A DNA stretch of 64,000 nt. It comes from Phascolarctobacterium sp. Lineage in GTDB: Bacteria > Bacillota > Negativicutes > Acidaminococcales > Acidaminococcaceae. Under the pieces are notes generated by a model, which was not told the DNA's origin, did no database searches, and saw only the letters and a list, made by a program, of their open reading frames with translations. A program made the position numbers and the translations under genes. The DNA lies in assembly GCA_030531205.1 (NCBI GenBank), contig JAUNOC010000002.1, positions 1 through 64,000 of the forward strand, given 5' to 3'. This document shows, in pieces, positions 1 to 64,000 of this stretch (position 1 is its first letter; each line of letters opens with the position of its first letter).

Positions 1-36
1 AAATCTCGCGACTTTGATATAAAATCTCGCGATTTT
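1..36. repeat. Paired AATCTCGCGA imperfect palindromes at window edge
   Basis: Two near-identical blocks, AAATCTCGCGACTTT (1-15) and AAATCTCGCGATTTT (22-36), each hold the palindrome TCGCGA flanked by AATC on the left. They are followed by a tail (about 37-55, TGAAAATGACTTTTCAT) that resembles the tail behind the palindrome pair at 28533-28569. I read this as a diverged member of the paired-palindrome family seen at 28.5-28.8 kb and 48.6 kb. The left side may be cut by the window edge. No gene is visible in 1-250. Confidence 0.45.
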
Positions 37-116
37 GAAAATGACTTTTCATAATTTTTTCAGTTTTGATTGGGAGAATTTTTTTGAAAGTAGAGTGAAG
101 AGTGAAAGTGTTTGTG

Positions 117-145
117 TTGAGGGTTGAACATATTTGTGTTATAAT
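117..145 (+). promoter_or_regulatory. Putative sigma-70 promoter for the NERD gene
   Basis: A TTGAGG -35 (117-122), 17-nt spacer and perfect TATAAT -10 (140-145) lie about 105 nt upstream of the NERD-domain gene start at 251. The -10 is strong and the -35 moderate. The leader between has no recognised structure. Confidence 0.5.
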
Positions 146-250
146 GTCTTAAATTATGTTGCGAACTCTTGCATCTCATTGTTAGGGGATGTGTTATAAA
201 CGCAAAGCGTTCATGACGGAGGGGTTTATATTATTGAATAGGTAAATTAT

Positions 251-937
251 ATGACTTTGATAATTGTTTTTACGGTTATAATTTTTATTATTGTTATTAA
301 TTTTATATTGAAAGAAAAAGAATTTCGTAACACAACATATTACAAAAACACTAAAAATAGTTTGTTTTTTATGAATAAAGGACAATCCGGAGAATATGAT
401 CTGTTTTCTAGATTAGAACAATTAGAAAAACAAGGAGCTAAATTTCTTTTTAATTTATATTTACCAATGGGGTATAATAGGACAACAGAAATTGATATGG
501 TGATGCTTTCTCATAGGGGAATTTTTGTCTTTGAAAGCAAGAATTATTCTGGATGGATATTTGGTAACGAACATCAATCTCAATGGACTGTTGTATATAA
601 AGGTGGAAGAAAAGAGCGTTTAGTAAATCCTATAAAACAAAATAACTTACATATTCAATGTTTGAGAAAATGTATAGATATTGAAACTTCTATTTATTCA
701 GTTGTGGTATTTTCAGAGAATTGTACCCTAAAGAAAGTTACTGTTAGTAATACAAATGTTATTTGGGGCTATATAAATAATGTTGTTGATAATATAATCA
801 GTTTTCATAATGATAAAATTAAAGTTCTGTCGGAAAGAAACATTCAAGATATATACAATGTTTTGTACCCGATGACAAAAGTTGATAAATTTATAGTAAA
901 GAAACATATTGCGGATATTCGTGAGACATATAAATAA
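251..937 (+). CDS. NERD domain-containing membrane-anchored protein
   Basis: A 228-aa protein with one N-terminal membrane segment (about residues 2-19), then a nuclease-related domain (NERD, a PD-(D/E)XK-like fold). Visible NERD hallmarks are GQSGE (44-48), EIDMVML (80-86) and the IFVFESKNY strand (91-99), so the presumed active residues E48, D82, E95 and K97 are all present. NERD proteins are thought to act on nucleic acids but their role is mostly unknown; membrane tethering facing the cytoplasm is inferred. Base composition is more AT-rich than the neighbouring housekeeping genes, and the gene pairs with another orphan at 1020-1694, suggesting an acquired islet. Start chosen at the first ATG, with a weak AGG upstream. 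Confidence 0.8.
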   Translation: MTLIIVFTVIIFIIVINFILKEKEFRNTTYYKNTKNSLFFMNKGQSGEYDLFSRLEQLEKQGAKFLFNLYLPMGYNRTTEIDMVMLSHRGIFVFESKNYSGWIFGNEHQSQWTVVYKGGRKERLVNPIKQNNLHIQCLRKCIDIETSIYSVVVFSENCTLKKVTVSNTNVIWGYINNVVDNIISFHNDKIKVLSERNIQDIYNVLYPMTKVDKFIVKKHIADIRETYK

Positions 938-1019
938 CAGTACGAAAAGAGGTGATAAAATGAAGAAAGAATAACGCCTATGCTTACTAATCTGTTTTGT
1001 TAAGAGAGGGGTGAATGTT

Positions 1020-1694
1020 ATGATTACAGATTTGACAAAAGCTAAAAAGTATGACTGCCCTGTTAAATTCACCATTACAGGTTGTGAGGCAGGTTGGGTA
1101 GATATTGATTGTAATTTTAATGGTGAGGTTTTGCGGTTTGCTGTTAGTCATATTGGAGACCTTCCTATGGCATTGCTTGAAGTGGCATTTTTGTTACATT
1201 CAATTTATGATTATAACAGTGGAATGTTTAGGTACATACGTTTGGATGATGAAACAGAAGGAATAACAGATCAAGACGGACATAAGTGGAGTGCTGAATT
1301 GGGTGCTACATTTCAATGGGATGAAGAACCAAGATTAAACAAATGGCATATCTATTATGAACAGAAGGACTTTGGCAAAGAAGATTTTGATTTAATAATC
1401 AAGATTGACAGAATCACTGATATTCATAAAAAATATAAATTTGTTGTTTCGTATCGTGATTTTTGCTATGCTGTGGCAAAGTTATTTACAGATGCTTTGA
1501 AAAAATATGGCTTTTGGGGATATACAAGAGGCAGTTATTCAGATTATATTGTTGTGAAAGATTTGCTTATTGTTAAAGCTTACGCATTGGGCTTATTGCA
1601 GACTAAAATTTGGTATGAAGGGGATTATCCCAAAAGGGATTATTTTGAACTTCCTTTTGAACAAGAACTTGAATTATTGAATTTTGATATGTAA
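1020..1694 (+). CDS. Hypothetical protein, no recognised domain
   Basis: A 224-aa soluble, acidic and aromatic-rich protein that I do not recognise. The ATG at 1020 is preferred over an in-frame GTG at 1011 because GAGAGGGG lies 8-12 nt upstream of the ATG. It shares the AT-rich composition of the preceding NERD gene, about 80 nt away, and is closed by a strong terminator, so the two may form one accessory transcript. The size and context would fit an immunity-type or defence-accessory protein but nothing in the sequence proves it. An in-frame ATG at 960 with a good ribosome binding site is stopped after four codons (TAA at 972). Confidence 0.6.
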   Translation: MITDLTKAKKYDCPVKFTITGCEAGWVDIDCNFNGEVLRFAVSHIGDLPMALLEVAFLLHSIYDYNSGMFRYIRLDDETEGITDQDGHKWSAELGATFQWDEEPRLNKWHIYYEQKDFGKEDFDLIIKIDRITDIHKKYKFVVSYRDFCYAVAKLFTDALKKYGFWGYTRGSYSDYIVVKDLLIVKAYALGLLQTKIWYEGDYPKRDYFELPFEQELELLNFDM

Positions 1695-1773
1695 ATTAGG
1701 GCTGGATTATATTTTGGGGTGGTAGTCGTTTCGCAAGCCACCATTTGTTTGAAACTTCTTATCATTCAAACAC

Positions 1774-1810
1774 AACTTGTGCAAATGCTCAATTTTGCAC
1801 AAGTTTTTAT
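1774..1810 (+). terminator. Rho-independent terminator after the NERD islet
   Basis: Perfect 12-bp stem AACTTGTGCAAA/TTTGCACAAGTT (1774-1785 with 1794-1805) followed by a T-rich run. A further inverted repeat TGTTTGAA/TTCAAACA lies just upstream (1746-1772). The next promoter starts immediately after the T run. Confidence 0.85.
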
Positions 1811-1811
1811 T

Positions 1812-1839
1812 TTGAAAACTCTGTATTTAATGGTATAAT
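1812..1839 (+). promoter_or_regulatory. Promoter for the symporter gene, probably leaderless
   Basis: TTGAAA (1812-1817), 16-nt spacer, TATAAT (1834-1839), then exactly 6 nt to the ATG at 1846. Transcription starting the usual 6-7 nt downstream of the -10 would begin on or next to the start codon. No Shine-Dalgarno sequence is present. Confidence 0.65.
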
Positions 1840-1845
1840 ACATTT

Positions 1846-3222
1846 ATGAGTTTATCTACTACACATATCATTACTTCCATATTGGCGGTGCTGATTACTA
1901 TGGCTCCGGGCATTTATGCAGCACGGAAGATAAAAAATGCCGATGATTATGCTGTGGGCGGTCGTTCCAGCGGTATCGGTATGGTGGCGGCTGCTATTTT
2001 AGGCACTTTAATTGGTGGCGGTTCCACGATGGGGACTGCCCAAATGGCTTACAAAATTGGCTTTTCCGCTTGGTGGTTCACGCTTGGTGGTGGCATTGCC
2101 CTGATTATTTTGGGACTTTTTTATGCACGTTCCTTACGTAGCAGCGGTTTGACGACTGTGGGGGAGTTTTTGGTTACAAACTTTGGTGCTAAAGCAGGGG
2201 TGGTGGCTTCTGTCAGTGCCAGTGCGGGTATGTTTTTCAGCGTTGTAACCAGTACCCTTTCCGTTACCCATTTATTATGCCTGATTTTTCCGTTGCAACC
2301 TTGGCAGGCAGGCATTGTTATTTTTGTAATTGTAGGTTGTTTTGTTTTCTTTGGCGGGATGAGCGGCAGCGGATTGGTTGGTCTTTTCAAAATGGGTTTT
2401 ATTTTGTTAGGACTTTTTGTAGGTGGTGTGATTTGTTATGTTGATATGGGCGGTGTGCAGGGGATAAAAAATGCTTTTCCTGCTTTTCCTTGGTTTAGTT
2501 TGGTGGCGAAGGGGGAAGTCGCAACTTTTATTACTCTAATGAGTATGATTGTGGGGGTTATTAGCACTCAAAGTTATGCCCAAGCGGTTTTTAGTGCGGC
2601 AGATACCCGTTGTGCGGCTTTGGCTTGTCTAATTGCCGGTGGCATTACTATTCCTGTGGGGATTCCTTCAATCTTGATTGGGATGTATATGCGGTTACAT
2701 CATCCTGATATATTGCCAATTGAGGCCTTGCCAATGTTTTTAATCACTTATTTGCCGGACTGGTTGGGCGGTGTGGGGATTGCCGCTTTGCTATTGGCAA
2801 CATTAGGGACGATTGCGGGGCTTACATTGGGGATGGGAACTTTGTTCGCCCGTGATATTGTGAAGCGTTTTACCGATATTAAGGAAGGGGCAAAATTGCT
2901 TTTGGCTACTCGTTTAGGGGTGGCGGTGGCTTGTTTGGCGGCGATTGTGTTCACTAACTTTAATTTAGATAGTAATGCTTTGGACTGGAGTTATCTTAGT
3001 ATGGCACTCAGGGGCAGCGGGATCTTTTTGCCTTTGACTTTTTGTATCTTTTTCCCACATAAAGTTAAACCGCTTTATGGTTTGTTGTCTATGGCGGCAG
3101 GAATCTTCATCGGTTTGACTTGGAAATTTATTGGTATTAGTGGTATTCATCCGTTAATACCGGCGTTGGGAGCGAATTTGGTGTTTTTGCTGTTGGGGTT
3201 TAGAAGTTCTGGGAATGAATAA
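1846..3222 (+). CDS. Sodium:solute symporter family transporter
   Basis: A 458-aa multi-pass inner membrane protein of the SSS family (LeuT fold). The N-terminus has the family-typical pattern: a first helix, then KIKNADDYAVGGR and a glycine-rich helix 2 (ILGTLIGGGSTMGTAQMAY), followed by about ten more hydrophobic segments. SSS members couple Na+ entry to uptake of sugars, amino acids, pantothenate or organic acids; the substrate cannot be told from the sequence. The gene has its own promoter and is flanked by an unrelated islet upstream and a repeat element downstream, whose AT-rich array appears to supply its stop codon. At 458 aa it is at the short end of the family. Confidence 0.85.
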   Translation: MSLSTTHIITSILAVLITMAPGIYAARKIKNADDYAVGGRSSGIGMVAAAILGTLIGGGSTMGTAQMAYKIGFSAWWFTLGGGIALIILGLFYARSLRSSGLTTVGEFLVTNFGAKAGVVASVSASAGMFFSVVTSTLSVTHLLCLIFPLQPWQAGIVIFVIVGCFVFFGGMSGSGLVGLFKMGFILLGLFVGGVICYVDMGGVQGIKNAFPAFPWFSLVAKGEVATFITLMSMIVGVISTQSYAQAVFSAADTRCAALACLIAGGITIPVGIPSILIGMYMRLHHPDILPIEALPMFLITYLPDWLGGVGIAALLLATLGTIAGLTLGMGTLFARDIVKRFTDIKEGAKLLLATRLGVAVACLAAIVFTNFNLDSNALDWSYLSMALRGSGIFLPLTFCIFFPHKVKPLYGLLSMAAGIFIGLTWKFIGISGIHPLIPALGANLVFLLLGFRSSGNE

Positions 3223-3377
3223 TGAATAAAGAATAATGAATAATTATGGTAAAATGTTCCTGTGATTATAATTAGGTTTCAGGTGTGCAGGGATGTAAGG
3301 CCCCTTGGTGAAGGGGCTCCGCAAAGCGGTGGGGATTGAAAACTGCAAATTTATGAAAACTTTGCCAAGAATTGTGA

Positions 3378-3383
3378 TACAAT
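3378..3383 (+). promoter_or_regulatory. -10 box of the DUF559 gene, probably leaderless
   Basis: TACAAT at 3378-3383 lies exactly 6 nt before the ATG at 3390; no clear -35 and no Shine-Dalgarno sequence. Same geometry as the genes at 1846, 9699 and 21295. Confidence 0.5.
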
Positions 3384-3389
3384 AAAATT

Positions 3390-3773
3390 ATGTCACTTCC
3401 GAGAAATGATAGATTAGTGGAATATTCAGATAAACTGCGTAATTCGCCTACACCATGGGAAAGACGCCTTTGGTATGATTTTTTGCGTAGTTATCCTGTA
3501 AGATTTAATCGTCAGAAGATAATCGGTCATTATATTGTGGATTTTTATTGCCGAAAAGCAAATTTGGTAATTGAATTGGATGGCGGTGGGCATTATATGC
3601 CGGAGCAGCAAGAATATGACAGAAAAAGAAACGAATATCTTGAATTACTAAAACTTAAGGTTTTACGATTCTCCAATCGTGATATTTGTGATAATTTTTA
3701 CGGTGTGTGTACTGTGATTGACAATTATGTGAAATCTGTAGTTCTCAATCCTCAGTCGCAACCACGTTCCTAA
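3390..3773 (+). CDS. DUF559 domain protein, Vsr-like endonuclease fold
   Basis: A 127-aa protein matching the DUF559 family, which is related to very-short-patch-repair (Vsr) endonucleases and the PD-(D/E)XK fold. Visible markers are TPWERRLW (21-28), the central strand pair IVDFYC (49-54) and LVIELDGGGHY (59-69), with probable catalytic residues D51, E62 and D64 and a conserved H68. Family members are small, often solitary genes of unproven function. Here the gene is enclosed by a long inverted repeat, and the C-terminal residues VVLNPQSQPRS are encoded by the inner end of the right arm. A role in moving or maintaining the repeat is an inference, not a known function of the family. Confidence 0.8.
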   Translation: MSLPRNDRLVEYSDKLRNSPTPWERRLWYDFLRSYPVRFNRQKIIGHYIVDFYCRKANLVIELDGGGHYMPEQQEYDRKRNEYLELLKLKVLRFSNRDICDNFYGVCTVIDNYVKSVVLNPQSQPRS

Positions 3774-3906
3774 AAGCGACAGCCCCTTCACCAAGGGGCC
3801 TTAAAGTTCGCATTCGGTGGACTATCTTGCTATAATCACAGGAACATCTAACATTCATTGTGAATTGTGCATTTTGAATTGTGAATTATTACTGGGAGCA
3901 TAAGTT

Positions 3907-6900
3907 ATGAGTTTCACACATTTACATGTTCATACTCAATATAGTTTATTGGATGGTGCGTCCAAGATTAAGGATTTGGTTAGCCGTGTCAAGGAATTGG
4001 GCATGGATGCTATTGCTATTACCGACCATGGCGTAATGTATGGTGTAGTTGATTTTTATCAGGAATGTACCAAGCAGGGCGTAAAACCCATTATCGGCTG
4101 TGAAGTTTACACCGTCAACGGGGATATGCATGATAAGCAATCCAGTGAGCGTTTTCATTTGATTTTGTTGGCGGAAAATGAAACGGGCTACCACAACTTG
4201 ATGAAGATTGTCAGTTTGGCACAGACGGAGGGCTTTTATACCAAACCCCGTGTGGATAAAGAAACTTTGCGAAAATATCATGATGGTATCATTTGTCTCA
4301 GTGCTTGTATGGTGGGTGAACTGCCCCGCTTGATTGTGGCGAAAAATATGGAAGGGGCACGGAAATGTGTTCGGGAACATATTGAGATTTTTGGCAAAGA
4401 AAATTATTTTTTGGAAATGCAGAATCATTTTCTGCCGGAAGATAAAACTATTAACGATGGTTTGCAACAACTTGCCAAAGAGTTTGATTTGAAAATTGTT
4501 TGTACCAATGACTTGCATTACGTAAGGAGAGAAGATGCGGCAGCACAGGATGTGTTGTTGTGTATTCAGACAGTTACCACCGTTGATGACCCCAATCGGA
4601 TGCGTTTTCCCAATGACGAATTTTATTTGAAGTCGCCCGAAGAAATGGCGGCACTTTTCCCTGATTGTCCGGAGGCACTGACTAACACGGAGGAGATTGC
4701 CAAACGGTGTAATGTGAAATTGCAGTTTGGTAAATTCCTCTTGCCGGAATTCCATCCCATTCCTGATGGTTTGGATGCCAAGGGGTATTTGCGTCAACTT
4801 TGTATGGAGGCATTGCCCCAACGTTATCCCAATGCGGATGCCAAGATTAAGGAACGCTTGGAATATGAATTGGATATTATCAACCGTATGGGCTATGCGG
4901 CGTATTTTTTGATTGTGTGGGATTTTATCAATTTCTGTCGCAGTCAAAATCCTCCCATTCCAGTAGGCCCCGGTCGTGGCAGTGCGGCAGGTTCTATTGT
5001 GGCATATCTGTTACATATTACTAATATTGAGCCATTGCATTTTAGCTTGTTCTTTGAACGGTTCTTAAATCCGGAACGGGTGAGTATGCCGGATATTGAT
5101 ACGGACTTTTGTATGCGGCGGCGGGATGAGGTGTTGCAGTATGTGGTGGAAAAATATACACCTTCATCTGTGGCACAGATTGTTACCTTCGGCTCATTGC
5201 AGGCGAGGGCGGCAGTGCGTGCTGTCGGCAGGGCTTTGGGCTTGCCCTATTCTGATGTTGATGTGGTGGTAAAACTTATTCCCAAGCAACTTGATATTAA
5301 GTTGAGTGAGGCATTGGAAATGAGTAATGAATTTCGTGCCCGTTATGAAGAAGATGCTACGGTAAAACGCCTAATAGATTTATCCATGAGCGTTGAAGGG
5401 TTGCCTAATAACCGTGGTACTCATGCGGCAGGGGTTATTATTGCTCCTGACGATTTGACAAATTATGTACCTTTGCAATTAGAGGTGGGGCAGAACGAGT
5501 TTAGTGCCGGGCAGACCTTTGTAACCCAATATGACAAGAACAAGGTGGAGGGTTTGGGGCTGTTGAAGATGGACTTTTTAGGGCTTCGGACTTTGACTGC
5601 CATTTATGATGCGTTGAAAATGATTCGCCGTACTACGGGGAAAGTTATAGATATTGACAATATTCCGTGGAACGACAAAAAGACAGCGGACATGCTCTGC
5701 AAGGGGGATACCTTTGGGGTTTTCCAACTGGAAAGTGAGGGTATGACCAAACTGGTTAAGGATTTGGGGCCTGAAGGGTTTGAGGACTTGGTGCCTTTGG
5801 TGGCACTGTATCGACCCGGCCCGTTGGGAAGCGGAATGGCAACGGATTTCATCGCAGGGCGGCACGGGGAGAGGACGGCAGAGGTTTTGCATCCTTTGAT
5901 GGAGCCGATTTTGCAGGACACTTATGGGGTAATTTTGTATCAGGAACAGGTAATGCAAATAACTTCCGTGTTGGGTGGATTTACTCTCGGCGAGGCGGAC
6001 GTAATGCGGCGTGCCATGGGGCATAAGGAGCCGGAGGTCATTCAGTCTCTGACCGCAAAATTTGTGCAGGGGGCAAAAAAACTGCATAATATACCTGAAG
6101 CCACCAGTGAGAAAATCTTTGATTTGCTCAGGCATTTTGCAGGTTACGGTTTCAACAAGTCCCACTCTGTTGCCTATGCTTTTGTGGCTTATCAGACCGC
6201 TTACTTGAAAGCGCATTATTGTGCCCAGTTTATGGCGGCTTTGCTCAACAGTTTTGACGGGGACGGGGCGCAAATTACCTATTACATTTCTAAAATCCGT
6301 AAGGCGGGTATCAGTATTGAGCCGCCGGATGTGAATATATCGGAAGAAAAATTTAGTGCCAAAGATGATAAGAATATCCGTTTCGGTTTGTTCGGCATTA
6401 AGAGTTTGGGAATTGGCGCAATTCAGGCAATTTTGAATTCCCGGTACAAGGTGGGCAGGTTTAAGGATTTGGCGGATTTTTGTACCCGTGTAGGACCAAA
6501 GCAGATTAACCGCAGGGTGCTGGAAAATCTTATCCGTTGCGGTGCTATGGATTCCTTCGGCGTAAAACGGAGCCAACTGTTGTCCATTATGGATAAGTGC
6601 ATAGAGGTTGCCATTGCCAACGAAGAAGATATGTTGTCCAATCAGATGAATCTGTTTGTCAGTGAAAACGGTATGGATATGGATGACGAGATTGTGCTGC
6701 CGGATATTCCTGAACTTTCGCCGCAGCAGATGCTGGCGGATGAAAAGGCATTGTTGGGATTTTATGTGACAGGTCATCCCTTGGATGAATATGCAGAAAA
6801 TTTGGAGAACTTTATACCTTTGGAAAATCTTAAGGATGAGGAAACCTATCCGGATGGCACATGGATAAAAGTGGCGGGGATTATCACGGAATGTAAAGTA

Positions 6901-7344
6901 AGGAATACCAAAAAAGGCGATACAATGGCTAACATTAAATTGGAGGACATCAGTGGCGGTGTAATGGATGTGGTGGTGTTCCCCAAGATCTATCGGGAGG
7001 TAATTTCTTTAATTTATCCTGAGTCCGTTATCGTGGTGGAAGGCAGGATGAGTGTGGATGAGCGGGCGACACAGGTTAATGCTTCCAAGATTATGAAGTT
7101 GACGAAAGTAGCACGGGAACTGCATCTTAAGATTACTCCTGAAAATGAGGCGGCACAGATTATGGCACAATTAAAGGGTTTGTTAAGAAAATATCGTGGT
7201 TCTGACAGAGTATTTTTGCATTTGGTTGAGGGTAAAAAGGTGCTGGCCTGCGATGACTGGTATTGTGTGGACACGACGGCTTATGGGCTGGAAGAGGAAC
7301 TTTTGGGGTTGCTTGGAGAGAGAACGGTGTATATTAAAGAGTAG
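3907..7344 (+). CDS. dnaE: DNA polymerase III subunit alpha (DnaE)
   Basis: An 1145-aa replicative polymerase of normal DnaE length. It opens with the PHP domain (FTHLHVHTQYSLLDGASK, residues 3-20), followed by the C-family polymerase palm with PGRGSAAGS near 356 and the catalytic PDIDTDF near 397; fingers, tandem helix-hairpin-helix region and an OB-fold (about 985-1065) follow. In Firmicutes DnaE usually works with PolC: DnaE extends primers and PolC does bulk synthesis; PolC is not in this window. The ATG at 3907 has a weak GGGAG upstream. It is flanked on both sides by interspersed repeat elements, with no obvious promoter of its own. Confidence 0.97.
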   Translation: MSFTHLHVHTQYSLLDGASKIKDLVSRVKELGMDAIAITDHGVMYGVVDFYQECTKQGVKPIIGCEVYTVNGDMHDKQSSERFHLILLAENETGYHNLMKIVSLAQTEGFYTKPRVDKETLRKYHDGIICLSACMVGELPRLIVAKNMEGARKCVREHIEIFGKENYFLEMQNHFLPEDKTINDGLQQLAKEFDLKIVCTNDLHYVRREDAAAQDVLLCIQTVTTVDDPNRMRFPNDEFYLKSPEEMAALFPDCPEALTNTEEIAKRCNVKLQFGKFLLPEFHPIPDGLDAKGYLRQLCMEALPQRYPNADAKIKERLEYELDIINRMGYAAYFLIVWDFINFCRSQNPPIPVGPGRGSAAGSIVAYLLHITNIEPLHFSLFFERFLNPERVSMPDIDTDFCMRRRDEVLQYVVEKYTPSSVAQIVTFGSLQARAAVRAVGRALGLPYSDVDVVVKLIPKQLDIKLSEALEMSNEFRARYEEDATVKRLIDLSMSVEGLPNNRGTHAAGVIIAPDDLTNYVPLQLEVGQNEFSAGQTFVTQYDKNKVEGLGLLKMDFLGLRTLTAIYDALKMIRRTTGKVIDIDNIPWNDKKTADMLCKGDTFGVFQLESEGMTKLVKDLGPEGFEDLVPLVALYRPGPLGSGMATDFIAGRHGERTAEVLHPLMEPILQDTYGVILYQEQVMQITSVLGGFTLGEADVMRRAMGHKEPEVIQSLTAKFVQGAKKLHNIPEATSEKIFDLLRHFAGYGFNKSHSVAYAFVAYQTAYLKAHYCAQFMAALLNSFDGDGAQITYYISKIRKAGISIEPPDVNISEEKFSAKDDKNIRFGLFGIKSLGIGAIQAILNSRYKVGRFKDLADFCTRVGPKQINRRVLENLIRCGAMDSFGVKRSQLLSIMDKCIEVAIANEEDMLSNQMNLFVSENGMDMDDEIVLPDIPELSPQQMLADEKALLGFYVTGHPLDEYAENLENFIPLENLKDEETYPDGTWIKVAGIITECKVRNTKKGDTMANIKLEDISGGVMDVVVFPKIYREVISLIYPESVIVVEGRMSVDERATQVNASKIMKLTKVARELHLKITPENEAAQIMAQLKGLLRKYRGSDRVFLHLVEGKKVLACDDWYCVDTTAYGLEEELLGLLGERTVYIKE

Positions 7345-7359
7345 GTTTCAGGGAAATGA

Positions 7360-7500
7360 GTAATTAGTAATTAGTAATGAGTAATTATGGTAGGATGTTC
7401 CGGTGATTATAATTAGGTATCAGGTGTGCGGGGCCTTCAAGTTCGCAAAGCGAAAATTGTCCATAATTATTCATTATTCTTTATTAATTATTCATTAGAA
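7360..7500. mobile_element. Short non-autonomous repeat element (MITE-like)
   Basis: About 140 bp between dnaE and the pilin peptidase gene. Left end AATGAGTAATTATGG (7376-7390) is answered by CCATAATTATTCATT on the right (7461-7475), giving terminal inverted repeats. Inside are the core variant ATGTTCCGGTGATTATA (7395-7411), GGTGTGCGGGG, and a TTCGC/GCGAA hairpin module also present at 36.67 and 47.89 kb. No ORF. Confidence 0.65.
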
Positions 7501-7510
7501 AAAGGTGATT

Positions 7511-7966
7511 ATGTATTATATTTTTACAACTATCTTAATATTGTGTCTTGCGGTGCAGGTCTATGAGGACTTGAAAGAGGGGTATCTTTTTGACGAGGTG
7601 AGTTTGGCTTTGGGTGTTGTGGGTTTGGGTTATAGTGTTTATAAATCACAATGGTTAGATGCTTTATATGGAATGGTTTTTTGTGGATGTGTTATGGGGC
7701 TTTTGTATTATGCCACGCAGGGAGGCATGGGACTAGGTGATGTGTTTTTGTCGGTAGGGATTGCGCCTTGGCTTGGTTTAATGCCTGCGGTTGAGATGTT
7801 ACTTTTGGCTTTTATTTATGGCGGTTTGGTGGCGGTGGTGCTTTTGCTTTTGGGCAGGGGCAGAAAACATGCCATTCCCTTTGGACCGTTCTTGGCATTG
7901 GGAACATTGACTGCCTTTTTTTATGGGGAAAGAATTTTGTACTGGTATTTTCAGGTAGTGAAATAA
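7511..7966 (+). CDS. A24-family prepilin peptidase, short form
   Basis: A 151-aa polytopic membrane aspartyl protease that would cleave type IV prepilin leader peptides. It consists of the peptidase half only, without the N-terminal methyltransferase region of PilD. The second catalytic Asp lies in GGMGLGDV (near residue 77); the first is probably the D in YEDLKEGY near residue 19. ATG 7511 is chosen over an in-frame GTG at 7505 because AAAGGTG sits just before the ATG as a ribosome binding site. The stop and the next start overlap as TAATG, so it is co-translated with the PilM/PilN-like gene. Confidence 0.8.
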   Translation: MYYIFTTILILCLAVQVYEDLKEGYLFDEVSLALGVVGLGYSVYKSQWLDALYGMVFCGCVMGLLYYATQGGMGLGDVFLSVGIAPWLGLMPAVEMLLLAFIYGGLVAVVLLLLGRGRKHAIPFGPFLALGTLTAFFYGERILYWYFQVVK

Positions 7967-9129
7967 TGAGATGGTTGAACTTTGGCAAGCAAGAGGAAAA
8001 GAAGGTTGTTTTAGGTATTGAGATTGGTATAAAATCCTTTTGTTATGCTTTTGTGCAAACTGGGAAAGTGCAACATATTTTGTTGGCTGGAGAAGAAGAA
8101 TTGCCGGTTGATGCTGGTGATTTTTTTATTGAAAATGAGAAAATTGTACGATATATTAAAGCACTTGGGCAGAGTTTTGATGGTGTTGCCATTGCTTCCA
8201 GTCAGATTTTGCATAAGGAAATGCCACTCAGAAATGTGGAGAAAAAAGAGGTTAAAGAAATCCTGCTGCACGAAATGCAAATTGTGTGGGGCTTGCAGAA
8301 AGAGGAAAATCTTTTGCAGTGGTGTCGTCAGTCAGAGCGGGATGCGGATGTTGAAGTTGGGGTTATTAGTAAAGTTGAATATGAAAGATACTTTGCTTTG
8401 GCACAGAAATTACAAACAGAATTGTTGGCAGTAACTTGGGTAAAGGACATAAGTTTTGACAGCAGTTTGGTCTATGATAAGGGTTATGAAAATGAAGATG
8501 CCAAGGTAAAATTGGAAGAAAATTTTTGTGGGGCAATTTATGCCGCTTTGGTTGGAACAGCTGCCAAAACGGATGTGAATTTTGTCCATACTTCTCTTGA
8601 AGAAATAAAATTGGCTAAAAATGCCAAGTTTTACCTTATGGCAAGCAAAATCATTGCCGGTGCAACTCTTGTGTTGTTATGCGGATGCGGGCTGTTTTAT
8701 GGTTATTCTGCCTACAAAGTTTATTCTGTGAAAAGGGCTTTGCAACCTTTACAAATGTGGACGGAGCGGTATGATGAATGTATTGGGTTAAATCAGAAAA
8801 TTGGACAGATTATGAGATTAAAAAGTAATGTTCGCAGGGCATATCCTTTTCAAAGTGAAGTGATAACAAAAATTTTGGACGCCATGCCGGAGGATGATAA
8901 CGAAATTTTTCGGATAAAATTAGAAGAAGTTAAGAATAGTAAGATGCTAAGTAAATTAGTTGTGGAAGGTGAGAACAGGGATTTGAAACAATTACGGGAG
9001 TTTATGCGTAACCTTAAACAAATCAAAGGTTTTTCAAAAGTAGATTTGGCACAGAACAGTAGTTTGGCAAACGGACATGTTGGGTATGTTTTGAATTTGC
9101 AATATGGTGTGAAAAATGACAATGAGTAA
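7966..9129 (+). CDS. PilM-PilN-like fusion, type IV pilus assembly
   Basis: A 387-aa protein. Residues about 14-200 resemble a compact PilM: an actin-like ATPase fold starting VVLGIEIGIKS, shorter than the usual 350 aa. A single membrane segment near 225-245 follows, then a coiled stretch and a ferredoxin-like region typical of PilN/GspL (to 387). In type IV pilus machines PilM binds the cytoplasmic tail of PilN and, with PilO, links the motor to the outer parts of the machine; here both partners appear in one chain. The gene overlaps the peptidase by 1 nt and pilO by 14 nt. The fusion reading rests on topology more than on strong motifs. Confidence 0.65.
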   Translation: MRWLNFGKQEEKKVVLGIEIGIKSFCYAFVQTGKVQHILLAGEEELPVDAGDFFIENEKIVRYIKALGQSFDGVAIASSQILHKEMPLRNVEKKEVKEILLHEMQIVWGLQKEENLLQWCRQSERDADVEVGVISKVEYERYFALAQKLQTELLAVTWVKDISFDSSLVYDKGYENEDAKVKLEENFCGAIYAALVGTAAKTDVNFVHTSLEEIKLAKNAKFYLMASKIIAGATLVLLCGCGLFYGYSAYKVYSVKRALQPLQMWTERYDECIGLNQKIGQIMRLKSNVRRAYPFQSEVITKILDAMPEDDNEIFRIKLEEVKNSKMLSKLVVEGENRDLKQLREFMRNLKQIKGFSKVDLAQNSSLANGHVGYVLNLQYGVKNDNE

Positions 9130-9664
9130 TTTCTTCAATAGCAAGGAAAACAGAGAATTGAAAATTTTGCTTATTAGTGTTGTGGCAAGTGTTCTTTTGC
9201 TTGCGACATTGGGGATGTATTTGGTGTTGGGGGCAAGGGAAAATTTTGCTACGGCTTCAAGGTTGAAAGCACGGTTGGATAGTGTGCGTAATTTTAGTTT
9301 GCGTCATCAGGATTATCAGGAGTTTTCCAACAAACTGTCAGAAAAGTGGGAAACATTAGATGGAGAAATACCAGTGAAAACAGACTTAAACAATTTGGTT
9401 TTGGAAATAAATAATTTGGCAAAAATACACCAAGTGGATTTGCAGAATTTAGCATTGCCTGCCGAGTTAAATCGGAAAAAGCAGGATGGGGTTTTTGTTC
9501 AAACTATGCAGATTACAGCATTAGGACAATGTGGTGTGTTATTAGATTTTATGGAAGCAGTGGAGAAAATGGAAAATTTAATGGTTTTCAGCAATGTGCA
9601 AATGGAAGCGAAGGAAAACGACATGGTATTGCTTAATGGAAATATAAAAGTTTTTTCCCGTTAG
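9116..9664 (+). CDS. PilO-like type IV pilus inner membrane protein
   Basis: A 182-aa protein with a short cytoplasmic tail, one membrane segment (about 18-38), a periplasmic coiled coil (about 45-85) and a C-terminal alpha/beta region, the layout of PilO. PilO pairs with PilN in the alignment subcomplex. It is translationally coupled to the preceding PilM/PilN gene; ATG 9116 and ATG 9122 are both possible. No PilB, PilC, PilQ or pilin genes follow, so the rest of the machine must be elsewhere or the cluster is a remnant. Confidence 0.65.
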   Translation: MTMSNFFNSKENRELKILLISVVASVLLLATLGMYLVLGARENFATASRLKARLDSVRNFSLRHQDYQEFSNKLSEKWETLDGEIPVKTDLNNLVLEINNLAKIHQVDLQNLALPAELNRKKQDGVFVQTMQITALGQCGVLLDFMEAVEKMENLMVFSNVQMEAKENDMVLLNGNIKVFSR

Positions 9665-9686
9665 TGACTAACAGGAAAATATATGG

Positions 9687-9692
9687 TATAAT
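9687..9692 (+). promoter_or_regulatory. -10 box of the esterase operon, probably leaderless
   Basis: TATAAT at 9687-9692 with exactly 6 nt (ACAATT) to the ATG at 9699 and no Shine-Dalgarno sequence. A weak GTGACT -35 candidate lies 17 nt upstream at 9664-9669. Confidence 0.6.
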
Positions 9693-9698
9693 ACAATT

Positions 9699-10442
9699 AT
9701 GGAAACTATGATTGGGGCAGAGCCCTTTTATTTAAAAGGAAACAATGACAAGGCGGTTTTGTTGATACATGGTTACACGGGAACCCCTTCCCAAATGCGT
9801 TTGTTGGGTGATTTTCTTAATGGCTTGGGGTACACGGTTTATGCACCACTTTTACCTGGACACGGAACAACTCCAGAGGATTTGCAGGAAACGGAGGCGG
9901 AGGACTGGTACAAAGAAGTGGCAGTTGCCTATGAAAATCTCAGCAAATATTTTAGCCGTATTGTGGTAATAGGTGTCAGCATGGGCGGACTTTTGGCATT
10001 GCGGTTGGCTGCGGAAAAGCATCCTTGGAAATTGGTGAGCATTGCAACACCGATTTATTTTTATGATACCCGCTTGAATTGGCTGTGGCTGTTGAAACAT
10101 TTTATGTCCTATGCGAAAAGGGGCAAGCATCCCTATCCTGTGGAAGACCGTTACAATGTTGCTTATAATAAAATTCCGGTGCAACCTTTGGACAGTATGA
10201 TGGATTTGGTTAAGCAGTGTAAAAAGCGTTATATCCGTCGAATCACTTGCCCGGTATTGGTTTTGCACGGAGGACAGGATGGCACAGTGAAAGAGAGCAG
10301 CGCCAAAGAAATTTTGCGGCGGGTTGCCAGCCATCATAAACAGATTTTAGTATTGCAGGACAGCGGTCACATGGTTATATTGGACAAGCAACGTGAGTTC
10401 ACTTTTGACTATATTAAAGGTTTCTTGGAAGCAGAGGAATGA
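9699..10442 (+). CDS. Carboxylesterase, alpha/beta hydrolase (Est30-like)
   Basis: A 247-aa cytoplasmic alpha/beta hydrolase. The oxyanion-hole HGYTGTP (about 25-31), nucleophile elbow GVSMGG (Ser near 93), acidic residue in LHGGQDGTV (near 195) and the catalytic His in DSGHMV (near 225) are all in order. Close relatives are the Est30-type carboxylesterases that hydrolyse short-chain esters. The placement directly before rnr and smpB is a conserved Firmicute arrangement. rnr starts 2 nt after its stop. Confidence 0.85.
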   Translation: METMIGAEPFYLKGNNDKAVLLIHGYTGTPSQMRLLGDFLNGLGYTVYAPLLPGHGTTPEDLQETEAEDWYKEVAVAYENLSKYFSRIVVIGVSMGGLLALRLAAEKHPWKLVSIATPIYFYDTRLNWLWLLKHFMSYAKRGKHPYPVEDRYNVAYNKIPVQPLDSMMDLVKQCKKRYIRRITCPVLVLHGGQDGTVKESSAKEILRRVASHHKQILVLQDSGHMVILDKQREFTFDYIKGFLEAEE

Positions 10443-10443
10443 A

Positions 10444-12582
10444 ATGTTTAGAAAAGGCAAGTTGAAGAAGACAACAAAAACAGAAAAAGTTGTTACAGGC
10501 AAATTGCAAGTAACTGGTAAGGGTTTTGGCTTTGTTGTTCCTGACAAGGAAACGGGAATTGACGATATTTTCATACCTCGCAAGGATTTGGGCGCAGGGA
10601 TGAATGGAGATACGGTCAAAGTCAAAATAAACTCATCCTCTATGGGGAGAAGTTTGGAAGGAAAAATTGTAGAAGTCCTGACACACAAATATACTAAAGT
10701 TGTAGGTGTATTTGTTCAGACAGGGGATTTTGCCTTTGTGGAGCCGGATGACAAACATTTAGCGGATATATTTATTTCCAAAAACAATTTTGGCGGAGCC
10801 AAACATCTGGACAAAGTTTATGTAGAAATTATCAAATATCCCAATGCGGAGCAGCGGCAAAAGGCAGAGGGTAAAGTGATTGAAGTGTTGGGTAAAATAG
10901 GTGATGTGGGACTGGAAATTGTCAGCATTATCAAACAGAAGGATTTGCCTTTGGAATTTCCTAAAGAAGTTTTGGCGGCGGCGGAGCAGGTGCCGGAAAC
11001 TATTAAACCGGCGGAACTGAAAAACCGGCTGGACAGACGGGAAAGAATGATTGTCACCATTGACGGTGAGGATGCCAAGGACTTTGACGATGCCATTTAT
11101 GTGGCAAAAGTACCGGGCAGGGAGCAATGGGATTTAGGTGTATATATTGCGGATGTAAGTTACTATGTTACGGAGGATGGTACCATTGATTTGGAAGCCC
11201 GACAGCGTGGCACCAGCGTATATCTGGTTGACCGGGTACTGCCCATGTTGCCGGAACGTCTTTGTAACGGTATTTGCAGTTTAAATGAGAATGTGGACAG
11301 GTTGGTTATGGCCTGTGAAATGCGGATAAATGCCAAAGGTGCAGTATTGGATTATACACTTGCCCCGGCGGTTATCCATTCCCGTCATCGTCTGACTTAT
11401 AACATTGTCCGTAAGATTTTGGCAGGGGACAAAAAACTCATTTCCCAATACAAGGACTGCGTACCCATGTTGCAGGCTGCGGATGAATTGCGACGTGTGT
11501 TGGGGAAAATGCGGACGGACAGAGGGGCAATCTATTTTGACCTGCCGGAAGTGAAAGTGCTTTTGGATGAAAAACTGCATCCCGTGAAAATTCAAAAACG
11601 GGTGCAGGGGGATGCGGAAAACCTGATAGAAGAATTTATGCTGGCTGCCAATGAATGTGTGGCACGGCATCTGACCAAAGCTCATTATCCGGCTGTATAT
11701 CGGGTGCATGACAAACCAAAACAGGAAAAAATGCAAGATTTGTCACAACTTTTGGCAATGTTCAACATTCCATTTAAGCCGGAAGAAGAAGTGCGGCCAA
11801 TGGACATACAAAAGATTTTGACCAAGGTTCAGGGCAGGGCGGAGGAACGGCTGATTAACAATGTGGCGCTCCGTTCTATGCGTCAGGCAGTTTATCAGAC
11901 AGACAACATAGGTCATTTTGGCCTGGCAGCAAGGGATTACGTACATTTCACCAGTCCCATCCGGCGTTACCCGGATTTGCTTATTCACCGCCTAATCCGT
12001 AAGCAGTGGCTGAAGAACAAACTGAAAGTGAAAGAGTTTGACACACTGAAAGAACAACTGGAAGAAATGGCTGTGTATGCCTCTCAAAGGGAACGGCTGG
12101 CTACGGAAGGTGAACGGGAAACTACCAAACTGAAAATGTGTGAATATATGGCGGAACATATCGGTGAAGAATATGACGGCTTTATCAGTGGCGTAACTAA
12201 TTTTGGTATTTATGTGGAACTGCCTGATGGAGTGGAGGGCATGATAGCCATTGAAACACTGAAAGACGATTATTACGAATTTCAGGAAGGACGATATGCC
12301 GTTGTGGGAATGCGTAGCCGCAAGCAGTACCGGCTGGGCGACAAACTGCACATTAAAGTTGAAAGTGTTAGTATTGAAGAACGTAATATTGATTTCGCTC
12401 TTGTAGAAAAAAATGGAAAAAACAATCAAGGTAATAGCAGAAAACCGCAAAGCAAGACACGATTATCAGCTTCTGGAAAGTTGGGAGGCGGGCATCGCCC
12501 TCACAGGGACAGAGGTAAAGGCACTGCGACAGGGAAAGGCAAACCTAAGGGACGCTTACGCTCAGGTCACAAAACAAGGTGA
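10444..12582 (+). CDS. rnr: Ribonuclease R
   Basis: A 712-aa 3'-5' exoribonuclease of the RNase II/RNB family. Order: N-terminal cold-shock OB domains (about 20-180), RNB domain with catalytic IDGEDAKDFDDAIY (about 205-218), S1 domain (about 576-655), and a 57-aa Lys/Arg/Gly-rich tail (656-712). RNase R degrades structured RNA and works with tmRNA-SmpB on non-stop mRNAs. Start is the ATG at 10444, right behind the esterase stop, rather than an upstream in-frame codon at 10393 inside that gene. The entire basic tail is encoded in the 170 nt that also encode the first part of SmpB in another frame. Confidence 0.95.
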   Translation: MFRKGKLKKTTKTEKVVTGKLQVTGKGFGFVVPDKETGIDDIFIPRKDLGAGMNGDTVKVKINSSSMGRSLEGKIVEVLTHKYTKVVGVFVQTGDFAFVEPDDKHLADIFISKNNFGGAKHLDKVYVEIIKYPNAEQRQKAEGKVIEVLGKIGDVGLEIVSIIKQKDLPLEFPKEVLAAAEQVPETIKPAELKNRLDRRERMIVTIDGEDAKDFDDAIYVAKVPGREQWDLGVYIADVSYYVTEDGTIDLEARQRGTSVYLVDRVLPMLPERLCNGICSLNENVDRLVMACEMRINAKGAVLDYTLAPAVIHSRHRLTYNIVRKILAGDKKLISQYKDCVPMLQAADELRRVLGKMRTDRGAIYFDLPEVKVLLDEKLHPVKIQKRVQGDAENLIEEFMLAANECVARHLTKAHYPAVYRVHDKPKQEKMQDLSQLLAMFNIPFKPEEEVRPMDIQKILTKVQGRAEERLINNVALRSMRQAVYQTDNIGHFGLAARDYVHFTSPIRRYPDLLIHRLIRKQWLKNKLKVKEFDTLKEQLEEMAVYASQRERLATEGERETTKLKMCEYMAEHIGEEYDGFISGVTNFGIYVELPDGVEGMIAIETLKDDYYEFQEGRYAVVGMRSRKQYRLGDKLHIKVESVSIEERNIDFALVEKNGKNNQGNSRKPQSKTRLSASGKLGGGHRPHRDRGKGTATGKGKPKGRLRSGHKTR

Positions 12583-12874
12583 GATAATCGTTTATCAGTT
12601 GCATATCAGCGAATATGAACACGGCAATATCAATAACCATGACCCCTTGAGGTCACGGCGGCTTTTGTTGCACAAACAGGAAATCAAAAAAATTACCAAT
12701 AAAGTGATGCAAAAGGGATTTACTCTTGTGCCGGTGAAGTTATATTTCAAGCACGGATTTGTGAAAGTGGAACTGGCACTGGCACAGGGCAAACAGAACT
12801 ATGACAAGCGGCAGACACTTGTGCAAAGGGATGTGGAAAGGGAAATGGATAGGGAGAGAAAGAGGAGAATGTAA
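12413..12874 (+). CDS. smpB: SsrA-binding protein SmpB
   Basis: A 153-aa tmRNA-binding protein of normal length. Markers: N-terminal VIAENRKARHDY, GTEVKALRQGKANLRDAY (about 32-49), HDPLRSRRLLLH (about 75-87), and the basic C-terminal tail KRQTLVQRDVEREMDRERKRR that enters the ribosomal mRNA channel. It loads tmRNA on stalled ribosomes for trans-translation. The first 170 nt overlap the end of rnr in a different frame, with only a weak ribosome binding site, so translation is probably coupled to rnr. No tmRNA gene (ssrA) is seen downstream. Confidence 0.95.
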   Translation: MEKTIKVIAENRKARHDYQLLESWEAGIALTGTEVKALRQGKANLRDAYAQVTKQGEIIVYQLHISEYEHGNINNHDPLRSRRLLLHKQEIKKITNKVMQKGFTLVPVKLYFKHGFVKVELALAQGKQNYDKRQTLVQRDVEREMDRERKRRM

Positions 12875-12880
12875 TAAAAA

Positions 12881-12905
12881 AATCCGCTAAAAGGCGGATT
12901 TTTTG
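12881..12905 (+). terminator. Terminator after smpB
   Basis: AATCCGC/GCGGATT stem with a 6-nt loop followed by seven T, starting 7 nt after the smpB stop. Confidence 0.85.
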
Positions 12906-12909
12906 TTTA

Positions 12910-12992
12910 TGTGTAATTAGTAATGGGTAATTATGGTAGGATGTTTCTGCGGTTATAGCAGGAAAGGTCAGCATAGTGTGGATTTTTCCTGA
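12910..12992. repeat. Solo copy of interspersed repeat core
   Basis: TAATTAGTAATGGGTAATTATGG array, a diverged core (ATGTTTCTGCGGTTATA, 12940-12956) and the GCAGGAAAGGTCAGCATAGTG variant that is shared with the copies at 43.08 and 48.83 kb. Lies between the smpB and feoB terminal ends. No ORF. Confidence 0.6.
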
Positions 12993-12999
12993 ACTTTAA

Positions 13000-14991
13000 T
13001 TACCCTACAATCTTAAATATTACGAACGCCACTGCCCACGCAACAACAAGTTGGTAGGTGAGGATGGCAAGCATGGCACTCCAACTGTTTAACTCTTTTT
13101 TTATTGTTGTTAATGCCGCAAAGCAGGGGGGATAGAGCAGGCAGAAGACCAGAAAACTGTAAGCACTGGCAGTGGTTGGGAAAAGTGTGGTCAGGTTCGG
13201 TATTCCTTGTGTGCTGTTTGTAAGTACACTTAATGTGGAAATAATAATTTCTTTAGCACTTAAACCTGTAACAAGTGCAGTGCTTGCCTGCCAGTTGCCG
13301 AAGCCCAAGGGGGCAAAGAGGGGAGTAAGATATTTGCCAATCATGGCTAAAATGCTTTCTTCTGCATTTTCCACCATAAAGAAATGGGTATTGAAGTTCT
13401 GCAAAAACCAAATCAGCATACTTGCCAAAAAGATAATGGTGAAGGCACGATAAAGAAAATCTTTGGCTTTGGACCAAATGTTCAGTGCCACATTTCTGGC
13501 TGTGGGAATACGGTAGGCAGGCAGTTCCATAAGAAAGGGGACGGGTTTGCCATGAAAAACAGTATGCCGTAAAAGTATGCCGCTTAAAATGGCTACGCTA
13601 ATGCCTAAGAGATAAATGCTTGTCATAATCAGTCCGCCATTGTTAGGAAAAAGGGCAGCAATAAAGATTCCGTACACTGGCAGTTTGGCGCTGCAACTCA
13701 TAAATGGGGTCAGCACAATGGTGAGTTTTCTGTCCTGTTCAGATGCCAAAGTACGTGTTGCCATAATGGCGGGTACACTGCAGCCGAAACCGATGAGCAT
13801 GGGAATAAAACTTGCTCCGCTTAAGCCAACTTTTCTCAGGGCTTTGTCCAGCACGAAGGCCACTCTTGCCATATAACCGCTGTCCTCCAAAATAGAGAGG
13901 AAGAGGAACAAAATCAAAATGGTGGGCAAGAAACATAAAACACTGGTAATGCCGTTACAGATGCCGTCTACAATGAGGGATTGTAGTCCTTCAGAAACTT
14001 TTAATGCCGTTAAGGTATTGGCAATGCTGACGGTAAGAAGGTTCAAAAACTTTTCAAAACAGGCACTTAAGTTGTTGCCAATAACATCAAAGGTCAGCCA
14101 AAAGATGGTGGTCATGATTGCCACAAAAATTGGCAGGGCAAAATATTTATGGGTTAAGATATTGTCAATTTCCAAAGAGCGGAGTTGTGCATCCGTGTGA
14201 ATGGGTTTGTGGACTGCTTTTTTATAGAGTCCGTCAATATAACTGTAGCGCATATCCGCCAGGGCCGCTTCTTTGTCCGTATCTAAGGCATGTTCCATTT
14301 CTTCTGTAAAATGGTTAATAATATCTTTCTCGTTGGGTGATAGTTCCAGTCCTTCAATATTGTCACCTTCAACTAATTTGGTGGCAATAAAGCGAAGGGG
14401 CAATTTTTTTTCCTCTGCTTTGGCTTCCACAAGATGTGCTACGGCATGGACAGCAACATGGACTGCACCGGTGCAGAAATCGTAACGACTGGGTAATTGG
14501 CGTGTCCGTGCCACTTCCATTGCTCTGGTCATAAGTTCATGGACGCCTTCACCTTTGACGGCAGAAATGGCTACAACGGGTACTGTGAGGGCATCTTCCA
14601 AAGCCTTGACATCCACAGTGCCGCCGCTGGCGGTGAGTTCGTCCATCATATTCAATGCTACAATCATGGGAATATGCAGTTCAATACATTGCAGAGTCAA
14701 ATATAAACTTCGTTCAATGCTGGTGACGTCAACCACATTAATGATGACATCGGGTTTATCATAAAGCAGTAAATCACGGGTAACAATTTCTTCGTTGGAG
14801 TAGGGAGAGAGGGAATATATACCAGGCAAATCTATGCAGGTAATATCCTTGTTCTTACTCAATACTCCTTCTTTCATCTGAACCGTCACGCCGGGGAAAT
14901 TTCCAACATGCTGATTACTGCCGGTTAAGCTGTTAAAGAGGGTGGTTTTGCCACAGTTCTGGTTGCCCACAAGTGCAAAGCGTAAACTCAT
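13000..14991 (-). CDS. feoB: Ferrous iron transport protein B
   Basis: A 663-aa inner membrane Fe2+ transporter. The N-terminal G domain shows G1 GNQNCGKT (9-16), G3 DLPG near 54, G4 NMMD near 115, then a GDI-like helical region and the polytopic core from about residue 285 with Gate motifs containing conserved Cys (GFGCSVPAIMATR, PFMSCSAKLPVY). FeoB moves Fe(II) into the cytoplasm under anoxic conditions. It overlaps feoA by the ATGA start/stop. No feoC is visible; the downstream space is filled by an interspersed repeat. Confidence 0.97.
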   Translation of the reverse strand: MSLRFALVGNQNCGKTTLFNSLTGSNQHVGNFPGVTVQMKEGVLSKNKDITCIDLPGIYSLSPYSNEEIVTRDLLLYDKPDVIINVVDVTSIERSLYLTLQCIELHIPMIVALNMMDELTASGGTVDVKALEDALTVPVVAISAVKGEGVHELMTRAMEVARTRQLPSRYDFCTGAVHVAVHAVAHLVEAKAEEKKLPLRFIATKLVEGDNIEGLELSPNEKDIINHFTEEMEHALDTDKEAALADMRYSYIDGLYKKAVHKPIHTDAQLRSLEIDNILTHKYFALPIFVAIMTTIFWLTFDVIGNNLSACFEKFLNLLTVSIANTLTALKVSEGLQSLIVDGICNGITSVLCFLPTILILFLFLSILEDSGYMARVAFVLDKALRKVGLSGASFIPMLIGFGCSVPAIMATRTLASEQDRKLTIVLTPFMSCSAKLPVYGIFIAALFPNNGGLIMTSIYLLGISVAILSGILLRHTVFHGKPVPFLMELPAYRIPTARNVALNIWSKAKDFLYRAFTIIFLASMLIWFLQNFNTHFFMVENAEESILAMIGKYLTPLFAPLGFGNWQASTALVTGLSAKEIIISTLSVLTNSTQGIPNLTTLFPTTASAYSFLVFCLLYPPCFAALTTIKKELNSWSAMLAILTYQLVVAWAVAFVIFKIVG

Positions 14992-15221
14992 TTTATCACC
15001 TCATCAACCATAATCCGGGCGGCTTCCTCTGCTCTAAGAGTAAGTTCATAACCACGTAAAAAAATCTCGATAGGGTCTCCCAATGGTGCTTTTTTACGCA
15101 CTAAAACAATGGTATTGGGGGTTAAACCCATATCGAGTAAACGACGGCGGAAAACACCATCGCCGCCGACGGTGCGGATTGCTCCCGATTCACCTGCCGG
15201 CATTTTTGCTAAACTAATCAT
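14988..15221 (-). CDS. feoA: Ferrous iron transport protein A
   Basis: A 77-aa SH3-like accessory protein of FeoB. The start at 15221 is chosen because AAGGAGGGATAG precedes the ATG; an upstream in-frame start at 15362 would cross the divergent promoters and is not credible. Typical features: LLDMGLTPNTIV and the PIEIFLRGYELTLR strand. First gene of the feoAB operon, under the divergent promoter at 15250-15278. Confidence 0.93.
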   Translation of the reverse strand: MISLAKMPAGESGAIRTVGGDGVFRRRLLDMGLTPNTIVLVRKKAPLGDPIEIFLRGYELTLRAEEAARIMVDEVIK

Positions 15222-15249
15222 TCTATCCCTCCTTTTAGTTGCGTATAAT

Positions 15250-15308
15250 ATAATAATGATGTAAGCAATAAATGTCAATATTGACATTTTAATAATTAGT
15301 GCTATAAT
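15250..15308. promoter_or_regulatory. Divergent feoAB/fur promoters sharing one palindrome
   Basis: The perfect 18-bp palindrome AATGTCAATATTGACATT (15271-15288) contains a TTGACA on each strand. On the plus strand TTGACA (15281-15286), 16-nt spacer, TATAAT (15303-15308) drives the Fur-family gene. On the minus strand TTGACA (15273-15278), 17-nt spacer, TATTAT (15250-15255) drives feoAB. A second inverted repeat AATTAGTCCTAATT (15318-15331) lies just after the predicted fur start point and could be an operator for the regulator itself; TTAATAATTAGT is directly repeated (15289-15300, 15313-15324). Confidence 0.75.
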
Positions 15309-15342
15309 CTTATTAATAATTAGTCCTAATTGTGGAGGAACT

Positions 15343-15741
15343 ATGACGGTTAAACGTAACACTATTCAAAGGCAGATGGTTTATGCGGCGGTAGCAAAAT
15401 TAGCTAATCATCCTACAGCTGAGGATGTTTATGATGAAATTACTCAGCAATATCCTGATATCAGCAAGGGGACGATTTATCGCAATTTGAATGCCCTATA
15501 TGATGCGGGGTTGATTAATTGTGTATTTATGCCCAATGGTGCCAACCGGTATGACCATGTGTTGAGCAAACATCACCATGTGTTTTGCAGCAAGTGTGGA
15601 GCGTTTCATGATTTGAAGGAACTGCCTTATGAGCAGGAGTTAGACAAAAAGGCAGAGAAGATGACAGGTTATAAGTTGCGTTCCCATGCTATTGTTTTCG
15701 TTGGACTTTGCCCTGAATGTCAGGGCAAAGGTTCTGAATAA
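15343..15741 (+). CDS. Fur family regulator, probably PerR-like
   Basis: A 132-aa metalloregulator: winged helix (about 5-80, with the recognition helix in ISKGTIYRNLNALYDAG), then a dimerisation domain with metal ligands HHHVFCSKC (about 80-88) and CPEC near the end. The two CXXC pairs form the structural zinc site. The metal-sensing His residues are consistent with Fur or PerR; the neighbouring rubrerythrin gene favours a peroxide-sensing PerR role, and the divergent feoAB favours iron control. A good GGAGG lies 7 nt before the ATG. It may regulate both sides and itself through the operators in 15250-15331. Confidence 0.88.
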   Translation: MTVKRNTIQRQMVYAAVAKLANHPTAEDVYDEITQQYPDISKGTIYRNLNALYDAGLINCVFMPNGANRYDHVLSKHHHVFCSKCGAFHDLKELPYEQELDKKAEKMTGYKLRSHAIVFVGLCPECQGKGSE

Positions 15742-15772
15742 TAAATATTAAATTTTTTAAGGAGGAAAAGAA

Positions 15773-16324
15773 ATGGAGAAAAAGAAATCTTTGAAAGGCA
15801 CAAAGACCGAAAAAAATTTGATGGCTGCTTTTGCCGGTGAATCTCAGGCGCGGAACAAATATACTTATTACGCTTCCGCCGCTAAAAAAGAAGGGTATGA
15901 GCAAATTGCGGCAATTTTTGAAGAAACAGCAGGCAATGAAAAAGAGCACGCTAAAATGTGGTTTAAGTATTTGCACGGCGGTGCTGTTCCCAAGACCATG
16001 GAAAACTTAAAGGATGCTGCTGAAGGTGAAAATTACGAATGGACAAAGATGTACAAAGAATTTGCTGAAGTAGCAAAGAAAGAGGGGTTTGCAGAGATTG
16101 CGGCTAAATTTGCAGCAGTTGCCCAAATTGAAAAGAGCCATGAACAACGCTACAAAGCATTGCTTGCGAATATTAAGAATGATAAGGTATTTGCCCGTAA
16201 AGAAAAGCAAGTTTGGGTATGTCGTAACTGTGGCAAGATTGTTATTGCTACCAAAGCACCGGCAAAATGTCCTGTATGTGAACATCCACAAGCATATTTT
16301 GAGCTGAAGGCAACCAATTACTAA
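15773..16324 (+). CDS. Rubrerythrin
   Basis: A 183-aa peroxide-reducing non-heme iron protein of strict anaerobes. N-terminal ferritin-like di-iron domain with E/H ligands in [23 protein letters not shown] and [11 protein letters not shown]-terminal rubredoxin-like domain with CRNC (about 154-157) and CPVC (about 169-172). It reduces H2O2 to water using electrons from NADH or rubredoxin. It follows the Fur/PerR gene by 32 nt with an AAGGAGG ribosome binding site, so probably co-transcribed, and ends in a bidirectional terminator. Confidence 0.96.
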
Positions 16325-16330
16325 GATAAA

Positions 16331-16364
16331 AAAACGCCCGTTGCACTGCAACGGGCGTTTTTTA
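16331..16364. terminator. Bidirectional terminator between rubrerythrin and dnaB
   Basis: AACGCCCGTTG paired with CAACGGGCGTT, A run on the left and T run on the right, so it can serve the plus-strand rubrerythrin gene and the minus-strand dnaB operon, whose stop codon lies inside the T run. Confidence 0.9.
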
Positions 16365-17726
16365 TTCTTCGGGTCTTTTAGACATATCTCTGAAACGGGT
16401 AAAGTTCTTTTCAAAGTAGAGGTTGACTACGCCAGTGGAACCATTACGGTGCTTGGCAATAATCAGTTCTGTTACACCGGGGTGTTCGCATTCTGGATTG
16501 TAATAGTCATCACGGTAAAGAAAGGCCACAATATCTGCATCCTGTTCCAAAGAGCCGGATTCACGTAAATCGCTGAGCATGGGGCGTTTGGAAGTTCTGC
16601 TTTCCACCGCACGGCTTAACTGACTGAGGGCAATAATAGGAATTTTCAGTTCCTTTGCCAATGCTTTTAAAGAACGGGAAATTTCGCTAACTTCCGCCTG
16701 ACGGCTGTCATCGCCTCCATGACGGGTTGAACCCTTCATCAATTGCAGGTAGTCAATGATGATTAAATCAAGGCCGTGTTCTGCTTTACAGCGGCGTGCG
16801 CGGGTGCGAAGTTCCATAGAACTTAAATTGCCGGCTTCAGCAATAAAGATTTTGGAATCGCTTAAAAGTCCGCCCTTTTCCCAAACGGCGGACCATTGTT
16901 TGTCGGACAAATTTCCGTCACGGATCCGTCCTCCGTCAATGTGGGCTTCCGCACTTAATAAACGGGTAACTAACTGTTCCTTACTCATTTCCAGACTGAA
17001 AATGGCAACAGTAAGTTTGTCCCTGTTCATTTTTCTGTGGGAACGGAGTGCCACTTCCGCAGCAATATTCAGTGCCAGGGTGGTTTTGCCCATACTGGGA
17101 CGGGCTGCAATGATAATGAAATCGCTAGGCTGCAAACCGCCGGTCATTTTGTCGAAATCCATAATATTGGTGGGAATGCCCATCATACCACCACGGGAAG
17201 CGGCTTCACTAATTAAATCTATGGACGGTTGTACAATGTCACTGATGGACACAAAATCGCTGGTCTGGCTTTCCTGGGCGATGCTTAGTATCTCTGATTC
17301 TGCTTTGTCCAAAAGTGTTTGTACATCTTCGGTTCCCGGTTCGTAGCCACGTTTTACAATGTTGGTGGCGGTGTCAATCATACGGCGGAGACGAGATTTG
17401 TCCTTAATGATTTTGGCATGAAATTCAATATTGGCAGTGGTGGGGATGCTTGCCGCAATGGTAGTAATATAGGCAAGACCGCCAACCGCATCAAGCTTTC
17501 CGGAACTGCGCAGGGAATTGACTAAGGTAATGGTGTCAATGATTTTGCCGGCATTGTGCAATTCCAGCATATGCCGGTAAATTTCTTTGTGTGTTTGCTC
17601 ATAAAAATCTTCAGGAACTAACAGGGTGGTGACATCATCAATAGCATTTTGGTCACCCAAAAGCATGGCACCTAAAACACCTTGTTCTGCTTCTAAACTG
17701 CGGGGTATTTCTCTAATTTCTTCCAT
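16362..17726 (-). CDS. dnaB: Replicative DNA helicase DnaB
   Basis: A 454-aa hexameric helicase. N-terminal primase-interaction domain begins with IPRSLEAEQGVLGAML (6-21); RecA-like C-terminal domain has Walker A ARPSMGKT (about 209-216), Walker B IIIDYLQLM (about 318-326) and the LSQLSRAVESR arginine-finger region. It unwinds DNA 5'-3' at the fork. Last gene of the yybS-gdpP-rplI-dnaB transcript, 2 nt after rplI. Confidence 0.97.
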   Translation of the reverse strand: MEEIREIPRSLEAEQGVLGAMLLGDQNAIDDVTTLLVPEDFYEQTHKEIYRHMLELHNAGKIIDTITLVNSLRSSGKLDAVGGLAYITTIAASIPTTANIEFHAKIIKDKSRLRRMIDTATNIVKRGYEPGTEDVQTLLDKAESEILSIAQESQTSDFVSISDIVQPSIDLISEAASRGGMMGIPTNIMDFDKMTGGLQPSDFIIIAARPSMGKTTLALNIAAEVALRSHRKMNRDKLTVAIFSLEMSKEQLVTRLLSAEAHIDGGRIRDGNLSDKQWSAVWEKGGLLSDSKIFIAEAGNLSSMELRTRARRCKAEHGLDLIIIDYLQLMKGSTRHGGDDSRQAEVSEISRSLKALAKELKIPIIALSQLSRAVESRTSKRPMLSDLRESGSLEQDADIVAFLYRDDYYNPECEHPGVTELIIAKHRNGSTGVVNLYFEKNFTRFRDMSKRPEE

Positions 17727-17728
17727 GA

Positions 17729-18175
17729 TTATGCTTCTACAATCTGTACTTTAAATTCGGCATTCACATCCGGATGGAGTTTGGCAACTGCAGTATAAAC
17801 ACCAAGTTCTTTCACGGGTGGTTTTAATTCAATTTTGCGGCGGTCAACTTCCAAATCATATTGGGCTTTGAGTGCATCTGCCACATCTTTAGAAGTTACA
17901 TTACCGAACATTTTGCCGTTAGCACCTGTTTTAACAGGAATTTTAATGCTGATTTTTTGCATTTGAGCTGCCAAGACAACTGCCTCATCTTTGCGTACTG
18001 CCGCATGATGGGCTGCAGTAGCAGCAACCGCTTTTGCCTGATTTACATTAGCGGTATTTGCTTCTTTGGCTAATTTTTTTGGTAACAAAAAGTTACGTCC
18101 ATAACCTTCAGCAACTTCCACAATTTCGTTTTTCTTACCTAAAGATTTTACATCTTCCAACAAAATAACTTTCAT
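17729..18175 (-). CDS. rplI: 50S ribosomal protein L9
   Basis: A 148-aa two-domain L9. N-terminal 23S rRNA-binding domain with [15 protein letters not shown] and [16 protein letters not shown], a long connecting helix, and a C-terminal domain containing [16 protein letters not shown]. Normal length. Placed between gdpP and dnaB as in many Firmicutes, with 2-nt gaps on both sides. Confidence 0.97.
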
Positions 18176-18177
18176 TT

Positions 18178-20229
18178 TTATTCCTCCATTTGTTTCTTTA
18201 TTTCTTCCTGAAGCAGATTAATTACTTCATCAACAGTTTTATTTGTTAACTGGCAGGCAGCAACATTTTGGTGTCCGCCGCCGCCTAATGCTTCCATCAT
18301 AATTTGTACATTAAATTTGGTGCCGTCACTGCGGGCATTGATACCGATGGAACCGTCTTTGTAGGCATTGATGGCGCAGGCCCCATTTACATCAAGAATG
18401 GTAATTAATTGGTCTGCAGTTTGGGATGCCAAAATATTATTGTGTTGAGTCTTTTCGGCATCTTTATTGATGGTAACAGCAAATCCGGGGGCAATGATTT
18501 TGGTATCAACCAAAAGTTTGGCACGGATTTGGCTATCTTCCAAAGTGTCAGCGAAAAGCCGGTTAATTTTATTTTGTTCTACACCGGAACTCTTGAGATA
18601 TGCTGCCACATCAAAGGTACGTTCAGATGTCTGGACAGTAAATTTTTTGCTGTCCAAGAAAATGCCGGCATAAAGATAGGATGCTTCTAATCTTGTCAAT
18701 TCCAGGTCTTCATCAAAATAGGGGAAAAGTTCAGTAATCATTTCTGAGGTACTGGAACTGGTTGGCTCCTGGTAGAGCAGGGTAGTGTCGGTGATAATAT
18801 CTTCACTGCGACGATGATGGTCAATAATTATTTTATGTTCAACCTTGTCTAATAATTCGGGTACGGAAGAAAGCTGTTCCCGATGATGGTCAACCAAAAT
18901 TAAGAGAGTGTTGGGGCATACCAAATCAAGAACGGCATCTTTACCGATTACGATTAAATCGTTTAGATAACCATCTTCTTCATTGTCGCCTAAAATCTTT
19001 TTGCATTGCCGCATATCTTTGGTGTAATTGCCGACGGCGATATGGATTGGCTTCTTCAAGAATCTTGCTAAAGCAGCAATGCCGACTGTGGCACCGATGG
19101 CATCATAATCTTCTTGGTTATGTCCCATAACAATAATATTATCAGCATTTTCCATTTGTTCCCTGAGTGCTTGGGCAACAATTCTTGCCCGCACTCTAGT
19201 TGCTTTAGATGTAACGGCACCGGTAGCACCGTAATAACTCAAATGCCCGTCATGGTCAATAACGGCTTGGTCACCACCTCTGTTTAATGCCATATCTAAC
19301 GCATTGGCAGCATTATCCAATTGGTCGTTTAGATTTTCTCCGTCCATAGCCATGCCAATACTTAATGTTGGGCTTAAGCGTCCGCCGGCATTGATATTGT
19401 GAACATTATCTAAAATAGCAAATTTGTCACGGACAATTTCGTTCACATCAACATGTTTGAATCCTAAAATGGCAAAATCGTTGTTAATGTGAATGGAAAA
19501 ACCATTGTGAGAATTTGCCCATTTGGTAATCATTCCGTTTAAAGCACCGTTCAGTGCAATAATACCATTGTCAGAAAGGGAGCGGGTTACCTCATCATAA
19601 TTGTCGCAACGAACATACATAAGAGCTAATTTTTCGTTGGCATAGGTCTTTTTTAACTCTGCTAATTCGGTAATATCGTAAAGGTACACAGCAATACCCT
19701 CCAAAGCAGGTTGTTCACCTGGAACCAACGGTTTGTCTTCGTCCAACATACGTTTGGTCTGCATAGAGTAGGTTCTGCCTTGCAGTTCCAAAGTCCGTTC
19801 TGTTTCTTCTTTGGAACTGACAGTCTGAAAAGTATTTTCAGGCAAGGGTAAGATGTCTTCCATATTTTGCCCCGCTAAATGAGAATTGTCCAATATCTTA
19901 TCAAAATACTGGTTACGCCATTGCAAACGACCGTAAGCACTGAACACAGCTAAACCAACTTGCATACGGGAAGTAATATAGTAGGTGTTGCGTTCCACAT
20001 TCTGTACCATAGTGTCAACATAGTCAGAAAAAATATTCAAACGGTTTTGATAATTTTTTTGACACCATTTAAAAGCAATAATTAAAGCAATTTGCACTAT
20101 GGGAATCCAGCAAACATTTTCCCAAATTAAAGGAATTCCCACCAACAAAGGTGGCAAGAGATATGCCACATAATGGGGAGCATCAATGTTATTTTTTTTA
20201 ATAAATTCCAAATATTGTTGTTGTTTCAA
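18178..20229 (-). CDS. gdpP: Cyclic-di-AMP phosphodiesterase GdpP
   Basis: A 683-aa membrane protein. Two N-terminal membrane helices (about 15-55), a PAS domain (about 84-190), a degenerate GGDEF domain (about 195-340), then DHH ([26 protein letters not shown]) and DHHA1 ([10 protein letters not shown] near 650). GdpP hydrolyses c-di-AMP to pApA and so tunes cell wall and potassium homeostasis. It starts at TTG, overlapping the yybS stop as TTGA, with GAGG about 11 nt upstream. All DHH metal ligands appear intact. Confidence 0.93.
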
Positions 20230-21176
20230 GATTTTTTACCTCGTATTTTTCTGAAATCAGCAATGCTGTCAAAAGCACCGACCCAAAGGATGACCAAACT
20301 TGCAAGTTGAAAGAAAACCAAAAAGGTGGCAGCAGTTGCCCACCAATGGGGTTTGTTTTTCGTATATACATACCAATACATAAGTGCCAGTCCTTGAATA
20401 ACAAAGATGGCAGAACAAATTATTTGAATGTTCACGAGAGTACGGTAGCCCCAACCGTTAGGGTCTGTGTTGTAAAAATAGGTAACTCCAAACAAACTGA
20501 GGGCGTAGGGAAGAACTAGCCAGGCAGGAACGGCAAATTCCCGAAAAGGTGGCAGATCCTCAAAGTGGTTACCTAATTTGGTAAGAATTTTCTTTGCCAC
20601 CCAGTAATTGATAAAACTCAATACAGGTGCGGTCAAGAGAAAAGCACCAGGCAAAATAACTCGCATCATTTCAATGAGTTTTTTATAAGAGTCAATGCTG
20701 GCGGTTATTTCTGCTTCGGCAATTCCTTGAGCCCGTTGAAAGTCCGCCATTTGTACCAAACTTTGGTCAAAGGATTCAAAAAGCATGGCGATGGGGTTAA
20801 TATCCAAGACCCAAAAGGCAAGGGCAAAATTAATTGCCATAGCTAAAAGGGCGCCCAAACTGCCCAAAGTAAGTATATATAGGGGATTGGAGTTGCGCCG
20901 CATGGATTCCCCTAAAATCAGTCCCAAAAGACCAAATACTGCCACTAAAATCAGGGCCTGCAAGGGATTTAAAATTATAGCACAGATAATGCCTGCAACT
21001 AAAGTGGTCAGGAATGACCATTTCAGTCCGTTGCGTACGCCGCAGGCAATAATGGGCAGGGGCCATATAAAATTGACAAAAAGTCCTAAAACGGGAACAT
21101 ATACGGCGACGGTTGCCATAACAACGGCAAGGGCTGCCAAAATACCGCTTTCTACTAGGGCATTGGTTCTGTTCAT
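20226..21176 (-). CDS. YybS family DUF2232 membrane protein
   Basis: A 316-aa polytopic membrane protein with about eight hydrophobic segments, matching the YybS/DUF2232 family that precedes gdpP in many Firmicutes. Function unknown; the fold is related to substrate-binding S components of ECF transporters by family annotation. Start ATG 21176 is chosen over an in-frame TTG at 21227, which would sit at the -10 of the promoter. A clear ribosome binding site is lacking. Confidence 0.8.
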   Translation of the reverse strand: MNRTNALVESGILAALAVVMATVAVYVPVLGLFVNFIWPLPIIACGVRNGLKWSFLTTLVAGIICAIILNPLQALILVAVFGLLGLILGESMRRNSNPLYILTLGSLGALLAMAINFALAFWVLDINPIAMLFESFDQSLVQMADFQRAQGIAEAEITASIDSYKKLIEMMRVILPGAFLLTAPVLSFINYWVAKKILTKLGNHFEDLPPFREFAVPAWLVLPYALSLFGVTYFYNTDPNGWGYRTLVNIQIICSAIFVIQGLALMYWYVYTKNKPHWWATAATFLVFFQLASLVILWVGAFDSIADFRKIRGKKS

Positions 21177-21215
21177 AAAATTTTGTATGTGATTTTTCAA
21201 AAAATAGTAGAGCCT

Positions 21216-21244
21216 ATTATATAACAAAAGAAAGAAAAAGTAAA
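21216..21244 (-). promoter_or_regulatory. Promoter of the yybS-gdpP-rplI-dnaB operon
   Basis: On the minus strand: TTTACT -35 (21239-21244), 17-nt spacer and perfect TATAAT -10 (21216-21221), giving a leader of about 35 nt before the yybS ATG. Confidence 0.75.
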
Positions 21245-21259
21245 TTTATATTTTTTTAC

Positions 21260-21288
21260 TTACATACATTATAAATTTGTGCTACAAT
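21260..21288 (+). promoter_or_regulatory. Promoter of gluQ, probably leaderless
   Basis: TTACAT (21260-21265), 17-nt spacer, TACAAT (21283-21288), then exactly 6 nt to the ATG at 21295. No Shine-Dalgarno sequence. Divergent from the yybS promoter. Confidence 0.6.
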
Positions 21289-21294
21289 ATACTC

Positions 21295-22233
21295 ATGTCT
21301 ATTATGGGAAGGTTTGCCCCCACTCCATCAGGGCGGCTTCATATAGGAAATGTATATGCTCTGCTTTGTGCATGGGCACATGCCAGACAACGGGGTGGCA
21401 CTTTGGTATTACGCATTGAAGATTTGGATGCCTTGCGTTGCCCCAAAGAGTATGCAGATCTAATTGCTGAAGATTTACAATGGTTAGGGTTGGATTGGGA
21501 TGAAGGAGCATATTTAGGTAAAGATTGCGACAAATATTTTCAATCCCGGCGTAGTGAGATTTATCAGGAATATCTTAACCGTTTGGAAAAGGATGGGCAT
21601 TTGTTTCCCTGTTTTTGCAGTAGGGGAGAATTACATGCGGCGGATGCACCTCATTTAAGTGATGGCAGATACCGTTATCCGGGAACTTGCAGAAATCTGA
21701 CTAAAGAGGAAATTGCCATTAAGAGATTCATTCGTCCGCCGGCCTTAAGGGTGCGGGTGAACGATGTACCAATTAATTTTGTTGATGAGCATTATGGAGT
21801 CCAAACCTATATTTTGGAAGAAGATAGCGGTGACTTCATTGTGCAACGGAGCGATGGGGTTTTTGCTTACCACTTGGCAGTAGTGGTGGACGATGCTTTG
21901 ATGGGGGTTAATGAAATTGTGCGGGGACGGGACTTGTTGGACTCCGTGCCAGTGCAGTTATATCTTTATAAATTGCTTGGCTTCACACCTCCACAATATT
22001 GTCATATCCCCTTACTGGTAGACCAAGATGGCAGACGGCTGGCGAAACGGGATAAGGATTTGGATATAGGCGTGTTACGGGAAAAATATACTCCAGAAAC
22101 AATTATTGGTTATCTTGCATGGCAAATTGGGTTAATTTCCAAAAATGAAAAAATCACTGCTAAAGAGTTTTTGCAAATATTTGATGTAAATAAATTACCT
22201 CATGAGGATATTATTTTGAAGGGGGAGATATAG
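21295..22233 (+). CDS. gluQ: Glutamyl-Q tRNA(Asp) synthetase
   Basis: A 312-aa truncated glutamyl-tRNA synthetase paralogue lacking the anticodon-binding domain. Rossmann fold with HIGH-like HIGN in FAPTPSGRLHIGN (about 6-18), RIEDLD near 41-46, a zinc-site Cys cluster (CFCSRGE near 110, with C near 136), and a KRDKD motif in place of KMSKS. GluQ attaches glutamate to queuosine in tRNA-Asp. The ATG at 21295 is preferred because the upstream in-frame TTG (21277) lies before the -10 box. A second ATG at 21304 is also possible. Confidence 0.88.
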   Translation: MSIMGRFAPTPSGRLHIGNVYALLCAWAHARQRGGTLVLRIEDLDALRCPKEYADLIAEDLQWLGLDWDEGAYLGKDCDKYFQSRRSEIYQEYLNRLEKDGHLFPCFCSRGELHAADAPHLSDGRYRYPGTCRNLTKEEIAIKRFIRPPALRVRVNDVPINFVDEHYGVQTYILEEDSGDFIVQRSDGVFAYHLAVVVDDALMGVNEIVRGRDLLDSVPVQLYLYKLLGFTPPQYCHIPLLVDQDGRRLAKRDKDLDIGVLREKYTPETIIGYLAWQIGLISKNEKITAKEFLQIFDVNKLPHEDIILKGEI

Positions 22234-22235
22234 AA

Positions 22236-22457
22236 ATGCGGGAGTTTTTATTACGCTATTTATTGAAAATGTGGCAGGTGGTGCTGGCATCACTGGCGGC
22301 AGGTCTGGCGGCGGAATTCTTTTTTAAGGAGCGCTGGATTGGCTTTTGGGCGGTGGCAGTACCTCTGATGGCAATTTATTGCTATCAGCAGTATGCCCTC
22401 ATTGATAATGAAAAGAAGAAACTGGAGAGGAAAAAACATGGTAACAAGTATCGTTAA
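22236..22457 (+). CDS. Small two-helix membrane protein, unknown
   Basis: A 73-aa protein with two hydrophobic segments (about 13-29 and 34-52) and a Lys-rich cytoplasmic tail (NEKKKLERKKHGNKYR). Not recognised. It starts 2 nt after gluQ with GGGGGAG upstream, and its last 20 nt overlap the ribosome binding and start region of the next gene, suggesting translational coupling. Confidence 0.55.
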   Translation: MREFLLRYLLKMWQVVLASLAAGLAAEFFFKERWIGFWAVAVPLMAIYCYQQYALIDNEKKKLERKKHGNKYR

Positions 22458-23832
22458 AAAAGCAATTTGTCTGGCTTTGCTATGCTCTGCGGTTAATGTG
22501 AGCGGTGCGGAGTTGGCAAATATGGAGTTGGACAAGCACAAAATAATTTTGATGGGTGAAACTATGGAAAACGGATTTCACCATGATTTTCTGTTGCGGG
22601 TGGACAGGGAGAGCGTACCCTATCCTGTAACATTGGACGTTGACGGCGGTTATTGGCCCCAAATGAAAATTATCCAACTGAAAAAGGATGAAAAACAATT
22701 ATTTTTCAGCACCCGTCAAGGGGGGGATAATGCCACTACGGAATACAGAATTTTTGCTCATTGCAAAGACAAACTGACACCGATTTTAAGTCAGACCGAG
22801 TCCTTTGGTTTAATTCAGGATGTTACATTGGATGAAAAGAAACTTAATGTTAAACTAATTGACGGCACCAAGCAGACCATTCCTTTGGCGGATAAAATCT
22901 GGGACAAGATTAGTAATTATTACAATCGAGGTTATGAACCTAATTTTCAGGGCTTTCTTTCAATGGTTCCCTATGATTGTGATAAGGATGGCGTGGATGA
23001 ACTCTTTGCCTGCCAACGGATTGAACTGAATAATACGGAACTGGGTTACGTGGCCGCAAGGTTGAATTTGCAGAAGGATGACAGTTGGAAGATGAACCAT
23101 TATGTTTTGCAAATGCCATCCATTCCTAACGAAAAAGACAAACTTAATCAAGGTGTGGAAACAATAATTTATGAGATATATCCTGAACGAATTTACATTG
23201 AAAGAGCCAATGGCGCTTATCCGAAGTTTTATACCAAAGATAAGGTTTTGGCAAACAAAATTAATGGATATTTTGAAAAGGAATATGCCGCTGATTTGGA
23301 AAAACTTTTCAGTCAAAATGCTTCTATGGGTTTTGAAGTAGTGCTTGCCTATGAGAAAATTTTGTCTTTAAGATTTATTGGCGGTGCCAACAGATATAAC
23401 CATTTTTTGCATGTTGACCCGGTGAACGGTAATATCATTACTTTGGACAAGGTGTTCAATACCAATAGTGCGTTCTTGAAAAGAATGTCTGAGTTGAGTC
23501 CGTCCAAACATAAATACACCAAGAAAGATTTGGACAACTGGTTTATGAAAGATGTAAATCTTTCCATTGTATTGGATGAGAACGGCAAGCAGAGGGCGGA
23601 GCAGTTTAAGTTAGGGTCTTTTGAAGAATTTATTAATCCCAAGAATACCATTTTGCAAAAGAATGAGAAAAAGGATGAGAATAAAGATAGCAAGAAAGAT
23701 GCAAAAGCATCAGTCAAAAAAGATGAAACAGATAAAGAAGATGCGGTAGATGCTAAAAAAGATGTAGATGTGAAGAAAACGAAGAAGGTGAAGAGTAAAA
23801 ATGGAGAAAAAAATACTAAACAAAAAGCTTAA
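22438..23832 (+). CDS. Exported protein of unknown function
   Basis: A 464-aa protein with a clear signal peptide (VTSIVKKAICLALLCSAVNVSGAEL) and a cleavage site near SGA; the rest is hydrophilic. The middle contains DCDKDGVDELF, a calcium-loop-like acidic repeat of the kind found in FG-GAP/VCBS proteins. The last about 60 residues are a low-complexity Lys/Asp/Glu tail (KKDENKDSKKDAKASVKK...). Start at the ATG with GGAGAGG upstream. Its 3' end overlaps the RND adaptor gene by 32 nt, so it may be linked to the efflux operon, but no function is recognised. Confidence 0.65.
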   Translation: MVTSIVKKAICLALLCSAVNVSGAELANMELDKHKIILMGETMENGFHHDFLLRVDRESVPYPVTLDVDGGYWPQMKIIQLKKDEKQLFFSTRQGGDNATTEYRIFAHCKDKLTPILSQTESFGLIQDVTLDEKKLNVKLIDGTKQTIPLADKIWDKISNYYNRGYEPNFQGFLSMVPYDCDKDGVDELFACQRIELNNTELGYVAARLNLQKDDSWKMNHYVLQMPSIPNEKDKLNQGVETIIYEIYPERIYIERANGAYPKFYTKDKVLANKINGYFEKEYAADLEKLFSQNASMGFEVVLAYEKILSLRFIGGANRYNHFLHVDPVNGNIITLDKVFNTNSAFLKRMSELSPSKHKYTKKDLDNWFMKDVNLSIVLDENGKQRAEQFKLGSFEEFINPKNTILQKNEKKDENKDSKKDAKASVKKDETDKEDAVDAKKDVDVKKTKKVKSKNGEKNTKQKA

Positions 23833-24907
23833 AGCAACAACATTGGTGGTCTGTTCCATTGTTGCAGTTTTACTTGGCGGTTGTGGCAAGGAAGCACCAA
23901 AAACACAGGCACCGTTAGTGCGTTCCATGCAGGTTATTGTCCGTGATACACCTGTAGTTTATGACTACACCGGTTTCATTGAAGCCAATCAGGAAATGAA
24001 TGTGGTGTCACAGGTCAGCGGACAGATTAAGGAAAAATATTTCAAAGGCGGGGACAATGTGGCAGCCGGCGCCTGGCTTTACAAGATTGACCAGCGTAAC
24101 TACAGCGCCAATCTTTTGAGCGCCAAGTCCAATTACCTGACGGCGGAACGAGATGCGGAGCGTTATACCAAACTTTATGAAAAGGATGCCGTCAGCAAGC
24201 AGGCCTTGGACAATGCTTTATCCGTGCGGGATGTGGCAAAAGCACTGTATATCAATGCCCAAAAGGATTATGATGAAACCATTGTTAAGGCACCATTCAG
24301 CGGCAGGATTGATACCACCGCCTTGGAAGTGGGGAATTACGCAGATGCGGGCAAAACTGTGCTGACCAAGATTTCCGACACCAATCCTGTTTATGTAAAA
24401 TTCTCGGTAGCAGAACAGGAGTATATGAATCTTGCCAAAGAATATCAAGGACAAGCAGGACTGACAGATTTGGTTATGACTTTAGCAAACGGGGAAGTGT
24501 ATTCACAAAAAGGCAAAATCAGTGAAGTGAACAGGGGGGTTACGGATGCTACCGGCTCTGTGACCGTAAGGGCAATCTTTGAAAACCCGGACAGGAAACT
24601 GCTTCCCGGCATGTTTGCCCATGTAACTGCCAAGGGCGGCACCTTGCAGAATGCAATTTTGATTCCCCAAAGGGCTTTGGTGGAAATGCTTTACAAAAAA
24701 CTTGTTTTCGTTTTGGACGAGGACAAAAAGGTTACCATGCGTGAGGTGCAGTTAGGCCAAAATGTAGGCCGGCTGGTTGTGGTGACGGAGGGACTGCACG
24801 CAGGGGAACAGGTTGTGGTGGAAGGCACCGGCAAAATCCGCAACGGTATGGCGGTGAATGCCCTGCCCATGCAGGAAAAAGATTTGGACACCACACAGGG
24901 GCGTTAA
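23801..24907 (+). CDS. RND efflux periplasmic adaptor (AcrA/MexA-like)
   Basis: A 368-aa membrane fusion protein. Lipoprotein signal with lipobox LLGGC (Cys near 28), beta-barrel/lipoyl start VVSQVSGQIKEKYFKGGD (about 68-85), alpha-helical hairpin (about 95-155), second lipoyl half KAPFSGRIDTTALEVG, and membrane-proximal domain to the end. It joins the inner membrane RND pump to an outer membrane channel. The RND pump gene begins 15 nt downstream. No TolC-type gene is adjacent, so the outer channel must be encoded elsewhere. Confidence 0.92.
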   Translation: MEKKILNKKLKATTLVVCSIVAVLLGGCGKEAPKTQAPLVRSMQVIVRDTPVVYDYTGFIEANQEMNVVSQVSGQIKEKYFKGGDNVAAGAWLYKIDQRNYSANLLSAKSNYLTAERDAERYTKLYEKDAVSKQALDNALSVRDVAKALYINAQKDYDETIVKAPFSGRIDTTALEVGNYADAGKTVLTKISDTNPVYVKFSVAEQEYMNLAKEYQGQAGLTDLVMTLANGEVYSQKGKISEVNRGVTDATGSVTVRAIFENPDRKLLPGMFAHVTAKGGTLQNAILIPQRALVEMLYKKLVFVLDEDKKVTMREVQLGQNVGRLVVVTEGLHAGEQVVVEGTGKIRNGMAVNALPMQEKDLDTTQGR

Positions 24908-24922
24908 AACTGGAGGTAAATA

Positions 24923-27900
24923 ATGGCAAAGTTTTTTATTGACCGGCCGGTTTTCGCTATGGTGCTGGCTATCTTAATAACCCTGATGGGGGTGTTGGCA
25001 GGATTTTCCCTGCCCATTGCCCAATACCCGATTATCACCAAACCCCGTATTACGGTTTCCACAACTTATATGGGGGCAAGCAGTGATACGGTGGAAGGGG
25101 CGGTGGCCCAGGCCGTTGAACAAAAGGTTATGGGCGTTGAGAATATGCTGGATATGGATTCCATTTCCACCTCCACAGGCCAATATGAATTGCATGTACA
25201 ATTCAATCTTGACAAAAATGCGGACATTGCTTCCGTAGAGGTGCAGAACCGTGTGAGCCAGGCCTCCAGTTCCATGCCCAAGGAAGTTAATGCCTATGGC
25301 ATAACCACGGTTAAGGAATCCAGCGAAACCATTATGTATTTCGCATTGGTATCACCCAACAACACTTATGATTCCATGTTTTTACGTACCTATGCGGACG
25401 TAAATTTTTTGGATGCCATTAAGCGTATCAAGGGCGTATCCTCAGTTGAGGCCTATGCCCCGGAATATTCCATGCGAATCTGGCTTAATCCTGAAAAAAT
25501 GGCACAGATTGGGGTGACGGTGGATGAGGTTATTAACGCCATTTCCACACAGAACGTGCAGGCGGCGGTTGGTTCCATCGGTGACCGTCCCACCATTGCG
25601 GAGCAGGAAAGAACCTATTCCGCCTTCAGCCAGGGACGCTTGGAAACGCCGGAGCAGTTCGGCAATATTATTGTCCGCGCCCAAAACGGCTCTGTTTTGA
25701 AACTTCGTGACATTGCCAAAATTGGCCCTGCGGCCCGGAATGATGCTACAGTTTCCAAAATTAACGGCGGAGATGCGGCGGTGTTCCCTGTTTCTCTGAC
25801 CAGTGATGCCAACGCCTTGGATACGGTGGCAAAGATTAAGGAAGCCATTGCGGATGCCCAAACCCGTTTCCCGGACGACATTCAGCTTTTGGTGGTTCAG
25901 GACAACACCAATTTCATTAAAGAATCCTTGAACAAGGTTGCCCACACCTTTGTGGAAGCATTGGTACTGGTTATTCTTGTTGTATTTTTATTCCTCGGTT
26001 CCTGGCGGGCAACCCTCATTCCTATTTTGGCGGTGCCTGTGTCATTGGTAGGAACTCTCTCCAGTTTCGTTCTGCTGGGATTTACCATTAACACCCTGAC
26101 CGCCTTTGCCATGATTTTGGCAATCGGCCTGGTGGTGGATGATGCCATAGTGGTGGTGGAAGCGGTGGAACATCACATTCAGGAAAACGGACTTTCGCCG
26201 AAAGAAGCAACTTATAGGGCAATGGACGAAGTGTCCGGCCCGGTTGTGGCCATTGCCTTTGTATTGGCGGCAGTGTTTGTACCTGTTGCTTTCACGGGGG
26301 GGACGGTTGGCGAACTTTATAAACAGTTTGCCATTACGGTTTCCGTATCCATGCTGCTTTCCGCACTGGTGGCTTTAACTTTGACTCCGGCACTCTGTGC
26401 CTTAATTTTGAAAAAGGAAAACAAGGAAGAAATATTTACCGGGGTGATTGGCAGGGTTATCGGCGCCTTCAACCGCTGGTATGACCGCACTTTGGTGCAT
26501 TATATAAATGTAGTGGAAAGATGTTTGCACATCCGCAAGTCCGTGATGTGCGGTTTGGTGTGCATGTGCGTTTGCATCGGCTTTTTGGTGAAAATTACCC
26601 CCTCCGGCTTTGTGCCTAATGAGGACCAGGGGATGTCCGTTGCATCCTTCAGTTTGCCGGAAGGTGCCTCCACCATAAGAACGGTGCAGGCAATGGATGC
26701 TTATTCTGAAAAACTTCGTAAACTTCCCGGTGTGAACTATGTTTTGCAAGTTGCAGGTATAGATATTCTTTCCCGTGGTCATAAGGCAAACTGTGGTTTG
26801 CTTTTGACGGTTATGAAACCTTATGAGGAACGCTCAAATACTATTCAAGACATTATTCCTATGATGTGGGGACTGGGTGCGCAAATACCCGATGCTAATG
26901 TTATGGCCTTTCAGCCGGCAGCATTGCCCGGAGCATCTGATACAGGAACATTGGGATTGTATTTAATGAATTTGTCCGGCGAGGACTCCTTGCAAATGGG
27001 TGAACGGGCACAGGAATTTATTAAGGCCGCTATGGCAAGACCGGAAGTAGGTATGCTCTATACAACATTGAACACCAGCACACCTACCTATAATTTTGAA
27101 GTGGACAGGGAAAAGGCACAGCAGCTGGGCATACCCGTTGCCAGTGTATATAATGCTTTGCAAGTATTTTTAGGCGGTTATGAAGTCAATGATTTTAATG
27201 CCTTTGGCAGAACATGGAAATCTATTATTCAGGCCGGCCCTGAATACAGGCACAGCCATAAGGATATGCAGTTTATGTTCTTACGGAACGGGCAGGGGAC
27301 TTTAACACCTTTGAATACATTGGTTAAGGTTACCCCTACTAACAGTTCTTTGGTTATGACAAGATATAACGGAGCGAGGGCGATTAAAATTTCCGGTGAC
27401 CCGGCGGAGGGCTATTCCACAGGACAGGCCATGGAAGCCATCAATCAGGTCTGTGCGGAAGTATTGCCCACGACCTATATTCATGAATGGGTTGACCAGA
27501 GCCGGGATGAAATTGAAGCAGGCAGCAGTTCCACAAAGATTTATATAATTTCTTTAATATTTGTGTTCCTGTGTTTGGCGGCATTGTATGAGTCGTGGAC
27601 AATTCCTTTGGCGGTGTTAATGTCCGTACCCAGTGCGATTTTTGGCTGTTTCTTCAGTCAATATTTGCGGGGACAGAATAATGATGTGTATATGCAAATT
27701 GCTATGATTACCTTAATAGGTTTGGCAGCAAAGAATGCAATTTTGATAGTGGAATATGCTAAAATGAATTTGGAAAATGGGATGGAGCCCATTGCGGCGG
27801 CATTGGAAGCGTCCAAATTGCGTCTGCGTCCCATTTTGATGACATCTTTTGCCTTTATTTTAGGATGTTTGCCCTTGGCGATTGCCACAGGTCCGGGTGC

Positions 27901-28021
27901 AGGTTCCCGAATTTCTATGGGTAATGCGGTAGTAGGCGGCATGACCATCGCCACTGGCTTTGGTATCTTCTTAATTCCGGTGCTGTTTGTAGTTGTGGAG
28001 AACTTGTTTAGGAGAAAATAG
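24923..28021 (+). CDS. RND family multidrug efflux transporter (AcrB-like, HAE1)
   Basis: A 1032-aa inner membrane proton-driven pump of full length. N-terminal FFIDRPVFAMVLAI helix, large periplasmic loops, and transmembrane helix 4 with the proton-relay pair in GLVVDDAIVVVEAVE (near 400-415); the second half has the partner Lys in LIGLAAKNAILIVEYAK. It exports hydrophobic compounds directly to the outside through an adaptor and outer channel, strong evidence for a diderm envelope. GGAGG lies just before the ATG. Followed by a 1.2-kb gene-free repeat region. Confidence 0.96.
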   Translation: MAKFFIDRPVFAMVLAILITLMGVLAGFSLPIAQYPIITKPRITVSTTYMGASSDTVEGAVAQAVEQKVMGVENMLDMDSISTSTGQYELHVQFNLDKNADIASVEVQNRVSQASSSMPKEVNAYGITTVKESSETIMYFALVSPNNTYDSMFLRTYADVNFLDAIKRIKGVSSVEAYAPEYSMRIWLNPEKMAQIGVTVDEVINAISTQNVQAAVGSIGDRPTIAEQERTYSAFSQGRLETPEQFGNIIVRAQNGSVLKLRDIAKIGPAARNDATVSKINGGDAAVFPVSLTSDANALDTVAKIKEAIADAQTRFPDDIQLLVVQDNTNFIKESLNKVAHTFVEALVLVILVVFLFLGSWRATLIPILAVPVSLVGTLSSFVLLGFTINTLTAFAMILAIGLVVDDAIVVVEAVEHHIQENGLSPKEATYRAMDEVSGPVVAIAFVLAAVFVPVAFTGGTVGELYKQFAITVSVSMLLSALVALTLTPALCALILKKENKEEIFTGVIGRVIGAFNRWYDRTLVHYINVVERCLHIRKSVMCGLVCMCVCIGFLVKITPSGFVPNEDQGMSVASFSLPEGASTIRTVQAMDAYSEKLRKLPGVNYVLQVAGIDILSRGHKANCGLLLTVMKPYEERSNTIQDIIPMMWGLGAQIPDANVMAFQPAALPGASDTGTLGLYLMNLSGEDSLQMGERAQEFIKAAMARPEVGMLYTTLNTSTPTYNFEVDREKAQQLGIPVASVYNALQVFLGGYEVNDFNAFGRTWKSIIQAGPEYRHSHKDMQFMFLRNGQGTLTPLNTLVKVTPTNSSLVMTRYNGARAIKISGDPAEGYSTGQAMEAINQVCAEVLPTTYIHEWVDQSRDEIEAGSSSTKIYIISLIFVFLCLAALYESWTIPLAVLMSVPSAIFGCFFSQYLRGQNNDVYMQIAMITLIGLAAKNAILIVEYAKMNLENGMEPIAAALEASKLRLRPILMTSFAFILGCLPLAIATGPGAGSRISMGNAVVGGMTIATGFGIFLIPVLFVVVENLFRRK

Positions 28022-28400
28022 AATTTTAGGTATCAGGTTTGAGGGGTTAGGTATAATGCGGAATGCGTAATTCGCAATGCGTAATTATGGTAGGATGTTC
28101 CTGTGATTATAATTATGAATTAAGAATGCAGAATTAGGAATGATGGTAAGATGTTCCTGTGATTAGAATTAGGTTTCAGGTGTGCGGGGTTATGTGAACC
28201 CTCGTCCGCCCATAAAGGGGTAGACAGTCCAGTGGACTGTCGCCGAGTAATTTGGGTTTGTCCAGCGAGGTAAAGGACCGTCTAAAGGAACATAGAAAGA
28301 CGGTGGTGGGGTGAGCAATTAGGTTGATACTTTATCTTGGAAAAATGTCAAAGACCAAATAGCAAAGAATAAATATGGTAATATGTTCCGTTGATTAAAA
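28022..28400. mobile_element. Nested interspersed repeat copies, left-arm type
   Basis: Three core copies in a row: ATGTTCCTGTGATTATA at 28095-28111, ATGTTCCTGTGATTAGA at 28151-28167, and a partial ATGTTCCGTTGATTA near 28383, with GCGTAAT- and GAATTAGGAAT-type arrays between. The second copy leads into GTGTGCGGGG and a long GC-rich module (28176-28320, AACCCTCGTCCGCCC ... GGTGGTGGGGTGAGCAATTA) that is shared with 36415-36507. It contains an internal hairpin GACAGTCCAGTGGACTGTC. A matching right arm lies at 28875-28945. No ORF. Confidence 0.6.
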
Positions 28401-28421
28401 CTTTTTTTCGTTGTAGCAGAT

Positions 28422-28475
28422 AGGGAAATTTAGTCATTATCCTACGAAAATGACTAAATTTCCCTGTTTTTATTT
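28422..28475 (+). terminator. Strong 17-bp hairpin with T-rich tail, terminator-like
   Basis: AGGGAAATTTAGTCATT (28422-28438) pairs perfectly with 28449-28465 across a 10-nt loop and is followed by a long T-rich run. It lies 400 nt after the RND gene with no nearer ORF, so it may terminate the efflux transcript or belong to the repeat region. Confidence 0.5.
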
Positions 28476-28532
28476 TTCTTTCGCTTTTTATCCAGCGTTA
28501 AAAAGTGCTTGGAACAGCAAAATCTCATTTCT

Positions 28533-28615
28533 AATCTTACGTAAGATTGAGTAAATCTTACGTAAGATTAAAAACCACTTTTCATGCTTTTAACTGCGTT
28601 TTTATGACGAGTTAG
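28533..28615. repeat. Palindrome pair AATCTTACGTAAGATT with conserved tail
   Basis: The 16-bp perfect palindrome AATCTTACGTAAGATT occurs at 28533-28548 and again at 28554-28569, 5 nt apart. The following tail (28570-28615: AAAACCACTTTTCATGC, then TGCGTTTTTATGACG) matches 48659-48700, where another palindrome pair stands, so pair plus tail form a repeat unit with variable palindrome centres. Confidence 0.7.
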
Positions 28616-28663
28616 AATAAAAAAGCGTCAAAAAGTAAAACTGGAAAAATTTTCCGTGAGTGT

Positions 28664-28703
28664 CAATCTCATATTGAGATTGTTCTAATCTCAATATGAG
28701 ATT
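28664..28703. repeat. Palindrome pair CAATCTCATATTGAGATTG and its reverse complement
   Basis: CAATCTCATATTGAGATTG (28664-28682), a 4-nt gap, then AATCTCAATATGAGATTG (28687-28704). Each has perfect 7-8 bp arms with a 3-nt centre, and the second copy is the reverse complement of the first. Arms follow the AATCT...AGATT rule of the family. Confidence 0.7.
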
Positions 28704-28719
28704 GGACGTTAAAAAAATT

Positions 28720-28748
28720 AATTAGCACGTAAGTGCTAATTTTGTTTT
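28720..28748 (+). repeat. AATTAGCAC hairpin in the palindrome cluster
   Basis: AATTAGCAC (28720-28728), GTAA loop, GTGCTAATT (28733-28741) followed by TTGTTTT; could act as a weak terminator. It lies between two AATCT-type palindrome pairs. Confidence 0.5.
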
Positions 28749-28794
28749 CTGATTGAAATCATAAAAATTATTTTGTGGCGAAGGACGAAGGTGA

Positions 28795-28832
28795 AATCTT
28801 ATATAAGAGTTGGTGAGGTCTTATATAAGATT
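28795..28832. repeat. Palindrome pair with TCTTATATAAGA core
   Basis: AATCTTATATAAGA (28795-28808) and TCTTATATAAGATT (28819-28832) share a perfect 12-bp palindrome. Together they form one larger inverted repeat. Third AATCT...AGATT pair within 300 nt. Confidence 0.65.
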
Positions 28833-28874
28833 GAGCTTATGCCGAAAGAAAAATCGGCAAAAGCATTCAAAATG

Positions 28875-28950
28875 TGAAGTTCTCAATCCCCAGTCAGCCC
28901 TTATGTTCCTATTGCAGACAGCCCCTTCACCAAGGGGTCTTATTAGTTTC
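28875..28950. repeat. Right-arm copy of the interspersed element
   Basis: GTTCTCAATCCCCAGTC (28879-28895), then ACAGCCCCTTCACCAAGGGG (28918-28937): the same order as the right arm of the DUF559 element (3740-3800) and of the copy at 48936-49007. Here there is no DUF559 gene to its left; the 28.4-28.87 kb interval holds only palindromes. Confidence 0.65.
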
Positions 28951-28952
28951 AT

Positions 28953-29063
28953 CCTCACAATATATAATAGACATGAGATTTGATTTTATAACCAAAAATA
29001 AAATATTTTTCAAAATACCCTCACTATATAATAGACATGAGTTATGATTTTGCAACCAGAAAG
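28953..29063 (+). repeat. Direct repeat with TATAATAGACATGAG, 66-bp period
   Basis: About 45 bp is repeated once: CCTCACAATATATAATAGAC (from 28953) and CCTCACTATATAATAGACAT (from 29019), both continuing ATGAG ... GATTTT...AACCA. Each copy has a TATAAT (28963-28968, 29027-29032). The duplication lies upstream of the cryptic four-gene islet and may be promoter or operator duplication. Confidence 0.6.
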
Positions 29064-29135
29064 TGGAAAAAAATATTATTTATCCGTATTACTTATGCCA
29101 AATTTTTGACGAAATTTATGAATGTGTTATGGGAG

Positions 29136-29164
29136 TTGCAAATTGCTAAGAGTTACTATATAAT
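29136..29164 (+). promoter_or_regulatory. Promoter of the cryptic four-gene islet
   Basis: TTGCAA (29136-29141), 17-nt spacer, TATAAT (29159-29164), 27 nt before the first ATG. Confidence 0.7.
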
Positions 29165-29191
29165 AAGTAAAAAGGATTGAGGAGGATAGTT

Positions 29192-29815
29192 ATGTTTTTC
29201 GAAATATTACATGCTAATTTTGATTATGGAAATCTTTCAATCACAACAGTTCAAGAAAGTAAACCTTATAAATATAATACTATGGGGAAAAATACCACGA
29301 CGAGTATTATGGTCCCAGTATATCATTTAGTTGATTGTGTTTCTAATGTTGATTATGATTTAGAACATACTATTGTTGAGGTAAAGGAAGTTAATTCTGA
29401 AAATGAATTTAAATGGGGGAGAAAAGCTGTTGCTGCTGCTGTCGGAGGCGTTGTGCTAGGACCGTTAGGAGCTTTAGCTGCTGGAGCATGTTTTGGAAAT
29501 AAAAAAAACAGAATAGTTAATATTACTTTGTCGACAGGTCATAAGGTTCAATTGCGTGTTGATAAAGAAGCGTTTAAACTACTTCAAAAATTTTCTCAAT
29601 CTAATCTATCAAAAGCAGCTAAAAAGATCGCAGAAAATACTGTAAATGTCTCTAATGTGATGAGTAATAATTCTGAAGGTGAGATTGTAAATACTTGTTC
29701 TGATACAAAACAAAATGTTGAAGTTGGGTTTATTTCTGCACCAACAGCTGAAAAAGATGTTAGAAGAGATAAATGGTTAAAAAAAGTACGTCAAAAGAAT
29801 GGGGGAAATGTGTAA
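29192..29815 (+). CDS. Unknown islet protein 1, glycine-rich hairpin
   Basis: A 207-aa protein. The first half is beta-rich; a Gly/Ala hydrophobic hairpin follows (AAVGGVVLGPLGALAAGACFG, about 85-105), then KKNRIVNITLSTGHKVQLRVD, and a polar tail. This pattern of a PH-like strand set interrupted by a glycine hairpin is seen in small bacterial bPH/SHOCT-type proteins, but that is only a resemblance. GAGGAGG lies 8 nt before the ATG (an in-frame TTG at 29177 is disfavoured). First of four tightly spaced genes of unusually AT-rich composition; next start is 1 nt after its stop. Confidence 0.6.
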   Translation: MFFEILHANFDYGNLSITTVQESKPYKYNTMGKNTTTSIMVPVYHLVDCVSNVDYDLEHTIVEVKEVNSENEFKWGRKAVAAAVGGVVLGPLGALAAGACFGNKKNRIVNITLSTGHKVQLRVDKEAFKLLQKFSQSNLSKAAKKIAENTVNVSNVMSNNSEGEIVNTCSDTKQNVEVGFISAPTAEKDVRRDKWLKKVRQKNGGNV

Positions 29816-29816
29816 T

Positions 29817-30593
29817 ATGTCTGATGAAAATACGATGGGGTCTGTAGGGAATTGGTTTTTGGAAAAGGGATTGACTGGCGTTCGTAAGTTTTATGAGAAA
29901 AAAGTAGAGTTTATTAATAAGATTAGTGATATAAAACCTGAATGGACTTTTTATGATGGTACGATGTTGCAAGATTATGGGAAACAGCTTGTTGATGAAC
30001 TACATGAATTGGAAACGACGTTAGGGATTATGGGAGAACAAATAGAAGAAATAGAGAATAGAACATATGATATTGATAAAGATGATTTGGAAGAGATTGA
30101 AAGTACTAGAAATGAATTAAAACTTGCTCAGCAGACTGCTGATGATTGTATAGAGCGAATAAAAACTAAAGCAAGTGAGGTTGTTAAAAATTTGGCATTA
30201 GTTCCAGGAACGCTTGAACAATGTAAAAATATTGCTAGAGATTATGAGTTGGAAACAGATTTTGTAAAATATGAAATACCTATATTGGAAGCATATGAAA
30301 AAGGGGAGATGGATGTAGCGGATGATTTGATGTTTCATTATTATGATAAAATTAATGACAGTAGTGTGGTTGAACATCCGCTAATTTGTTTACGTTTTGC
30401 TGAAAAAATGAAAGAGATAGAAGTTTATGAAGATGCAATTAAGTTTATGTCAAAACCCATTTGCTGGCAACCTGAGAATATTGGGTATCATAAAACTTTG
30501 AAAGAATTGTATCAAAAATGTGGGAAACATGAAGCGGTACAAATTGAGGAGAAAATTATTAATTTGCTATCTGATGATGAAGGCGATAAATAA
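29817..30593 (+). CDS. Unknown islet protein 2, coiled-coil rich
   Basis: A 258-aa acidic protein without signal peptide or membrane segment. A short amphipathic N-terminus, two predicted coiled-coil stretches (about 55-90 and 95-130, rich in E, I, L and D), then a helical C-terminal half resembling helical repeat proteins. I do not recognise the family. ATG 29817 follows GGGGGA and lies 1 nt after the previous stop, so the pair is translationally coupled. Confidence 0.55.
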   Translation: MSDENTMGSVGNWFLEKGLTGVRKFYEKKVEFINKISDIKPEWTFYDGTMLQDYGKQLVDELHELETTLGIMGEQIEEIENRTYDIDKDDLEEIESTRNELKLAQQTADDCIERIKTKASEVVKNLALVPGTLEQCKNIARDYELETDFVKYEIPILEAYEKGEMDVADDLMFHYYDKINDSSVVEHPLICLRFAEKMKEIEVYEDAIKFMSKPICWQPENIGYHKTLKELYQKCGKHEAVQIEEKIINLLSDDEGDK

Positions 30594-30631
30594 TTGGCAA
30601 AGCAGTTGTGTTATGTAGGAAGGAGATCAAA

Positions 30632-30967
30632 ATGGAGGTTCGTGATAGTATTGGTATACCAATCGGGAGGTTCAATAAAACACCTGGTGGAATGTCGTTT
30701 AATTTAGCAGGTTCTCCACAACCCTCTTTTATTATGAGTAATCAGGGGGAAAATGGATTGGTCTTTCGCAGTGGAAATGGTATGGAATTTGGTAGGGTTA
30801 AAGTGGTTGGACCAAGTTGGAATAAACGATTTTTAAATGCATATACCGGTCAAGAAATTGGATCCATTTTAGGAAACGGTAAAATTGCTTCCTTTTGTGG
30901 AGCAAATGGGTTGCCGACTGGGGTTAGAGCATACAATGGTCCATGTGGGATAAGGATTGGGTGTTAA
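30632..30967 (+). CDS. Unknown islet protein 3, glycine-rich beta repeat
   Basis: A 111-aa protein built of short strands separated by glycines, with recurring IGxxxGxxI-type steps (DSIGIPIGRF, GQEIGSILGNGKIASF, NGLPTGVRAYNG). This suggests a small beta-sandwich or beta-helix. No known family. ATG 30632 has AAGGAGAT 7 nt upstream. Its 3' end overlaps the candidate start of the next gene. Confidence 0.55.
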   Translation: MEVRDSIGIPIGRFNKTPGGMSFNLAGSPQPSFIMSNQGENGLVFRSGNGMEFGRVKVVGPSWNKRFLNAYTGQEIGSILGNGKIASFCGANGLPTGVRAYNGPCGIRIGC

Positions 30968-31845
30968 TCTTGGAAAATACAATAGTTGATACTTCACGAA
31001 ATTCATATCTAGCTAACAATATTCTTACTTACAAACATCCGTTAGAGGATTTTGTGACAAAAGAGTTAGAAGACAGGCTTATTAGTGACAGTTACAAGAA
31101 TCAAATGATTGAGATGTATAAGGTGTTCGAGGAAGAAACACTAATGCCAGATTTGATAGGTAAGGCGATATTGGTTAACGAATCACAAATGCCTAATATA
31201 TATGCTCCATTTGCTAAATTTGGGCAGTTGCTTGAAATGAAGGTACCACCAGTATACCTTTTTGAGGGGTTGTATACTGATGTTAATGCAGAAGGACTTG
31301 ATAAGCCCTGGATTCAAATTACAGCTAGAACTCTTGAAAATTGCACGGCGGCTGAACTGGAATATTTAATTGCAAGACAGATGGTTCATATCAAACTTGG
31401 TCATATGAAGTATGAAATACTGTGTGAGCAATTTACAAAATCGATTGGTATTGCAACACAATATGGTTCGTCTTTAGTTTCTTTTTTTCCAGGAGCAAGT
31501 ACATTGACTCAAGGAGCGTCGGAATTATATTCATTAAATTTCCGTCTTTTAACGAGCCGTTGGAGTCGTGTTAGTGAGTATTCTGCTGATAGATGTGCGT
31601 TGGTATTGATTGGTTGGGACATTGAAACTGCTTTAGGGGCTATAAAAAAGCAAATTTTTAATTCTAAACTTTTGGCAGACAATCTTAAACTTTCGGGATA
31701 TCTTAGGCAAACAGAAGCAATATTGTCATTGAAGAGTCCGGTGGCTAAATATTCCGTAATGGATGAGATGTATCCATATGGACCATTTAGAATGAAAGAA
31801 TTAATATCTTTTGCAAGTTTGTATTCTGGCTTAAGTATACATTAA
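30943..31845 (+). CDS. Degenerate M48-type metallopeptidase
   Basis: A 300-aa protein whose central part follows the M48 peptidase layout: an ITARTLENCTAAELEYLIAR region, then RQMVHIKLGH (about 145-154) where M48 enzymes have HExxH-xxxGH, and downstream SEYSADRCAL (about 224-233), matching the third-ligand ExxAD motif. The first His and catalytic Glu of HExxH read Arg and Gln, so zinc binding and catalysis are probably lost while the fold is kept. One hydrophobic stretch (about 172-190) lies between. Start is uncertain: ATG 30943 (taken), GTG 30961 or TTG 30970. Last gene of the cryptic islet. Confidence 0.65.
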   Translation: MWDKDWVLILENTIVDTSRNSYLANNILTYKHPLEDFVTKELEDRLISDSYKNQMIEMYKVFEEETLMPDLIGKAILVNESQMPNIYAPFAKFGQLLEMKVPPVYLFEGLYTDVNAEGLDKPWIQITARTLENCTAAELEYLIARQMVHIKLGHMKYEILCEQFTKSIGIATQYGSSLVSFFPGASTLTQGASELYSLNFRLLTSRWSRVSEYSADRCALVLIGWDIETALGAIKKQIFNSKLLADNLKLSGYLRQTEAILSLKSPVAKYSVMDEMYPYGPFRMKELISFASLYSGLSIH

Positions 31846-32080
31846 TGATTGTGAAAAAGTTGAGAGATTTGTCGCGTAAATCGTATATAAAGTTGGGACG
31901 GAACTGCAAGAGAGTTCTATAATTTCTAAATAAAAAGCGGCGTGAGCCACATACTTCACTCCAGTCCGAAGAAATATAGCGTTTTGTGTAAAAAAAATCG
32001 CCTTTTGCATAGCAAGGGGCGATTTTTTATGTTATAATTTTTATGTTCTATTTCAAAAAAGTTTGGAGGGGAGAAAAATC
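31846..32080 (+). promoter_or_regulatory. Intergenic region before azgA: terminator and promoter
   Basis: Contains a small inverted repeat GAACT...AGTTC near 31905-31920, a terminator ATCGCC/GGCGAT with T run (31998-32028), and directly behind it a TATAAT (32033-32038) that would start azgA with a leader of about 35 nt and a GGAGGGG ribosome binding site. I looked for a purine riboswitch because the next two genes handle adenine and did not find its conserved loops. Confidence 0.55.
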
Positions 32081-33439
32081 ATGTTAGAAAAATTTTTCCA
32101 TCTGGCGGAAAATGGCACTACTTTGCGTACGGAAGTTATTGCCGGTATTACCACCTTTATGACTATGGCCTATATTTTGGCGGTTAATCCTGCCATTTTG
32201 AGTTGTGCAGGTATGGATGGCGGTGCGGTATTCGTCGCTACTTGTTTGGGCGCTTTTGTAGGCACGATGTTAATGGCTTTCTTATCCAATTATCCTTTTG
32301 CTTTGGCTCCGGGTATGGGTTTGAATGCCTTTTTTGCTTTTACAGTGTGCGGACAAATGGGCTATCCTTGGCAACTGGGTCTGGCTGCGGTGTTCGTGGA
32401 AGGTATTTTATTCATTATCCTTTCTTTGACCTCTGTCCGTGAGGCAATTTTCAATGCTATTCCTATGGGGTTGAAATGTGGTGTGTCCGCAGGTATTGGC
32501 TTGTTCATCGCTTTTATCGGTTTGCAGACCTCTAAGTTTGTGGTTGATAATCCTGCCACTTTAGTAGGTATTTACAACTTTAAGGCGGCTATTGCGGATG
32601 GCAGTATTCATTCCACCGGTATGGGCGTTATCCTTTGCGGTTTGGGTGTTTTCCTGATTGGTTTCTTAATGGCAAAGAAGGTTAAGGGCGCTATTTTAAT
32701 TGGTATAGTGGGAACTTATTTGGCAACGATTGTTTGTCAAATGACAGGTCTTTATGTTCCCAATCCGGCGGCAGGAATGTACAGCGCTTATCCTAATTTC
32801 AGCAACTTTGGTATTCCCAGTATTTCTTCCACTTTCTTTAAGTTTGATTTTTCTCAACTTTTCACATTTAATTTTGTAACTATTATGTTGACTTTTATGT
32901 TCGTTGATTTGTTTGATACATTGGGAACTTTAATTGGTGTAGCATCCAAGGCGGATATGTTAGACAAGCAGGGAAAATTACCCCGTATTCAAGGTGCTTT
33001 GTTAGCGGATTCCATTGCTACGGTGGCTGGTGCTGTTTTAGGTACAACAACGGTTACTACTTATGTTGAATCCAGTGCCGGTGTGGTTGAGGGTGGTCGT
33101 ACCGGTTTGACAGCCGTTGTTACTGCCGGTTTGTTCCTTATTTCTTTGATTTTTGCACCAATCTTTTTGGCAATTCCCGGTTTCTGCACGGCTCCGGCTT
33201 TGATTGTTGTCGGCTTTATGATGGCTTCCGGTTTGCTGAAGATTAATTTTGATGATATCGGCGAAGCGTTGCCGGCTTACATTGCGGCTATTGCTATGCC
33301 GTTCTTCTACAGTATTTCCGAAGGTATTTCTATGGGCGTTATTTCCTACACTGTGGTAAACCTTGTTGCGGGAATGAGAGTCAACGGTGTTATGTTGATT
33401 TTGACGGTGCTTTTTGTACTGAAATATATCTTTATTTGA
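32081..33439 (+). CDS. AzgA-type adenine/hypoxanthine permease
   Basis: A 452-aa NCS2-family permease of the AzgA/PbuG branch. Begins with TTLRTEVIAGITTFMTMAYI and NPAILSCAGMD, contains the GMGLNAFFAF and FDTLGTLIGVA signatures of this group, and about 12-14 membrane segments. It imports adenine, guanine or hypoxanthine with protons. The ATG at 32081 is supported by GGAGGGG about 9 nt upstream. The adenine deaminase gene follows after 14 nt, which favours adenine as substrate. Confidence 0.92.
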   Translation: MLEKFFHLAENGTTLRTEVIAGITTFMTMAYILAVNPAILSCAGMDGGAVFVATCLGAFVGTMLMAFLSNYPFALAPGMGLNAFFAFTVCGQMGYPWQLGLAAVFVEGILFIILSLTSVREAIFNAIPMGLKCGVSAGIGLFIAFIGLQTSKFVVDNPATLVGIYNFKAAIADGSIHSTGMGVILCGLGVFLIGFLMAKKVKGAILIGIVGTYLATIVCQMTGLYVPNPAAGMYSAYPNFSNFGIPSISSTFFKFDFSQLFTFNFVTIMLTFMFVDLFDTLGTLIGVASKADMLDKQGKLPRIQGALLADSIATVAGAVLGTTTVTTYVESSAGVVEGGRTGLTAVVTAGLFLISLIFAPIFLAIPGFCTAPALIVVGFMMASGLLKINFDDIGEALPAYIAAIAMPFFYSISEGISMGVISYTVVNLVAGMRVNGVMLILTVLFVLKYIFI

Positions 33440-33453
33440 TGTGAGAAAATATT

Positions 33454-35154
33454 ATGAGTAATCGTATTTTAACGGTTGCGCTTGGAAACGACCCTGCTGA
33501 TTTGATTTTGAAAAATGGCAGGGTCGTTGACGTTGTAACCGAGTCCATTTATGATGGTGATATTGCTATTGTTGACGGCCTGATTGTAGGGGTGGGCAAG
33601 TATGACTTGGGTAAAAAGGTAATTGATTTAAAAGGTGCTTTTGTTACCCCGGGGTTTATCAATGCCCATTTACATGTGGAGTCCAGTATGGCGACACCTG
33701 AAGATTATTGTGTGGAGGAACTTAAGTGGGGTGTTACTACTTTAGTTACTGACCCACACGAAATTGCCAATGTGGCAGGGGCAAGGGGCATCCGCTATAT
33801 GTTGGAGGCAGGAAGTTCCATGCCCGTGAATTATTATGTGCAATTACCCAGTTGTGTGCCGGCTACGCCTTTTGAAAATTCCGGCACGGTTATGCATACT
33901 AAGGATATGATTTTGTGTATGGACTGGCCGGGGGTGCTGGGTATGGGCGAGATGATGAATGTGCCCGGTGTGCTGAATCAGGATACGGAAGTTATGCAAA
34001 AATTGCAGGCCTTTCGCAGGGAGGGGCGTCCGATTGACGGGCATGCTCCTTGTGTAAGTGGCAAAGAATTGACGGCTTATGTTGGGCAGGGCATAACTAC
34101 CGACCACGAAAGCATTTCTTGGAATGAAGCCAAAGAAAAATTGCGTAATGGTGTTGCGGTGTGGGTGCGGGAAGGAAGTGCCAGCCGTAATTTGCAAGAT
34201 ATAATTGCAGGGGCAATAAAAGATAATGTATCTTTCCGGCGTATGGGGTTCTGTACGGATGACAAGCATTTGGCAGACATCAGGAAGGAAGGTACGGTAC
34301 GGTCAATGGTGTTGCAGGCGGTAAAACTTGGTGTACCGGTTTGTACTGCTTTGGCAATGGCAACATTCAATCCGGCACAGGTCTATGGGTTAAAGCATTT
34401 GGGTGAAATTGCTCCCGGCAAGCAGGCGGACTTGGTGGTTTGGGATGATTTGGAAAACTTAAAACCATTGTATGTTTTTCATAAAGGTGAAGATGCTCTT
34501 GCCAAAATGCAGGAAGTGCAGAAACGGAAGATTCCCAGTGGTTTGCTGAACACTGTACATTTGGCGGATTTTACACAAAAAGATTTGTGTATGGCATGGG
34601 ATGAAAAGGGAGAGTATCCTGTTATGGAACTTCTGCCCGGTCAAATCATCACGGGTAAATCTTTTGTGAAGGGTAAAGATATTACCAAAAGATTACAGGA
34701 TGGTTCTTTGGCATATATATCAGTTTTAGAGCGTCATCATGCAACTGGTAATATTGGCAAGGGATTTATCAGTGGTTACGGAATTAAGAATGGTGCTGCG
34801 GCTACAACGGTTGCCCATGACAGTCACAATTTGCTTGTAGTGGGTACAGATGCTGTGAGTATGGAAACAGCGGTATTAAGATTGCAGGAAATTGGTGGTG
34901 GTTATGCTTTGGCATCGGGAGAACATATTTTGGGAACGGTAGCGTTGGATGTGGCAGGATTGATGAGCAGTCATGGCAGTAAGGAACTTACGGAAAGTTT
35001 GGATAAGATAAGTAAAAGTGCTCACGAAATGGGTGTGCCGGACGGGGTTGACCCCTTTGTTAGTTTGTCGTTTATGGCGTTGCCGGTTATTCCCAAACTG
35101 AAGATTACGGACAAGGGTTTGTTTGATGTGGAGACATTTTCTTTTATAAATTAA
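33454..35154 (+). CDS. ade: Adenine deaminase
   Basis: A 566-aa amidohydrolase of the bacterial/yeast-type ADE family. N-terminal metal site VTPGFINAHLHVESSM (about 66-81), DPHEIANV near 107, GHAPCVSG near 193, TDHES near 212, CTDDKH near 269; the extra C-terminal domain typical of Ade ends with GVDPFVSLSFM. Converts adenine to hypoxanthine and ammonia. In an operon with the purine permease it forms an adenine salvage module. Confidence 0.96.
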   Translation: MSNRILTVALGNDPADLILKNGRVVDVVTESIYDGDIAIVDGLIVGVGKYDLGKKVIDLKGAFVTPGFINAHLHVESSMATPEDYCVEELKWGVTTLVTDPHEIANVAGARGIRYMLEAGSSMPVNYYVQLPSCVPATPFENSGTVMHTKDMILCMDWPGVLGMGEMMNVPGVLNQDTEVMQKLQAFRREGRPIDGHAPCVSGKELTAYVGQGITTDHESISWNEAKEKLRNGVAVWVREGSASRNLQDIIAGAIKDNVSFRRMGFCTDDKHLADIRKEGTVRSMVLQAVKLGVPVCTALAMATFNPAQVYGLKHLGEIAPGKQADLVVWDDLENLKPLYVFHKGEDALAKMQEVQKRKIPSGLLNTVHLADFTQKDLCMAWDEKGEYPVMELLPGQIITGKSFVKGKDITKRLQDGSLAYISVLERHHATGNIGKGFISGYGIKNGAAATTVAHDSHNLLVVGTDAVSMETAVLRLQEIGGGYALASGEHILGTVALDVAGLMSSHGSKELTESLDKISKSAHEMGVPDGVDPFVSLSFMALPVIPKLKITDKGLFDVETFSFIN

Positions 35155-35162
35155 AAATTTTG

Positions 35163-35191
35163 TTGCTATATTTTTTCAAATATGGTATTAT
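35163..35191 (+). promoter_or_regulatory. Promoter of rpmE
   Basis: TTGCTA (35163-35168), 17-nt spacer, TATTAT (35186-35191), about 44 nt before the L31 gene. Confidence 0.6.
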
Positions 35192-35234
35192 ATCAAAACG
35201 AAAATAAAACTCGATACGAAAAGAGGTGAAAAAA

Positions 35235-35438
35235 GTGAAGGAAAAGATTCATCCAAAATTTAATGAAGTAAAAGTTACTTGCGCTTGTGGCAATACTTTT
35301 ACTACCGGAAGCGTGAAAGATGAGATTCGCGTGGATGTTTGCTCTAAGTGCCACCCCTTCTTTACGGGAGCACAACGTAATGCAGCAGCCCGTGGTCGTG
35401 TCGAGAGATTTAATAAACGTTTCGGTAAGGATAAGTAA
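35235..35438 (+). CDS. rpmE: 50S ribosomal protein L31 (zinc form)
   Basis: A 67-aa L31 with [11 protein letters not shown] start and zinc ligands CAC (about 16-18) and CSKCHPFF (about 36-43), then [12 protein letters not shown]. The GTG at 35235 is chosen because AGAGGTG is a ribosome binding site 6-8 nt upstream and family members begin with the same MKxxIHP. Because it has the Cys residues it is the zinc-containing paralogue. Confidence 0.95.
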
Positions 35439-35466
35439 AAAAAGCGTGCTGCGGCACGCTTTTTTG
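35438..35466 (+). terminator. Terminator after rpmE
   Basis: AGCGTGC/GCACGCT stem with a 4-nt loop, flanked by A and T runs. Confidence 0.9.
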
Positions 35467-35488
35467 AATTGTAATGTAGTTTTTGATT

Positions 35489-36352
35489 ATGGCTAAATAT
35501 ACAATTGGTGGTCAGGCGGTGATTGAGGGCATTATGATGCGTAGCCCGAAAATTATCAGTTTGGCAGTAAGAAAAGCAGATGGCAGTATTCATGTGGAGT
35601 CCAAGAGTGCTTCCACTATTCGTGACAAATATCAAATTTTGAACAAACCTTTTATCAGGGGCGTGATTGTGCTTTGGGAGTCCTTGCGTGATGGGATGGT
35701 TGGCTTGCAACGGAGTGCTCAAATGGCAACTGATGGTACGGAAGAAGAAATGACTACTACAGAAAGTATTTCCACAGTTTTGGTGGCAGTGCTGGTGGCG
35801 GTAGGGCTTTTTATTGTTGTGCCGACTTGGTCTGTGAGGTTTTTGCATACTCTTACGGACGAGCCGCTTTATTTAAATTTGTTTGAGGGACTTCTGAGAA
35901 TATTTATTTTTTTGGCTTATGTTACCGCTATTAGTCAAATGAGTGATATAAAACGGGTTTTTCAATATCACGGGGCGGAGCATAAGACCATTTATACCTA
36001 CGAGGCGGACGAGGAACTGACGGTGGAAAATGTGCGGAACAAGAGTACTTTGCATCCCCGTTGCGGTACAAATTTTTTAATGATAGTAATGTTGATTAGC
36101 ATTTTTATTTTTGCCTTTTTCGGCTGGCCTAATGTGTGGGTCAGGATTGCCAGCCGTATTGTGATGATGCCGGTGATTGCTGGGGTAAGTTATGAGATTA
36201 TTCGCTTTGCGGGCAATCATTGCAAAAATCCTTTGGTACATGCTTTGATTATGCCGGGACTTTTGTTGCAAAAACTCACTACCCGTGAGCCGGACGACAG
36301 CCAGATTGAGGTTGCTATAGCGGCAGTAAAAGAAGCACTTAGAGAAAATTAG
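35489..36352 (+). CDS. DUF1385 family membrane protein
   Basis: A 287-aa protein of the DUF1385 family. N-terminus YTIGGQAVIEGIMMRSP is diagnostic; GVIVLWESL, the HGAEHKTIYTYE motif (about 157-168) and TLHPRCGTNFLM are also present, with four or five membrane segments. Function unknown; it commonly sits next to rpmE and prfA/prmC in Firmicutes, and here follows rpmE. ATG 35489 has no obvious ribosome binding site, only TTTTTG before it. The gene runs into a repeat element at its 3' end. Confidence 0.88.
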   Translation: MAKYTIGGQAVIEGIMMRSPKIISLAVRKADGSIHVESKSASTIRDKYQILNKPFIRGVIVLWESLRDGMVGLQRSAQMATDGTEEEMTTTESISTVLVAVLVAVGLFIVVPTWSVRFLHTLTDEPLYLNLFEGLLRIFIFLAYVTAISQMSDIKRVFQYHGAEHKTIYTYEADEELTVENVRNKSTLHPRCGTNFLMIVMLISIFIFAFFGWPNVWVRIASRIVMMPVIAGVSYEIIRFAGNHCKNPLVHALIMPGLLLQKLTTREPDDSQIEVAIAAVKEALREN

Positions 36353-36355
36353 AAA

Positions 36356-36745
36356 TTAGTAATTAGTAATGAGAAATGACGGTAAGCTGTTCCAGTGATT
36401 ATATTTCGGGGTTTTAGGTGTGCGGGGTTATGCGAACCCTCGTCCGCCCATAAAGGGGCGGGGGACCGCCTACGGGAGCGTGTTGGCGGTGGTGGGGTGA
36501 GCAATTATGCTGTCGCTAATGAAAAGATAAAAACTTAAAACTTAAAGTTTATGAATGCTTCGCATAATGCAAAAACACCCGTCTGCCCCTGTGTTCCTGT
36601 TGGCAGCCACCCTCTTTAGAAAGAGGGAAAAAAGTTGGCATAGTGCGGACTCTGTAATTATAATCGGGAATTTTCGCAAAGCGAAAATTGTCCATAATTA
36701 TTCATTATTCATTGAAAAAAAGTTCCTGTGATTGTAATTAGTTTT
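36356..36745. mobile_element. Complete-looking non-autonomous repeat element
   Basis: This 0.4-kb gene-free interval is a full element without a gene. Left arm: AT-rich array, degenerate core CTGTTCCAGTGATTATA (36388-36404), GTGTGCGGGG, and the GC-rich CCCTCGTCCGCCC...GGTGGGGTGAGCAATTA module (36427-36507). Right arm: GTCTGCCCCTGTGTTCCTG (36582-36600), a CCCTCTTTAGAAAGAGGG hairpin (36611-36628), CATAGTGCGGACT, the TTTTCGC/GCGAAAA hairpin (36671-36687) and CCATAATTATTCATT. A second core, GTTCCTGTGATTGTAATTAG, starts at 36721 just before the ABC transporter gene. No ORF of note. Confidence 0.65.
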
Positions 36746-36766
36746 TTTCGCATATTGAGGTAGGGA

Positions 36767-38476
36767 ATGAATACAAAGTTTGTTTTTAGCAAAGAATTTT
36801 TTAAAGATGTTTGGAGTTTAACCAAGGCATATTTTACCAGTGAAGAGAAGAAAAGGGCTTGGGGACTTTTTATTGCTATTATCGTTCTGACTCTTGCTAT
36901 TGTTTATATTTTGGTGCAGTTGAACCACTGGTATAATAGTTTTTACAGTGCTTTGCAGGCGTATGATGCTTCCAAGATTTATAGTGAACTTTTTCATTTC
37001 AGTTGGTTGGCTGCCATTTACATTGCTTTGGCTGTGTATGCTTATTACCTGCGTCAAAAATTAATTTTGCATTGGCGGGAATGGCTGACCAAACGTTTCA
37101 TTGACGAATGGCTTGCTCACAAGACCTATTACAATTTACAGATGTTCGGTACGGATACGGATAACCCGGACCAGCGTATCAGTGAGGATGTAAAACTCTT
37201 CGTCAATATGACTTTGAATTTGTTTCTGGACTTTTTGAAGTCCGTAACAACTTTGGTAAGTTTTGTCGCTATTCTGTATAATTTGAGCGGTACTCTGGAG
37301 TTTAATTTCTTAGGCAAACATTGGGTGATTGACGGTTATTTGTTCTGGGCGGCTTTGCTGTATTCCATCGCCGGCACTTGGGTTACTCATATTGTGGGTA
37401 AAAAATTGGTGGAACTGAACTATGTTCAGCAACGCTATGAAGCTGACTTCCGTTTCAGTATGATTCGTATGCGGGAGGCAGCGGAGTCGGTTGCTTTCTA
37501 CAATGGTGAGGAACGGGAGAGTTTGGTATTCAAAGACCGTTTCGGCAAGTTGTTAAAGAATTTCTGGAAGTTAGTCAACAAACAAAAGGAATTGATTCTG
37601 TTGGGCTCCGGTTATGGTCAGATTGCGATTATTTTCCCGTTTGTGGTTGCGATGAGCCGTTATCTTAATAAAGAGTTCACTCTGGGCGGTCTGATGCAAG
37701 TTAATTCTGCTTTCAGTAGGGTGCAGGAATCTTTGAGTTTCTTTGTGGATGCTTATAGTACCATTGCGGAATGGCAGTCCGTAGTAATGCGTCTTTCTCT
37801 TTTTGGTAAACATATGGGAAGTATTACTAAAGACATGGAAGATTATCATGTGGAGTCGGTTACAGGTACAGTTGTAGCGGCAGAGGGTTTGAATGTGACT
37901 TTGCCCGGCGGCAGCGTACTTTTGGAAGATGTATATTTCACTTTGTCAAGTGGGACTAATGTTTTGATTAAGGGGCCGAGCGGTTGTGGCAAGTCCACAT
38001 TACTCCGTGCCATCAGCGGCATTTGGCCTTACACTAATGGTAAAATAACTTTGCCGCCGAGAGAAAGTATTATGTTCATACCGCAAAAGCCCTATTTGCC
38101 TTTGGGAACATTAAGGGAAGTGCTGACTTATCCTGGGGCTGATGCGGAGGATGATACTATTCGCCTGATGATGGAAAGATGTTGTATTGCTTATCTTGGG
38201 GATAAGTTGGATGAGGTGGCGGACTGGAGCCATGTGTTAAGTGTGGGTGAGCAGCAGCGGGTGGCCTTTGCCAGGGCATTGCTGATTCAACCCCAGTGGT
38301 TATTCTTGGATGAGGCAACAAGTGCTTTAGATGAGGATACGGAAAAGATTATGTACACTAATTTGGGTGATTATTTACCACAGACAACAGTTATTAGCGT
38401 TGGTCATCGTTCTACATTGTCTGTGTTCCACAGGGCAGTACTTGTAATCAGGGATAGGAAGTGCTTTTTGGAATAG
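36767..38476 (+). CDS. SbmA/BacA- or YddA-like ABC transporter, fused ATPase
   Basis: A 569-aa half-size exporter of the ABC_membrane_2 family. Six membrane helices (about 30-330) with QLNHWYNSFYSALQ near the first loop, as in YddA and SbmA/BacA proteins, then an ATPase domain: Walker A GPSGCGKST near 402-410, signature LSVGEQQRVAFARAL near 490, Walker B WLFLDEATSALDE near 510. Relatives move peptides, acyl-CoA or cobalamin; the substrate is not evident. GAGGTAGGG lies just before the ATG. Stands alone between two repeat-rich intervals. Confidence 0.88.
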   Translation: MNTKFVFSKEFFKDVWSLTKAYFTSEEKKRAWGLFIAIIVLTLAIVYILVQLNHWYNSFYSALQAYDASKIYSELFHFSWLAAIYIALAVYAYYLRQKLILHWREWLTKRFIDEWLAHKTYYNLQMFGTDTDNPDQRISEDVKLFVNMTLNLFLDFLKSVTTLVSFVAILYNLSGTLEFNFLGKHWVIDGYLFWAALLYSIAGTWVTHIVGKKLVELNYVQQRYEADFRFSMIRMREAAESVAFYNGEERESLVFKDRFGKLLKNFWKLVNKQKELILLGSGYGQIAIIFPFVVAMSRYLNKEFTLGGLMQVNSAFSRVQESLSFFVDAYSTIAEWQSVVMRLSLFGKHMGSITKDMEDYHVESVTGTVVAAEGLNVTLPGGSVLLEDVYFTLSSGTNVLIKGPSGCGKSTLLRAISGIWPYTNGKITLPPRESIMFIPQKPYLPLGTLREVLTYPGADAEDDTIRLMMERCCIAYLGDKLDEVADWSHVLSVGEQQRVAFARALLIQPQWLFLDEATSALDEDTEKIMYTNLGDYLPQTTVISVGHRSTLSVFHRAVLVIRDRKCFLE

Positions 38477-38479
38477 TTA

Positions 38480-38662
38480 GGTTTCAGGTATCAGGTTAGA
38501 GGGTAAAGGAATTAGGATTTAGGAATTAGGGGAAGGATAAGGCGTAGAGCGTAGGGCATAAGGTATAAGGCATAGGGATTGTAAAATGTTCCTGTGATTA
38601 TAATTTTTTATAGGAACTTATTACCATAATTATTCATTATTCATTATTAATTATTCATTGAA
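38480..38662. repeat. Interspersed repeat copy between ABC gene and hutP
   Basis: GGTTTCAGGTATCAGG, quasi-repeats of TAGGAATTAGG and GGCATAAGG type, the perfect core ATGTTCCTGTGATTATA (38586-38602), then TATAGGAACTTATTACC and CCATAATTATTCATTATTC (38624-38642). Core and right half face each other, giving a minimal inverted-repeat element. Confidence 0.6.
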
Positions 38663-38679
38663 GTCAGGAGGGCTGAGTT

Positions 38680-39102
38680 ATGGACTACCTTAGTTTAGAC
38701 ATCGGACGGGCGGCATTGCAGATTGCCATGAGTAAAAACCGTGAGGAAGAAAACAAAATTAAAAAAGAGTTGTCAGAAAAAGGTCTTCGTATTACGGCGG
38801 TGGATTTTGGGGGAGAGTTTATTGATGTTATCCCCAAAATCACAGAGCGTGCTGTTGTGGCTGCCCAACGTGAAGGACTTGTTTCTGAATCCCATGTGGG
38901 GGCGGGTGCGGTGTCCGGTGCAACTCATACTGCCATCGGCCAAATCAGCAACCTTGCTACCGGGTTTAACATTGGCGGTAAGATCGGCATTGCCCGTTGG
39001 GATGAGCATCTTTGTGTAGCCATTTATGCCGGAGTTGGTGTGCTTAACCTTAACGAAATTTGCGTAGGCCTCAGCCACAGAACTTTGAGTAAGGATATGT
39101 AA
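38680..39102 (+). CDS. hutP: HutP family RNA-binding antiterminator
   Basis: A 140-aa protein matching HutP, the histidine- and Mg2+-dependent RNA-binding protein that prevents termination in the Bacillus hut operon. Conserved: ESHVGAGAVSGATHTAIGQI (about 68-87), GGKIGIARWDEHLCVAIYAG (about 98-117) with the His/metal site, and NEICVGLSHR near the end. No histidine-degradation genes are in the window, so it acts on a distant target or has another role here. Good AGGAGG before the ATG. The MATE gene follows after 4 nt. Confidence 0.88.
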   Translation: MDYLSLDIGRAALQIAMSKNREEENKIKKELSEKGLRITAVDFGGEFIDVIPKITERAVVAAQREGLVSESHVGAGAVSGATHTAIGQISNLATGFNIGGKIGIARWDEHLCVAIYAGVGVLNLNEICVGLSHRTLSKDM

Positions 39103-39106
39103 GTTT

Positions 39107-40465
39107 GTGATTAAGTTTTATGCTCCGGAGTATAGGGAAAAAGTTAAACATTTGTTGGGCCTTTTACTGCCTGTAATTGCTACGGAATTGGCCATGTTTG
39201 GTATGAATTTTTTTGATGCCAGCATGAGCGGACAGGCAGGCCCTGTGGAATTGGCAGGCACGGCTATGGCGGGGAATGTATGGATGCCGCTTCGTGCCGG
39301 AATGGGAACTGCTTTAATGGCAGGTACGCCCATTGTTGCCCAGTTAATTGGTGCTAAGAAGACGGAAGAAATTCCCAAAGTTATACAGCAAGGATTATTT
39401 CTGGCTGTTTTTTTTGCTTTGGTAGTTATTGTGCTTTTGTCTTTCGGGGCACCGCTTTTTTATGATTATCTGAATTTGGAAAGTGATGTTAAACATGTGG
39501 CGGTTTGGTATGGTATTAGCGTAGGGGCAGGGGTGCTGCCTTTCTTTCTGGTCGGCCCTTTACGTGCTTTGGTGGACAGTTTGGGTCACACGGATTTGAC
39601 AATGAAAATATTTTTACTGACACTGCCTATTAACGGTATATTAAATTACATTTTCATTTTTGGCTGCGGGTTCATTCCTGCTTATGGTGGGATTGGCGCA
39701 GGCATTGCTACGGGAATTACATATTGGATTTTATTTTTTATGTTTGTCTGGAGCGTGCATTGTCTGCCGGGGTTAAAAGAGTTTCATATTTTCAGGCAGA
39801 TTGCTTTGGCATATAGGCAATTTTGGGAATATTTGCGGATTGGTATTCCTATGGGGGTGGGCGTTTTTCTGGAGTGCGGGGTTTTTGCCATAACTTCTTT
39901 CTTAATTGCCAAGTTTGGCACTGCCTTCATTGCGGCGGATATGGCTGCCACCAACTTTTGTACTATTATGTATATGATTCCTTGCAGCATTTCTATGGCT
40001 GCCACAATTTTGGTTGGTGTAGAAGTGGGTGCCAGGCACAAAGAGGATGCTCATACTTTCGGAATTTTGGCATTGCAAATCAGTTTGGCGGCGGTGTTTA
40101 TTTATACCGCTCTGGAATTTTTGTCCATAGAGTGGATTGCCAGAATATATACGGACAACAAAGAGGTAATGGCCATTATTGTGAACTTTATGATGTATGG
40201 CATTGTGTGGCAGTTCTTTGATGCGGTAGGTTCCCCTTTACAGGGCATACTGCGTGGATATAAGGATGTGAAGTTCACTTTTCTGATCAGCGTTTTTGCC
40301 TTTTGGTGTGTGTGTCTGCCCTATGGTGTTTTTATGGATTATGTACAGGGGCGGGAGGCCTACTGTTATTGGGAAGGAATTAATCTCAGTTTATTTTTGA
40401 ATTCTGTAGCGCTTTTCTGCCGGTTAAGATATAGGGAAAAGCAAGAACTTGAGAAAGATATTTGA
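39107..40465 (+). CDS. MATE family multidrug efflux transporter
   Basis: A 452-aa inner membrane cation:drug antiporter with 12 predicted helices in two similar halves. N-terminal LLGLLLPVIATELAMFGMNF and DASMSGQAGPVELAGTAMAG are typical of NorM-type MATE proteins (first helix, then the A/G-rich loop). Start is a GTG 4 nt after hutP with GGATATG upstream, so it is likely co-transcribed with hutP; any link between histidine sensing and efflux is speculation. Confidence 0.9.
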   Translation: MIKFYAPEYREKVKHLLGLLLPVIATELAMFGMNFFDASMSGQAGPVELAGTAMAGNVWMPLRAGMGTALMAGTPIVAQLIGAKKTEEIPKVIQQGLFLAVFFALVVIVLLSFGAPLFYDYLNLESDVKHVAVWYGISVGAGVLPFFLVGPLRALVDSLGHTDLTMKIFLLTLPINGILNYIFIFGCGFIPAYGGIGAGIATGITYWILFFMFVWSVHCLPGLKEFHIFRQIALAYRQFWEYLRIGIPMGVGVFLECGVFAITSFLIAKFGTAFIAADMAATNFCTIMYMIPCSISMAATILVGVEVGARHKEDAHTFGILALQISLAAVFIYTALEFLSIEWIARIYTDNKEVMAIIVNFMMYGIVWQFFDAVGSPLQGILRGYKDVKFTFLISVFAFWCVCLPYGVFMDYVQGREAYCYWEGINLSLFLNSVALFCRLRYREKQELEKDI

Positions 40466-40503
40466 AAAGGTGTTTGCAATAGCAAGCACTTTTTTGGTAT
40501 AAT
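40464..40503 (+). promoter_or_regulatory. Overlapping terminator and promoter before the amino acid ABC operon
   Basis: An 8-bp stem GTGTTTGC/GCAAGCAC (40470-40489) with T run ends the MATE transcript. Its left arm and loop contain TTGCAA (40474-40479), which with an 18-nt spacer faces TATAAT (40498-40503). The same layout recurs before larA. Confidence 0.65.
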
Positions 40504-40530
40504 ATTAAAAATATTTTTGGAGGGAGAGCC

Positions 40531-41325
40531 ATGCCTGAAAGTTTTTTTGGTTGGGTACTGTTCTTAATAGATAAATATGGCATGATTTTCTTGAAAGGTG
40601 CAGGGGTGACTTTGGCCCTGGCGGTGGTTGGCACAGCCATCGGTTGTCTGATAGGTTTGGTGGTTGGCCTTTTACAGACCATTCCTGTTGACCCGGAGGA
40701 CAGCATTGTTAAGAAAATCGGCGTCAAGGTTTTGAAATGGATTTTGGATGCTTATGTGGAAATTTTCCGTGGCACGCCAATGATTGTGCAGGCCATGGTA
40801 CTTTATTATGGTGCCATGAGTATGTTTGATATTGATATGAGCCCCATGTTTGCCGGCTTCTTTGTAGTCAGCATTAACACCGGTGCCTATATGGCGGAAA
40901 CAGTGCGTGGTGGCATTGAAAGTATTGACCCGGGACAGAAGGAAGCGGCCATTGCCATTGGCATGAATCATGTTCAGACCATGCGTTGTGTAGTGTTGCC
41001 CCAGGCATTAAGAAATGTAATGCCGCAACTTGGTAATAACCTGATAATCAATATTAAAGATACATCCGTACTGAATGTTATTTCCGTAACAGAATTATAT
41101 TTCGCTTCCAAATCAGCGGCAGGTGTGTATTACCGCTATTTTGAAGTATTCTTTGTAACCTGTGTTGTTTATTTCATTATGACTTTTACTGCCAGCCGGA
41201 TTTTGCGTTGGTGGGAAAGCAAGATGGACGGTCCCAGGGATTATTCTTTGGTTGATGTTGACCCCATGATGGACCCCTGCGGTGCAGTGCCGTTACCAGT
41301 GAAGAAACAGAAAGGACGGATATAA
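40531..41325 (+). CDS. Polar amino acid ABC transporter permease
   Basis: A 264-aa HisM/GlnP-type permease. Features: GAGVTLALAVVGTAIG first helix, FRGTPMIVQAMVLYYG, and the EAA loop EAAIAIGMNHVQTMRCVVLPQA (about 137-157). Imports a polar amino acid with the ATPase encoded next. No substrate-binding protein gene lies nearby, so it is encoded elsewhere. GGAGGG precedes the ATG. Confidence 0.93.
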   Translation: MPESFFGWVLFLIDKYGMIFLKGAGVTLALAVVGTAIGCLIGLVVGLLQTIPVDPEDSIVKKIGVKVLKWILDAYVEIFRGTPMIVQAMVLYYGAMSMFDIDMSPMFAGFFVVSINTGAYMAETVRGGIESIDPGQKEAAIAIGMNHVQTMRCVVLPQALRNVMPQLGNNLIINIKDTSVLNVISVTELYFASKSAAGVYYRYFEVFFVTCVVYFIMTFTASRILRWWESKMDGPRDYSLVDVDPMMDPCGAVPLPVKKQKGRI

Positions 41326-41326
41326 A

Positions 41327-42070
41327 ATGGAAAAAGAATTATTGCTGTCCGTCAAAAATTTGCAAAAGAGTTTCGGCGAACATGTGGTCTTGAAGGGAAT
41401 TGACTTGGATGTACATAAAGGTGATGTAATTTGCATTATCGGTCCTTCCGGTTGCGGAAAGTCCACTTTTATCCGTTGCATAAACTTTTTGGAACAGCCT
41501 ACGGATGGGGATATTCTCTATCGTGGTGAGAATGCTAAAAAGGCATTTAAATCTTTGCCCATGTACCGTACCAAGGTGGGAATGGTGTTCCAACAATTTA
41601 ATCTGTTTAACAATATGACGGTGTTGGAAAATTGTATGGTTGGGCAGGTAAAGGTATTGAAACGGGCTGAAGAAGAAGCAAGGGAAAATGCCATGAAATA
41701 TCTGCGTCATGTGGGTATGAGTGCGTATATAAATGCTAAACCCTATCAGTTAAGCGGCGGTCAGAAACAGCGGGTTGCCATTGCCCGTGCTTTGGCGTTG
41801 GAACCGGAAGTGCTTTTGATGGACGAACCGACCAGTGCACTTGACCCTGAGATGGTTGGGGAAGTATTGAATGTTATGCGGGACTTGGCAAAAGAAGGAT
41901 TGACAATGGTGATTGTTACTCACGAAATGGCCTTCGCCCGTGATGTATCTACAAAAGTAATAATGTTTAATGATGGCATTATCAGTGAAAGCGGCAATCC
42001 GAAAGAATTCTTTGCCAATCCTGAGACGGACAGGGCAAAAGAGTTTTTGAGCCGTTTTCAAAATTTATAA
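41327..42070 (+). CDS. Polar amino acid ABC transporter ATP-binding protein
   Basis: A 247-aa GlnQ/HisP-type ATPase. Walker A GPSGCGKST (about 40-48), Q-loop FQQFNLF, signature LSGGQKQRVAIARAL (about 140-154), Walker B VLLMDEPTSALDPE and the switch His in VTHEM. It energises the permease encoded 1 nt upstream. Confidence 0.96.
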   Translation: MEKELLLSVKNLQKSFGEHVVLKGIDLDVHKGDVICIIGPSGCGKSTFIRCINFLEQPTDGDILYRGENAKKAFKSLPMYRTKVGMVFQQFNLFNNMTVLENCMVGQVKVLKRAEEEARENAMKYLRHVGMSAYINAKPYQLSGGQKQRVAIARALALEPEVLLMDEPTSALDPEMVGEVLNVMRDLAKEGLTMVIVTHEMAFARDVSTKVIMFNDGIISESGNPKEFFANPETDRAKEFLSRFQNL

Positions 42071-42088
42071 TATTTAGGAGGTAGAGAA

Positions 42089-42559
42089 ATGATTTCAGGA
42101 ACTTTGGATTATGTGGAAAAGTATGCACCCTATTTGGATTACAGAGTATTGCGTGCTTTGGAATGGCTGCAAACTATGGACTTTACGGGATTGCCGGAGG
42201 GTGAATACGAAATTTTAGGTGAAGACCTTTTTGCCCGCATCAGCGAATATGACACCCAACCAAAAGATGAGCGTGGGGCAGAACGCCATGAAAAATATAT
42301 TGATGTGCAATATATTTTGGAAGGGCAGGAAACAGTTTATTACACACCTTACAAAATTTCCTACAAGTTAGATGTACACGGAGAGATGAAGGAAGACACA
42401 CTCTTTTACAAAGATGTGAAAGAAGAAAACTGCGTACACATTAAAAACGGTGATTTTGCAGTGTTCTATCCCTGGGAGATTCACAGACCGAACTGTTTTT
42501 ATGCGGACAAAGCGGAACATGTTAAAAAAGTTGTAGTGAAAGTTAAAGTTTTCGCATAA
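42089..42559 (+). CDS. YhcH/YjgK/YiaL family protein
   Basis: A 156-aa cupin-like beta-barrel protein of the YhcH/YjgK/YiaL (DUF386) family. Conserved RGAERHEKYIDVQYILEGQE (about 64-83) and FAVFYPWEIHRPNC near 131 hold the metal-binding His/Glu residues. Members are linked to sialic acid or other sugar metabolism, but catalysis is not settled. TAGGAGG lies before the ATG, 18 nt after the ABC ATPase, so probably the last gene of that operon. Confidence 0.88.
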   Translation: MISGTLDYVEKYAPYLDYRVLRALEWLQTMDFTGLPEGEYEILGEDLFARISEYDTQPKDERGAERHEKYIDVQYILEGQETVYYTPYKISYKLDVHGEMKEDTLFYKDVKEENCVHIKNGDFAVFYPWEIHRPNCFYADKAEHVKKVVVKVKVFA

Positions 42560-42573
42560 ATAAAATTATTTTC

Positions 42574-42602
42574 TTGACAACAAGATATTCGTAGGGTATA
42601 AT
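42574..42602 (+). promoter_or_regulatory. Promoter of the tRNA cluster
   Basis: Perfect TTGACA (42574-42579), 17-nt spacer, perfect TATAAT (42597-42602), 19 nt before tRNA-Tyr. Confidence 0.9.
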
Positions 42603-42621
42603 ATTCCGCGTCTAAAAAATT

Positions 42622-42706
42622 GGACAGGTTCCCGAGTGGTTAAAGGGAGCAGACTGTAAATCTGCCGCGTTTCGCTTCGTTGGTTCGAATCCAACCCTGT
42701 CCACCA
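42622..42706 (+). tRNA. tRNA-Tyr (GTA)
   Basis: 85 nt including encoded CCA. Acceptor GGACAGG/CCTGTCC, anticodon loop CTGTAAA with GTA, and a long variable arm (class II), as expected for bacterial tRNA-Tyr. First of four tRNAs in one transcript. Confidence 0.95.
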
Positions 42707-42710
42707 ACAT

Positions 42711-42785
42711 CGCGGGGTGGAGAAGTGGTATCTCGTCAGGCTCATAACCTGAAGACCGGTGGTTCAAATCCGCCCCCCGCAACCA
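42711..42785 (+). tRNA. Initiator tRNA-fMet (CAT)
   Basis: 75 nt with CCA. The acceptor has the C1-A72 mismatch (CGCGGGG against CCCCGCA) and A11-U24 in the D stem (GAGA/TCTC), both marks of the initiator. The anticodon stem is TCAGG/CCTGA around CTCATAA, so the usual three G-C pairs are reduced to two, with A29-U41 in place of G29-C41. Confidence 0.9.
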
Positions 42786-42794
42786 AGTTTTTAG

Positions 42795-42870
42795 GCTGAT
42801 GTAGCTCAGTCGGCAGAGCGTATCCTTGGTAAGGATAAGGTCACCAGTTCAATCCTGGTCATCAGCTCCA
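42795..42870 (+). tRNA. tRNA-Thr (GGT)
   Basis: 76 nt with CCA. Acceptor GCTGATG/CATCAGC, anticodon loop TTGGTAA giving GGT, normal T arm CCAGTTCAATCCTGG. Confidence 0.95.
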
Positions 42871-42875
42871 TTTAT

Positions 42876-42952
42876 GGCGGCATAGCTCAGTTGGCTAGAG
42901 CAAACGGTTCATACCCGTTGTGTCCGCGGTTCAAATCCGTGTGCCGCTACCA
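42876..42952 (+). tRNA. tRNA-Met (CAT), elongator type
   Basis: 77 nt with CCA. Acceptor GGCGGCA/TGCCGCT (G1-U72 wobble), anticodon loop TTCATAC with CAT, stem AACGG/CCGTT. Lacks the initiator marks of the neighbouring fMet gene. A lysidine-modified tRNA-Ile2 also carries CAT and cannot be fully excluded by eye. Confidence 0.85.
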
Positions 42953-42960
42953 GAAAATCA

Positions 42961-42990
42961 TCCCCTGCAACAGCGGGGGATTTATTTTAT
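42961..42990 (+). terminator. Terminator of the tRNA cluster
   Basis: TCCCCTGC/GCGGGGGA stem (one U-G pair), AACA loop, T-rich tail. Confidence 0.85.
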
Positions 42991-43004
42991 CAGGAATCAG
43001 GAGT

Positions 43005-43135
43005 CAGTGATGAGGGAAGATAATGCGTAATGCGTAATTAGCAATGCGTAATTGAGGTAATATGCTCCTGTGATTATAGCAGGATAGTAAGCATAGAGCG
43101 GACTTTGCTATTTTAATCCGAGGAACTTCTTAACG
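43005..43135. repeat. Interspersed repeat copy between tRNAs and rpmG
   Basis: Three TGCGTAAT-type units, core variant ATGCTCCTGTGATTATA (43062-43078), then GCAGGATAGTAAGCATAGAGCGGAC, the second flank variant also seen at 12.95 and 48.83 kb. No ORF. Confidence 0.6.
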
Positions 43136-43173
43136 CAATTTTGAGTTTTCAACTTTTAATTTTTAATTTTTTC

Positions 43174-43202
43174 TTGACATATACTTGTATATATGGTATC
43201 TT
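43174..43202 (+). promoter_or_regulatory. Promoter of the rpmG-secE-nusG-rpl operon
   Basis: Perfect TTGACA (43174-43179), 17-nt spacer, TATCTT (43197-43202), about 55 nt before rpmG. Confidence 0.8.
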
Positions 43203-43257
43203 ATTAAGGCAACAAATTTTGTTGCTCTTTTAATTTGCGCTAAGCGAGGTGTAAAAA

Positions 43258-43407
43258 ATGCGTGATTATGTAACTTTGGAATGCACAGAGTGCAAACAAA
43301 GAAATTATCAGACTAAGAAAAATAAGAAGAACGACCCGGATCGCATTGAGTTGCAAAAGTATTGCAAGTTTTGCAAGAAACATACTTTGCACAAAGAAAC
43401 GAAGTAA
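43258..43407 (+). CDS. rpmG: 50S ribosomal protein L33
   Basis: A 49-aa ribosomal protein: starts [16 protein letters not shown], ends [15 protein letters not shown], with CTEC and CKFC forming the zinc site. GCGAGGTG precedes the ATG at 43258. Its place directly before secE and nusG is standard in Firmicutes. Confidence 0.96.
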
Positions 43408-43428
43408 TCGTTCTTAAGGAGAATCACT

Positions 43429-43611
43429 GTGAGTGGCTTAATTGACTTTATCCGTGGAACAATTGAAGAACTGAAAAAAGTAACTTGGCCCACGAAGAAG
43501 GAAGCCATCAACAGCACCATAGTGGTGCTCATAGCTGTGGTATTCTGTTCGGTGCTGATTTGGGTAGTTGACACATTGCTCAGTATTGGTTTCCGTCTGA
43601 TTATGCAGTGA
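43429..43611 (+). CDS. secE: Protein translocase subunit SecE
   Basis: A 60-aa single-span SecE with the amphipathic FIRGTIEELKKVTWPTKKEA segment (8-27) and one membrane helix (about 32-55). Stabilises SecY in the translocon. GTG start with AAGGAG 8-13 nt upstream. Confidence 0.96.
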   Translation: MSGLIDFIRGTIEELKKVTWPTKKEAINSTIVVLIAVVFCSVLIWVVDTLLSIGFRLIMQ

Positions 43612-43629
43612 TTGTAAGGAGAATGTTTC

Positions 43630-44172
43630 ATGGGTGAAAAACATTGGTATGTTGTGCATACCTATTCCGGTTATGAAAACAGAGTTCAGGATAATCTGAT
43701 GCGTAAGGTGGAATCACTTGGCATGCAGGACCGTGTGTTGCGTGCCGTTGTTCCTATGGAAAACGTAGTTGAGGAAAAGAACGGCAAACGGGTTATCGTG
43801 CAAAGAAAACTCTACCCCGGTTATGTCTTGGTGGAAATGGTGGTGGAGCCCGATACCTGGTACGCAGTGCGTAACACTCCGGGTGTTACTGGCTTTGTAG
43901 GTTCAGAAAAAGTTCCCGTTCCCTTGACGGACAGCGAAGCAGAACGGCTTTTGCGTTCTATCGGGGTTGAGATTGAGGACAAACGGGAGAAAATTGAAAT
44001 TAAAGTTAAAGTCGGCGAAAATGTACGTATCCGTGAAGGTGCCTTCACAGATTTCATTGGCAAAGTTCTTGAAATCAATGAAAGCCGTGGTACCATCACC
44101 GTGTCCATTGATATGTTTGGACGCGAAACCCGTGCAGAAGTTGACTATTTCCAAATTGAAGAAATTCAGTAA
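43630..44172 (+). CDS. nusG: Transcription termination/antitermination protein NusG
   Basis: A 180-aa NusG. N-terminal NGN domain ([24 protein letters not shown] near 64; [11 protein letters not shown] near 88) and C-terminal KOW domain ([18 protein letters not shown]). Binds RNA polymerase and couples transcription to ribosomes or Rho. Normal length and context. Confidence 0.97.
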
Positions 44173-44186
44173 AAGGAGGTGAAACA

Positions 44187-44612
44187 ATGCCGAAAAAGGT
44201 TGTCAAGGTAGTAAAGTTACAGGTTCCCGGTGGCAAGGCTACTCCGGCACCCCCGGTTGGTCCCGCACTTGGCCAGGCAGGTATTAACATCATGGCCTTT
44301 GTAAAGGATTTCAACGCTCGTACCGCACAACAAGCAGGACTTTTGATTCCTGTTGAAATCAGCGTATTCGAGGACCGTTCCTTTACCTTTATCACCAAGA
44401 CCCCGCCGGCTTCTGTATTGCTTTTGAAAGCAGCAGGACTGGAAAAAGCGTCCGGTACCCCTAACAAGGTAAAGGTTGCAAAAGTGGGACGCGAAAAGGT
44501 GCGTGAAATCGCACAGTTGAAGATGGCGGACCTGAACGCGGGCAGTGTTGAAGCAGCAATGCGTATGGTTGAAGGCACAGCCCGTTCTATGGGGATTACC
44601 ATCGAAGGATGA
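44187..44612 (+). CDS. rplK: 50S ribosomal protein L11
   Basis: A 141-aa L11: [38 protein letters not shown], and the C-terminal rRNA-binding domain with [33 protein letters not shown] 6 nt before the ATG. Confidence 0.98.
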
Positions 44613-44654
44613 GCAGTGGGAGGCGAAAGCCGTTAATACCACAAGGAGGAAAAA

Positions 44655-45347
44655 ATGGGTAAAAAGTATGATGACGCTTTAAAGCTGATTGAAGCGGACA
44701 AACTCTACAGCCCGAAAGAGGCAGTAGGACTTGTTAAGAAAACTTCCGTAACGAAGTTTGACAGCAGTGTGGAATTAGCAGTTCGTTTGGGTGTTGACCC
44801 CAAATATCCTGACCAACAAGTTCGTGGTGCAATGGTTCTTCCTAACGGCACAGGCAAAACTAAAAAAGTTTTGGTATTTGCCAAAGGCCCCAAAGAGCAA
44901 GAAGCATTGGCAGCAGGTGCGGACTTCGTAGGCGGAGACGAATTAGCAGCCAAAATCAAAGGCGGTTGGATGGACTTTGATGTTTGCGTAGCGACCCCGG
45001 ATATGATGGGTGTTGTGGGCAAATTAGGCAAAGTTTTGGGCCCCCGTGGTTTGATGCCTAACCCCAAGGTTGGCACCGTAACTATGGATGTAACCAAAGC
45101 AGTCAACGAAATCAAATCCGGTAAGGTTGAGTACCGTTGCGACAAAGCAGGCAATGTACAAGTAATCATCGGTAAAGTAAGTTTTGATGAAGCAAAACTC
45201 TTGGAAAACTACCTCGCATTGGTAGATACCCTGATTAAGGTTAAACCTTCCGGCGCTAAAGGCACCTATATCAAGAGTGTAACCCTCAGCACCACAATGG
45301 GACCTGGGGTTAAGATTGACACATTGAAAGCTAACAGCGACAAATAA
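44655..45347 (+). CDS. rplA: 50S ribosomal protein L1
   Basis: A 230-aa L1 with [20 protein letters not shown] start, the [15 protein letters not shown] signature (about 129-143), and the [20 protein letters not shown] segment. It forms the L1 stalk and can autoregulate the rplKA message. Normal length. Confidence 0.98.
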
Positions 45348-45349
45348 CC

Positions 45350-45500
45350 ATTCAAACTAAATCAGAAGATAATCGGGCCAAAGACAACAGGTATCGCAAG
45401 ATGTAAGCAAGGCGCCTGTCGAGGCCGGAGAAGGATATATACCACTGACCTCCGGCTCTGGCCGAAGGTCTTTTTGATTAACAAAATCAGTAAAGGAGGT
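45350..45500 (+). ncRNA. L10 leader, rplJL autoregulatory RNA
   Basis: The 160-nt gap between rplA and rplJ contains a structured leader. GGCCGGAG (45422-45429) pairs with CTCCGGC and the adjacent GGCC (45450-45465), followed by GGTCTTTTTGATT, an attenuator-like run. In Firmicutes the L10-L12 complex binds this leader (Rfam L10_leader) to control rplJL. I identify it from position and hairpin, not from a covariance search. Confidence 0.75.
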
Positions 45501-45507
45501 AAAGTAT

Positions 45508-46032
45508 ATGGCAGTAAGACCGGAAAAAGCAGCAAAAGTTGCCGAAATTAAGGAATTGCTTGAAAGTTCCAAAGCGGTGATTTTGGTTGACTTTAAAGGT
45601 TTGACCGTTGCAGAAGATACCGCTCTCCGTGCGAAAATGCGTGAAGCCGGTGTAAAATACACCGTAGCAAAGAATACCTTCATTGGCATTGCCGCAAAGG
45701 AAGCAGGCATTGAAGGCATGGACGTAGCTTTGGCACAAAACACAGCTATTGCATGTGCTCCGGAAGATCCGGTTGCAGTGGCCAAAATTGTTAGTGAATT
45801 CGTTAAATCTACGAATAAATTAAAGGTTAAACTGGCAGTACTTGACGGTGCAGTTGTAGATGCAAAAGCGGTTTCCGCATTGGCAAACCTGCCCCCGAAA
45901 GAAGTCTTGCTGGGCAAAATGCTTGGCAGTATGCAAGCCCCGGTTACAGGGTTTGTACGTGTTCTCAATGGTACACTCTCCAAGGTGGTTTATGCTTTGG
46001 AAGCAGTACGCAAACAAAAAGAATCCGCATAA
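45508..46032 (+). CDS. rplJ: 50S ribosomal protein L10
   Basis: A 174-aa L10: AVRPEKAAKVAEIKELLESS start, VILVDFKGLTVAEDTALRAK, YTVAKNTFIGIAAKEAG, and a C-terminal helix that binds L12 dimers. AAAGGAGG upstream. Follows its autoregulatory leader. Confidence 0.97.
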   Translation: MAVRPEKAAKVAEIKELLESSKAVILVDFKGLTVAEDTALRAKMREAGVKYTVAKNTFIGIAAKEAGIEGMDVALAQNTAIACAPEDPVAVAKIVSEFVKSTNKLKVKLAVLDGAVVDAKAVSALANLPPKEVLLGKMLGSMQAPVTGFVRVLNGTLSKVVYALEAVRKQKESA

Positions 46033-46071
46033 GCGGCAAATTATTTTTAAGAAAATTGGAGGATTTTAAAA

Positions 46072-46446
46072 ATGGATAAGGCACAAATTATTGAAGCTAT
46101 TGAAAAAATGACCGTTCTGGAATTGGCTGAACTGGTTAAAGAATTGGAAGAAAAATTTGGTGTTAGCGCTGCTGCTCCCGTTGCAGTTGCTGCTGCTCCT
46201 GCTGCTGGCGGTGCTGCTGCCGGTGGTGAAGAAAAGAGCGAATTTGACGTAATCTTGGCTGAAGCTGGCGGCGCAAAGATTAACGTTATTAAAGTTGTTC
46301 GTGAAGCAACTGGCTTGGGCTTGAAGGAAGCAAAAGATTTGGTTGACGGCGCTCCCAAACCCATTAAAGAGAAAGTAAGCAAAGCAGACGCTGAAGCTTT
46401 GAAGAAGAAATTGGAAGAAGCTGGCGCTAAAGTTGAATTGAAATAA
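46072..46446 (+). CDS. rplL: 50S ribosomal protein L7/L12
   Basis: A 124-aa L12: N-terminal dimerisation helix pair ([20 protein letters not shown]), Ala/Gly hinge (about 36-56), C-terminal domain [25 protein letters not shown] and [11 protein letters not shown]. Recruits translation factors. It is followed by a strong terminator and larA, not by rpoB as in most bacteria. Confidence 0.98.
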
Positions 46447-46464
46447 GCTACGCTTCAAAATTGT

Positions 46465-46510
46465 AAAAAACCACCTTATATTGCAATATAAGGTGGTTTT
46501 TTGCTATAAT
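46465..46510 (+). promoter_or_regulatory. Perfect 38-bp terminator palindrome overlapping the larA promoter
   Basis: 46465-46502 is a perfect inverted repeat (ACCACCTTATATTG and its complement, flanked by six A and six T) ending the rplL transcript. The TTGCAA at its centre (46481-46486), an 18-nt spacer and TATAAT (46505-46510) form the promoter of larA. Confidence 0.8.
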
Positions 46511-46549
46511 ATAAGAGATGAATACAATAAACTAAAAGGAGGGCTGAAA

Positions 46550-47821
46550 ATGAAAAAATATACTTATGCCTACGGACGGGGAACAATGGATTTTGAAGTG
46601 GAGGAATCTAAAGTTCTGAAAGAAATCCGCACCAAAGAATTTCCCGTAATCAAAGACATTAAATCTGCAGTGCTGGATGCTATCAACCATCCCAGCGGCG
46701 GCAAATCATTGGCGAAAAAAATTAAACCCGGTGATACGGTGGCCTTTATATGCAATGACCCCACAAGGGTGGCGAACAGTTTTGATTTTATGCCCATTTT
46801 GGTTAACGAAATGAACCGGCTGGGGGTGAAGGACGAGGATATGAAGATTGTCTTTGCCCTGGGAACCCACCGGCTTATGACGGAAGAAGAAATGAAAGAA
46901 AGTGTAGGGGCGGAAGTGGCAGGCCGTCTTAAAATGATTAATTCCAATGCCAAGATTAAAGAGGACTTTGAATTTCAGGGTACTACCAGCCGTGGCACGG
47001 ATGTGTGGATTCATAAAGAAATCTGTCATGTTGACCATGTAATTCTGACCGGTACCATTGTGCATCATTATTTTTCCGGCTATGGTGGCGGCCGCAAAGC
47101 TATTATGCCCGGCTGTGCCTTGTGGGAAACCGTACGTCATAACCATTCCTTTATGTTGGACCCCAGATCAGGATTGGGAAAGGCGGAGGGCAATCCGGTT
47201 TATGACGACCAGATGGAATCTGTGGCACTCTTTGCCAAAGGACGGGATCTGTTCCTGTTCAACGCTATTTTGAATGCCAAGCATGAATTTTTGAAAATCT
47301 TTGCCGGTGACTATATTGCGGCACACAAAGAGGCCTGCAAGTTTGTGGATGAAGTATATGGAGTGCCCATTAACAAGGAAGCAGATGTAGTTATCGTTTC
47401 CTGCGGCGGCTATCCAAAGGATATCAATGTATATCAAATGCAAAAAACAATGGACAATGCCCAACTGGCAGTCCGCAAGGGCGGCGTGGTTATTCTTTTG
47501 GCAGAATGCGAAGAAGGAAGCGGCAGTGCCATTTTGGAAGAAACCTTTAAGCGGTTGGGTTCGGCGGAAGCCATTGAGACAGAATTAAGGAAGAACTTTG
47601 AAATCGGCGCCAACAAAGCATGGGCAGTAAGCCGGCTGATGGTGAAAGCAGATTATGTGCTGGTAAGCGGTTTGGATAAAGCAATGGCAAAACAGTTTTT
47701 GTTTGCGGACTGTGTGGATACAGTGGCAAAAGCATTGGAATATGCGGAGAAGAAATTAGGCAAGGATTACAGTGTGATTCTCATGCCGGAAGGCAGTTTG
47801 ACAGTACCGCTCTTAAAATAA
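46550..47821 (+). CDS. larA: LarA-family nickel-dependent lactate racemase/epimerase
   Basis: A 423-aa protein of the LarA (DUF2088) family, which uses a nickel-pincer nucleotide to racemise lactate or related 2-hydroxyacids. Seen: DPTR near 76, FALGTHRLMT near 103 with the catalytic His, VHHYFSGYGGGRKAIMPG (about 170-187) with the pincer Lys, and HNHSF near 197. The cofactor-making genes larB, larC and larE are not nearby. Substrate may differ from lactate, as the family is diverse. AAAGGAGG precedes the ATG at 46550; upstream in-frame codons lie inside the promoter. Confidence 0.85.
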   Translation: MKKYTYAYGRGTMDFEVEESKVLKEIRTKEFPVIKDIKSAVLDAINHPSGGKSLAKKIKPGDTVAFICNDPTRVANSFDFMPILVNEMNRLGVKDEDMKIVFALGTHRLMTEEEMKESVGAEVAGRLKMINSNAKIKEDFEFQGTTSRGTDVWIHKEICHVDHVILTGTIVHHYFSGYGGGRKAIMPGCALWETVRHNHSFMLDPRSGLGKAEGNPVYDDQMESVALFAKGRDLFLFNAILNAKHEFLKIFAGDYIAAHKEACKFVDEVYGVPINKEADVVIVSCGGYPKDINVYQMQKTMDNAQLAVRKGGVVILLAECEEGSGSAILEETFKRLGSAEAIETELRKNFEIGANKAWAVSRLMVKADYVLVSGLDKAMAKQFLFADCVDTVAKALEYAEKKLGKDYSVILMPEGSLTVPLLK

Positions 47822-47955
47822 TGCGTAATCTAATTAAGAATTAGGAATGCAGAATTAAGAATGATAGTAAGATGTTCCGGTGATTATAATCGGGAATTTT
47901 CGCAAAGCGAAAATTGTCCATAATTATTCATTACTCATTATTAATTATTCATTAT
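47822..47955. repeat. Interspersed repeat copy downstream of larA
   Basis: AATTAAGAATTAGGAATG-type array, core variant ATGTTCCGGTGATTATA (47871-47887), the TTTTCGC/GCGAAAA hairpin (47897-47913), then CCATAATTATTCATTACTC (47918-47936). Left and right arrays are mutually inverted. Same arrangement as at 7360-7500. Confidence 0.65.
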
Positions 47956-47996
47956 AAAAAAAAACTCACTGCCACAGGCAGTGAGTTTTTTTTTTA
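47956..47996. terminator. Bidirectional terminator between larA and unknown gene
   Basis: AAAACTCACTGCC/GGCAGTGAGTTTT stem with a 3-nt loop, A run left and T run right; the stop codon of the minus-strand gene lies in the T run. Confidence 0.9.
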
Positions 47997-48581
47997 TAAT
48001 GGTGCTCCGTGTATAATTTCAATCTTTACACAGTTAAAATCAATCATATTCGTAATGTGCGGTTTGACCCAGTCGGGTTTTTGATAGGAGCGGGGCAGGG
48101 TGGCGAGGCAATAGGCGGTGGCATCGTTCTCCGGGATTTGTTCCTTCTCTTTTGCCAGTCGCCGTGCTACAAAGCGTGCCACTTGTAAGACAGCGGCGGC
48201 TTCGTCAACAGGGTCGTCTGTTGCCAGTTCAAGGGTCTGCAGCATTGCGGTATAGGCCTTTTTCATTTTATCGGTGACTTTTTTTGCTTCTTGCTTGTCA
48301 GTCCGTGTAGCGGAAATGTCTTGTTGCAAGTCCGTGTCGTTCTCTAAAAATATGTTGGTACGGTAGGTGCTTAAAGAGAGTTTTGCTTGCTTGTAATCTT
48401 CTTCTGTCCAGTTGTAGGGCAGGTTGATACTATTATCAAGAGCGGTTTTAATTTCACGAGGGGTGTGGGAAGAGGTGCGTGATTTTCCCAATTCCCATGT
48501 TCTAAAAATCTTGTCCGCCGCTTCCTGAAGTTTTTTCTTTAAGCGATAACGCTTGCAATAATCGCTGTTTGAAATTCTCAT
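47994..48581 (-). CDS. Hypothetical protein, no recognised domain
   Basis: A 195-aa soluble, charged, mostly helical protein that I do not recognise. It starts RISNSDYCKRYRLKKKLQEAAD and has a middle DNDTDLQQD-like acidic stretch and a helix rich in K, A and E (about 95-150). TTAGGAGG lies 11 nt before the ATG, so translation is credible. A paired-palindrome repeat stands directly upstream (48615-48661), where its promoter should be. Possibly an accessory gene. Confidence 0.6.
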   Translation of the reverse strand: MRISNSDYCKRYRLKKKLQEAADKIFRTWELGKSRTSSHTPREIKTALDNSINLPYNWTEEDYKQAKLSLSTYRTNIFLENDTDLQQDISATRTDKQEAKKVTDKMKKAYTAMLQTLELATDDPVDEAAAVLQVARFVARRLAKEKEQIPENDATAYCLATLPRSYQKPDWVKPHITNMIDFNCVKIEIIHGAPL

Positions 48582-48614
48582 TTTAAAAAATCCTCCTAAA
48601 ACACTAAAATTCAG

Positions 48615-48705
48615 TTTTCAATCTGTCAACAGATTCATTCAATGTGGCGACAGATTGAAAACCGATTTTCACGCTTTTGATTGCGTTTTTCTGACGGGTA
48701 AATTA
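48615..48705. repeat. Palindrome pair AATCTGTC type with conserved tail
   Basis: AATCTGTCAACAGATT (48620-48635) has 7-bp perfect arms. TTTTCAATCTGTC (48615-48627) and GACAGATTGAAAA (48649-48661) form a perfect 13-bp inverted repeat around it. The following tail (48659-48700, AAAACCGATTTTCACGC then TTGCGTTTTTCTGACG) matches that after the pair at 28533-28569. Lies upstream of the minus-strand unknown gene. Confidence 0.7.
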
Positions 48706-48744
48706 TAAATCATTTGTTTTGAAGAGGCAAGAGGGAATTGAAAT

Positions 48745-49025
48745 TAATGAGTAATTAGTAATGAGTAATTTTAGAATAAATGTCAAAGAACAAAGAGCAA
48801 AGAACAAATGTGGTAATATGTTCCTGTGATTATAGTAGGAAAGTTAGCATAGTGCGAACCTTGCCCTCTTGGTGAAGAGGGTGGCTTGCCTAAAGGAACA
48901 AAGAAAGTCAAGACGGGTGATTGTACACTTCGCAGTTCTCAATTCTCAGTCGCCCACCGAATAAACCTATCGGCGACAGCCCCTTCACCAAGGGGCCTTA
49001 AGTTCGCATTAAGCGGACTTATTTT
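48745..49025. mobile_element. Non-autonomous copy of the DUF559-type element
   Basis: Gene-free interval before mraZ. Left arm: AT-rich array, core ATGTTCCTGTGATTATA (48819-48835), GTAGGAAAGTTAGCATAGTGCG, and CCCTCTTGGTGAAGAGGG (48864-48881). Right arm: GTTCTCAATTCTCAGTCGC (48933-48951), CGACAGCCCCTTCACCAAGG (48972-48991), TTAAGTTCGCATT, as in the DUF559 element at 3740-3812. The space between the arms is only about 50 nt, so the gene is missing. A small ORF here is an artefact of the repeat. Confidence 0.65.
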
Positions 49026-49067
49026 TGTGTCTTTTTCAAAATCCTCCAAAAAAATGAAAAAAAATGC

Positions 49068-49128
49068 TTGCATTTGAAAAAAAGTGGTAGTATAATGAGA
49101 CAAAATGGTTGAAAGTGGAAGAAAGTGG
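49068..49128 (+). promoter_or_regulatory. mraZ promoter with MraZ-type operator repeats
   Basis: TTGCAT (49068-49073), 17-nt spacer, TATAAT (49091-49096). Downstream stand AAAATGG (49102), AAAGTGG (49112) and AAAGTGG (49122) at exact 10-nt steps, and another AAAGTGG lies at 49081. Phased GTGG repeats are the known binding pattern of MraZ, which represses its own dcw promoter. Confidence 0.85.
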
Positions 49129-49165
49129 ATTTTAACTAAATCGGCCGGAAAAGGAGGTGGCGCTT

Positions 49166-49597
49166 ATGTTTAACGGTGAATATGCCCATACGATTGACGA
49201 TAAGGGCCGCTTCACTATGCCTACAAAGTTGCGTGATGCTTTGCGGGACGGTTTTTATATTACCAGAGGTCTGGACGGCTGTTTGAATATGTATGACAGT
49301 GAGCAGTGGAAAGTTTTTGAAGCAAAACTTGCTGCTTTGCCTACCACTAACAAGAGCGCCAGGGATTTTGTCCGTTTCTTTGTCAGCGGTGCGGTGGACA
49401 GTGCTTATGATAAGCAGGGGCGTGTGCTTTTGCCGCCAAATTTGCGTGAATATGCTAAGTTGGACAAGGATATTATTATTGCCGGTGTGATTACCCACTG
49501 TGAGATTTGGGATGCTGTGGCATGGCAGGAGAAACAGAAGGGTGTTGTGGGCAATATTGAAGAACTGACGGAGCAGATGTCCGATTTTGGTGTTTGA
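49166..49597 (+). CDS. mraZ: Transcriptional regulator MraZ
   Basis: A 143-aa protein with two AbrB-like SpoVT/MraZ domains: FNGEYAHTIDDKGRFTMPTKLRDAL (2-26) and AYDKQGRVLLPPNLREYAKLDKDI (about 79-102). It binds phased GTGG repeats at the head of the dcw cluster. ATG 49166 has AAGGAGGTGG 6 nt upstream. Confidence 0.95.
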   Translation: MFNGEYAHTIDDKGRFTMPTKLRDALRDGFYITRGLDGCLNMYDSEQWKVFEAKLAALPTTNKSARDFVRFFVSGAVDSAYDKQGRVLLPPNLREYAKLDKDIIIAGVITHCEIWDAVAWQEKQKGVVGNIEELTEQMSDFGV

Positions 49598-49602
49598 GTG
49601 CT

Positions 49603-50532
49603 ATGGAATTCAAGCATCGCAGTATTCTTCTGCAGGAGAGTGTAGATTTCCTGGTAACTGATCCTTCAGGAATTTATGTTGATTGTACTTTGGGCGGTGC
49701 GGGACACAGTTCCGGCTTTGTAGCCAAACTTTCTGCGGAGGGGCATTTGGTCGGTCTTGACCAGGATGGGGATGCTATTGCAGCCAGCAGGGAAAGGTTG
49801 ACGGGCAAGTTCCCCTGCAAGATTGATTTGGTTCAGGTTAATTTTAAAGATTTTCCCCAAACATTGGATGAATTGGGGATTGACGGTATAGACGGTATTT
49901 TCTTTGATTTGGGTGTATCCAGTTATCAGCTTGACAATGCTGAACGTGGCTTCAGTTATATGCAGAACGGGCCTTTGGATATGCGGATGAATCAAAATTC
50001 TTCCCTCACTGCGGCTCAGGTGGTGAATGAATATGGAGAGGGCAAATTACGGGATGTGATTTGGCGCTACGGGGAGGAGCGTTGGGCGAAAAGGATTAGT
50101 GAGTTCATTGTTGCCCAGCGGAAGGAAAAGAAGTTGACCACCACAGCAGAACTGGTGGATGTCATAAAAAAAGCAATTCCGAAAGGTGCCCGTAAGGATG
50201 GGCCACATCCTGCCAAGCGTACTTTTCAGGCCATAAGGATTGAAGTGAATAATGAGCTGGGGATTTTGGAAGATACCATACGCCGTGCGGTAAGCCGCTT
50301 GAATAAGGGAGGACGTATCGGTGTCATTACTTTTCACTCTTTGGAGGACAGAATTGTCAAGCAGGTTTTGGCAGAGTTGCAAAAGGGTTGCACTTGTCCG
50401 CCCCATCTGCCTTGTGTTTGTGGCAAGAAGCCGGTGTTGCAGAAGGTGGGGAATATTAAACCCGGTGCTTTGGAAATTGAGGAAAATCCACGGGCCCGCA
50501 GTGCCCGGTTAAGGTTTGGGATAAAGATTTAG
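49603..50532 (+). CDS. rsmH: 16S rRNA (cytosine1402-N4)-methyltransferase
   Basis: A 309-aa SAM-dependent methyltransferase. FKHRSILLQESVDFL start, DCTLGGAGHS (SAM site near 29-38), FFDLGVSSYQLD near 104, and AKRTFQAIRIEVNNEL near 205. Methylates C1402 in the ribosomal P site with RsmI. Starts 5 nt after mraZ. Contains the Cys-rich CTCPPHLPCVCGKKP near the C-terminus, common in Firmicute members. Confidence 0.96.
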   Translation: MEFKHRSILLQESVDFLVTDPSGIYVDCTLGGAGHSSGFVAKLSAEGHLVGLDQDGDAIAASRERLTGKFPCKIDLVQVNFKDFPQTLDELGIDGIDGIFFDLGVSSYQLDNAERGFSYMQNGPLDMRMNQNSSLTAAQVVNEYGEGKLRDVIWRYGEERWAKRISEFIVAQRKEKKLTTTAELVDVIKKAIPKGARKDGPHPAKRTFQAIRIEVNNELGILEDTIRRAVSRLNKGGRIGVITFHSLEDRIVKQVLAELQKGCTCPPHLPCVCGKKPVLQKVGNIKPGALEIEENPRARSARLRFGIKI

Positions 50533-50542
50533 GGAGTATGTC

Positions 50543-51160
50543 ATGCGTGGTAAAAGGGAAATAGTTTATCAAAGTTTGAATCACAATTGCACATATGGAA
50601 ATTTGGCTTCGGACGGGTTCTGGGATAATGCTGTTGAGGAGGAAAGGGTACGCCGTGAGGAAGAACGGCGTGAACGGGAACAAAGGCGGCAACAACAAAA
50701 GCAGAGCAGTGTCCGTGTTTATGAACCTTTGATGAAAAAGGCGGAACAGCCCTTAATAAGGGATGTGAACAGGGTTCAGCCGCAAGTCCGGCAGAGTGTT
50801 ACCACAAAACTGGTTGATGAAATTATGCTGAAACTTGCCGGAGGTATAGCGGTTGCTGTTTTGGTTTTGGCTGAATTATGTTCGGTGATTGTTAATCAGC
50901 AGATTATGAATGTGCGTACAGAACTGGTTGCTTTGCAGAGAATGGAACGGGAACTGATTGATGCCAACAATGAGATGCGGATTGCGGTGGAGCAGCTTAA
51001 GGGGCCTGAACGTATTAGGGATATTGCAACTAAAGAACTGGGACTGGTGGTTGCAAGGGATAATGTGTATGTGAGCAGTGCGAAAATAAGAACGGTCGGG
51101 GATTATTACCGTGAGGGAACGGGTAAAGAAAGCAATGCGGTATATGCAATGAGCCGCTAA
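50543..51160 (+). CDS. ftsL: FtsL-like cell division protein
   Basis: A 205-aa protein with a long charged cytoplasmic region (EEERVRREEERREREQRRQQ, about 32-51), one membrane helix (about 97-117) and a short periplasmic coiled coil ending KGPERIRDIATKELGLV, the FtsL/DivIC pattern. It partners FtsQ/DivIB and FtsB in the divisome. Position after rsmH supports ftsL. Longer than usual because of the cytoplasmic part. The ftsI gene that normally follows is absent. Confidence 0.85.
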   Translation: MRGKREIVYQSLNHNCTYGNLASDGFWDNAVEEERVRREEERREREQRRQQQKQSSVRVYEPLMKKAEQPLIRDVNRVQPQVRQSVTTKLVDEIMLKLAGGIAVAVLVLAELCSVIVNQQIMNVRTELVALQRMERELIDANNEMRIAVEQLKGPERIRDIATKELGLVVARDNVYVSSAKIRTVGDYYREGTGKESNAVYAMSR

Positions 51161-51186
51161 CCCCGGTTGCGAGTGAGCAGAATTTG

Positions 51187-51211
51187 AAAGGCAGCCGGTG
51201 TGCTGCCTTTT
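51187..51211 (+). terminator. Hairpin between ftsL and murE
   Basis: AAAGGCAGC/GCTGCCTTT stem with a 6-nt loop and only four T after it; could be a weak terminator or attenuator at the point where ftsI is missing. Confidence 0.6.
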
Positions 51212-51229
51212 GTCAATTATGGAGGATGT

Positions 51230-52717
51230 ATGGCTAAGCATTTGTTGGAGATTGCCAACCAGTTACAGAATAAAGAAATATATGGTGATGTAAATGTCCT
51301 GATTGAGGATGTGTCCGCAGACAGTAGGGAGATTAAGTCCAATGGGCTTTTTATTGCTTTGAGAGGGGCAAGGGTTGACGGGCATAATTATTTGGAAAAT
51401 GCCATAAAGGAAGGGGCAAAGGCGTTGGTGGTGGATACTTTGCCGAAGAAATTGCCTGATAATGTGGCAGTTGTTCTGGTGCCTGATACCCGTGAGGCAA
51501 TGGAAATTATTGCTCCTTATTTTTATGATTATCCTGGTAAAAAACTGAGAATGGTCGGGGTTACGGGTACCAACGGAAAAACAACTACCACCAATATTGT
51601 GCGTCAGGTTTTGGAAAAGGCAGGGCATAAGGTGGGGATGATTGGTACTATCAATATTGTGATTGGGGACAGGGTACTTGTCAGTCATAACACTACTCCT
51701 GATGTGGTGGATTTGCAGAAATCTTTGGCAGAGATGGTGGCATGCGGCTGTGATTACTGCGTGATGGAAGTTTCCAGTCATGCTTTGGCTTTGAAACGGG
51801 TCAGCGGTATTGAATATGATTGTGCGGTTTTAACGAATATTACACAGGATCATTTGGACTTTCATAAGACCATGGAGAATTATCGGGATGCAAAAAGTTT
51901 GTTGTTTGAAAATCTGCACTCTGGCGTAAAACCCAATAAAATGGCGGTTTTCAATATGGACGATGCTTCCAGTGAGATTATTAAAAGCAGGACGAAGACC
52001 AATGTTTTAACTTATGGTATGCAAACTGTTTATGATATTCATCCTGAGAATGTGAAGATTCATGCCAAAGGTATGGATTTTGTTTTGCATACGCCAAATG
52101 GAAAAATGAATTTAACAACGAAAATTACCGGGGCTTTTAATGTGTATAACATTATGAGTGCGGTTGGGGTTTTGCTGGCAGAGGGAGTTGATTTAGGTCT
52201 GCTGGAAAAGGAAATCAATGCTTTTGTCGGGGTGCCGGGACGGTTTCAATTAGTGGAAAAGGGTCAGAATTTTACGGTAGTTGTGGATTATGCCCATACT
52301 CCTGACGGGTTGGAAAATGTGTTGCATACTGCAAGAGAAATTACTAAAAATAGTTTGTGGGTAATTTTTGGTTGCGGTGGCGATAGGGATAATACGAAAA
52401 GACCTGTTATGGGCAGGATTGCCAGGGAGCTGGCGGATAGGATTGTGGTAACCAGCGACAATCCACGTACGGAGGATCCGGAAAAAATTTTGGACCAGGT
52501 TTGTGTGGCTTTTGACGGTATGAAGGATAAGGAGTTTCACAGGATTGTGGACAGAAGGGAAGCCATTGAGTTTGTTCTGAAAAATGCAGCGGCAGGGGAT
52601 GTGGTTATGATTGCCGGCAAGGGGCATGAGGATTATCAGATTTTGAAAGATAAAACAATTCATTTCAGTGATAAAGAAGTGGTGGAGGAGTATTTGGAAA
52701 ATGTTAAGTGCCGTTGA
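51230..52717 (+). CDS. murE: UDP-MurNAc-tripeptide synthetase MurE
   Basis: A 495-aa Mur ligase. N-terminal UDP-binding domain, ATP loop GVTGTNGKTTT (about 110-120), and the C-terminal DNPRTEDP motif (about 414-421) that selects meso-diaminopimelate. Adds mDAP to UDP-MurNAc-L-Ala-D-Glu. ATG 51230 follows GGAGGATGT. Overlaps murF by 17 nt. Confidence 0.96.
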   Translation: MAKHLLEIANQLQNKEIYGDVNVLIEDVSADSREIKSNGLFIALRGARVDGHNYLENAIKEGAKALVVDTLPKKLPDNVAVVLVPDTREAMEIIAPYFYDYPGKKLRMVGVTGTNGKTTTTNIVRQVLEKAGHKVGMIGTINIVIGDRVLVSHNTTPDVVDLQKSLAEMVACGCDYCVMEVSSHALALKRVSGIEYDCAVLTNITQDHLDFHKTMENYRDAKSLLFENLHSGVKPNKMAVFNMDDASSEIIKSRTKTNVLTYGMQTVYDIHPENVKIHAKGMDFVLHTPNGKMNLTTKITGAFNVYNIMSAVGVLLAEGVDLGLLEKEINAFVGVPGRFQLVEKGQNFTVVVDYAHTPDGLENVLHTAREITKNSLWVIFGCGGDRDNTKRPVMGRIARELADRIVVTSDNPRTEDPEKILDQVCVAFDGMKDKEFHRIVDRREAIEFVLKNAAAGDVVMIAGKGHEDYQILKDKTIHFSDKEVVEEYLENVKCR

Positions 52718-54074
52718 GATTGCCAAGACCTTAAACATCAGATACGAGGGAAAAAATTATGAATACACCGGGATTACTACGGATTCCCGCAATATGGAAC
52801 CGGGTCAGATTTTTCTTGCTTTGCAGGGAGAAAAATTTGACGGGCATAATTTTTTGAGGGATGTGGTTACTGCTGGGGTTAAGGCGGTGATTATTTCCAA
52901 AGATGTTGATTTGCCAAGTGATGTGGTGAAATTTGTGGTGCCGAATACTTTATATGCTTATCAGAAGTTGGCATCTGCTCATCGTTTGAGTAACAAGCAG
53001 GTTCATGTTATTGCTATTACCGGTTCTAACGGAAAAACTTCCAGTAAAGATATTTTGGCGCATGTTTTGGCAGCAAAATACAAAGTTGTAAAAACCCAGG
53101 CGAATTTTAATAATGAAATTGGAATTGCCAAGACCTTGTTCGATATTCGGGATGATACGGAAATTGCTGTTGTGGAAATAGGGATGCGGGGTTTGGGCCA
53201 GATTGCAGATTTGTGCAATATTGTTTATCCTGAAAGTGGAGTTGTTTCCAATGTGGGGGAAACTCATATAGAAATTTTGGGCAGCAAAGAGAATATTGCG
53301 AAGGCGAAGGGTGAACTGGTTGAACGTTTGAACAGTAGCGGGTTTGCCGTTCTCAATGGAGATAATGAATATACCCGTGCTATGGGCAGTAAAACTAATG
53401 CCCAAGTATTTTATTTTGGTTTGAACAAAGAAAATGATTATTATGCTACGGATATAAAGATGAGGTCCACTGGTACGGATTTTGTGTGTGTAGAAAAGGT
53501 CAGTGGCAAAAAGATTAATGTACATATGCCTATTTTAGGTATCCATAATGTTTATAATGCTCTTTCTGCTATGGCGATGGCGGTTTGCTATGGTATGGAT
53601 ATTGCGGAAAGTGCAAGGGCTTTGGAAAATGTTGTTTTGACACAACGCCGTCTGGAAATTATAGAAAGTCAGGGTGTAACTTTTATAGATGACAGTTATA
53701 ATGCCAGTCCTGCGAGCATGAAGGTTGCTTTGGAAACTTTACAGTTGGTAAGACAAAGTGCGGAGCCGGAAAAGCAGGCACGGAGTATTGCGGTTTTGGC
53801 GGATATGTTGGAATTGGGCGAGATTGCCGAATCTGCCCACAGGCAGATTGGCAAACAGTGCGGTGATACAAAAGTAGATTTTGTTTTTTGCTATGGCAAC
53901 AGTGCCAAATATATTTATGAAGAAGCAAAGAAATGTGGGGTGCAGGCACAACTTTGCGAGAATGTGCGGCATGCATATCAATGTTTGGATCATGTGTTGC
54001 GCCCTGGGGATATTGTCCTTTTGAAGGGCAGTCATTCAATGGAAGTGCATAAGGTGTTAGAGTATTTTGGATAA
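52701..54074 (+). CDS. murF: UDP-MurNAc-tripeptide-D-Ala-D-Ala ligase MurF
   Basis: A 457-aa Mur ligase: ITTDSRNMEPGQIFLALQGE in the substrate domain, ATP loop AITGSNGKTSSKD (about 108-120), and FIDDSYNASPASMK near 324. Adds D-Ala-D-Ala to the precursor. Start ATG 52701 lies within the murE end, with GGAGGAG about 12 nt upstream; coupled translation is likely. Confidence 0.95.
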   Translation: MLSAVEIAKTLNIRYEGKNYEYTGITTDSRNMEPGQIFLALQGEKFDGHNFLRDVVTAGVKAVIISKDVDLPSDVVKFVVPNTLYAYQKLASAHRLSNKQVHVIAITGSNGKTSSKDILAHVLAAKYKVVKTQANFNNEIGIAKTLFDIRDDTEIAVVEIGMRGLGQIADLCNIVYPESGVVSNVGETHIEILGSKENIAKAKGELVERLNSSGFAVLNGDNEYTRAMGSKTNAQVFYFGLNKENDYYATDIKMRSTGTDFVCVEKVSGKKINVHMPILGIHNVYNALSAMAMAVCYGMDIAESARALENVVLTQRRLEIIESQGVTFIDDSYNASPASMKVALETLQLVRQSAEPEKQARSIAVLADMLELGEIAESAHRQIGKQCGDTKVDFVFCYGNSAKYIYEEAKKCGVQAQLCENVRHAYQCLDHVLRPGDIVLLKGSHSMEVHKVLEYFG

Positions 54075-55029
54075 TCGTATTCTGTGGTTGGGACTTACTG
54101 CTTTTATCATCTGTTTGGCTTTAGGCCCGGTGGTAATTCCCCTTTTACACAAGTTCAAATTTGGTCAGAGTATTCGTGGCTGCGGCCCGGAGGAACATAA
54201 GAAAAAGGCAGGTACTCCCACTATGGGCGGACTGATGTTCCTTTTTGCTATTTTGGTGGCATTGGGAATTTGGTGTGAATTTACACCAGCCCTTTTGGTG
54301 GCGGTTTTTCTGACTTTTGGTCATGCGGTAATTGGCTTGCTGGATGATGGGATTAAGATTGTCAAACATCGTAATTTGGGCCTGACTGCGAAGGAAAAAT
54401 TATTTTTGCAAATGTTGTTGGCAGCAGGGTTTATTTGGTTTGCAGAGGTAAATAATTTTTCCACTGTACTTTGGATTCCGGGTTTGAATTGGTACTGGGA
54501 TTGGGGTATGGTTTATTATGTTTTGGTGTTTTTGCTTTTGGTCGGGACAACCAATGCGGTAAATTTAACAGACGGGTTGGACGGATTGGTGTCTTCTGTG
54601 TCTTTGCCGGTGTTTTTCACTTTTGGTGTTTTTGCTTTGGCACAAAATCAAATGGATATGGCGTATTTTGCTACGGCGGTTTTAGGCGGCGTGGCAGGAT
54701 TTTTATATTTTAACCTGCATCCTGCCAAGGTGTTTATGGGGGATACGGGTTCTTTGGCATTGGGCGGAGCGGTTGCGGCTTTGGCAATGCTTTTGAAATG
54801 TGAAGTTTTGTTAATTATTTTAGGCGGTGTTTATGTGGCGGAAACTATGAGTGTAATTTTGCAAGTGGGCTATTTTAAGTTGACTCACGGTAAAAGAATT
54901 TTTCGTATGGCACCTTTGCATCATCATTTTGAATTAGGCGGTTGGGGCGAAGTGAAAACAGTGGTGATTTTTTCTTTAGCTTCCTACGTTCTGTGTGTAG
55001 CAGGTTTTCTGCTTTGGCTTATGAAATGA
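54067..55029 (+). CDS. mraY: Phospho-MurNAc-pentapeptide transferase MraY
   Basis: A 320-aa polytopic enzyme that makes lipid I. Signatures: HKKKAGTPTMGGLMF (about 44-58), GFLDD-equivalent GLLDDGIK near 93, TTNAVNLTDGLDGL near 161, FMGDTGSLALGG near 219 and PLHHHFE near 283. Start is TTG, overlapping the murF stop by 8 nt; no better start exists. Confidence 0.96.
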   Translation: MDNRILWLGLTAFIICLALGPVVIPLLHKFKFGQSIRGCGPEEHKKKAGTPTMGGLMFLFAILVALGIWCEFTPALLVAVFLTFGHAVIGLLDDGIKIVKHRNLGLTAKEKLFLQMLLAAGFIWFAEVNNFSTVLWIPGLNWYWDWGMVYYVLVFLLLVGTTNAVNLTDGLDGLVSSVSLPVFFTFGVFALAQNQMDMAYFATAVLGGVAGFLYFNLHPAKVFMGDTGSLALGGAVAALAMLLKCEVLLIILGGVYVAETMSVILQVGYFKLTHGKRIFRMAPLHHHFELGGWGEVKTVVIFSLASYVLCVAGFLLWLMK

Positions 55030-56306
55030 AAAAAGTAATTGTTTATGGTGCGGGCATCAGCGGTCAGGGTGTTGCTGATGTTCTGGAACATCAGGGGTGG
55101 GAAGTGAAGATTTATACCGATGATATGGGCGGTTTTGAACAACTTCTTGATGGGGTTGAACTTTTAGTTTTGTCACCTGGTGTTGCTCCGGACAAGCCGG
55201 AAGTGCAGTTGGCACGGGAGCGTGGGCTGAAGGTTTTGCCGGAAATTGAAATTGCTTTTAATCAGTTCAAAGGCAAAATGGCAGGTATTACGGGTACGAA
55301 CGGCAAAACGACTACTACAACTTTAGTGGGGGAAATGCTTAAAACGCTTAATGTTCCTGTAAAGGTTGCCGGAAATATCGGTTTGAGTTTAACAAAGGAA
55401 CTGGAAGGGCTGGGGGAAGATGCATGGGTGGCAGCGGAATTATCCAGTTTTCAGTTGGAAACGGTAGAAAAATTTGCGCCACAGATTGCTTGTGTGCTTA
55501 ATTTAACTCCCGACCATTTGGAACGACATCATACTTTGGAAGCATATTATGCTGCCAAGCAGAATATTTGTAATAAGCAGTCAGGGGAACAATATACTGT
55601 ACTGAATTATGACGATACAAATTTAGCCACTTGGAGTATGAATTTGCATAGTCAGGTTTGCTATTTTAGTCAAAAAAGAGATTTGCCTGAGGGCGTTTGC
55701 GTACAGAACAATAAATTTGTTGTCCGTTGGGGAGGTAAAGAAACAACGGTTTGTGCTGTCAAGGACATGCAAATTTTTGGTTCACATAATGTAGATAATG
55801 TTTTGGCTGCTATTGCGGTGGGTTATCTTGCCGGTTGCAGTGCGGAAAATATGGCAAGAGTAATTCGTAATTTCCCGGGTGTGGAACATCGGTTAGAGTA
55901 TATCCGTACAATCAATGATGTGAAATATTATAATGATTCCAAAGCAACGAATACGGACAGTGCTGTTAAAGCATTACAGGCATTTCCTAATAACAAGATT
56001 GTTTTGATTGCCGGGGGGCATGACAAACAGACAGATTTAGGGGAGTTTATGCGATGTGTACAAGAGCATGTGGCAGAACTTATTTTGTTGGGCGAGGCCA
56101 AAGAACGGTTTGCTAAAGCGGCTCAAGGTTTAGGTATAAGTAATATTCATATAGTAAATGATTATGAAGCAGCGGTCAGCTTGGCTCATAAGTTGGCAAA
56201 ACCTGCTCAAGTTGTGCTTTTAAGCCCTGCTTGCAGCAGTTATGATATGTTCAAAAATTTTGAGGAACGGGGAAAAAAATATAAGGAATTGGTAATGGCA
56301 TTATGA
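55026..56306 (+). CDS. murD: UDP-MurNAc-L-alanine:D-glutamate ligase MurD
   Basis: A 426-aa Mur ligase: KKVIVYGAGISGQGVADVL start, ATP loop GITGTNGKTTTT (about 84-95), LNLTPDHLERH near 158, NDSKATNTDSAVKAL near 300. Adds D-Glu. ATGA overlaps with both mraY and murG. An upstream in-frame start at 54942 would overlap mraY deeply and is rejected. Confidence 0.96.
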   Translation: MKKVIVYGAGISGQGVADVLEHQGWEVKIYTDDMGGFEQLLDGVELLVLSPGVAPDKPEVQLARERGLKVLPEIEIAFNQFKGKMAGITGTNGKTTTTTLVGEMLKTLNVPVKVAGNIGLSLTKELEGLGEDAWVAAELSSFQLETVEKFAPQIACVLNLTPDHLERHHTLEAYYAAKQNICNKQSGEQYTVLNYDDTNLATWSMNLHSQVCYFSQKRDLPEGVCVQNNKFVVRWGGKETTVCAVKDMQIFGSHNVDNVLAAIAVGYLAGCSAENMARVIRNFPGVEHRLEYIRTINDVKYYNDSKATNTDSAVKALQAFPNNKIVLIAGGHDKQTDLGEFMRCVQEHVAELILLGEAKERFAKAAQGLGISNIHIVNDYEAAVSLAHKLAKPAQVVLLSPACSSYDMFKNFEERGKKYKELVMAL

Positions 56307-58771
56307 AAATTATGATTAGTGGCGGTGGTACGGGGGGACATATTTATCCGGCTCTTACCATTGCGGATGAATTGAAAAAAATAATTCCCGATGTGGAAAT
56401 TATTTACGTTGGTACTGCTGTCGGTCTGGAAAAGGATATTGTGCCACGCTATGGCTATGATATGCGTTACATTGAAGTTGCAGGTTTCCGCCGCAGTTTG
56501 AGTATGGACACATTGAAGAGTTTTTATTTGCTCTACAAGGGCTTGAAGCAGGCGAAAGAACTGATTGCTTCGGAAAAGCCGGATCTGGTGATCGGTACCG
56601 GCGGTTATGTGTGCGGACCGATTGTTTATCAGGCGGCAAAGGCAGGCATTGTAACTTGTATTCAGGAACAGAATGCAATGCCCGGTGTTACCAATAAAAT
56701 TTTGGCCCGTTATGTGAACAGAGTATTTTTAGGTTACGAAGCCGCAAGAAAATATTTTTCCGGTAAGGCCGGCGTAGTTTATACCGGTAATCCTATTCGC
56801 CGTGAAATTGTCAATGAAGATAAGGGCGCATCCTATGAAGAACTGCGTCTTAATCCTAATATGAAAACTATTTTGGTTTTTGGCGGCAGCAGGGGAGCCA
56901 AGAGTATAAATAAGGCCATGGTGGGTGTGGAACTGAAATTAAGTGGCAGGACGGATGTACAGATTTTGCATGCCACCGGTGAAGCAAATTATACGGAACA
57001 CATGAAGGCATTGGGAGCCAGGGGCGGGGTAAAAGATAATATTCATGTAGTGCCTTATTTGCATAATATGCCTGCGGCACAGGCAGTGGCTGATTTTACT
57101 GTTTGTCGTGCAGGTGCCATTGGTTTGGCAGAAATTGCTGCTAAGGGGATTCCCGCAATTTTAATTCCTTTCCCGTATGCTACGGCAAATCACCAGGAGT
57201 TTAATGCCCGGGCGGTTGAAGAAAAGGGCGCTGCCAAGGTTATTTTAGACAAGGATATTAACAGCACCGTTCTTTTGGAGGAAATTGAATTTTTGTTGGA
57301 TAATCCTGAAGAACTGGGAAAAATGCGGAGGGCTGCTTTAAATTTATCAAGTTTGGGAGCCGGCGAGAATGTTGCCCGTCAGGCACTTGGTGTGTGGGCA
57401 ATGCATAATAAAAACTTGCATTTTGTTGGTGTGGGCGGTGCCGGGATGAGTGCCATTGCCAGTGTGTTGTTGGCAAAGGGTATTAAAGTTCAGGGCAGTG
57501 ATGTTAATAAGAGTGAGATTGTTGACCGTTTAATCAGTCAGGGTGCAAAGATTGCCGTTGGTCATGCTGCCGAAAATATTAAAAATGCGGATGCTTTGAT
57601 TTTAAGTACTGCTATCCGCAGCAATAATCCGGAAGTGGTGGCAGCAAAGGAAAAGGGACTTCCTGTGTTGCATCGCAGTGATGCTTTGAGTTGGTTGGTT
57701 AATGACGGGGATGGGGTAACAGTGGCAGGTGCTCATGGAAAAACTACCACCACATCCATGTTGGCATGTATTGCACAAAAAGCAAATTTGGGCGCAACTT
57801 CTTTAATCGGTGGTGATGTTGTACAGTTAGGCGGTAATGCTGTTACAGGCAAAGGCAACTGGGTTATTGCAGAGGCGGATGAGAGTGACGGTTCATTCCT
57901 GAAATTCCATCCCCAAATTGCAGTTGTTACCAATATTGAAGATGATCATTTAGACCATTATGGCAGTATGGAAAATCTTTGTGATGCTTTTAAACAGTAT
58001 TTGCATAATCTGAAACCGGGCGGATTGGCAGTGCTTTGTGCAGACAATCTTAATACGGCTAAATTAGCAGAACTGGTCAGTGTGCCGGTAGTTACTTATG
58101 GTATTGAAAATGGAGATTATACTGCCAAAGAAATTGTTTACAAAGGCAAGGAAACAACTTATAAACTTTATTGTGACAATGAATTTGTTGCCGATGTAAA
58201 ATTGGTTGTGCCTGGCAGGCATAATGTGGAAAATAGTGTAGGTGCTTTCGCCGTTGCCAAGTCAATGGGCGTTGATGAAAAAATTATTTTGGAGGCATTG
58301 GCAGATTTCCACGGAGCCAAACGTCGTTTTGAAACTAAAGCGTTAGTGAATGACATTTGGTTTGTAGATGATTATGCTCATCATCCAACGGAAATCAAAG
58401 CGGTCTTGAAGGCGGCAAAGCAAACAGGCAGCAAGAGAATTGTGGGGTGTTTTCAACCTCATCGTTATACAAGAACTAAACTTTTGTTGGAAGAGTTCAA
58501 ACATGCTTTTGATGATTGTGATATTTTGGTGGTTACGGATGTATATGCTGCCAGTGAAGATCCTATAGAAGACGGTACCAGCGATGTGTTAGTAAATGCA
58601 ATCAAAGAAGCAACGGGAAAAGAAGTAATTTATACTCCAAGTTTTGATGAGGCATTTAATTATTTAAAAGATATTATCAAATCAGGAGATTTGGTAATGA
58701 GCATTGGTGCAGGTCGGGCGGATTTGATTATTGAGAGATTAGCAAAAGAGGAGGAAAGAAAACATGGATAA
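56303..58771 (+). CDS. MurG-MurC fusion protein
   Basis: A single 822-aa ORF. Residues 1-366 are MurG (SGGGTGGHIYPALTIADEL at 6-24; IGTGGYVCGPI near 98; FGGSRGAKSINKAM near 193; ATANHQEFNA near 294), the GlcNAc transferase that forms lipid II. Residues 367-822 are MurC (HFVGVGGAGMSAIASVLLAK; ATP loop AGAHGKTTTTSM near 474; DDYAHHPTEIKAV near 690), which adds the first L-Ala. The former MurC start codon (57401) remains in frame, with no stop between the two. ftsW, which normally lies between murD and murG, is missing. ATGA overlap with murD; 8-nt overlap with ddl. Confidence 0.93.
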   Translation: MKIMISGGGTGGHIYPALTIADELKKIIPDVEIIYVGTAVGLEKDIVPRYGYDMRYIEVAGFRRSLSMDTLKSFYLLYKGLKQAKELIASEKPDLVIGTGGYVCGPIVYQAAKAGIVTCIQEQNAMPGVTNKILARYVNRVFLGYEAARKYFSGKAGVVYTGNPIRREIVNEDKGASYEELRLNPNMKTILVFGGSRGAKSINKAMVGVELKLSGRTDVQILHATGEANYTEHMKALGARGGVKDNIHVVPYLHNMPAAQAVADFTVCRAGAIGLAEIAAKGIPAILIPFPYATANHQEFNARAVEEKGAAKVILDKDINSTVLLEEIEFLLDNPEELGKMRRAALNLSSLGAGENVARQALGVWAMHNKNLHFVGVGGAGMSAIASVLLAKGIKVQGSDVNKSEIVDRLISQGAKIAVGHAAENIKNADALILSTAIRSNNPEVVAAKEKGLPVLHRSDALSWLVNDGDGVTVAGAHGKTTTTSMLACIAQKANLGATSLIGGDVVQLGGNAVTGKGNWVIAEADESDGSFLKFHPQIAVVTNIEDDHLDHYGSMENLCDAFKQYLHNLKPGGLAVLCADNLNTAKLAELVSVPVVTYGIENGDYTAKEIVYKGKETTYKLYCDNEFVADVKLVVPGRHNVENSVGAFAVAKSMGVDEKIILEALADFHGAKRRFETKALVNDIWFVDDYAHHPTEIKAVLKAAKQTGSKRIVGCFQPHRYTRTKLLLEEFKHAFDDCDILVVTDVYAASEDPIEDGTSDVLVNAIKEATGKEVIYTPSFDEAFNYLKDIIKSGDLVMSIGAGRADLIIERLAKEEERKHG

Positions 58772-59702
58772 GAAAACAAAAATTGCGGTGGTGATGGGCG
58801 GACCTTCGGCAGAGGCAGAGGTCAGCCGCCATACGGGAACAGCGATTTTACAGGCATTGTTAAGCAAGGGGTATAATGCAGTTGGATTGGAACTGAAGCC
58901 AAAGACATTAGTGAATGATTTGCTTTCTCAAAAAATTGAAGTTGTGTTCAATGCCTTGCATGGTTTATATGGTGAGGATGGCAGGATTCAAAGCATTTTG
59001 GAAGCGCTGAATATTCCCTATACGGGCAGTGATGTGCTTGCCTCTGCTATTTCTATGGATAAATCAGCAACAAAAAGATATTTGCAATCCGCAGGCATAC
59101 CAACAGCGAAGTTTTTGCTTTTCAATAAACGCTTTGACAGTAATATTGACGAAATTGTCAAAAAAATTAAAAATTATTTTTGCGGTGCCGTAGTGGTAAA
59201 GGCGGCAAGCCAGGGCAGCAGTATTGGTGTGGAAATAGTTAAGAATTTGCAAAATCTTCCGCAGGCAATTAAATCTTGTTTTGAATATTGTGATAACCTT
59301 GTTGTGGAAGAATATATTGATGGTAAGGAATTGACTTGTGCAGTTATGGTTAAGGACGGAAAACTTTGCCCGATGCCGCTGGTTTGGATTGAATTACATT
59401 CCGAAACTTTTGATTTTCACAATAAATATACTAAAGGGGCAACGAATTATCATTGTCCGGCACCTTTTGGGGAAAAATTAACTGAACAAATTCAAAAATT
59501 AGGAGTTGATACTTATCGTGTTTTGGGGCTTTCCGGGGTTGCCAGAATTGATATGATGATGGATAAACAGGAAAATGTGTATGTGTTGGAAGCCAATACG
59601 GTTCCCGGTATGACGGAAACAAGTTTGGTACCGACAATGGCGGCAGCAATGGGGATTTCTTTCCCTGAGTTGTGCGAAATTATTTTATTGGGTGCAAAGT
59701 AA
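58764..59702 (+). CDS. ddl: D-alanine--D-alanine ligase
   Basis: A 312-aa ATP-grasp enzyme: KIAVVMGGPSAEAEVS start, NALHGLYGEDGRIQ (about 63-76), KAASQGSSIGVEIV near 151-164, EANTVPGMTETS near 278. Makes D-Ala-D-Ala for MurF. GGAGGAAAG precedes the ATG inside the murC end. Confidence 0.96.
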   Translation: MDKKTKIAVVMGGPSAEAEVSRHTGTAILQALLSKGYNAVGLELKPKTLVNDLLSQKIEVVFNALHGLYGEDGRIQSILEALNIPYTGSDVLASAISMDKSATKRYLQSAGIPTAKFLLFNKRFDSNIDEIVKKIKNYFCGAVVVKAASQGSSIGVEIVKNLQNLPQAIKSCFEYCDNLVVEEYIDGKELTCAVMVKDGKLCPMPLVWIELHSETFDFHNKYTKGATNYHCPAPFGEKLTEQIQKLGVDTYRVLGLSGVARIDMMMDKQENVYVLEANTVPGMTETSLVPTMAAAMGISFPELCEIILLGAK

Positions 59703-59711
59703 GAGGGAAAA

Positions 59712-60500
59712 TTGGATAATACTTTTCGCGGTGAATTTTATAAACGCAAAAGAAGACGTCGCCTACGAATGTTGCGAAATCTTTTCATTTTGGTTTTAGT
59801 AGTGGGGTCTTTGTATGAGGCATGGTCCTATGTCCATGACCCTGATTTTGCTTTTGGCAGTATTCAGGTCAGCGGTACCCGCAAATTATCTAATGATGAT
59901 ATTTTGCAAATGTCAGGGGAGAGGAGGCCAATAAATATTGTCAATTTGAACAGTACCCGGGTTGAAAATGCTATTAGCCATGATGTGCGGTTTGTCAGTG
60001 CCAAATGCCGTTATGAATGGCCGGCAGTTTTTCATGTGAGTGTGGTAGAGCGTTCACCGGCTATCTATGTAAGTGATAACTATGGCTCTTATGTTAAAGT
60101 TGACTACGAAGGTATTATTATGAGCATTACTAAGGGTGTGCCGGACAGCAGTGCGCCTGTTTTGCTCAAGGAAAGTTTGGAAAATAGTTTTGTAGGGGAT
60201 AAGGTCAATAATCAGAGAATATTGTCAGTATTGAAATTTATGAACGGTTTAAGTTTTGAAGCATGTTCGGATTTGGCAGAAATCAGCATTGATGAATATG
60301 ATAATCTGCAGATGGTTTTGAAAACAGGAGTAAAATTAGTTGTAGGTTCGTTGCCTGAAGCTTACAGCAAGGCATCAACATATATGACAATATACAATGA
60401 GATAAAAGGAAAAGTGTTGGATGTAGAGTTTGTTGATATGCGTTATGATAAGCCCTACATTCGGTTGCGTCAGGGGCACAAGGCAGAAATAAAAAAATAA
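59712..60500 (+). CDS. ftsQ: Cell division protein FtsQ/DivIB
   Basis: A 262-aa bitopic protein: basic cytoplasmic tail (KRKRRRRLRMLRN), one membrane helix (about 22-38), a POTRA domain (FGSIQVSGTRKLSNDDILQ, about 48-66) and the FtsQ beta domain. Links FtsL/FtsB to the divisome. TTG start with AGAGGG 5-10 nt upstream; only choice near the membrane segment. Confidence 0.9.
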   Translation: MDNTFRGEFYKRKRRRRLRMLRNLFILVLVVGSLYEAWSYVHDPDFAFGSIQVSGTRKLSNDDILQMSGERRPINIVNLNSTRVENAISHDVRFVSAKCRYEWPAVFHVSVVERSPAIYVSDNYGSYVKVDYEGIIMSITKGVPDSSAPVLLKESLENSFVGDKVNNQRILSVLKFMNGLSFEACSDLAEISIDEYDNLQMVLKTGVKLVVGSLPEAYSKASTYMTIYNEIKGKVLDVEFVDMRYDKPYIRLRQGHKAEIKK

Positions 60501-60509
60501 AAAAGATAA

Positions 60510-60538
60510 TTGCTAAAAATTCAAATATGTAGTATACT
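60510..60538 (+). promoter_or_regulatory. Promoter of ftsZ
   Basis: TTGCTA (60510-60515), 17-nt spacer, TATACT (60533-60538), about 65 nt before the ftsZ ATG. It gives ftsZ its own transcript within the dcw cluster. Confidence 0.7.
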
Positions 60539-60605
60539 TATATGCGAAAAAAACTACATATTGTGTTTTTGGTTCAAAATAAAGTTTTATTCAAGGAGAG
60601 CAAAA

Positions 60606-61730
60606 ATGGAAAGTATGTTTGATGATTTTATTGGAAATAATTTGGCAGACGGCACTGCTGATTTAAAAGTAATTGGTGTTGGCGGTGGCGGCGGTAATGC
60701 GGTGAACCGTATGATTGAAGCCGGAGTTAAAAATGTTGATTTCATTGCAGCCAATACGGATATGCGTGCTTTGAGCAGTAATCTTGCAGGTAAAAAGATT
60801 CAATTAGGTAAGGAATGTACCAGGGGTTTGGGGGCAGGTTCCAAGCCGGAGGTTGGTGCTAAGGCGGCAGAGGAAAGCCGTGCGGAAATTGAAGATTTGG
60901 TCAAAGGTGCAGATATGGTATTTGTTACTGCCGGCATGGGTGGCGGCACTGGTACAGGTGCGGCTCCTATTGTGGCTGAATGTGCCAAGGCGGCAGGTGC
61001 AGTTACCGTTGGTGTTGTTACCAAACCTTTTGATTATGAAGGTTCCCGTAAAATGAAAGTGGCTATGGAAGGTATTGAAAAACTGCAAGAAAAAGTAGAT
61101 ACTTTGTTGGTTATTCCTAATCAGAAACTTTTGGAAGTAGTTGATAAAAGAACAACTATGTTAGAGGCTTTTCACATGGCGGATGAGGCATTGCGTATGG
61201 GCGTGCAAGGCATTTCCGATATTATCAGTGAAGAAGGTCTTATCAATGTGGACTTTGCAGATGTGAAAACAGTTATGAGTGAGCAGGGCGGTGCCTTGAT
61301 GGGTATCGGTTCTGCACGTGGCGAAGGGGCTGCGGAACAGGCGGCTATGGCGGCGATTCAATCAAAATTATTGGAAGAGAGAATTGATGGTGCTAAAGGT
61401 GTTATTATCAATATTGTTGGCGGTCATGATTTGGGATTGCAAGATTATGATGCAGCTTGCAGAGTTATCAAACAGTCCTGTGCAGAAGATGCCAATGTTA
61501 TTTGCGGTCTCAGAATGAATGAAGGTATGGGTGATGAGATTCGGGTTACCGTTATTGCTACAGGTTTCAAAAGAGGCATGTTCTCTGAAAGACCGAAACA
61601 ACCTAAACCATTTACTTTTGGTAATCCAAGCACAACAGCAGCGCCTATGGAAGAAAAAAGCAGTGATGATGGGGTAAACAACAATGCTCCTTTTTCTAAT
61701 GTACCGGCATGGTTGAAGAATAAGAGGTAA
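60606..61730 (+). CDS. ftsZ: Cell division GTPase FtsZ
   Basis: A 374-aa tubulin homologue: [20 protein letters not shown] (about 20-39), GTP signature [14 protein letters not shown] near 115-128, and the C-terminal core KRGMFSE; the tail ends VPAWLKNKR, the conserved peptide for ZipA/FtsA/SepF-type partners. ATG 60606 has AAGGAG 8 nt upstream; the earlier in-frame codons overlap the promoter. ftsA is absent between ftsQ and ftsZ, so membrane tethering may rely on SepF. Confidence 0.96.
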
Positions 61731-61735
61731 GGGAA

Positions 61736-62200
61736 ATGAAATGTCCTTTTTGCGGATTTGAAGACAGCAGGGTAGTTGATAGCCGTAGTGTTGACGAAAA
61801 TAGCACTATCAGGCGGCGCAGGGAATGTCCGGAATGTGGCAGGCGTTTTACCACTTATGAAAAATATGAAGAAACTCCTTTGGTAGTAAGCAAGAAAGAC
61901 GGCAGACGTGAACTTTTTGACGATAAAAAACTTTTGGGCGGTTTGCTGAAGGCCTTTGAAAAAAGACCTGTATCCTATGACAGAATTAAGGAAATTGCAG
62001 ATGCCATTGAAAGGGAATTACGTCTGACTGGTGACAGCGAGGTAACTTCTAATGCCATTGGTGAAAAGGTTATGCAGTATCTGGAAAAGACGGATCAAAT
62101 AGCTTATGTGCGTTTCGCCAGTGTGTACCGTCAATTTGCAGATGTGAATAATTTTATGCAGGAAATTCAAAAAATGATGAAAAGGAATGAAAAAAAATAA
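61736..62200 (+). CDS. nrdR: Transcriptional repressor NrdR
   Basis: A 154-aa regulator of ribonucleotide reductase genes: zinc ribbon MKCPFCGFEDSRVVDSR with CPFC (3-6) and CPEC (31-34), then an ATP-cone domain (PLVVSKKDGRRELFDDKKLL, about 47-66). Binds NrdR boxes when dATP is high. 5 nt after ftsZ and probably co-transcribed. Confidence 0.96.
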   Translation: MKCPFCGFEDSRVVDSRSVDENSTIRRRRECPECGRRFTTYEKYEETPLVVSKKDGRRELFDDKKLLGGLLKAFEKRPVSYDRIKEIADAIERELRLTGDSEVTSNAIGEKVMQYLEKTDQIAYVRFASVYRQFADVNNFMQEIQKMMKRNEKK

Positions 62201-62212
62201 AAGTAATTTTTC

Positions 62213-62242
62213 TTACCGCCTGAGGGCGGTAATTTTTTTTTG
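62213..62242 (+). terminator. Terminator after nrdR
   Basis: TTACCGCC/GGCGGTAA stem with a 4-nt loop and a run of eight or more T. Confidence 0.9.
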
Positions 62243-62251
62243 TATATTTTG

Positions 62252-62280
62252 TTGTATATAAATTAATTCTGTGCTAAAAT
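62252..62280 (+). promoter_or_regulatory. Promoter of the asp23-amaP-nusB operon
   Basis: TTGTAT (62252-62257), 17-nt spacer, TAAAAT (62275-62280), 39 nt before the first gene. Confidence 0.55.
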
Positions 62281-62319
62281 ATAACATTATATAAATAAAT
62301 ACATTTATAGGATGGGTAT

Positions 62320-62898
62320 ATGGGGTTTAGAAAAAAGATTTTGTCCGCTGTCCGTAAGGTACAAAAAACCTTTAACGAAGAGGCGGGGACAAAGGAACAG
62401 AATAAGAATTTGCCTGAAGTTGAGGATCAAGTTACAACTAAGGATGAAAATTTGAATGTTGTGACGGATAATACTCAGCAGCAGGATGTTGGCGACATTA
62501 AGATTGCCACAGAAGTAATTTGTGTTGTTGCTTCTATGGCGGCTCTGGAAGTTCCCGGTGTGCTGGAAATGAGTGGCGGTCTGGTGGATGATGTGGCAAA
62601 ACTTATGGGTAAGGAAAAAACATCCAAGGGTGTGCGAGTGGATTTTGAAGGAAAATTATTGCACTTAACTTTGTATCTGGTGGTTGAGTTTGGCTGTAAT
62701 ATTCCTGAACTGGCACTAAATGTGCAGGAGCATGTAAAGTCACAGGTTGAGGTTATGGCAGGTTACGAAGTGCAATCTGTGGATGTGCATATAGAGAATG
62801 TGAAGAAAAAAATGGAAAAGGAATTAGAAGATACAAAGGAAGTTGAAGAAGTGAAGAATTTGGAAGACACGGAGGAGGAAAAGCATGAATCTGATTGA
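62320..62898 (+). CDS. Asp23/Gls24 family envelope stress protein
   Basis: A 192-aa Asp23/Gls24 protein: conserved IKIATEVICVVASMAALEVPGV (about 60-81), GVRVDFEGKLLHLTLYLVVEFG (about 105-126), and QVEVMAGYEVQSVDVHIENV near 145, flanked by charged low-complexity N- and C-terminal tails. Family members are membrane-associated through AmaP and respond to cell envelope stress. Its end overlaps amaP by 14 nt. Confidence 0.92.
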   Translation: MGFRKKILSAVRKVQKTFNEEAGTKEQNKNLPEVEDQVTTKDENLNVVTDNTQQQDVGDIKIATEVICVVASMAALEVPGVLEMSGGLVDDVAKLMGKEKTSKGVRVDFEGKLLHLTLYLVVEFGCNIPELALNVQEHVKSQVEVMAGYEVQSVDVHIENVKKKMEKELEDTKEVEEVKNLEDTEEEKHESD

Positions 62899-63400
62899 CA
62901 GGATTATTCTCACAATATATACGGCTTTTATGGCCTGTGTTTCAGCGGTAACTGTGCTTTGCAGTTTGGATTTAATTCCTCACAGATTTATTGCATCTGT
63001 TATTGCAGGAATTCCTGGCAACACTATGTACTGCGTGGGCGGTGTGATTTTGTTGCTGGTCAGTGTAAGATTATTGATTGCCAATGTTAGTCCCAGCAGC
63101 AGTTCCTTGCTTTTGAATGATTCTGAAAATGGCAGGGTTCAGGTTGGCATTAGCGCCATTGAGGATTATGCGGCGGCATTGGCGCAGGAAATATACGGGG
63201 TGTTTAATGTGAAGGCGATTGCGGAACGGAAGGATGAAAAAATTTCTATCCGCATTAATGCCAGTATTGAACCGGGCGTAGTGATTCCCTCTGCCAGTGA
63301 GGATGTGAAAAACAACGTGCGTGAGGGTTTGAAGAAAGCTACTGCCATTGAAGTTGACGGTGTGGAAATCTACTTCAAGCAGATTAAGGCACAGGAATAA
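62885..63400 (+). CDS. amaP: Alkaline shock response membrane anchor protein AmaP
   Basis: A 171-aa protein with two N-terminal membrane segments (about 7-27 and 46-66) and a cytoplasmic Asp23-like region (GRVQVGISAIEDYAAALAQE onwards). It anchors Asp23 at the membrane. GGAGGAAAA precedes the ATG within the asp23 end. Confidence 0.9.
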   Translation: MNLIDRIILTIYTAFMACVSAVTVLCSLDLIPHRFIASVIAGIPGNTMYCVGGVILLLVSVRLLIANVSPSSSSLLLNDSENGRVQVGISAIEDYAAALAQEIYGVFNVKAIAERKDEKISIRINASIEPGVVIPSASEDVKNNVREGLKKATAIEVDGVEIYFKQIKAQE

Positions 63401-63411
63401 GGAGGCGGAAG

Positions 63412-63639
63412 ATGTTTAATCAGATTTTAGCTGATTTGTGGAATAATTTTCGTGGTCGCCTTATTTGTTCATTGTTTGGGGCTTTCACAGGATTTATGTT
63501 CATTTGGTTGGGGGTATTGCAGACCCTGTTTTTACTTTTCTGTATTGGGTTTGGTTTCTTTTTGGGAAACAAACTTGATAAAAAGGAAGATTTGTTGGAA
63601 TGGTTGGATAGGTTGTTGCCGGCGGGTTATCACAGATGA
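63412..63639 (+). CDS. DUF2273 family small membrane protein
   Basis: A 75-aa protein with two hydrophobic helices (about 17-33 and 34-51) followed by GNKLDKKEDLLEWLDRLLP, the DUF2273 pattern. It regularly accompanies asp23 and amaP, and function is unknown. AAGGAGG upstream; ATGA overlap with nusB. Confidence 0.9.
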   Translation: MFNQILADLWNNFRGRLICSLFGAFTGFMFIWLGVLQTLFLLFCIGFGFFLGNKLDKKEDLLEWLDRLLPAGYHR

Positions 63640-64000
63640 GAAGATTAGCAAGGGAATTGGCGTTGCAAGCACTTTTTCAAATTGAGTTTTCTCAAAAAGT
63701 TACTTTGGATTTGGCTTTAGATTGTGCTTTGGCAGCAGAACATAATAATAAAATCAATAAAAAACAAGAGGCAGATGTACTTGATTATGCCAAAATTTTG
63801 GTGGCAGGTGTAAAAGAACATTGTTCGGAAATTGATCAGATTATTTCTGTAGCATTGGAAAATTGGCGCATGGAACGGTTGGGAAATGCTGAGAAAATGA
63901 TTTTACGCCTGGCTGTTTATGAAATACAATTTGCTGTTGAAAAAGTACCTGCAGGAGTTGCGGTCAATGAGGCAGTAGAACTGGCTAAGATTTATGGTGA
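63636..64000 (+). CDS. nusB: Transcription antitermination factor NusB (partial)
   Basis: First 121 codons; the 3' end lies beyond the window. RRLARELALQALFQIEFSQ start, NWRMERLGNAEKMILRLAVYE and VAVNEAVELAKIYG are typical of NusB, an RNA-binding all-helical protein that works with NusE (S10) in rRNA antitermination. ATGA overlap with the DUF2273 gene. Confidence 0.94.
   Translation, partial: MRRLARELALQALFQIEFSQKVTLDLALDCALAAEHNNKINKKQEADVLDYAKILVAGVKEHCSEIDQIISVALENWRMERLGNAEKMILRLAVYEIQFAVEKVPAGVAVNEAVELAKIYG

Follow-up and report, generated by a model that had tools for sequence, protein, structure and literature searches.

A candidate mobile element composed of a DUF559 nuclease gene and inverted ends carrying an intrastrand triplex motif

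RESULTS AND DISCUSSION

A DUF559 gene between two families of inverted repeats

The DNA analyzed here (the window) is a 64,000-nt stretch of a Phascolarctobacterium sp. contig (JAUNOC010000002.1, positions 1 to 64,000, assembly GCA_030531205.1). Close to its start lies a DUF559 nuclease gene flanked by a perfect 23-nt inverted repeat (3296-3318/3781-3803) and by a second inverted repeat of 57 nt with 70% matching (3214-3270/3831-3887), in agreement with a preliminary description of this DNA, made from the sequence alone, in which the gene was said to be enclosed by an inverted repeat. That description also held that the gene is alone between the arms and that its final codons enter the right arm, and both observations were borne out (Table 1). 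The multi-module arms that it proposed are a real repeat but a mixture of two families: the ends of the element itself, with P1 hairpins at 3299 and 3800, and a separate outer repeat, OP, to which the outer modules belong and which is not part of the ends. As had also been noted, there is no transposase of a known kind: the element holds neither a DDE nor any other known transposase, DUF559 being its sole gene, and the Y1/RAYT transposase (PF01797) is absent from the whole genome (G000). An Rfam scan of the window returned no relevant family, and PADLOC gave weak partial matches and nothing stronger.

Table 1. Features of the DUF559 element, its derivatives, and the outer repeat in the window
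Feature	Position	Strand	Details and basis
Left half of OP (not the element's end)	3248..3270	+	13 motif matches vs 0.15 expected
Whole element, P1 to P1	3299..3800	+	502 bp; limits from comparison with other copies in the genome
Left end unit	3299..3338	+	P1 3299-3317, H2 3319-3329, tail TGGGGATTG 3330-3338; triplex match 6/6; folding z -3.6
DUF559 (EDxHD/Vsr-like PD-(D/E)XK) nuclease gene	3390..3773	+	127 aa; PF04480 E=2.6e-26; stop at 3773
Right end unit	3746..3800	-	P1, H2 with GGAAC in loop, tail TGAGGATTG; triplex match 5/6; folding z -4.0
P0 and right half of OP	3803..3853	-	Sequence; beside 14/15 elements or ends examined in the genome
Single right end unit	28884..28938	-	One-ended derivative
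Single end unit, different P1 type	36438..36500	+	Tail TGGTGGGG; read by eye in the sequence
Nearly whole, unoccupied OP copy	43056..43138	+	Palindrome weak in folding, z -0.9
Gene-less two-ended derivative	48863..48995	+	133 bp

The window contains 13 occurrences of the OP motif, ATGTTCCTGTGATTATA, compared with 0.15 expected; together with AT heptamer arrays, the motif makes up one half of OP, an imperfect palindrome of ~80 bp whose layout, assembled by eye from the copies, is roughly GGTAAAATGTTCCTGTGATTATA-GCAGGAAAGTTCGC..GCGAACTTTCCTGC-TATAATCACAGGAACATTTTACC. Solo halves lie at 7.4, 12.9, 28.1, 36.4, 36.7, 38.6, and 47.9 kb; the left half is mostly oriented along the direction of the genes. 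The elements lie within or next to OP copies: among the 15 elements or ends examined in the genome, 14 have an OP motif with at most 4 mismatches no more than 120 bp away, compared with 0.3% of shuffled flanks, the only exception being the element L012. The outer ATGTTCC module was considered as the terminal repeat of the element and rejected, since copies of it exist without an element and L012 lacks it. Because L012 is without OP, this repeat is best read as a preferred neighborhood or target of the elements and not as their end.

The ends follow a triplex code

Read inward, an end of the Firmicutes type consists of a pyrimidine-purine hairpin (P1), a hairpin of variable sequence (H2), and a tail, as in GCTCCCTCTGACGAGGGAGCTGTCAGCGAAGCTGACTGAGGGAG. 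The tail changes along with the purine arm of P1 (arm/tail pairs AGGGGAG/GAGGGGT, AAGGGAGG/GGAGGGATT, GGGAGAG/GAGAGGG, and AAAGAGGG/GGGTGATT). We scored this relation by a purine-motif triplex code, in which the tail mirrors the P1 purine arm, with G over G and A or T over A, in a sample of 89 arms found without use of the tail. The full tail matched by the triplex rule in 62% of the arms, by strict mirror identity in 34%, as a direct repeat in 11%, and as a Watson-Crick complement in 0%, so that Watson-Crick or direct-repeat pairing was rejected as the reason for the tail in favor of a mirror or triplex relation. When tails were exchanged between families, the score was 0.70, as against 0.88 for a family's own tails. 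Both ends of the window element obey the code at all or nearly all positions and, as single-stranded DNA, fold better than shuffled sequences (Table 1). Since the tails track the P1 purine arm by the triplex code, we read the covariation as that of a putative intrastrand triplex whose second loop contains H2. Both ends and the code are conserved across many genera. The core of OP, ATGTTCCT, recurs within the H2 loops of DUF559 elements.

The DUF559 protein

Residues E24, D51, E62, D64, H68, and D77 are invariant in an alignment of 35 sequences. The AlphaFold2 model of the window protein (pLDDT, 89.9) found its best solved folds in 3hrl (Neisseria gonorrhoeae NGO0050) and in 3r3p, the catalytic domain of I-Bth0305I, the latter with an E value of 1.6e-4 and a TM-score of 0.81 by target (sequence profile, 0.005); the Vsr structures 1cw0 and 1vsr came next, with weaker E values. 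On this model, the DUF559 protein is predicted to fold like the catalytic domain of the homing endonuclease I-Bth0305I. YcjD, its E. coli counterpart, had earlier been placed in the PD-(D/E)XK superfamily (PMC1189080).

Copies with and without the gene in one genome

The Phascolarctobacterium genome (1.33 Mb, 98.8% complete) contains eight DUF559 elements of four sequence families, including that of the window, each framed by its own inverted ends; the copies are intergenic. L012 and L013 look identical across the 539-bp element and lie 2.4 kb apart in different flanks, L009 to L011 are three copies of 561 bp each, and L015/L016 are 545-bp copies. Both ends are retained without the gene in copies of 132 to 145 bp (L001, L002, L006, L007, and window positions 48863-48995), and single ends occur at L003 to L005 and at 28.9 kb of the window. 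Several of the gene-less copies listed in the preliminary description can thus be kept, namely, the two-ended derivative at 48863-48995 and the single or composite end units at 28.2, 28.9, and 36.4 kb, whereas those at 7.4, 12.9, 38.6, 43.0, and 47.9 kb are OP only. The layout suggested there, which resembles that of REP elements and their RAYT transposases, is likewise supported: a Vsr-like nuclease is the only gene, the ends are palindromic, and gene-less derivatives exist.

Another repeat, of ~300 to 450 bp, is found at window positions 28383-28870 and at L009:1088-1406 and L011:1935-2240. Its AT-rich outer parts are conserved, while its paired, identical inner palindromes vary by copy (GTTACGTAAC, AATCTTACGTAAGATT, and GTCGACATT); relatives of it are present in the same-genus genomes G001 and G002. 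These two genomes were rejected as donors of empty sites for the DUF559 elements, since the assemblies are fragmented, the matches are mostly to repeats, and synteny is broken.

Ends and DUF559 genes occur together

One scan of genome contigs gave 80 DUF559 loci, mostly from Clostridia. An inverted arm match score of at least 14 was reached by 65% of the 71 loci with enough flank, compared with 1.2% of 86 neighboring ORFs from the same loci, which served as controls. Recognizable arms are missing at about a third of the DUF559 loci, some of which perhaps represent other subfamilies or have arms outside the stretch examined; the near-identical copies L021/L038 of genome G004 have no visible P1 arms. 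At G008:C1:2293811-2315962 (L142), a 22-kb stretch of a complete genome contains five DUF559 copies, of which two are broken. Gut phage and viral contigs (L177, L178, L126, and L128) also have DUF559 genes flanked by P1-type arms, and therefore phages or prophages may be vehicles of the elements.

Co-occurrence was assessed in 247 genomes, one per species, from the order of the clostridial carrier G061. The right-end pattern GGAGCTGTC-N4-24-GACTGAGG, derived from arms around DUF559 genes and searched exactly, was present in 61 genomes, as was a strong DUF559 match (61/247); 44 genomes had both (odds ratio, 25.7; P=5e-21; shared ancestry uncorrected). The association was unchanged when two genomes first met through DUF559 were removed, and the reversed pattern, used as a control, matched twice in total. 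With ancestry again uncorrected, Y1_Tnp (PF01797) was weakly associated with the ends (odds ratio, 2.4), and the DUF559 odds ratio was 26 in Y1-negative and 22 in Y1-positive genomes. Y1 transposases do not explain the co-occurrence of ends and DUF559. Y1/RAYT was rejected as the mover both for the Phascolarctobacterium genome, which lacks PF01797, and as a general explanation, its association being weak elsewhere. Ends without a strong DUF559 match were found in 17 genomes, of which at least G145 and G251 keep DUF559 fragments.

From these sequence comparisons we infer that DUF559 would be the catalyst acting on the triplex-type ends. It could also be cargo: an unseen enzyme of the host or the element would move the ends in trans, and DUF559 would have a different role, e.g., in defense or repair. 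The DUF559 genes without arms and the few genomes that have ends and no DUF559 would suit this alternative. We nevertheless consider it improbable, given that DUF559 is the sole gene of the element in every family seen, that Y1_Tnp is absent from the Phascolarctobacterium genome and not needed elsewhere, and that co-occurrence with the ends is specific to DUF559 when compared with Y1_Tnp.

Empty sites in clostridial relatives

In the clostridial genome G061, a 494-bp DUF559 element lies at 6964-7457 of locus L207, and the corresponding intergene of a sister species, G319 (L240), is without the element. The flanks in G061, TTTACTGATTTGTCT on the left and CAATTTCAATATTATACAAATCCC on the right, correspond to TTTACTAATTTGACT and TAATTTTAATATTATAAAAATCCC in G319. 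A third species, G313 (L239), has a 489-bp element at a different point of this region, with the junctions CATTTTATAAATCACCTT and ACTCATTTATCACCTTAATTTC on its two sides as against CATTTTAAATCACCTTAATTTC in G319. The target sites of the two insertions differ: judged from its junctions, the one in G313 probably carries an imperfect target duplication of ~13 to 18 bp, whereas at the one in G061 about 32 bp of the G319 sequence is missing, a loss with no duplication. More distant relatives, e.g., G360 and G316, have no element in the region. The two insertions are apparently independent, and since both sites are empty in G319, mobility of the element is well supported.

The earlier proposal of a mobile element with palindromic ends is thus sustained by multiple loci, gene-less derivatives, and empty sites; the copies occupy many loci and not a fixed one, and arms of this kind are seen again in relatives. 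The opposite reading, in which a fixed nuclease gene is accompanied by regulatory or terminator hairpins, was already disfavored. P1 hairpins could serve as terminators, and E. coli ycjD does sit at one fixed locus, but several copies per genome in differing contexts, together with the gene-less copies and empty sites, make this reading hardly credible.

The main rival to transposition is a homing-like spread, in which DUF559 would cut an unoccupied target, e.g., the center of OP, and double-strand-break repair by the host would copy the element in from an occupied site, the ends being by-products or cleavage signals. The nearest enzymatic relative by fold is indeed the homing endonuclease I-Bth0305I, and the OP repeats that adjoin nearly all elements or ends examined would supply homology. 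However, L012 lacks the OP motif, no long repeat is seen in the clostridial sequences that flank the empty site, and the conservation of both ends and of the triplex code over many genera would be unneeded by homing alone. We regard this route as unlikely, though a serious contender, and favor transposition from the ends.

DUF559 elements outside the Firmicutes and the BoxC/PIT/TM repeats

In E. coli, the DUF559 gene is ycjD, located between sapF and fabI; a near search detected it in 3366 of 5426 genomes. The repeat next to it is CCCCTCACCCTAACCCTCTCCCCAGAGGGGCGAGGGG, which we identify as the published BoxC, PIT, or TM repeat by matching it to the description in PMC4666352. These repeats, known in E. 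coli since the 1990s, occur in >260 genomes and, as described in that 2015 paper, have a 37-nt consensus with a T-T-A or C-C-G second loop and 23 copies in MG1655; triplex formation by the E. coli motif has been studied by CD/NMR (PMC4666352). The paper also states that paired motifs always combine type A with type B and that transposase or integrase remnants were never found near the repeats (PMC4666352). The pairing of the two types is how left and right ends would behave.

A distant search located the ycjD-side end 92,500 times across 5395 E. coli genomes, with a median of 19. Upstream of ycjD there is no BoxC-type repeat, and downstream there are one partial and one whole repeat; the E. 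coli element may therefore be a degraded copy. O157 strains keep ~15 BoxC copies, with ycjD absent from its usual place, and in the ycjD-negative strains examined this place is taken by an RND efflux operon, which according to PMC12817139 is EefABC. The BoxC loci ypfG-tkt and cpxA-yiiM are replaced by BIMEs in other strains and are not clean empty sites. With the efflux operon at one place and BIMEs at the two BoxC loci, E. coli was rejected as a source of empty sites. At cpxA-yiiM, strain S1-JOR-02-A (L197) has a gene-less, two-ended BoxC element of ~125 to 150 bp; this allele is matched over most of its length in 156 of 5395 E. coli genomes, and the others examined carry BIMEs.

DUF559 genes lie between such repeats in other phyla as well. 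In Deinococcus psychrotolerans (L259), the gene is located between paaD and paaZ and has a 56-nt, near-perfect inverted arm pair; Sphingomonas (L258) and Synechocystis (L181) have DUF559 genes between BoxC-type repeats. Plasmid pPg_02 of Pseudanabaena galeata (L256) contains a DUF559 element whose triplex arms are nested. It is inserted in frame in a DNA methyltransferase gene, and the arms are therefore read as protein (DUF559 occupies residues 235-336, and the methyltransferase domain begins at 388). Other Pseudanabaena plasmids have both ends within about 100 bp, and we read these pairs as probable gene-less versions. In these non-Firmicutes phyla, the motif is directed outward from the gene, and in Firmicutes it is directed the opposite way. 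The short second loop of BoxC (TTA or CCG in E. coli) is present in the copies from Deinococcus and cyanobacteria; in Firmicutes ends, the H2 hairpin occupies this position. The DUF559 element system would be the source from which BoxC/PIT/TM repeats in E. coli, in cyanobacteria, and elsewhere derive.

In the TM literature, a replication-linked instability without mobility is proposed (PMC4666352). The repeats might be passive, amplified by replication slippage, template switching, or recombination, with DUF559 sometimes caught between them. Tandem arrays of ends (e.g., G061:C6:27.3-28.2 kb) and the two E. coli loci where the repeat replaces a BIME and not an empty site would suit such a process. 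It is very improbable in view of the element-sized, gene-bearing copies in unrelated flanks, the empty sites, the in-frame insertion in a methylase gene, and the excess of arms at DUF559 loci (65%, compared with 1.2% of neighbors). In one such array (G061:C6:27327-28230; L206), right- and left-end units alternate as mini-elements with a period of about 450 bp.

Proposed mechanism

We observed that elements lie at several loci and have gene-less derivatives, that ends and gene occur together, that the tails covary with P1 by the triplex code, and that a sister species has empty sites. On balance, we lean toward an autonomous mobile element whose sole gene is the DUF559 nuclease and whose inverted ends carry the intrastrand triplex motif, with the following mechanism. 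The ends would become single-stranded during replication, repair, or transcription, and P1 and the tail would then fold, the tail acting as the third strand. The folded end would be recognized by the DUF559 protein, whether encoded by that element or by a different copy, and the protein would cut at the ends or close to them. A strand released or copied in this way would be joined to a cleaved target site, in many cases one adjacent to a further palindromic repeat, and repair by the host would then finish the insertion and produce a short duplication of the target. Gene-less copies and single ends would either move in trans, as REPs do with RAYTs, or be remnants of partial events.

For a broader proposal, we see the case as evenly poised: DUF559/YcjD proteins would be the mobility enzymes of a widespread class of transposable elements with ends recognized as intrastrand triplexes, and BoxC/PIT/TM repeats, in E. 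coli as in Neisseria and cyanobacteria, would be nonautonomous descendants of these elements. Our search of the open-access literature found no description of a DUF559 mobile element, and as far as that literature shows, the class is new. If the proposal is true, it would provide a function for a large Pfam family of unknown function and an unusual natural example of a DNA triplex code under selection, and the elements would constitute a mobile family distinguished by its triplex-type ends together with a stand-alone EDxHD nuclease.

Comparison with known systems

Like REP/RAYT systems (Y1/TnpA-REP), the DUF559 elements are intergenic, terminate in short palindromes, and combine a single small gene with numerous gene-less copies, and in the Phascolarctobacterium genome the gene is framed by palindromes that have gene-less copies elsewhere. 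They differ in that this genome has no Y1 (HUH) transposase, the enzyme has a PD-(D/E)XK-like fold, and the ends bear a triplex-type tail, with no GTAG/CGTC-type guide noticed when the arms were viewed. With MITEs and insertion sequences they share inverted ends, a small, internally deleted form, and a possible target duplication; however, each end is a hairpin with a mirror tail, and the partner is a DUF559 nuclease and not a DDE transposase.

The EDxHD/Vsr-like homing endonucleases (I-Bth0305I, 3r3p) have the same nuclease fold and the invariant E, D, H, and D residues, but the DUF559 gene lies in no intron or intein and is accompanied by structured inverted ends and gene-less derivatives. 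The in-frame Pseudanabaena copy has triplex arms and not intein ends. The mismatch-nicking endonuclease Vsr is of the same fold class (1cw0, 1vsr; PMC1189080), yet the similarity is weak, and the DUF559 gene is unlinked to a Dcm-type methylase and lies within a mobile element.

A close parallel is offered by BoxC/PIT/TM repeats, known from E. coli, cyanobacteria, and Neisseria, which likewise consist of a hairpin and a mirror purine tail and are intergenic, with inverted pairs and two end types (PMC4666352); a BoxC-type repeat, moreover, adjoins ycjD. They differ from the Firmicutes ends, which have a hairpin as the second loop and the opposite orientation to the gene, and they have been presented as gene-less repeats without a mobility enzyme (PMC4666352). 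The DUF559 element looks like the missing mover of the E. coli repeat, and a tie between BoxC/PIT/TM and a specific nuclease that has a solved relative would make the origin of these repeats testable in a laboratory strain of E. coli.
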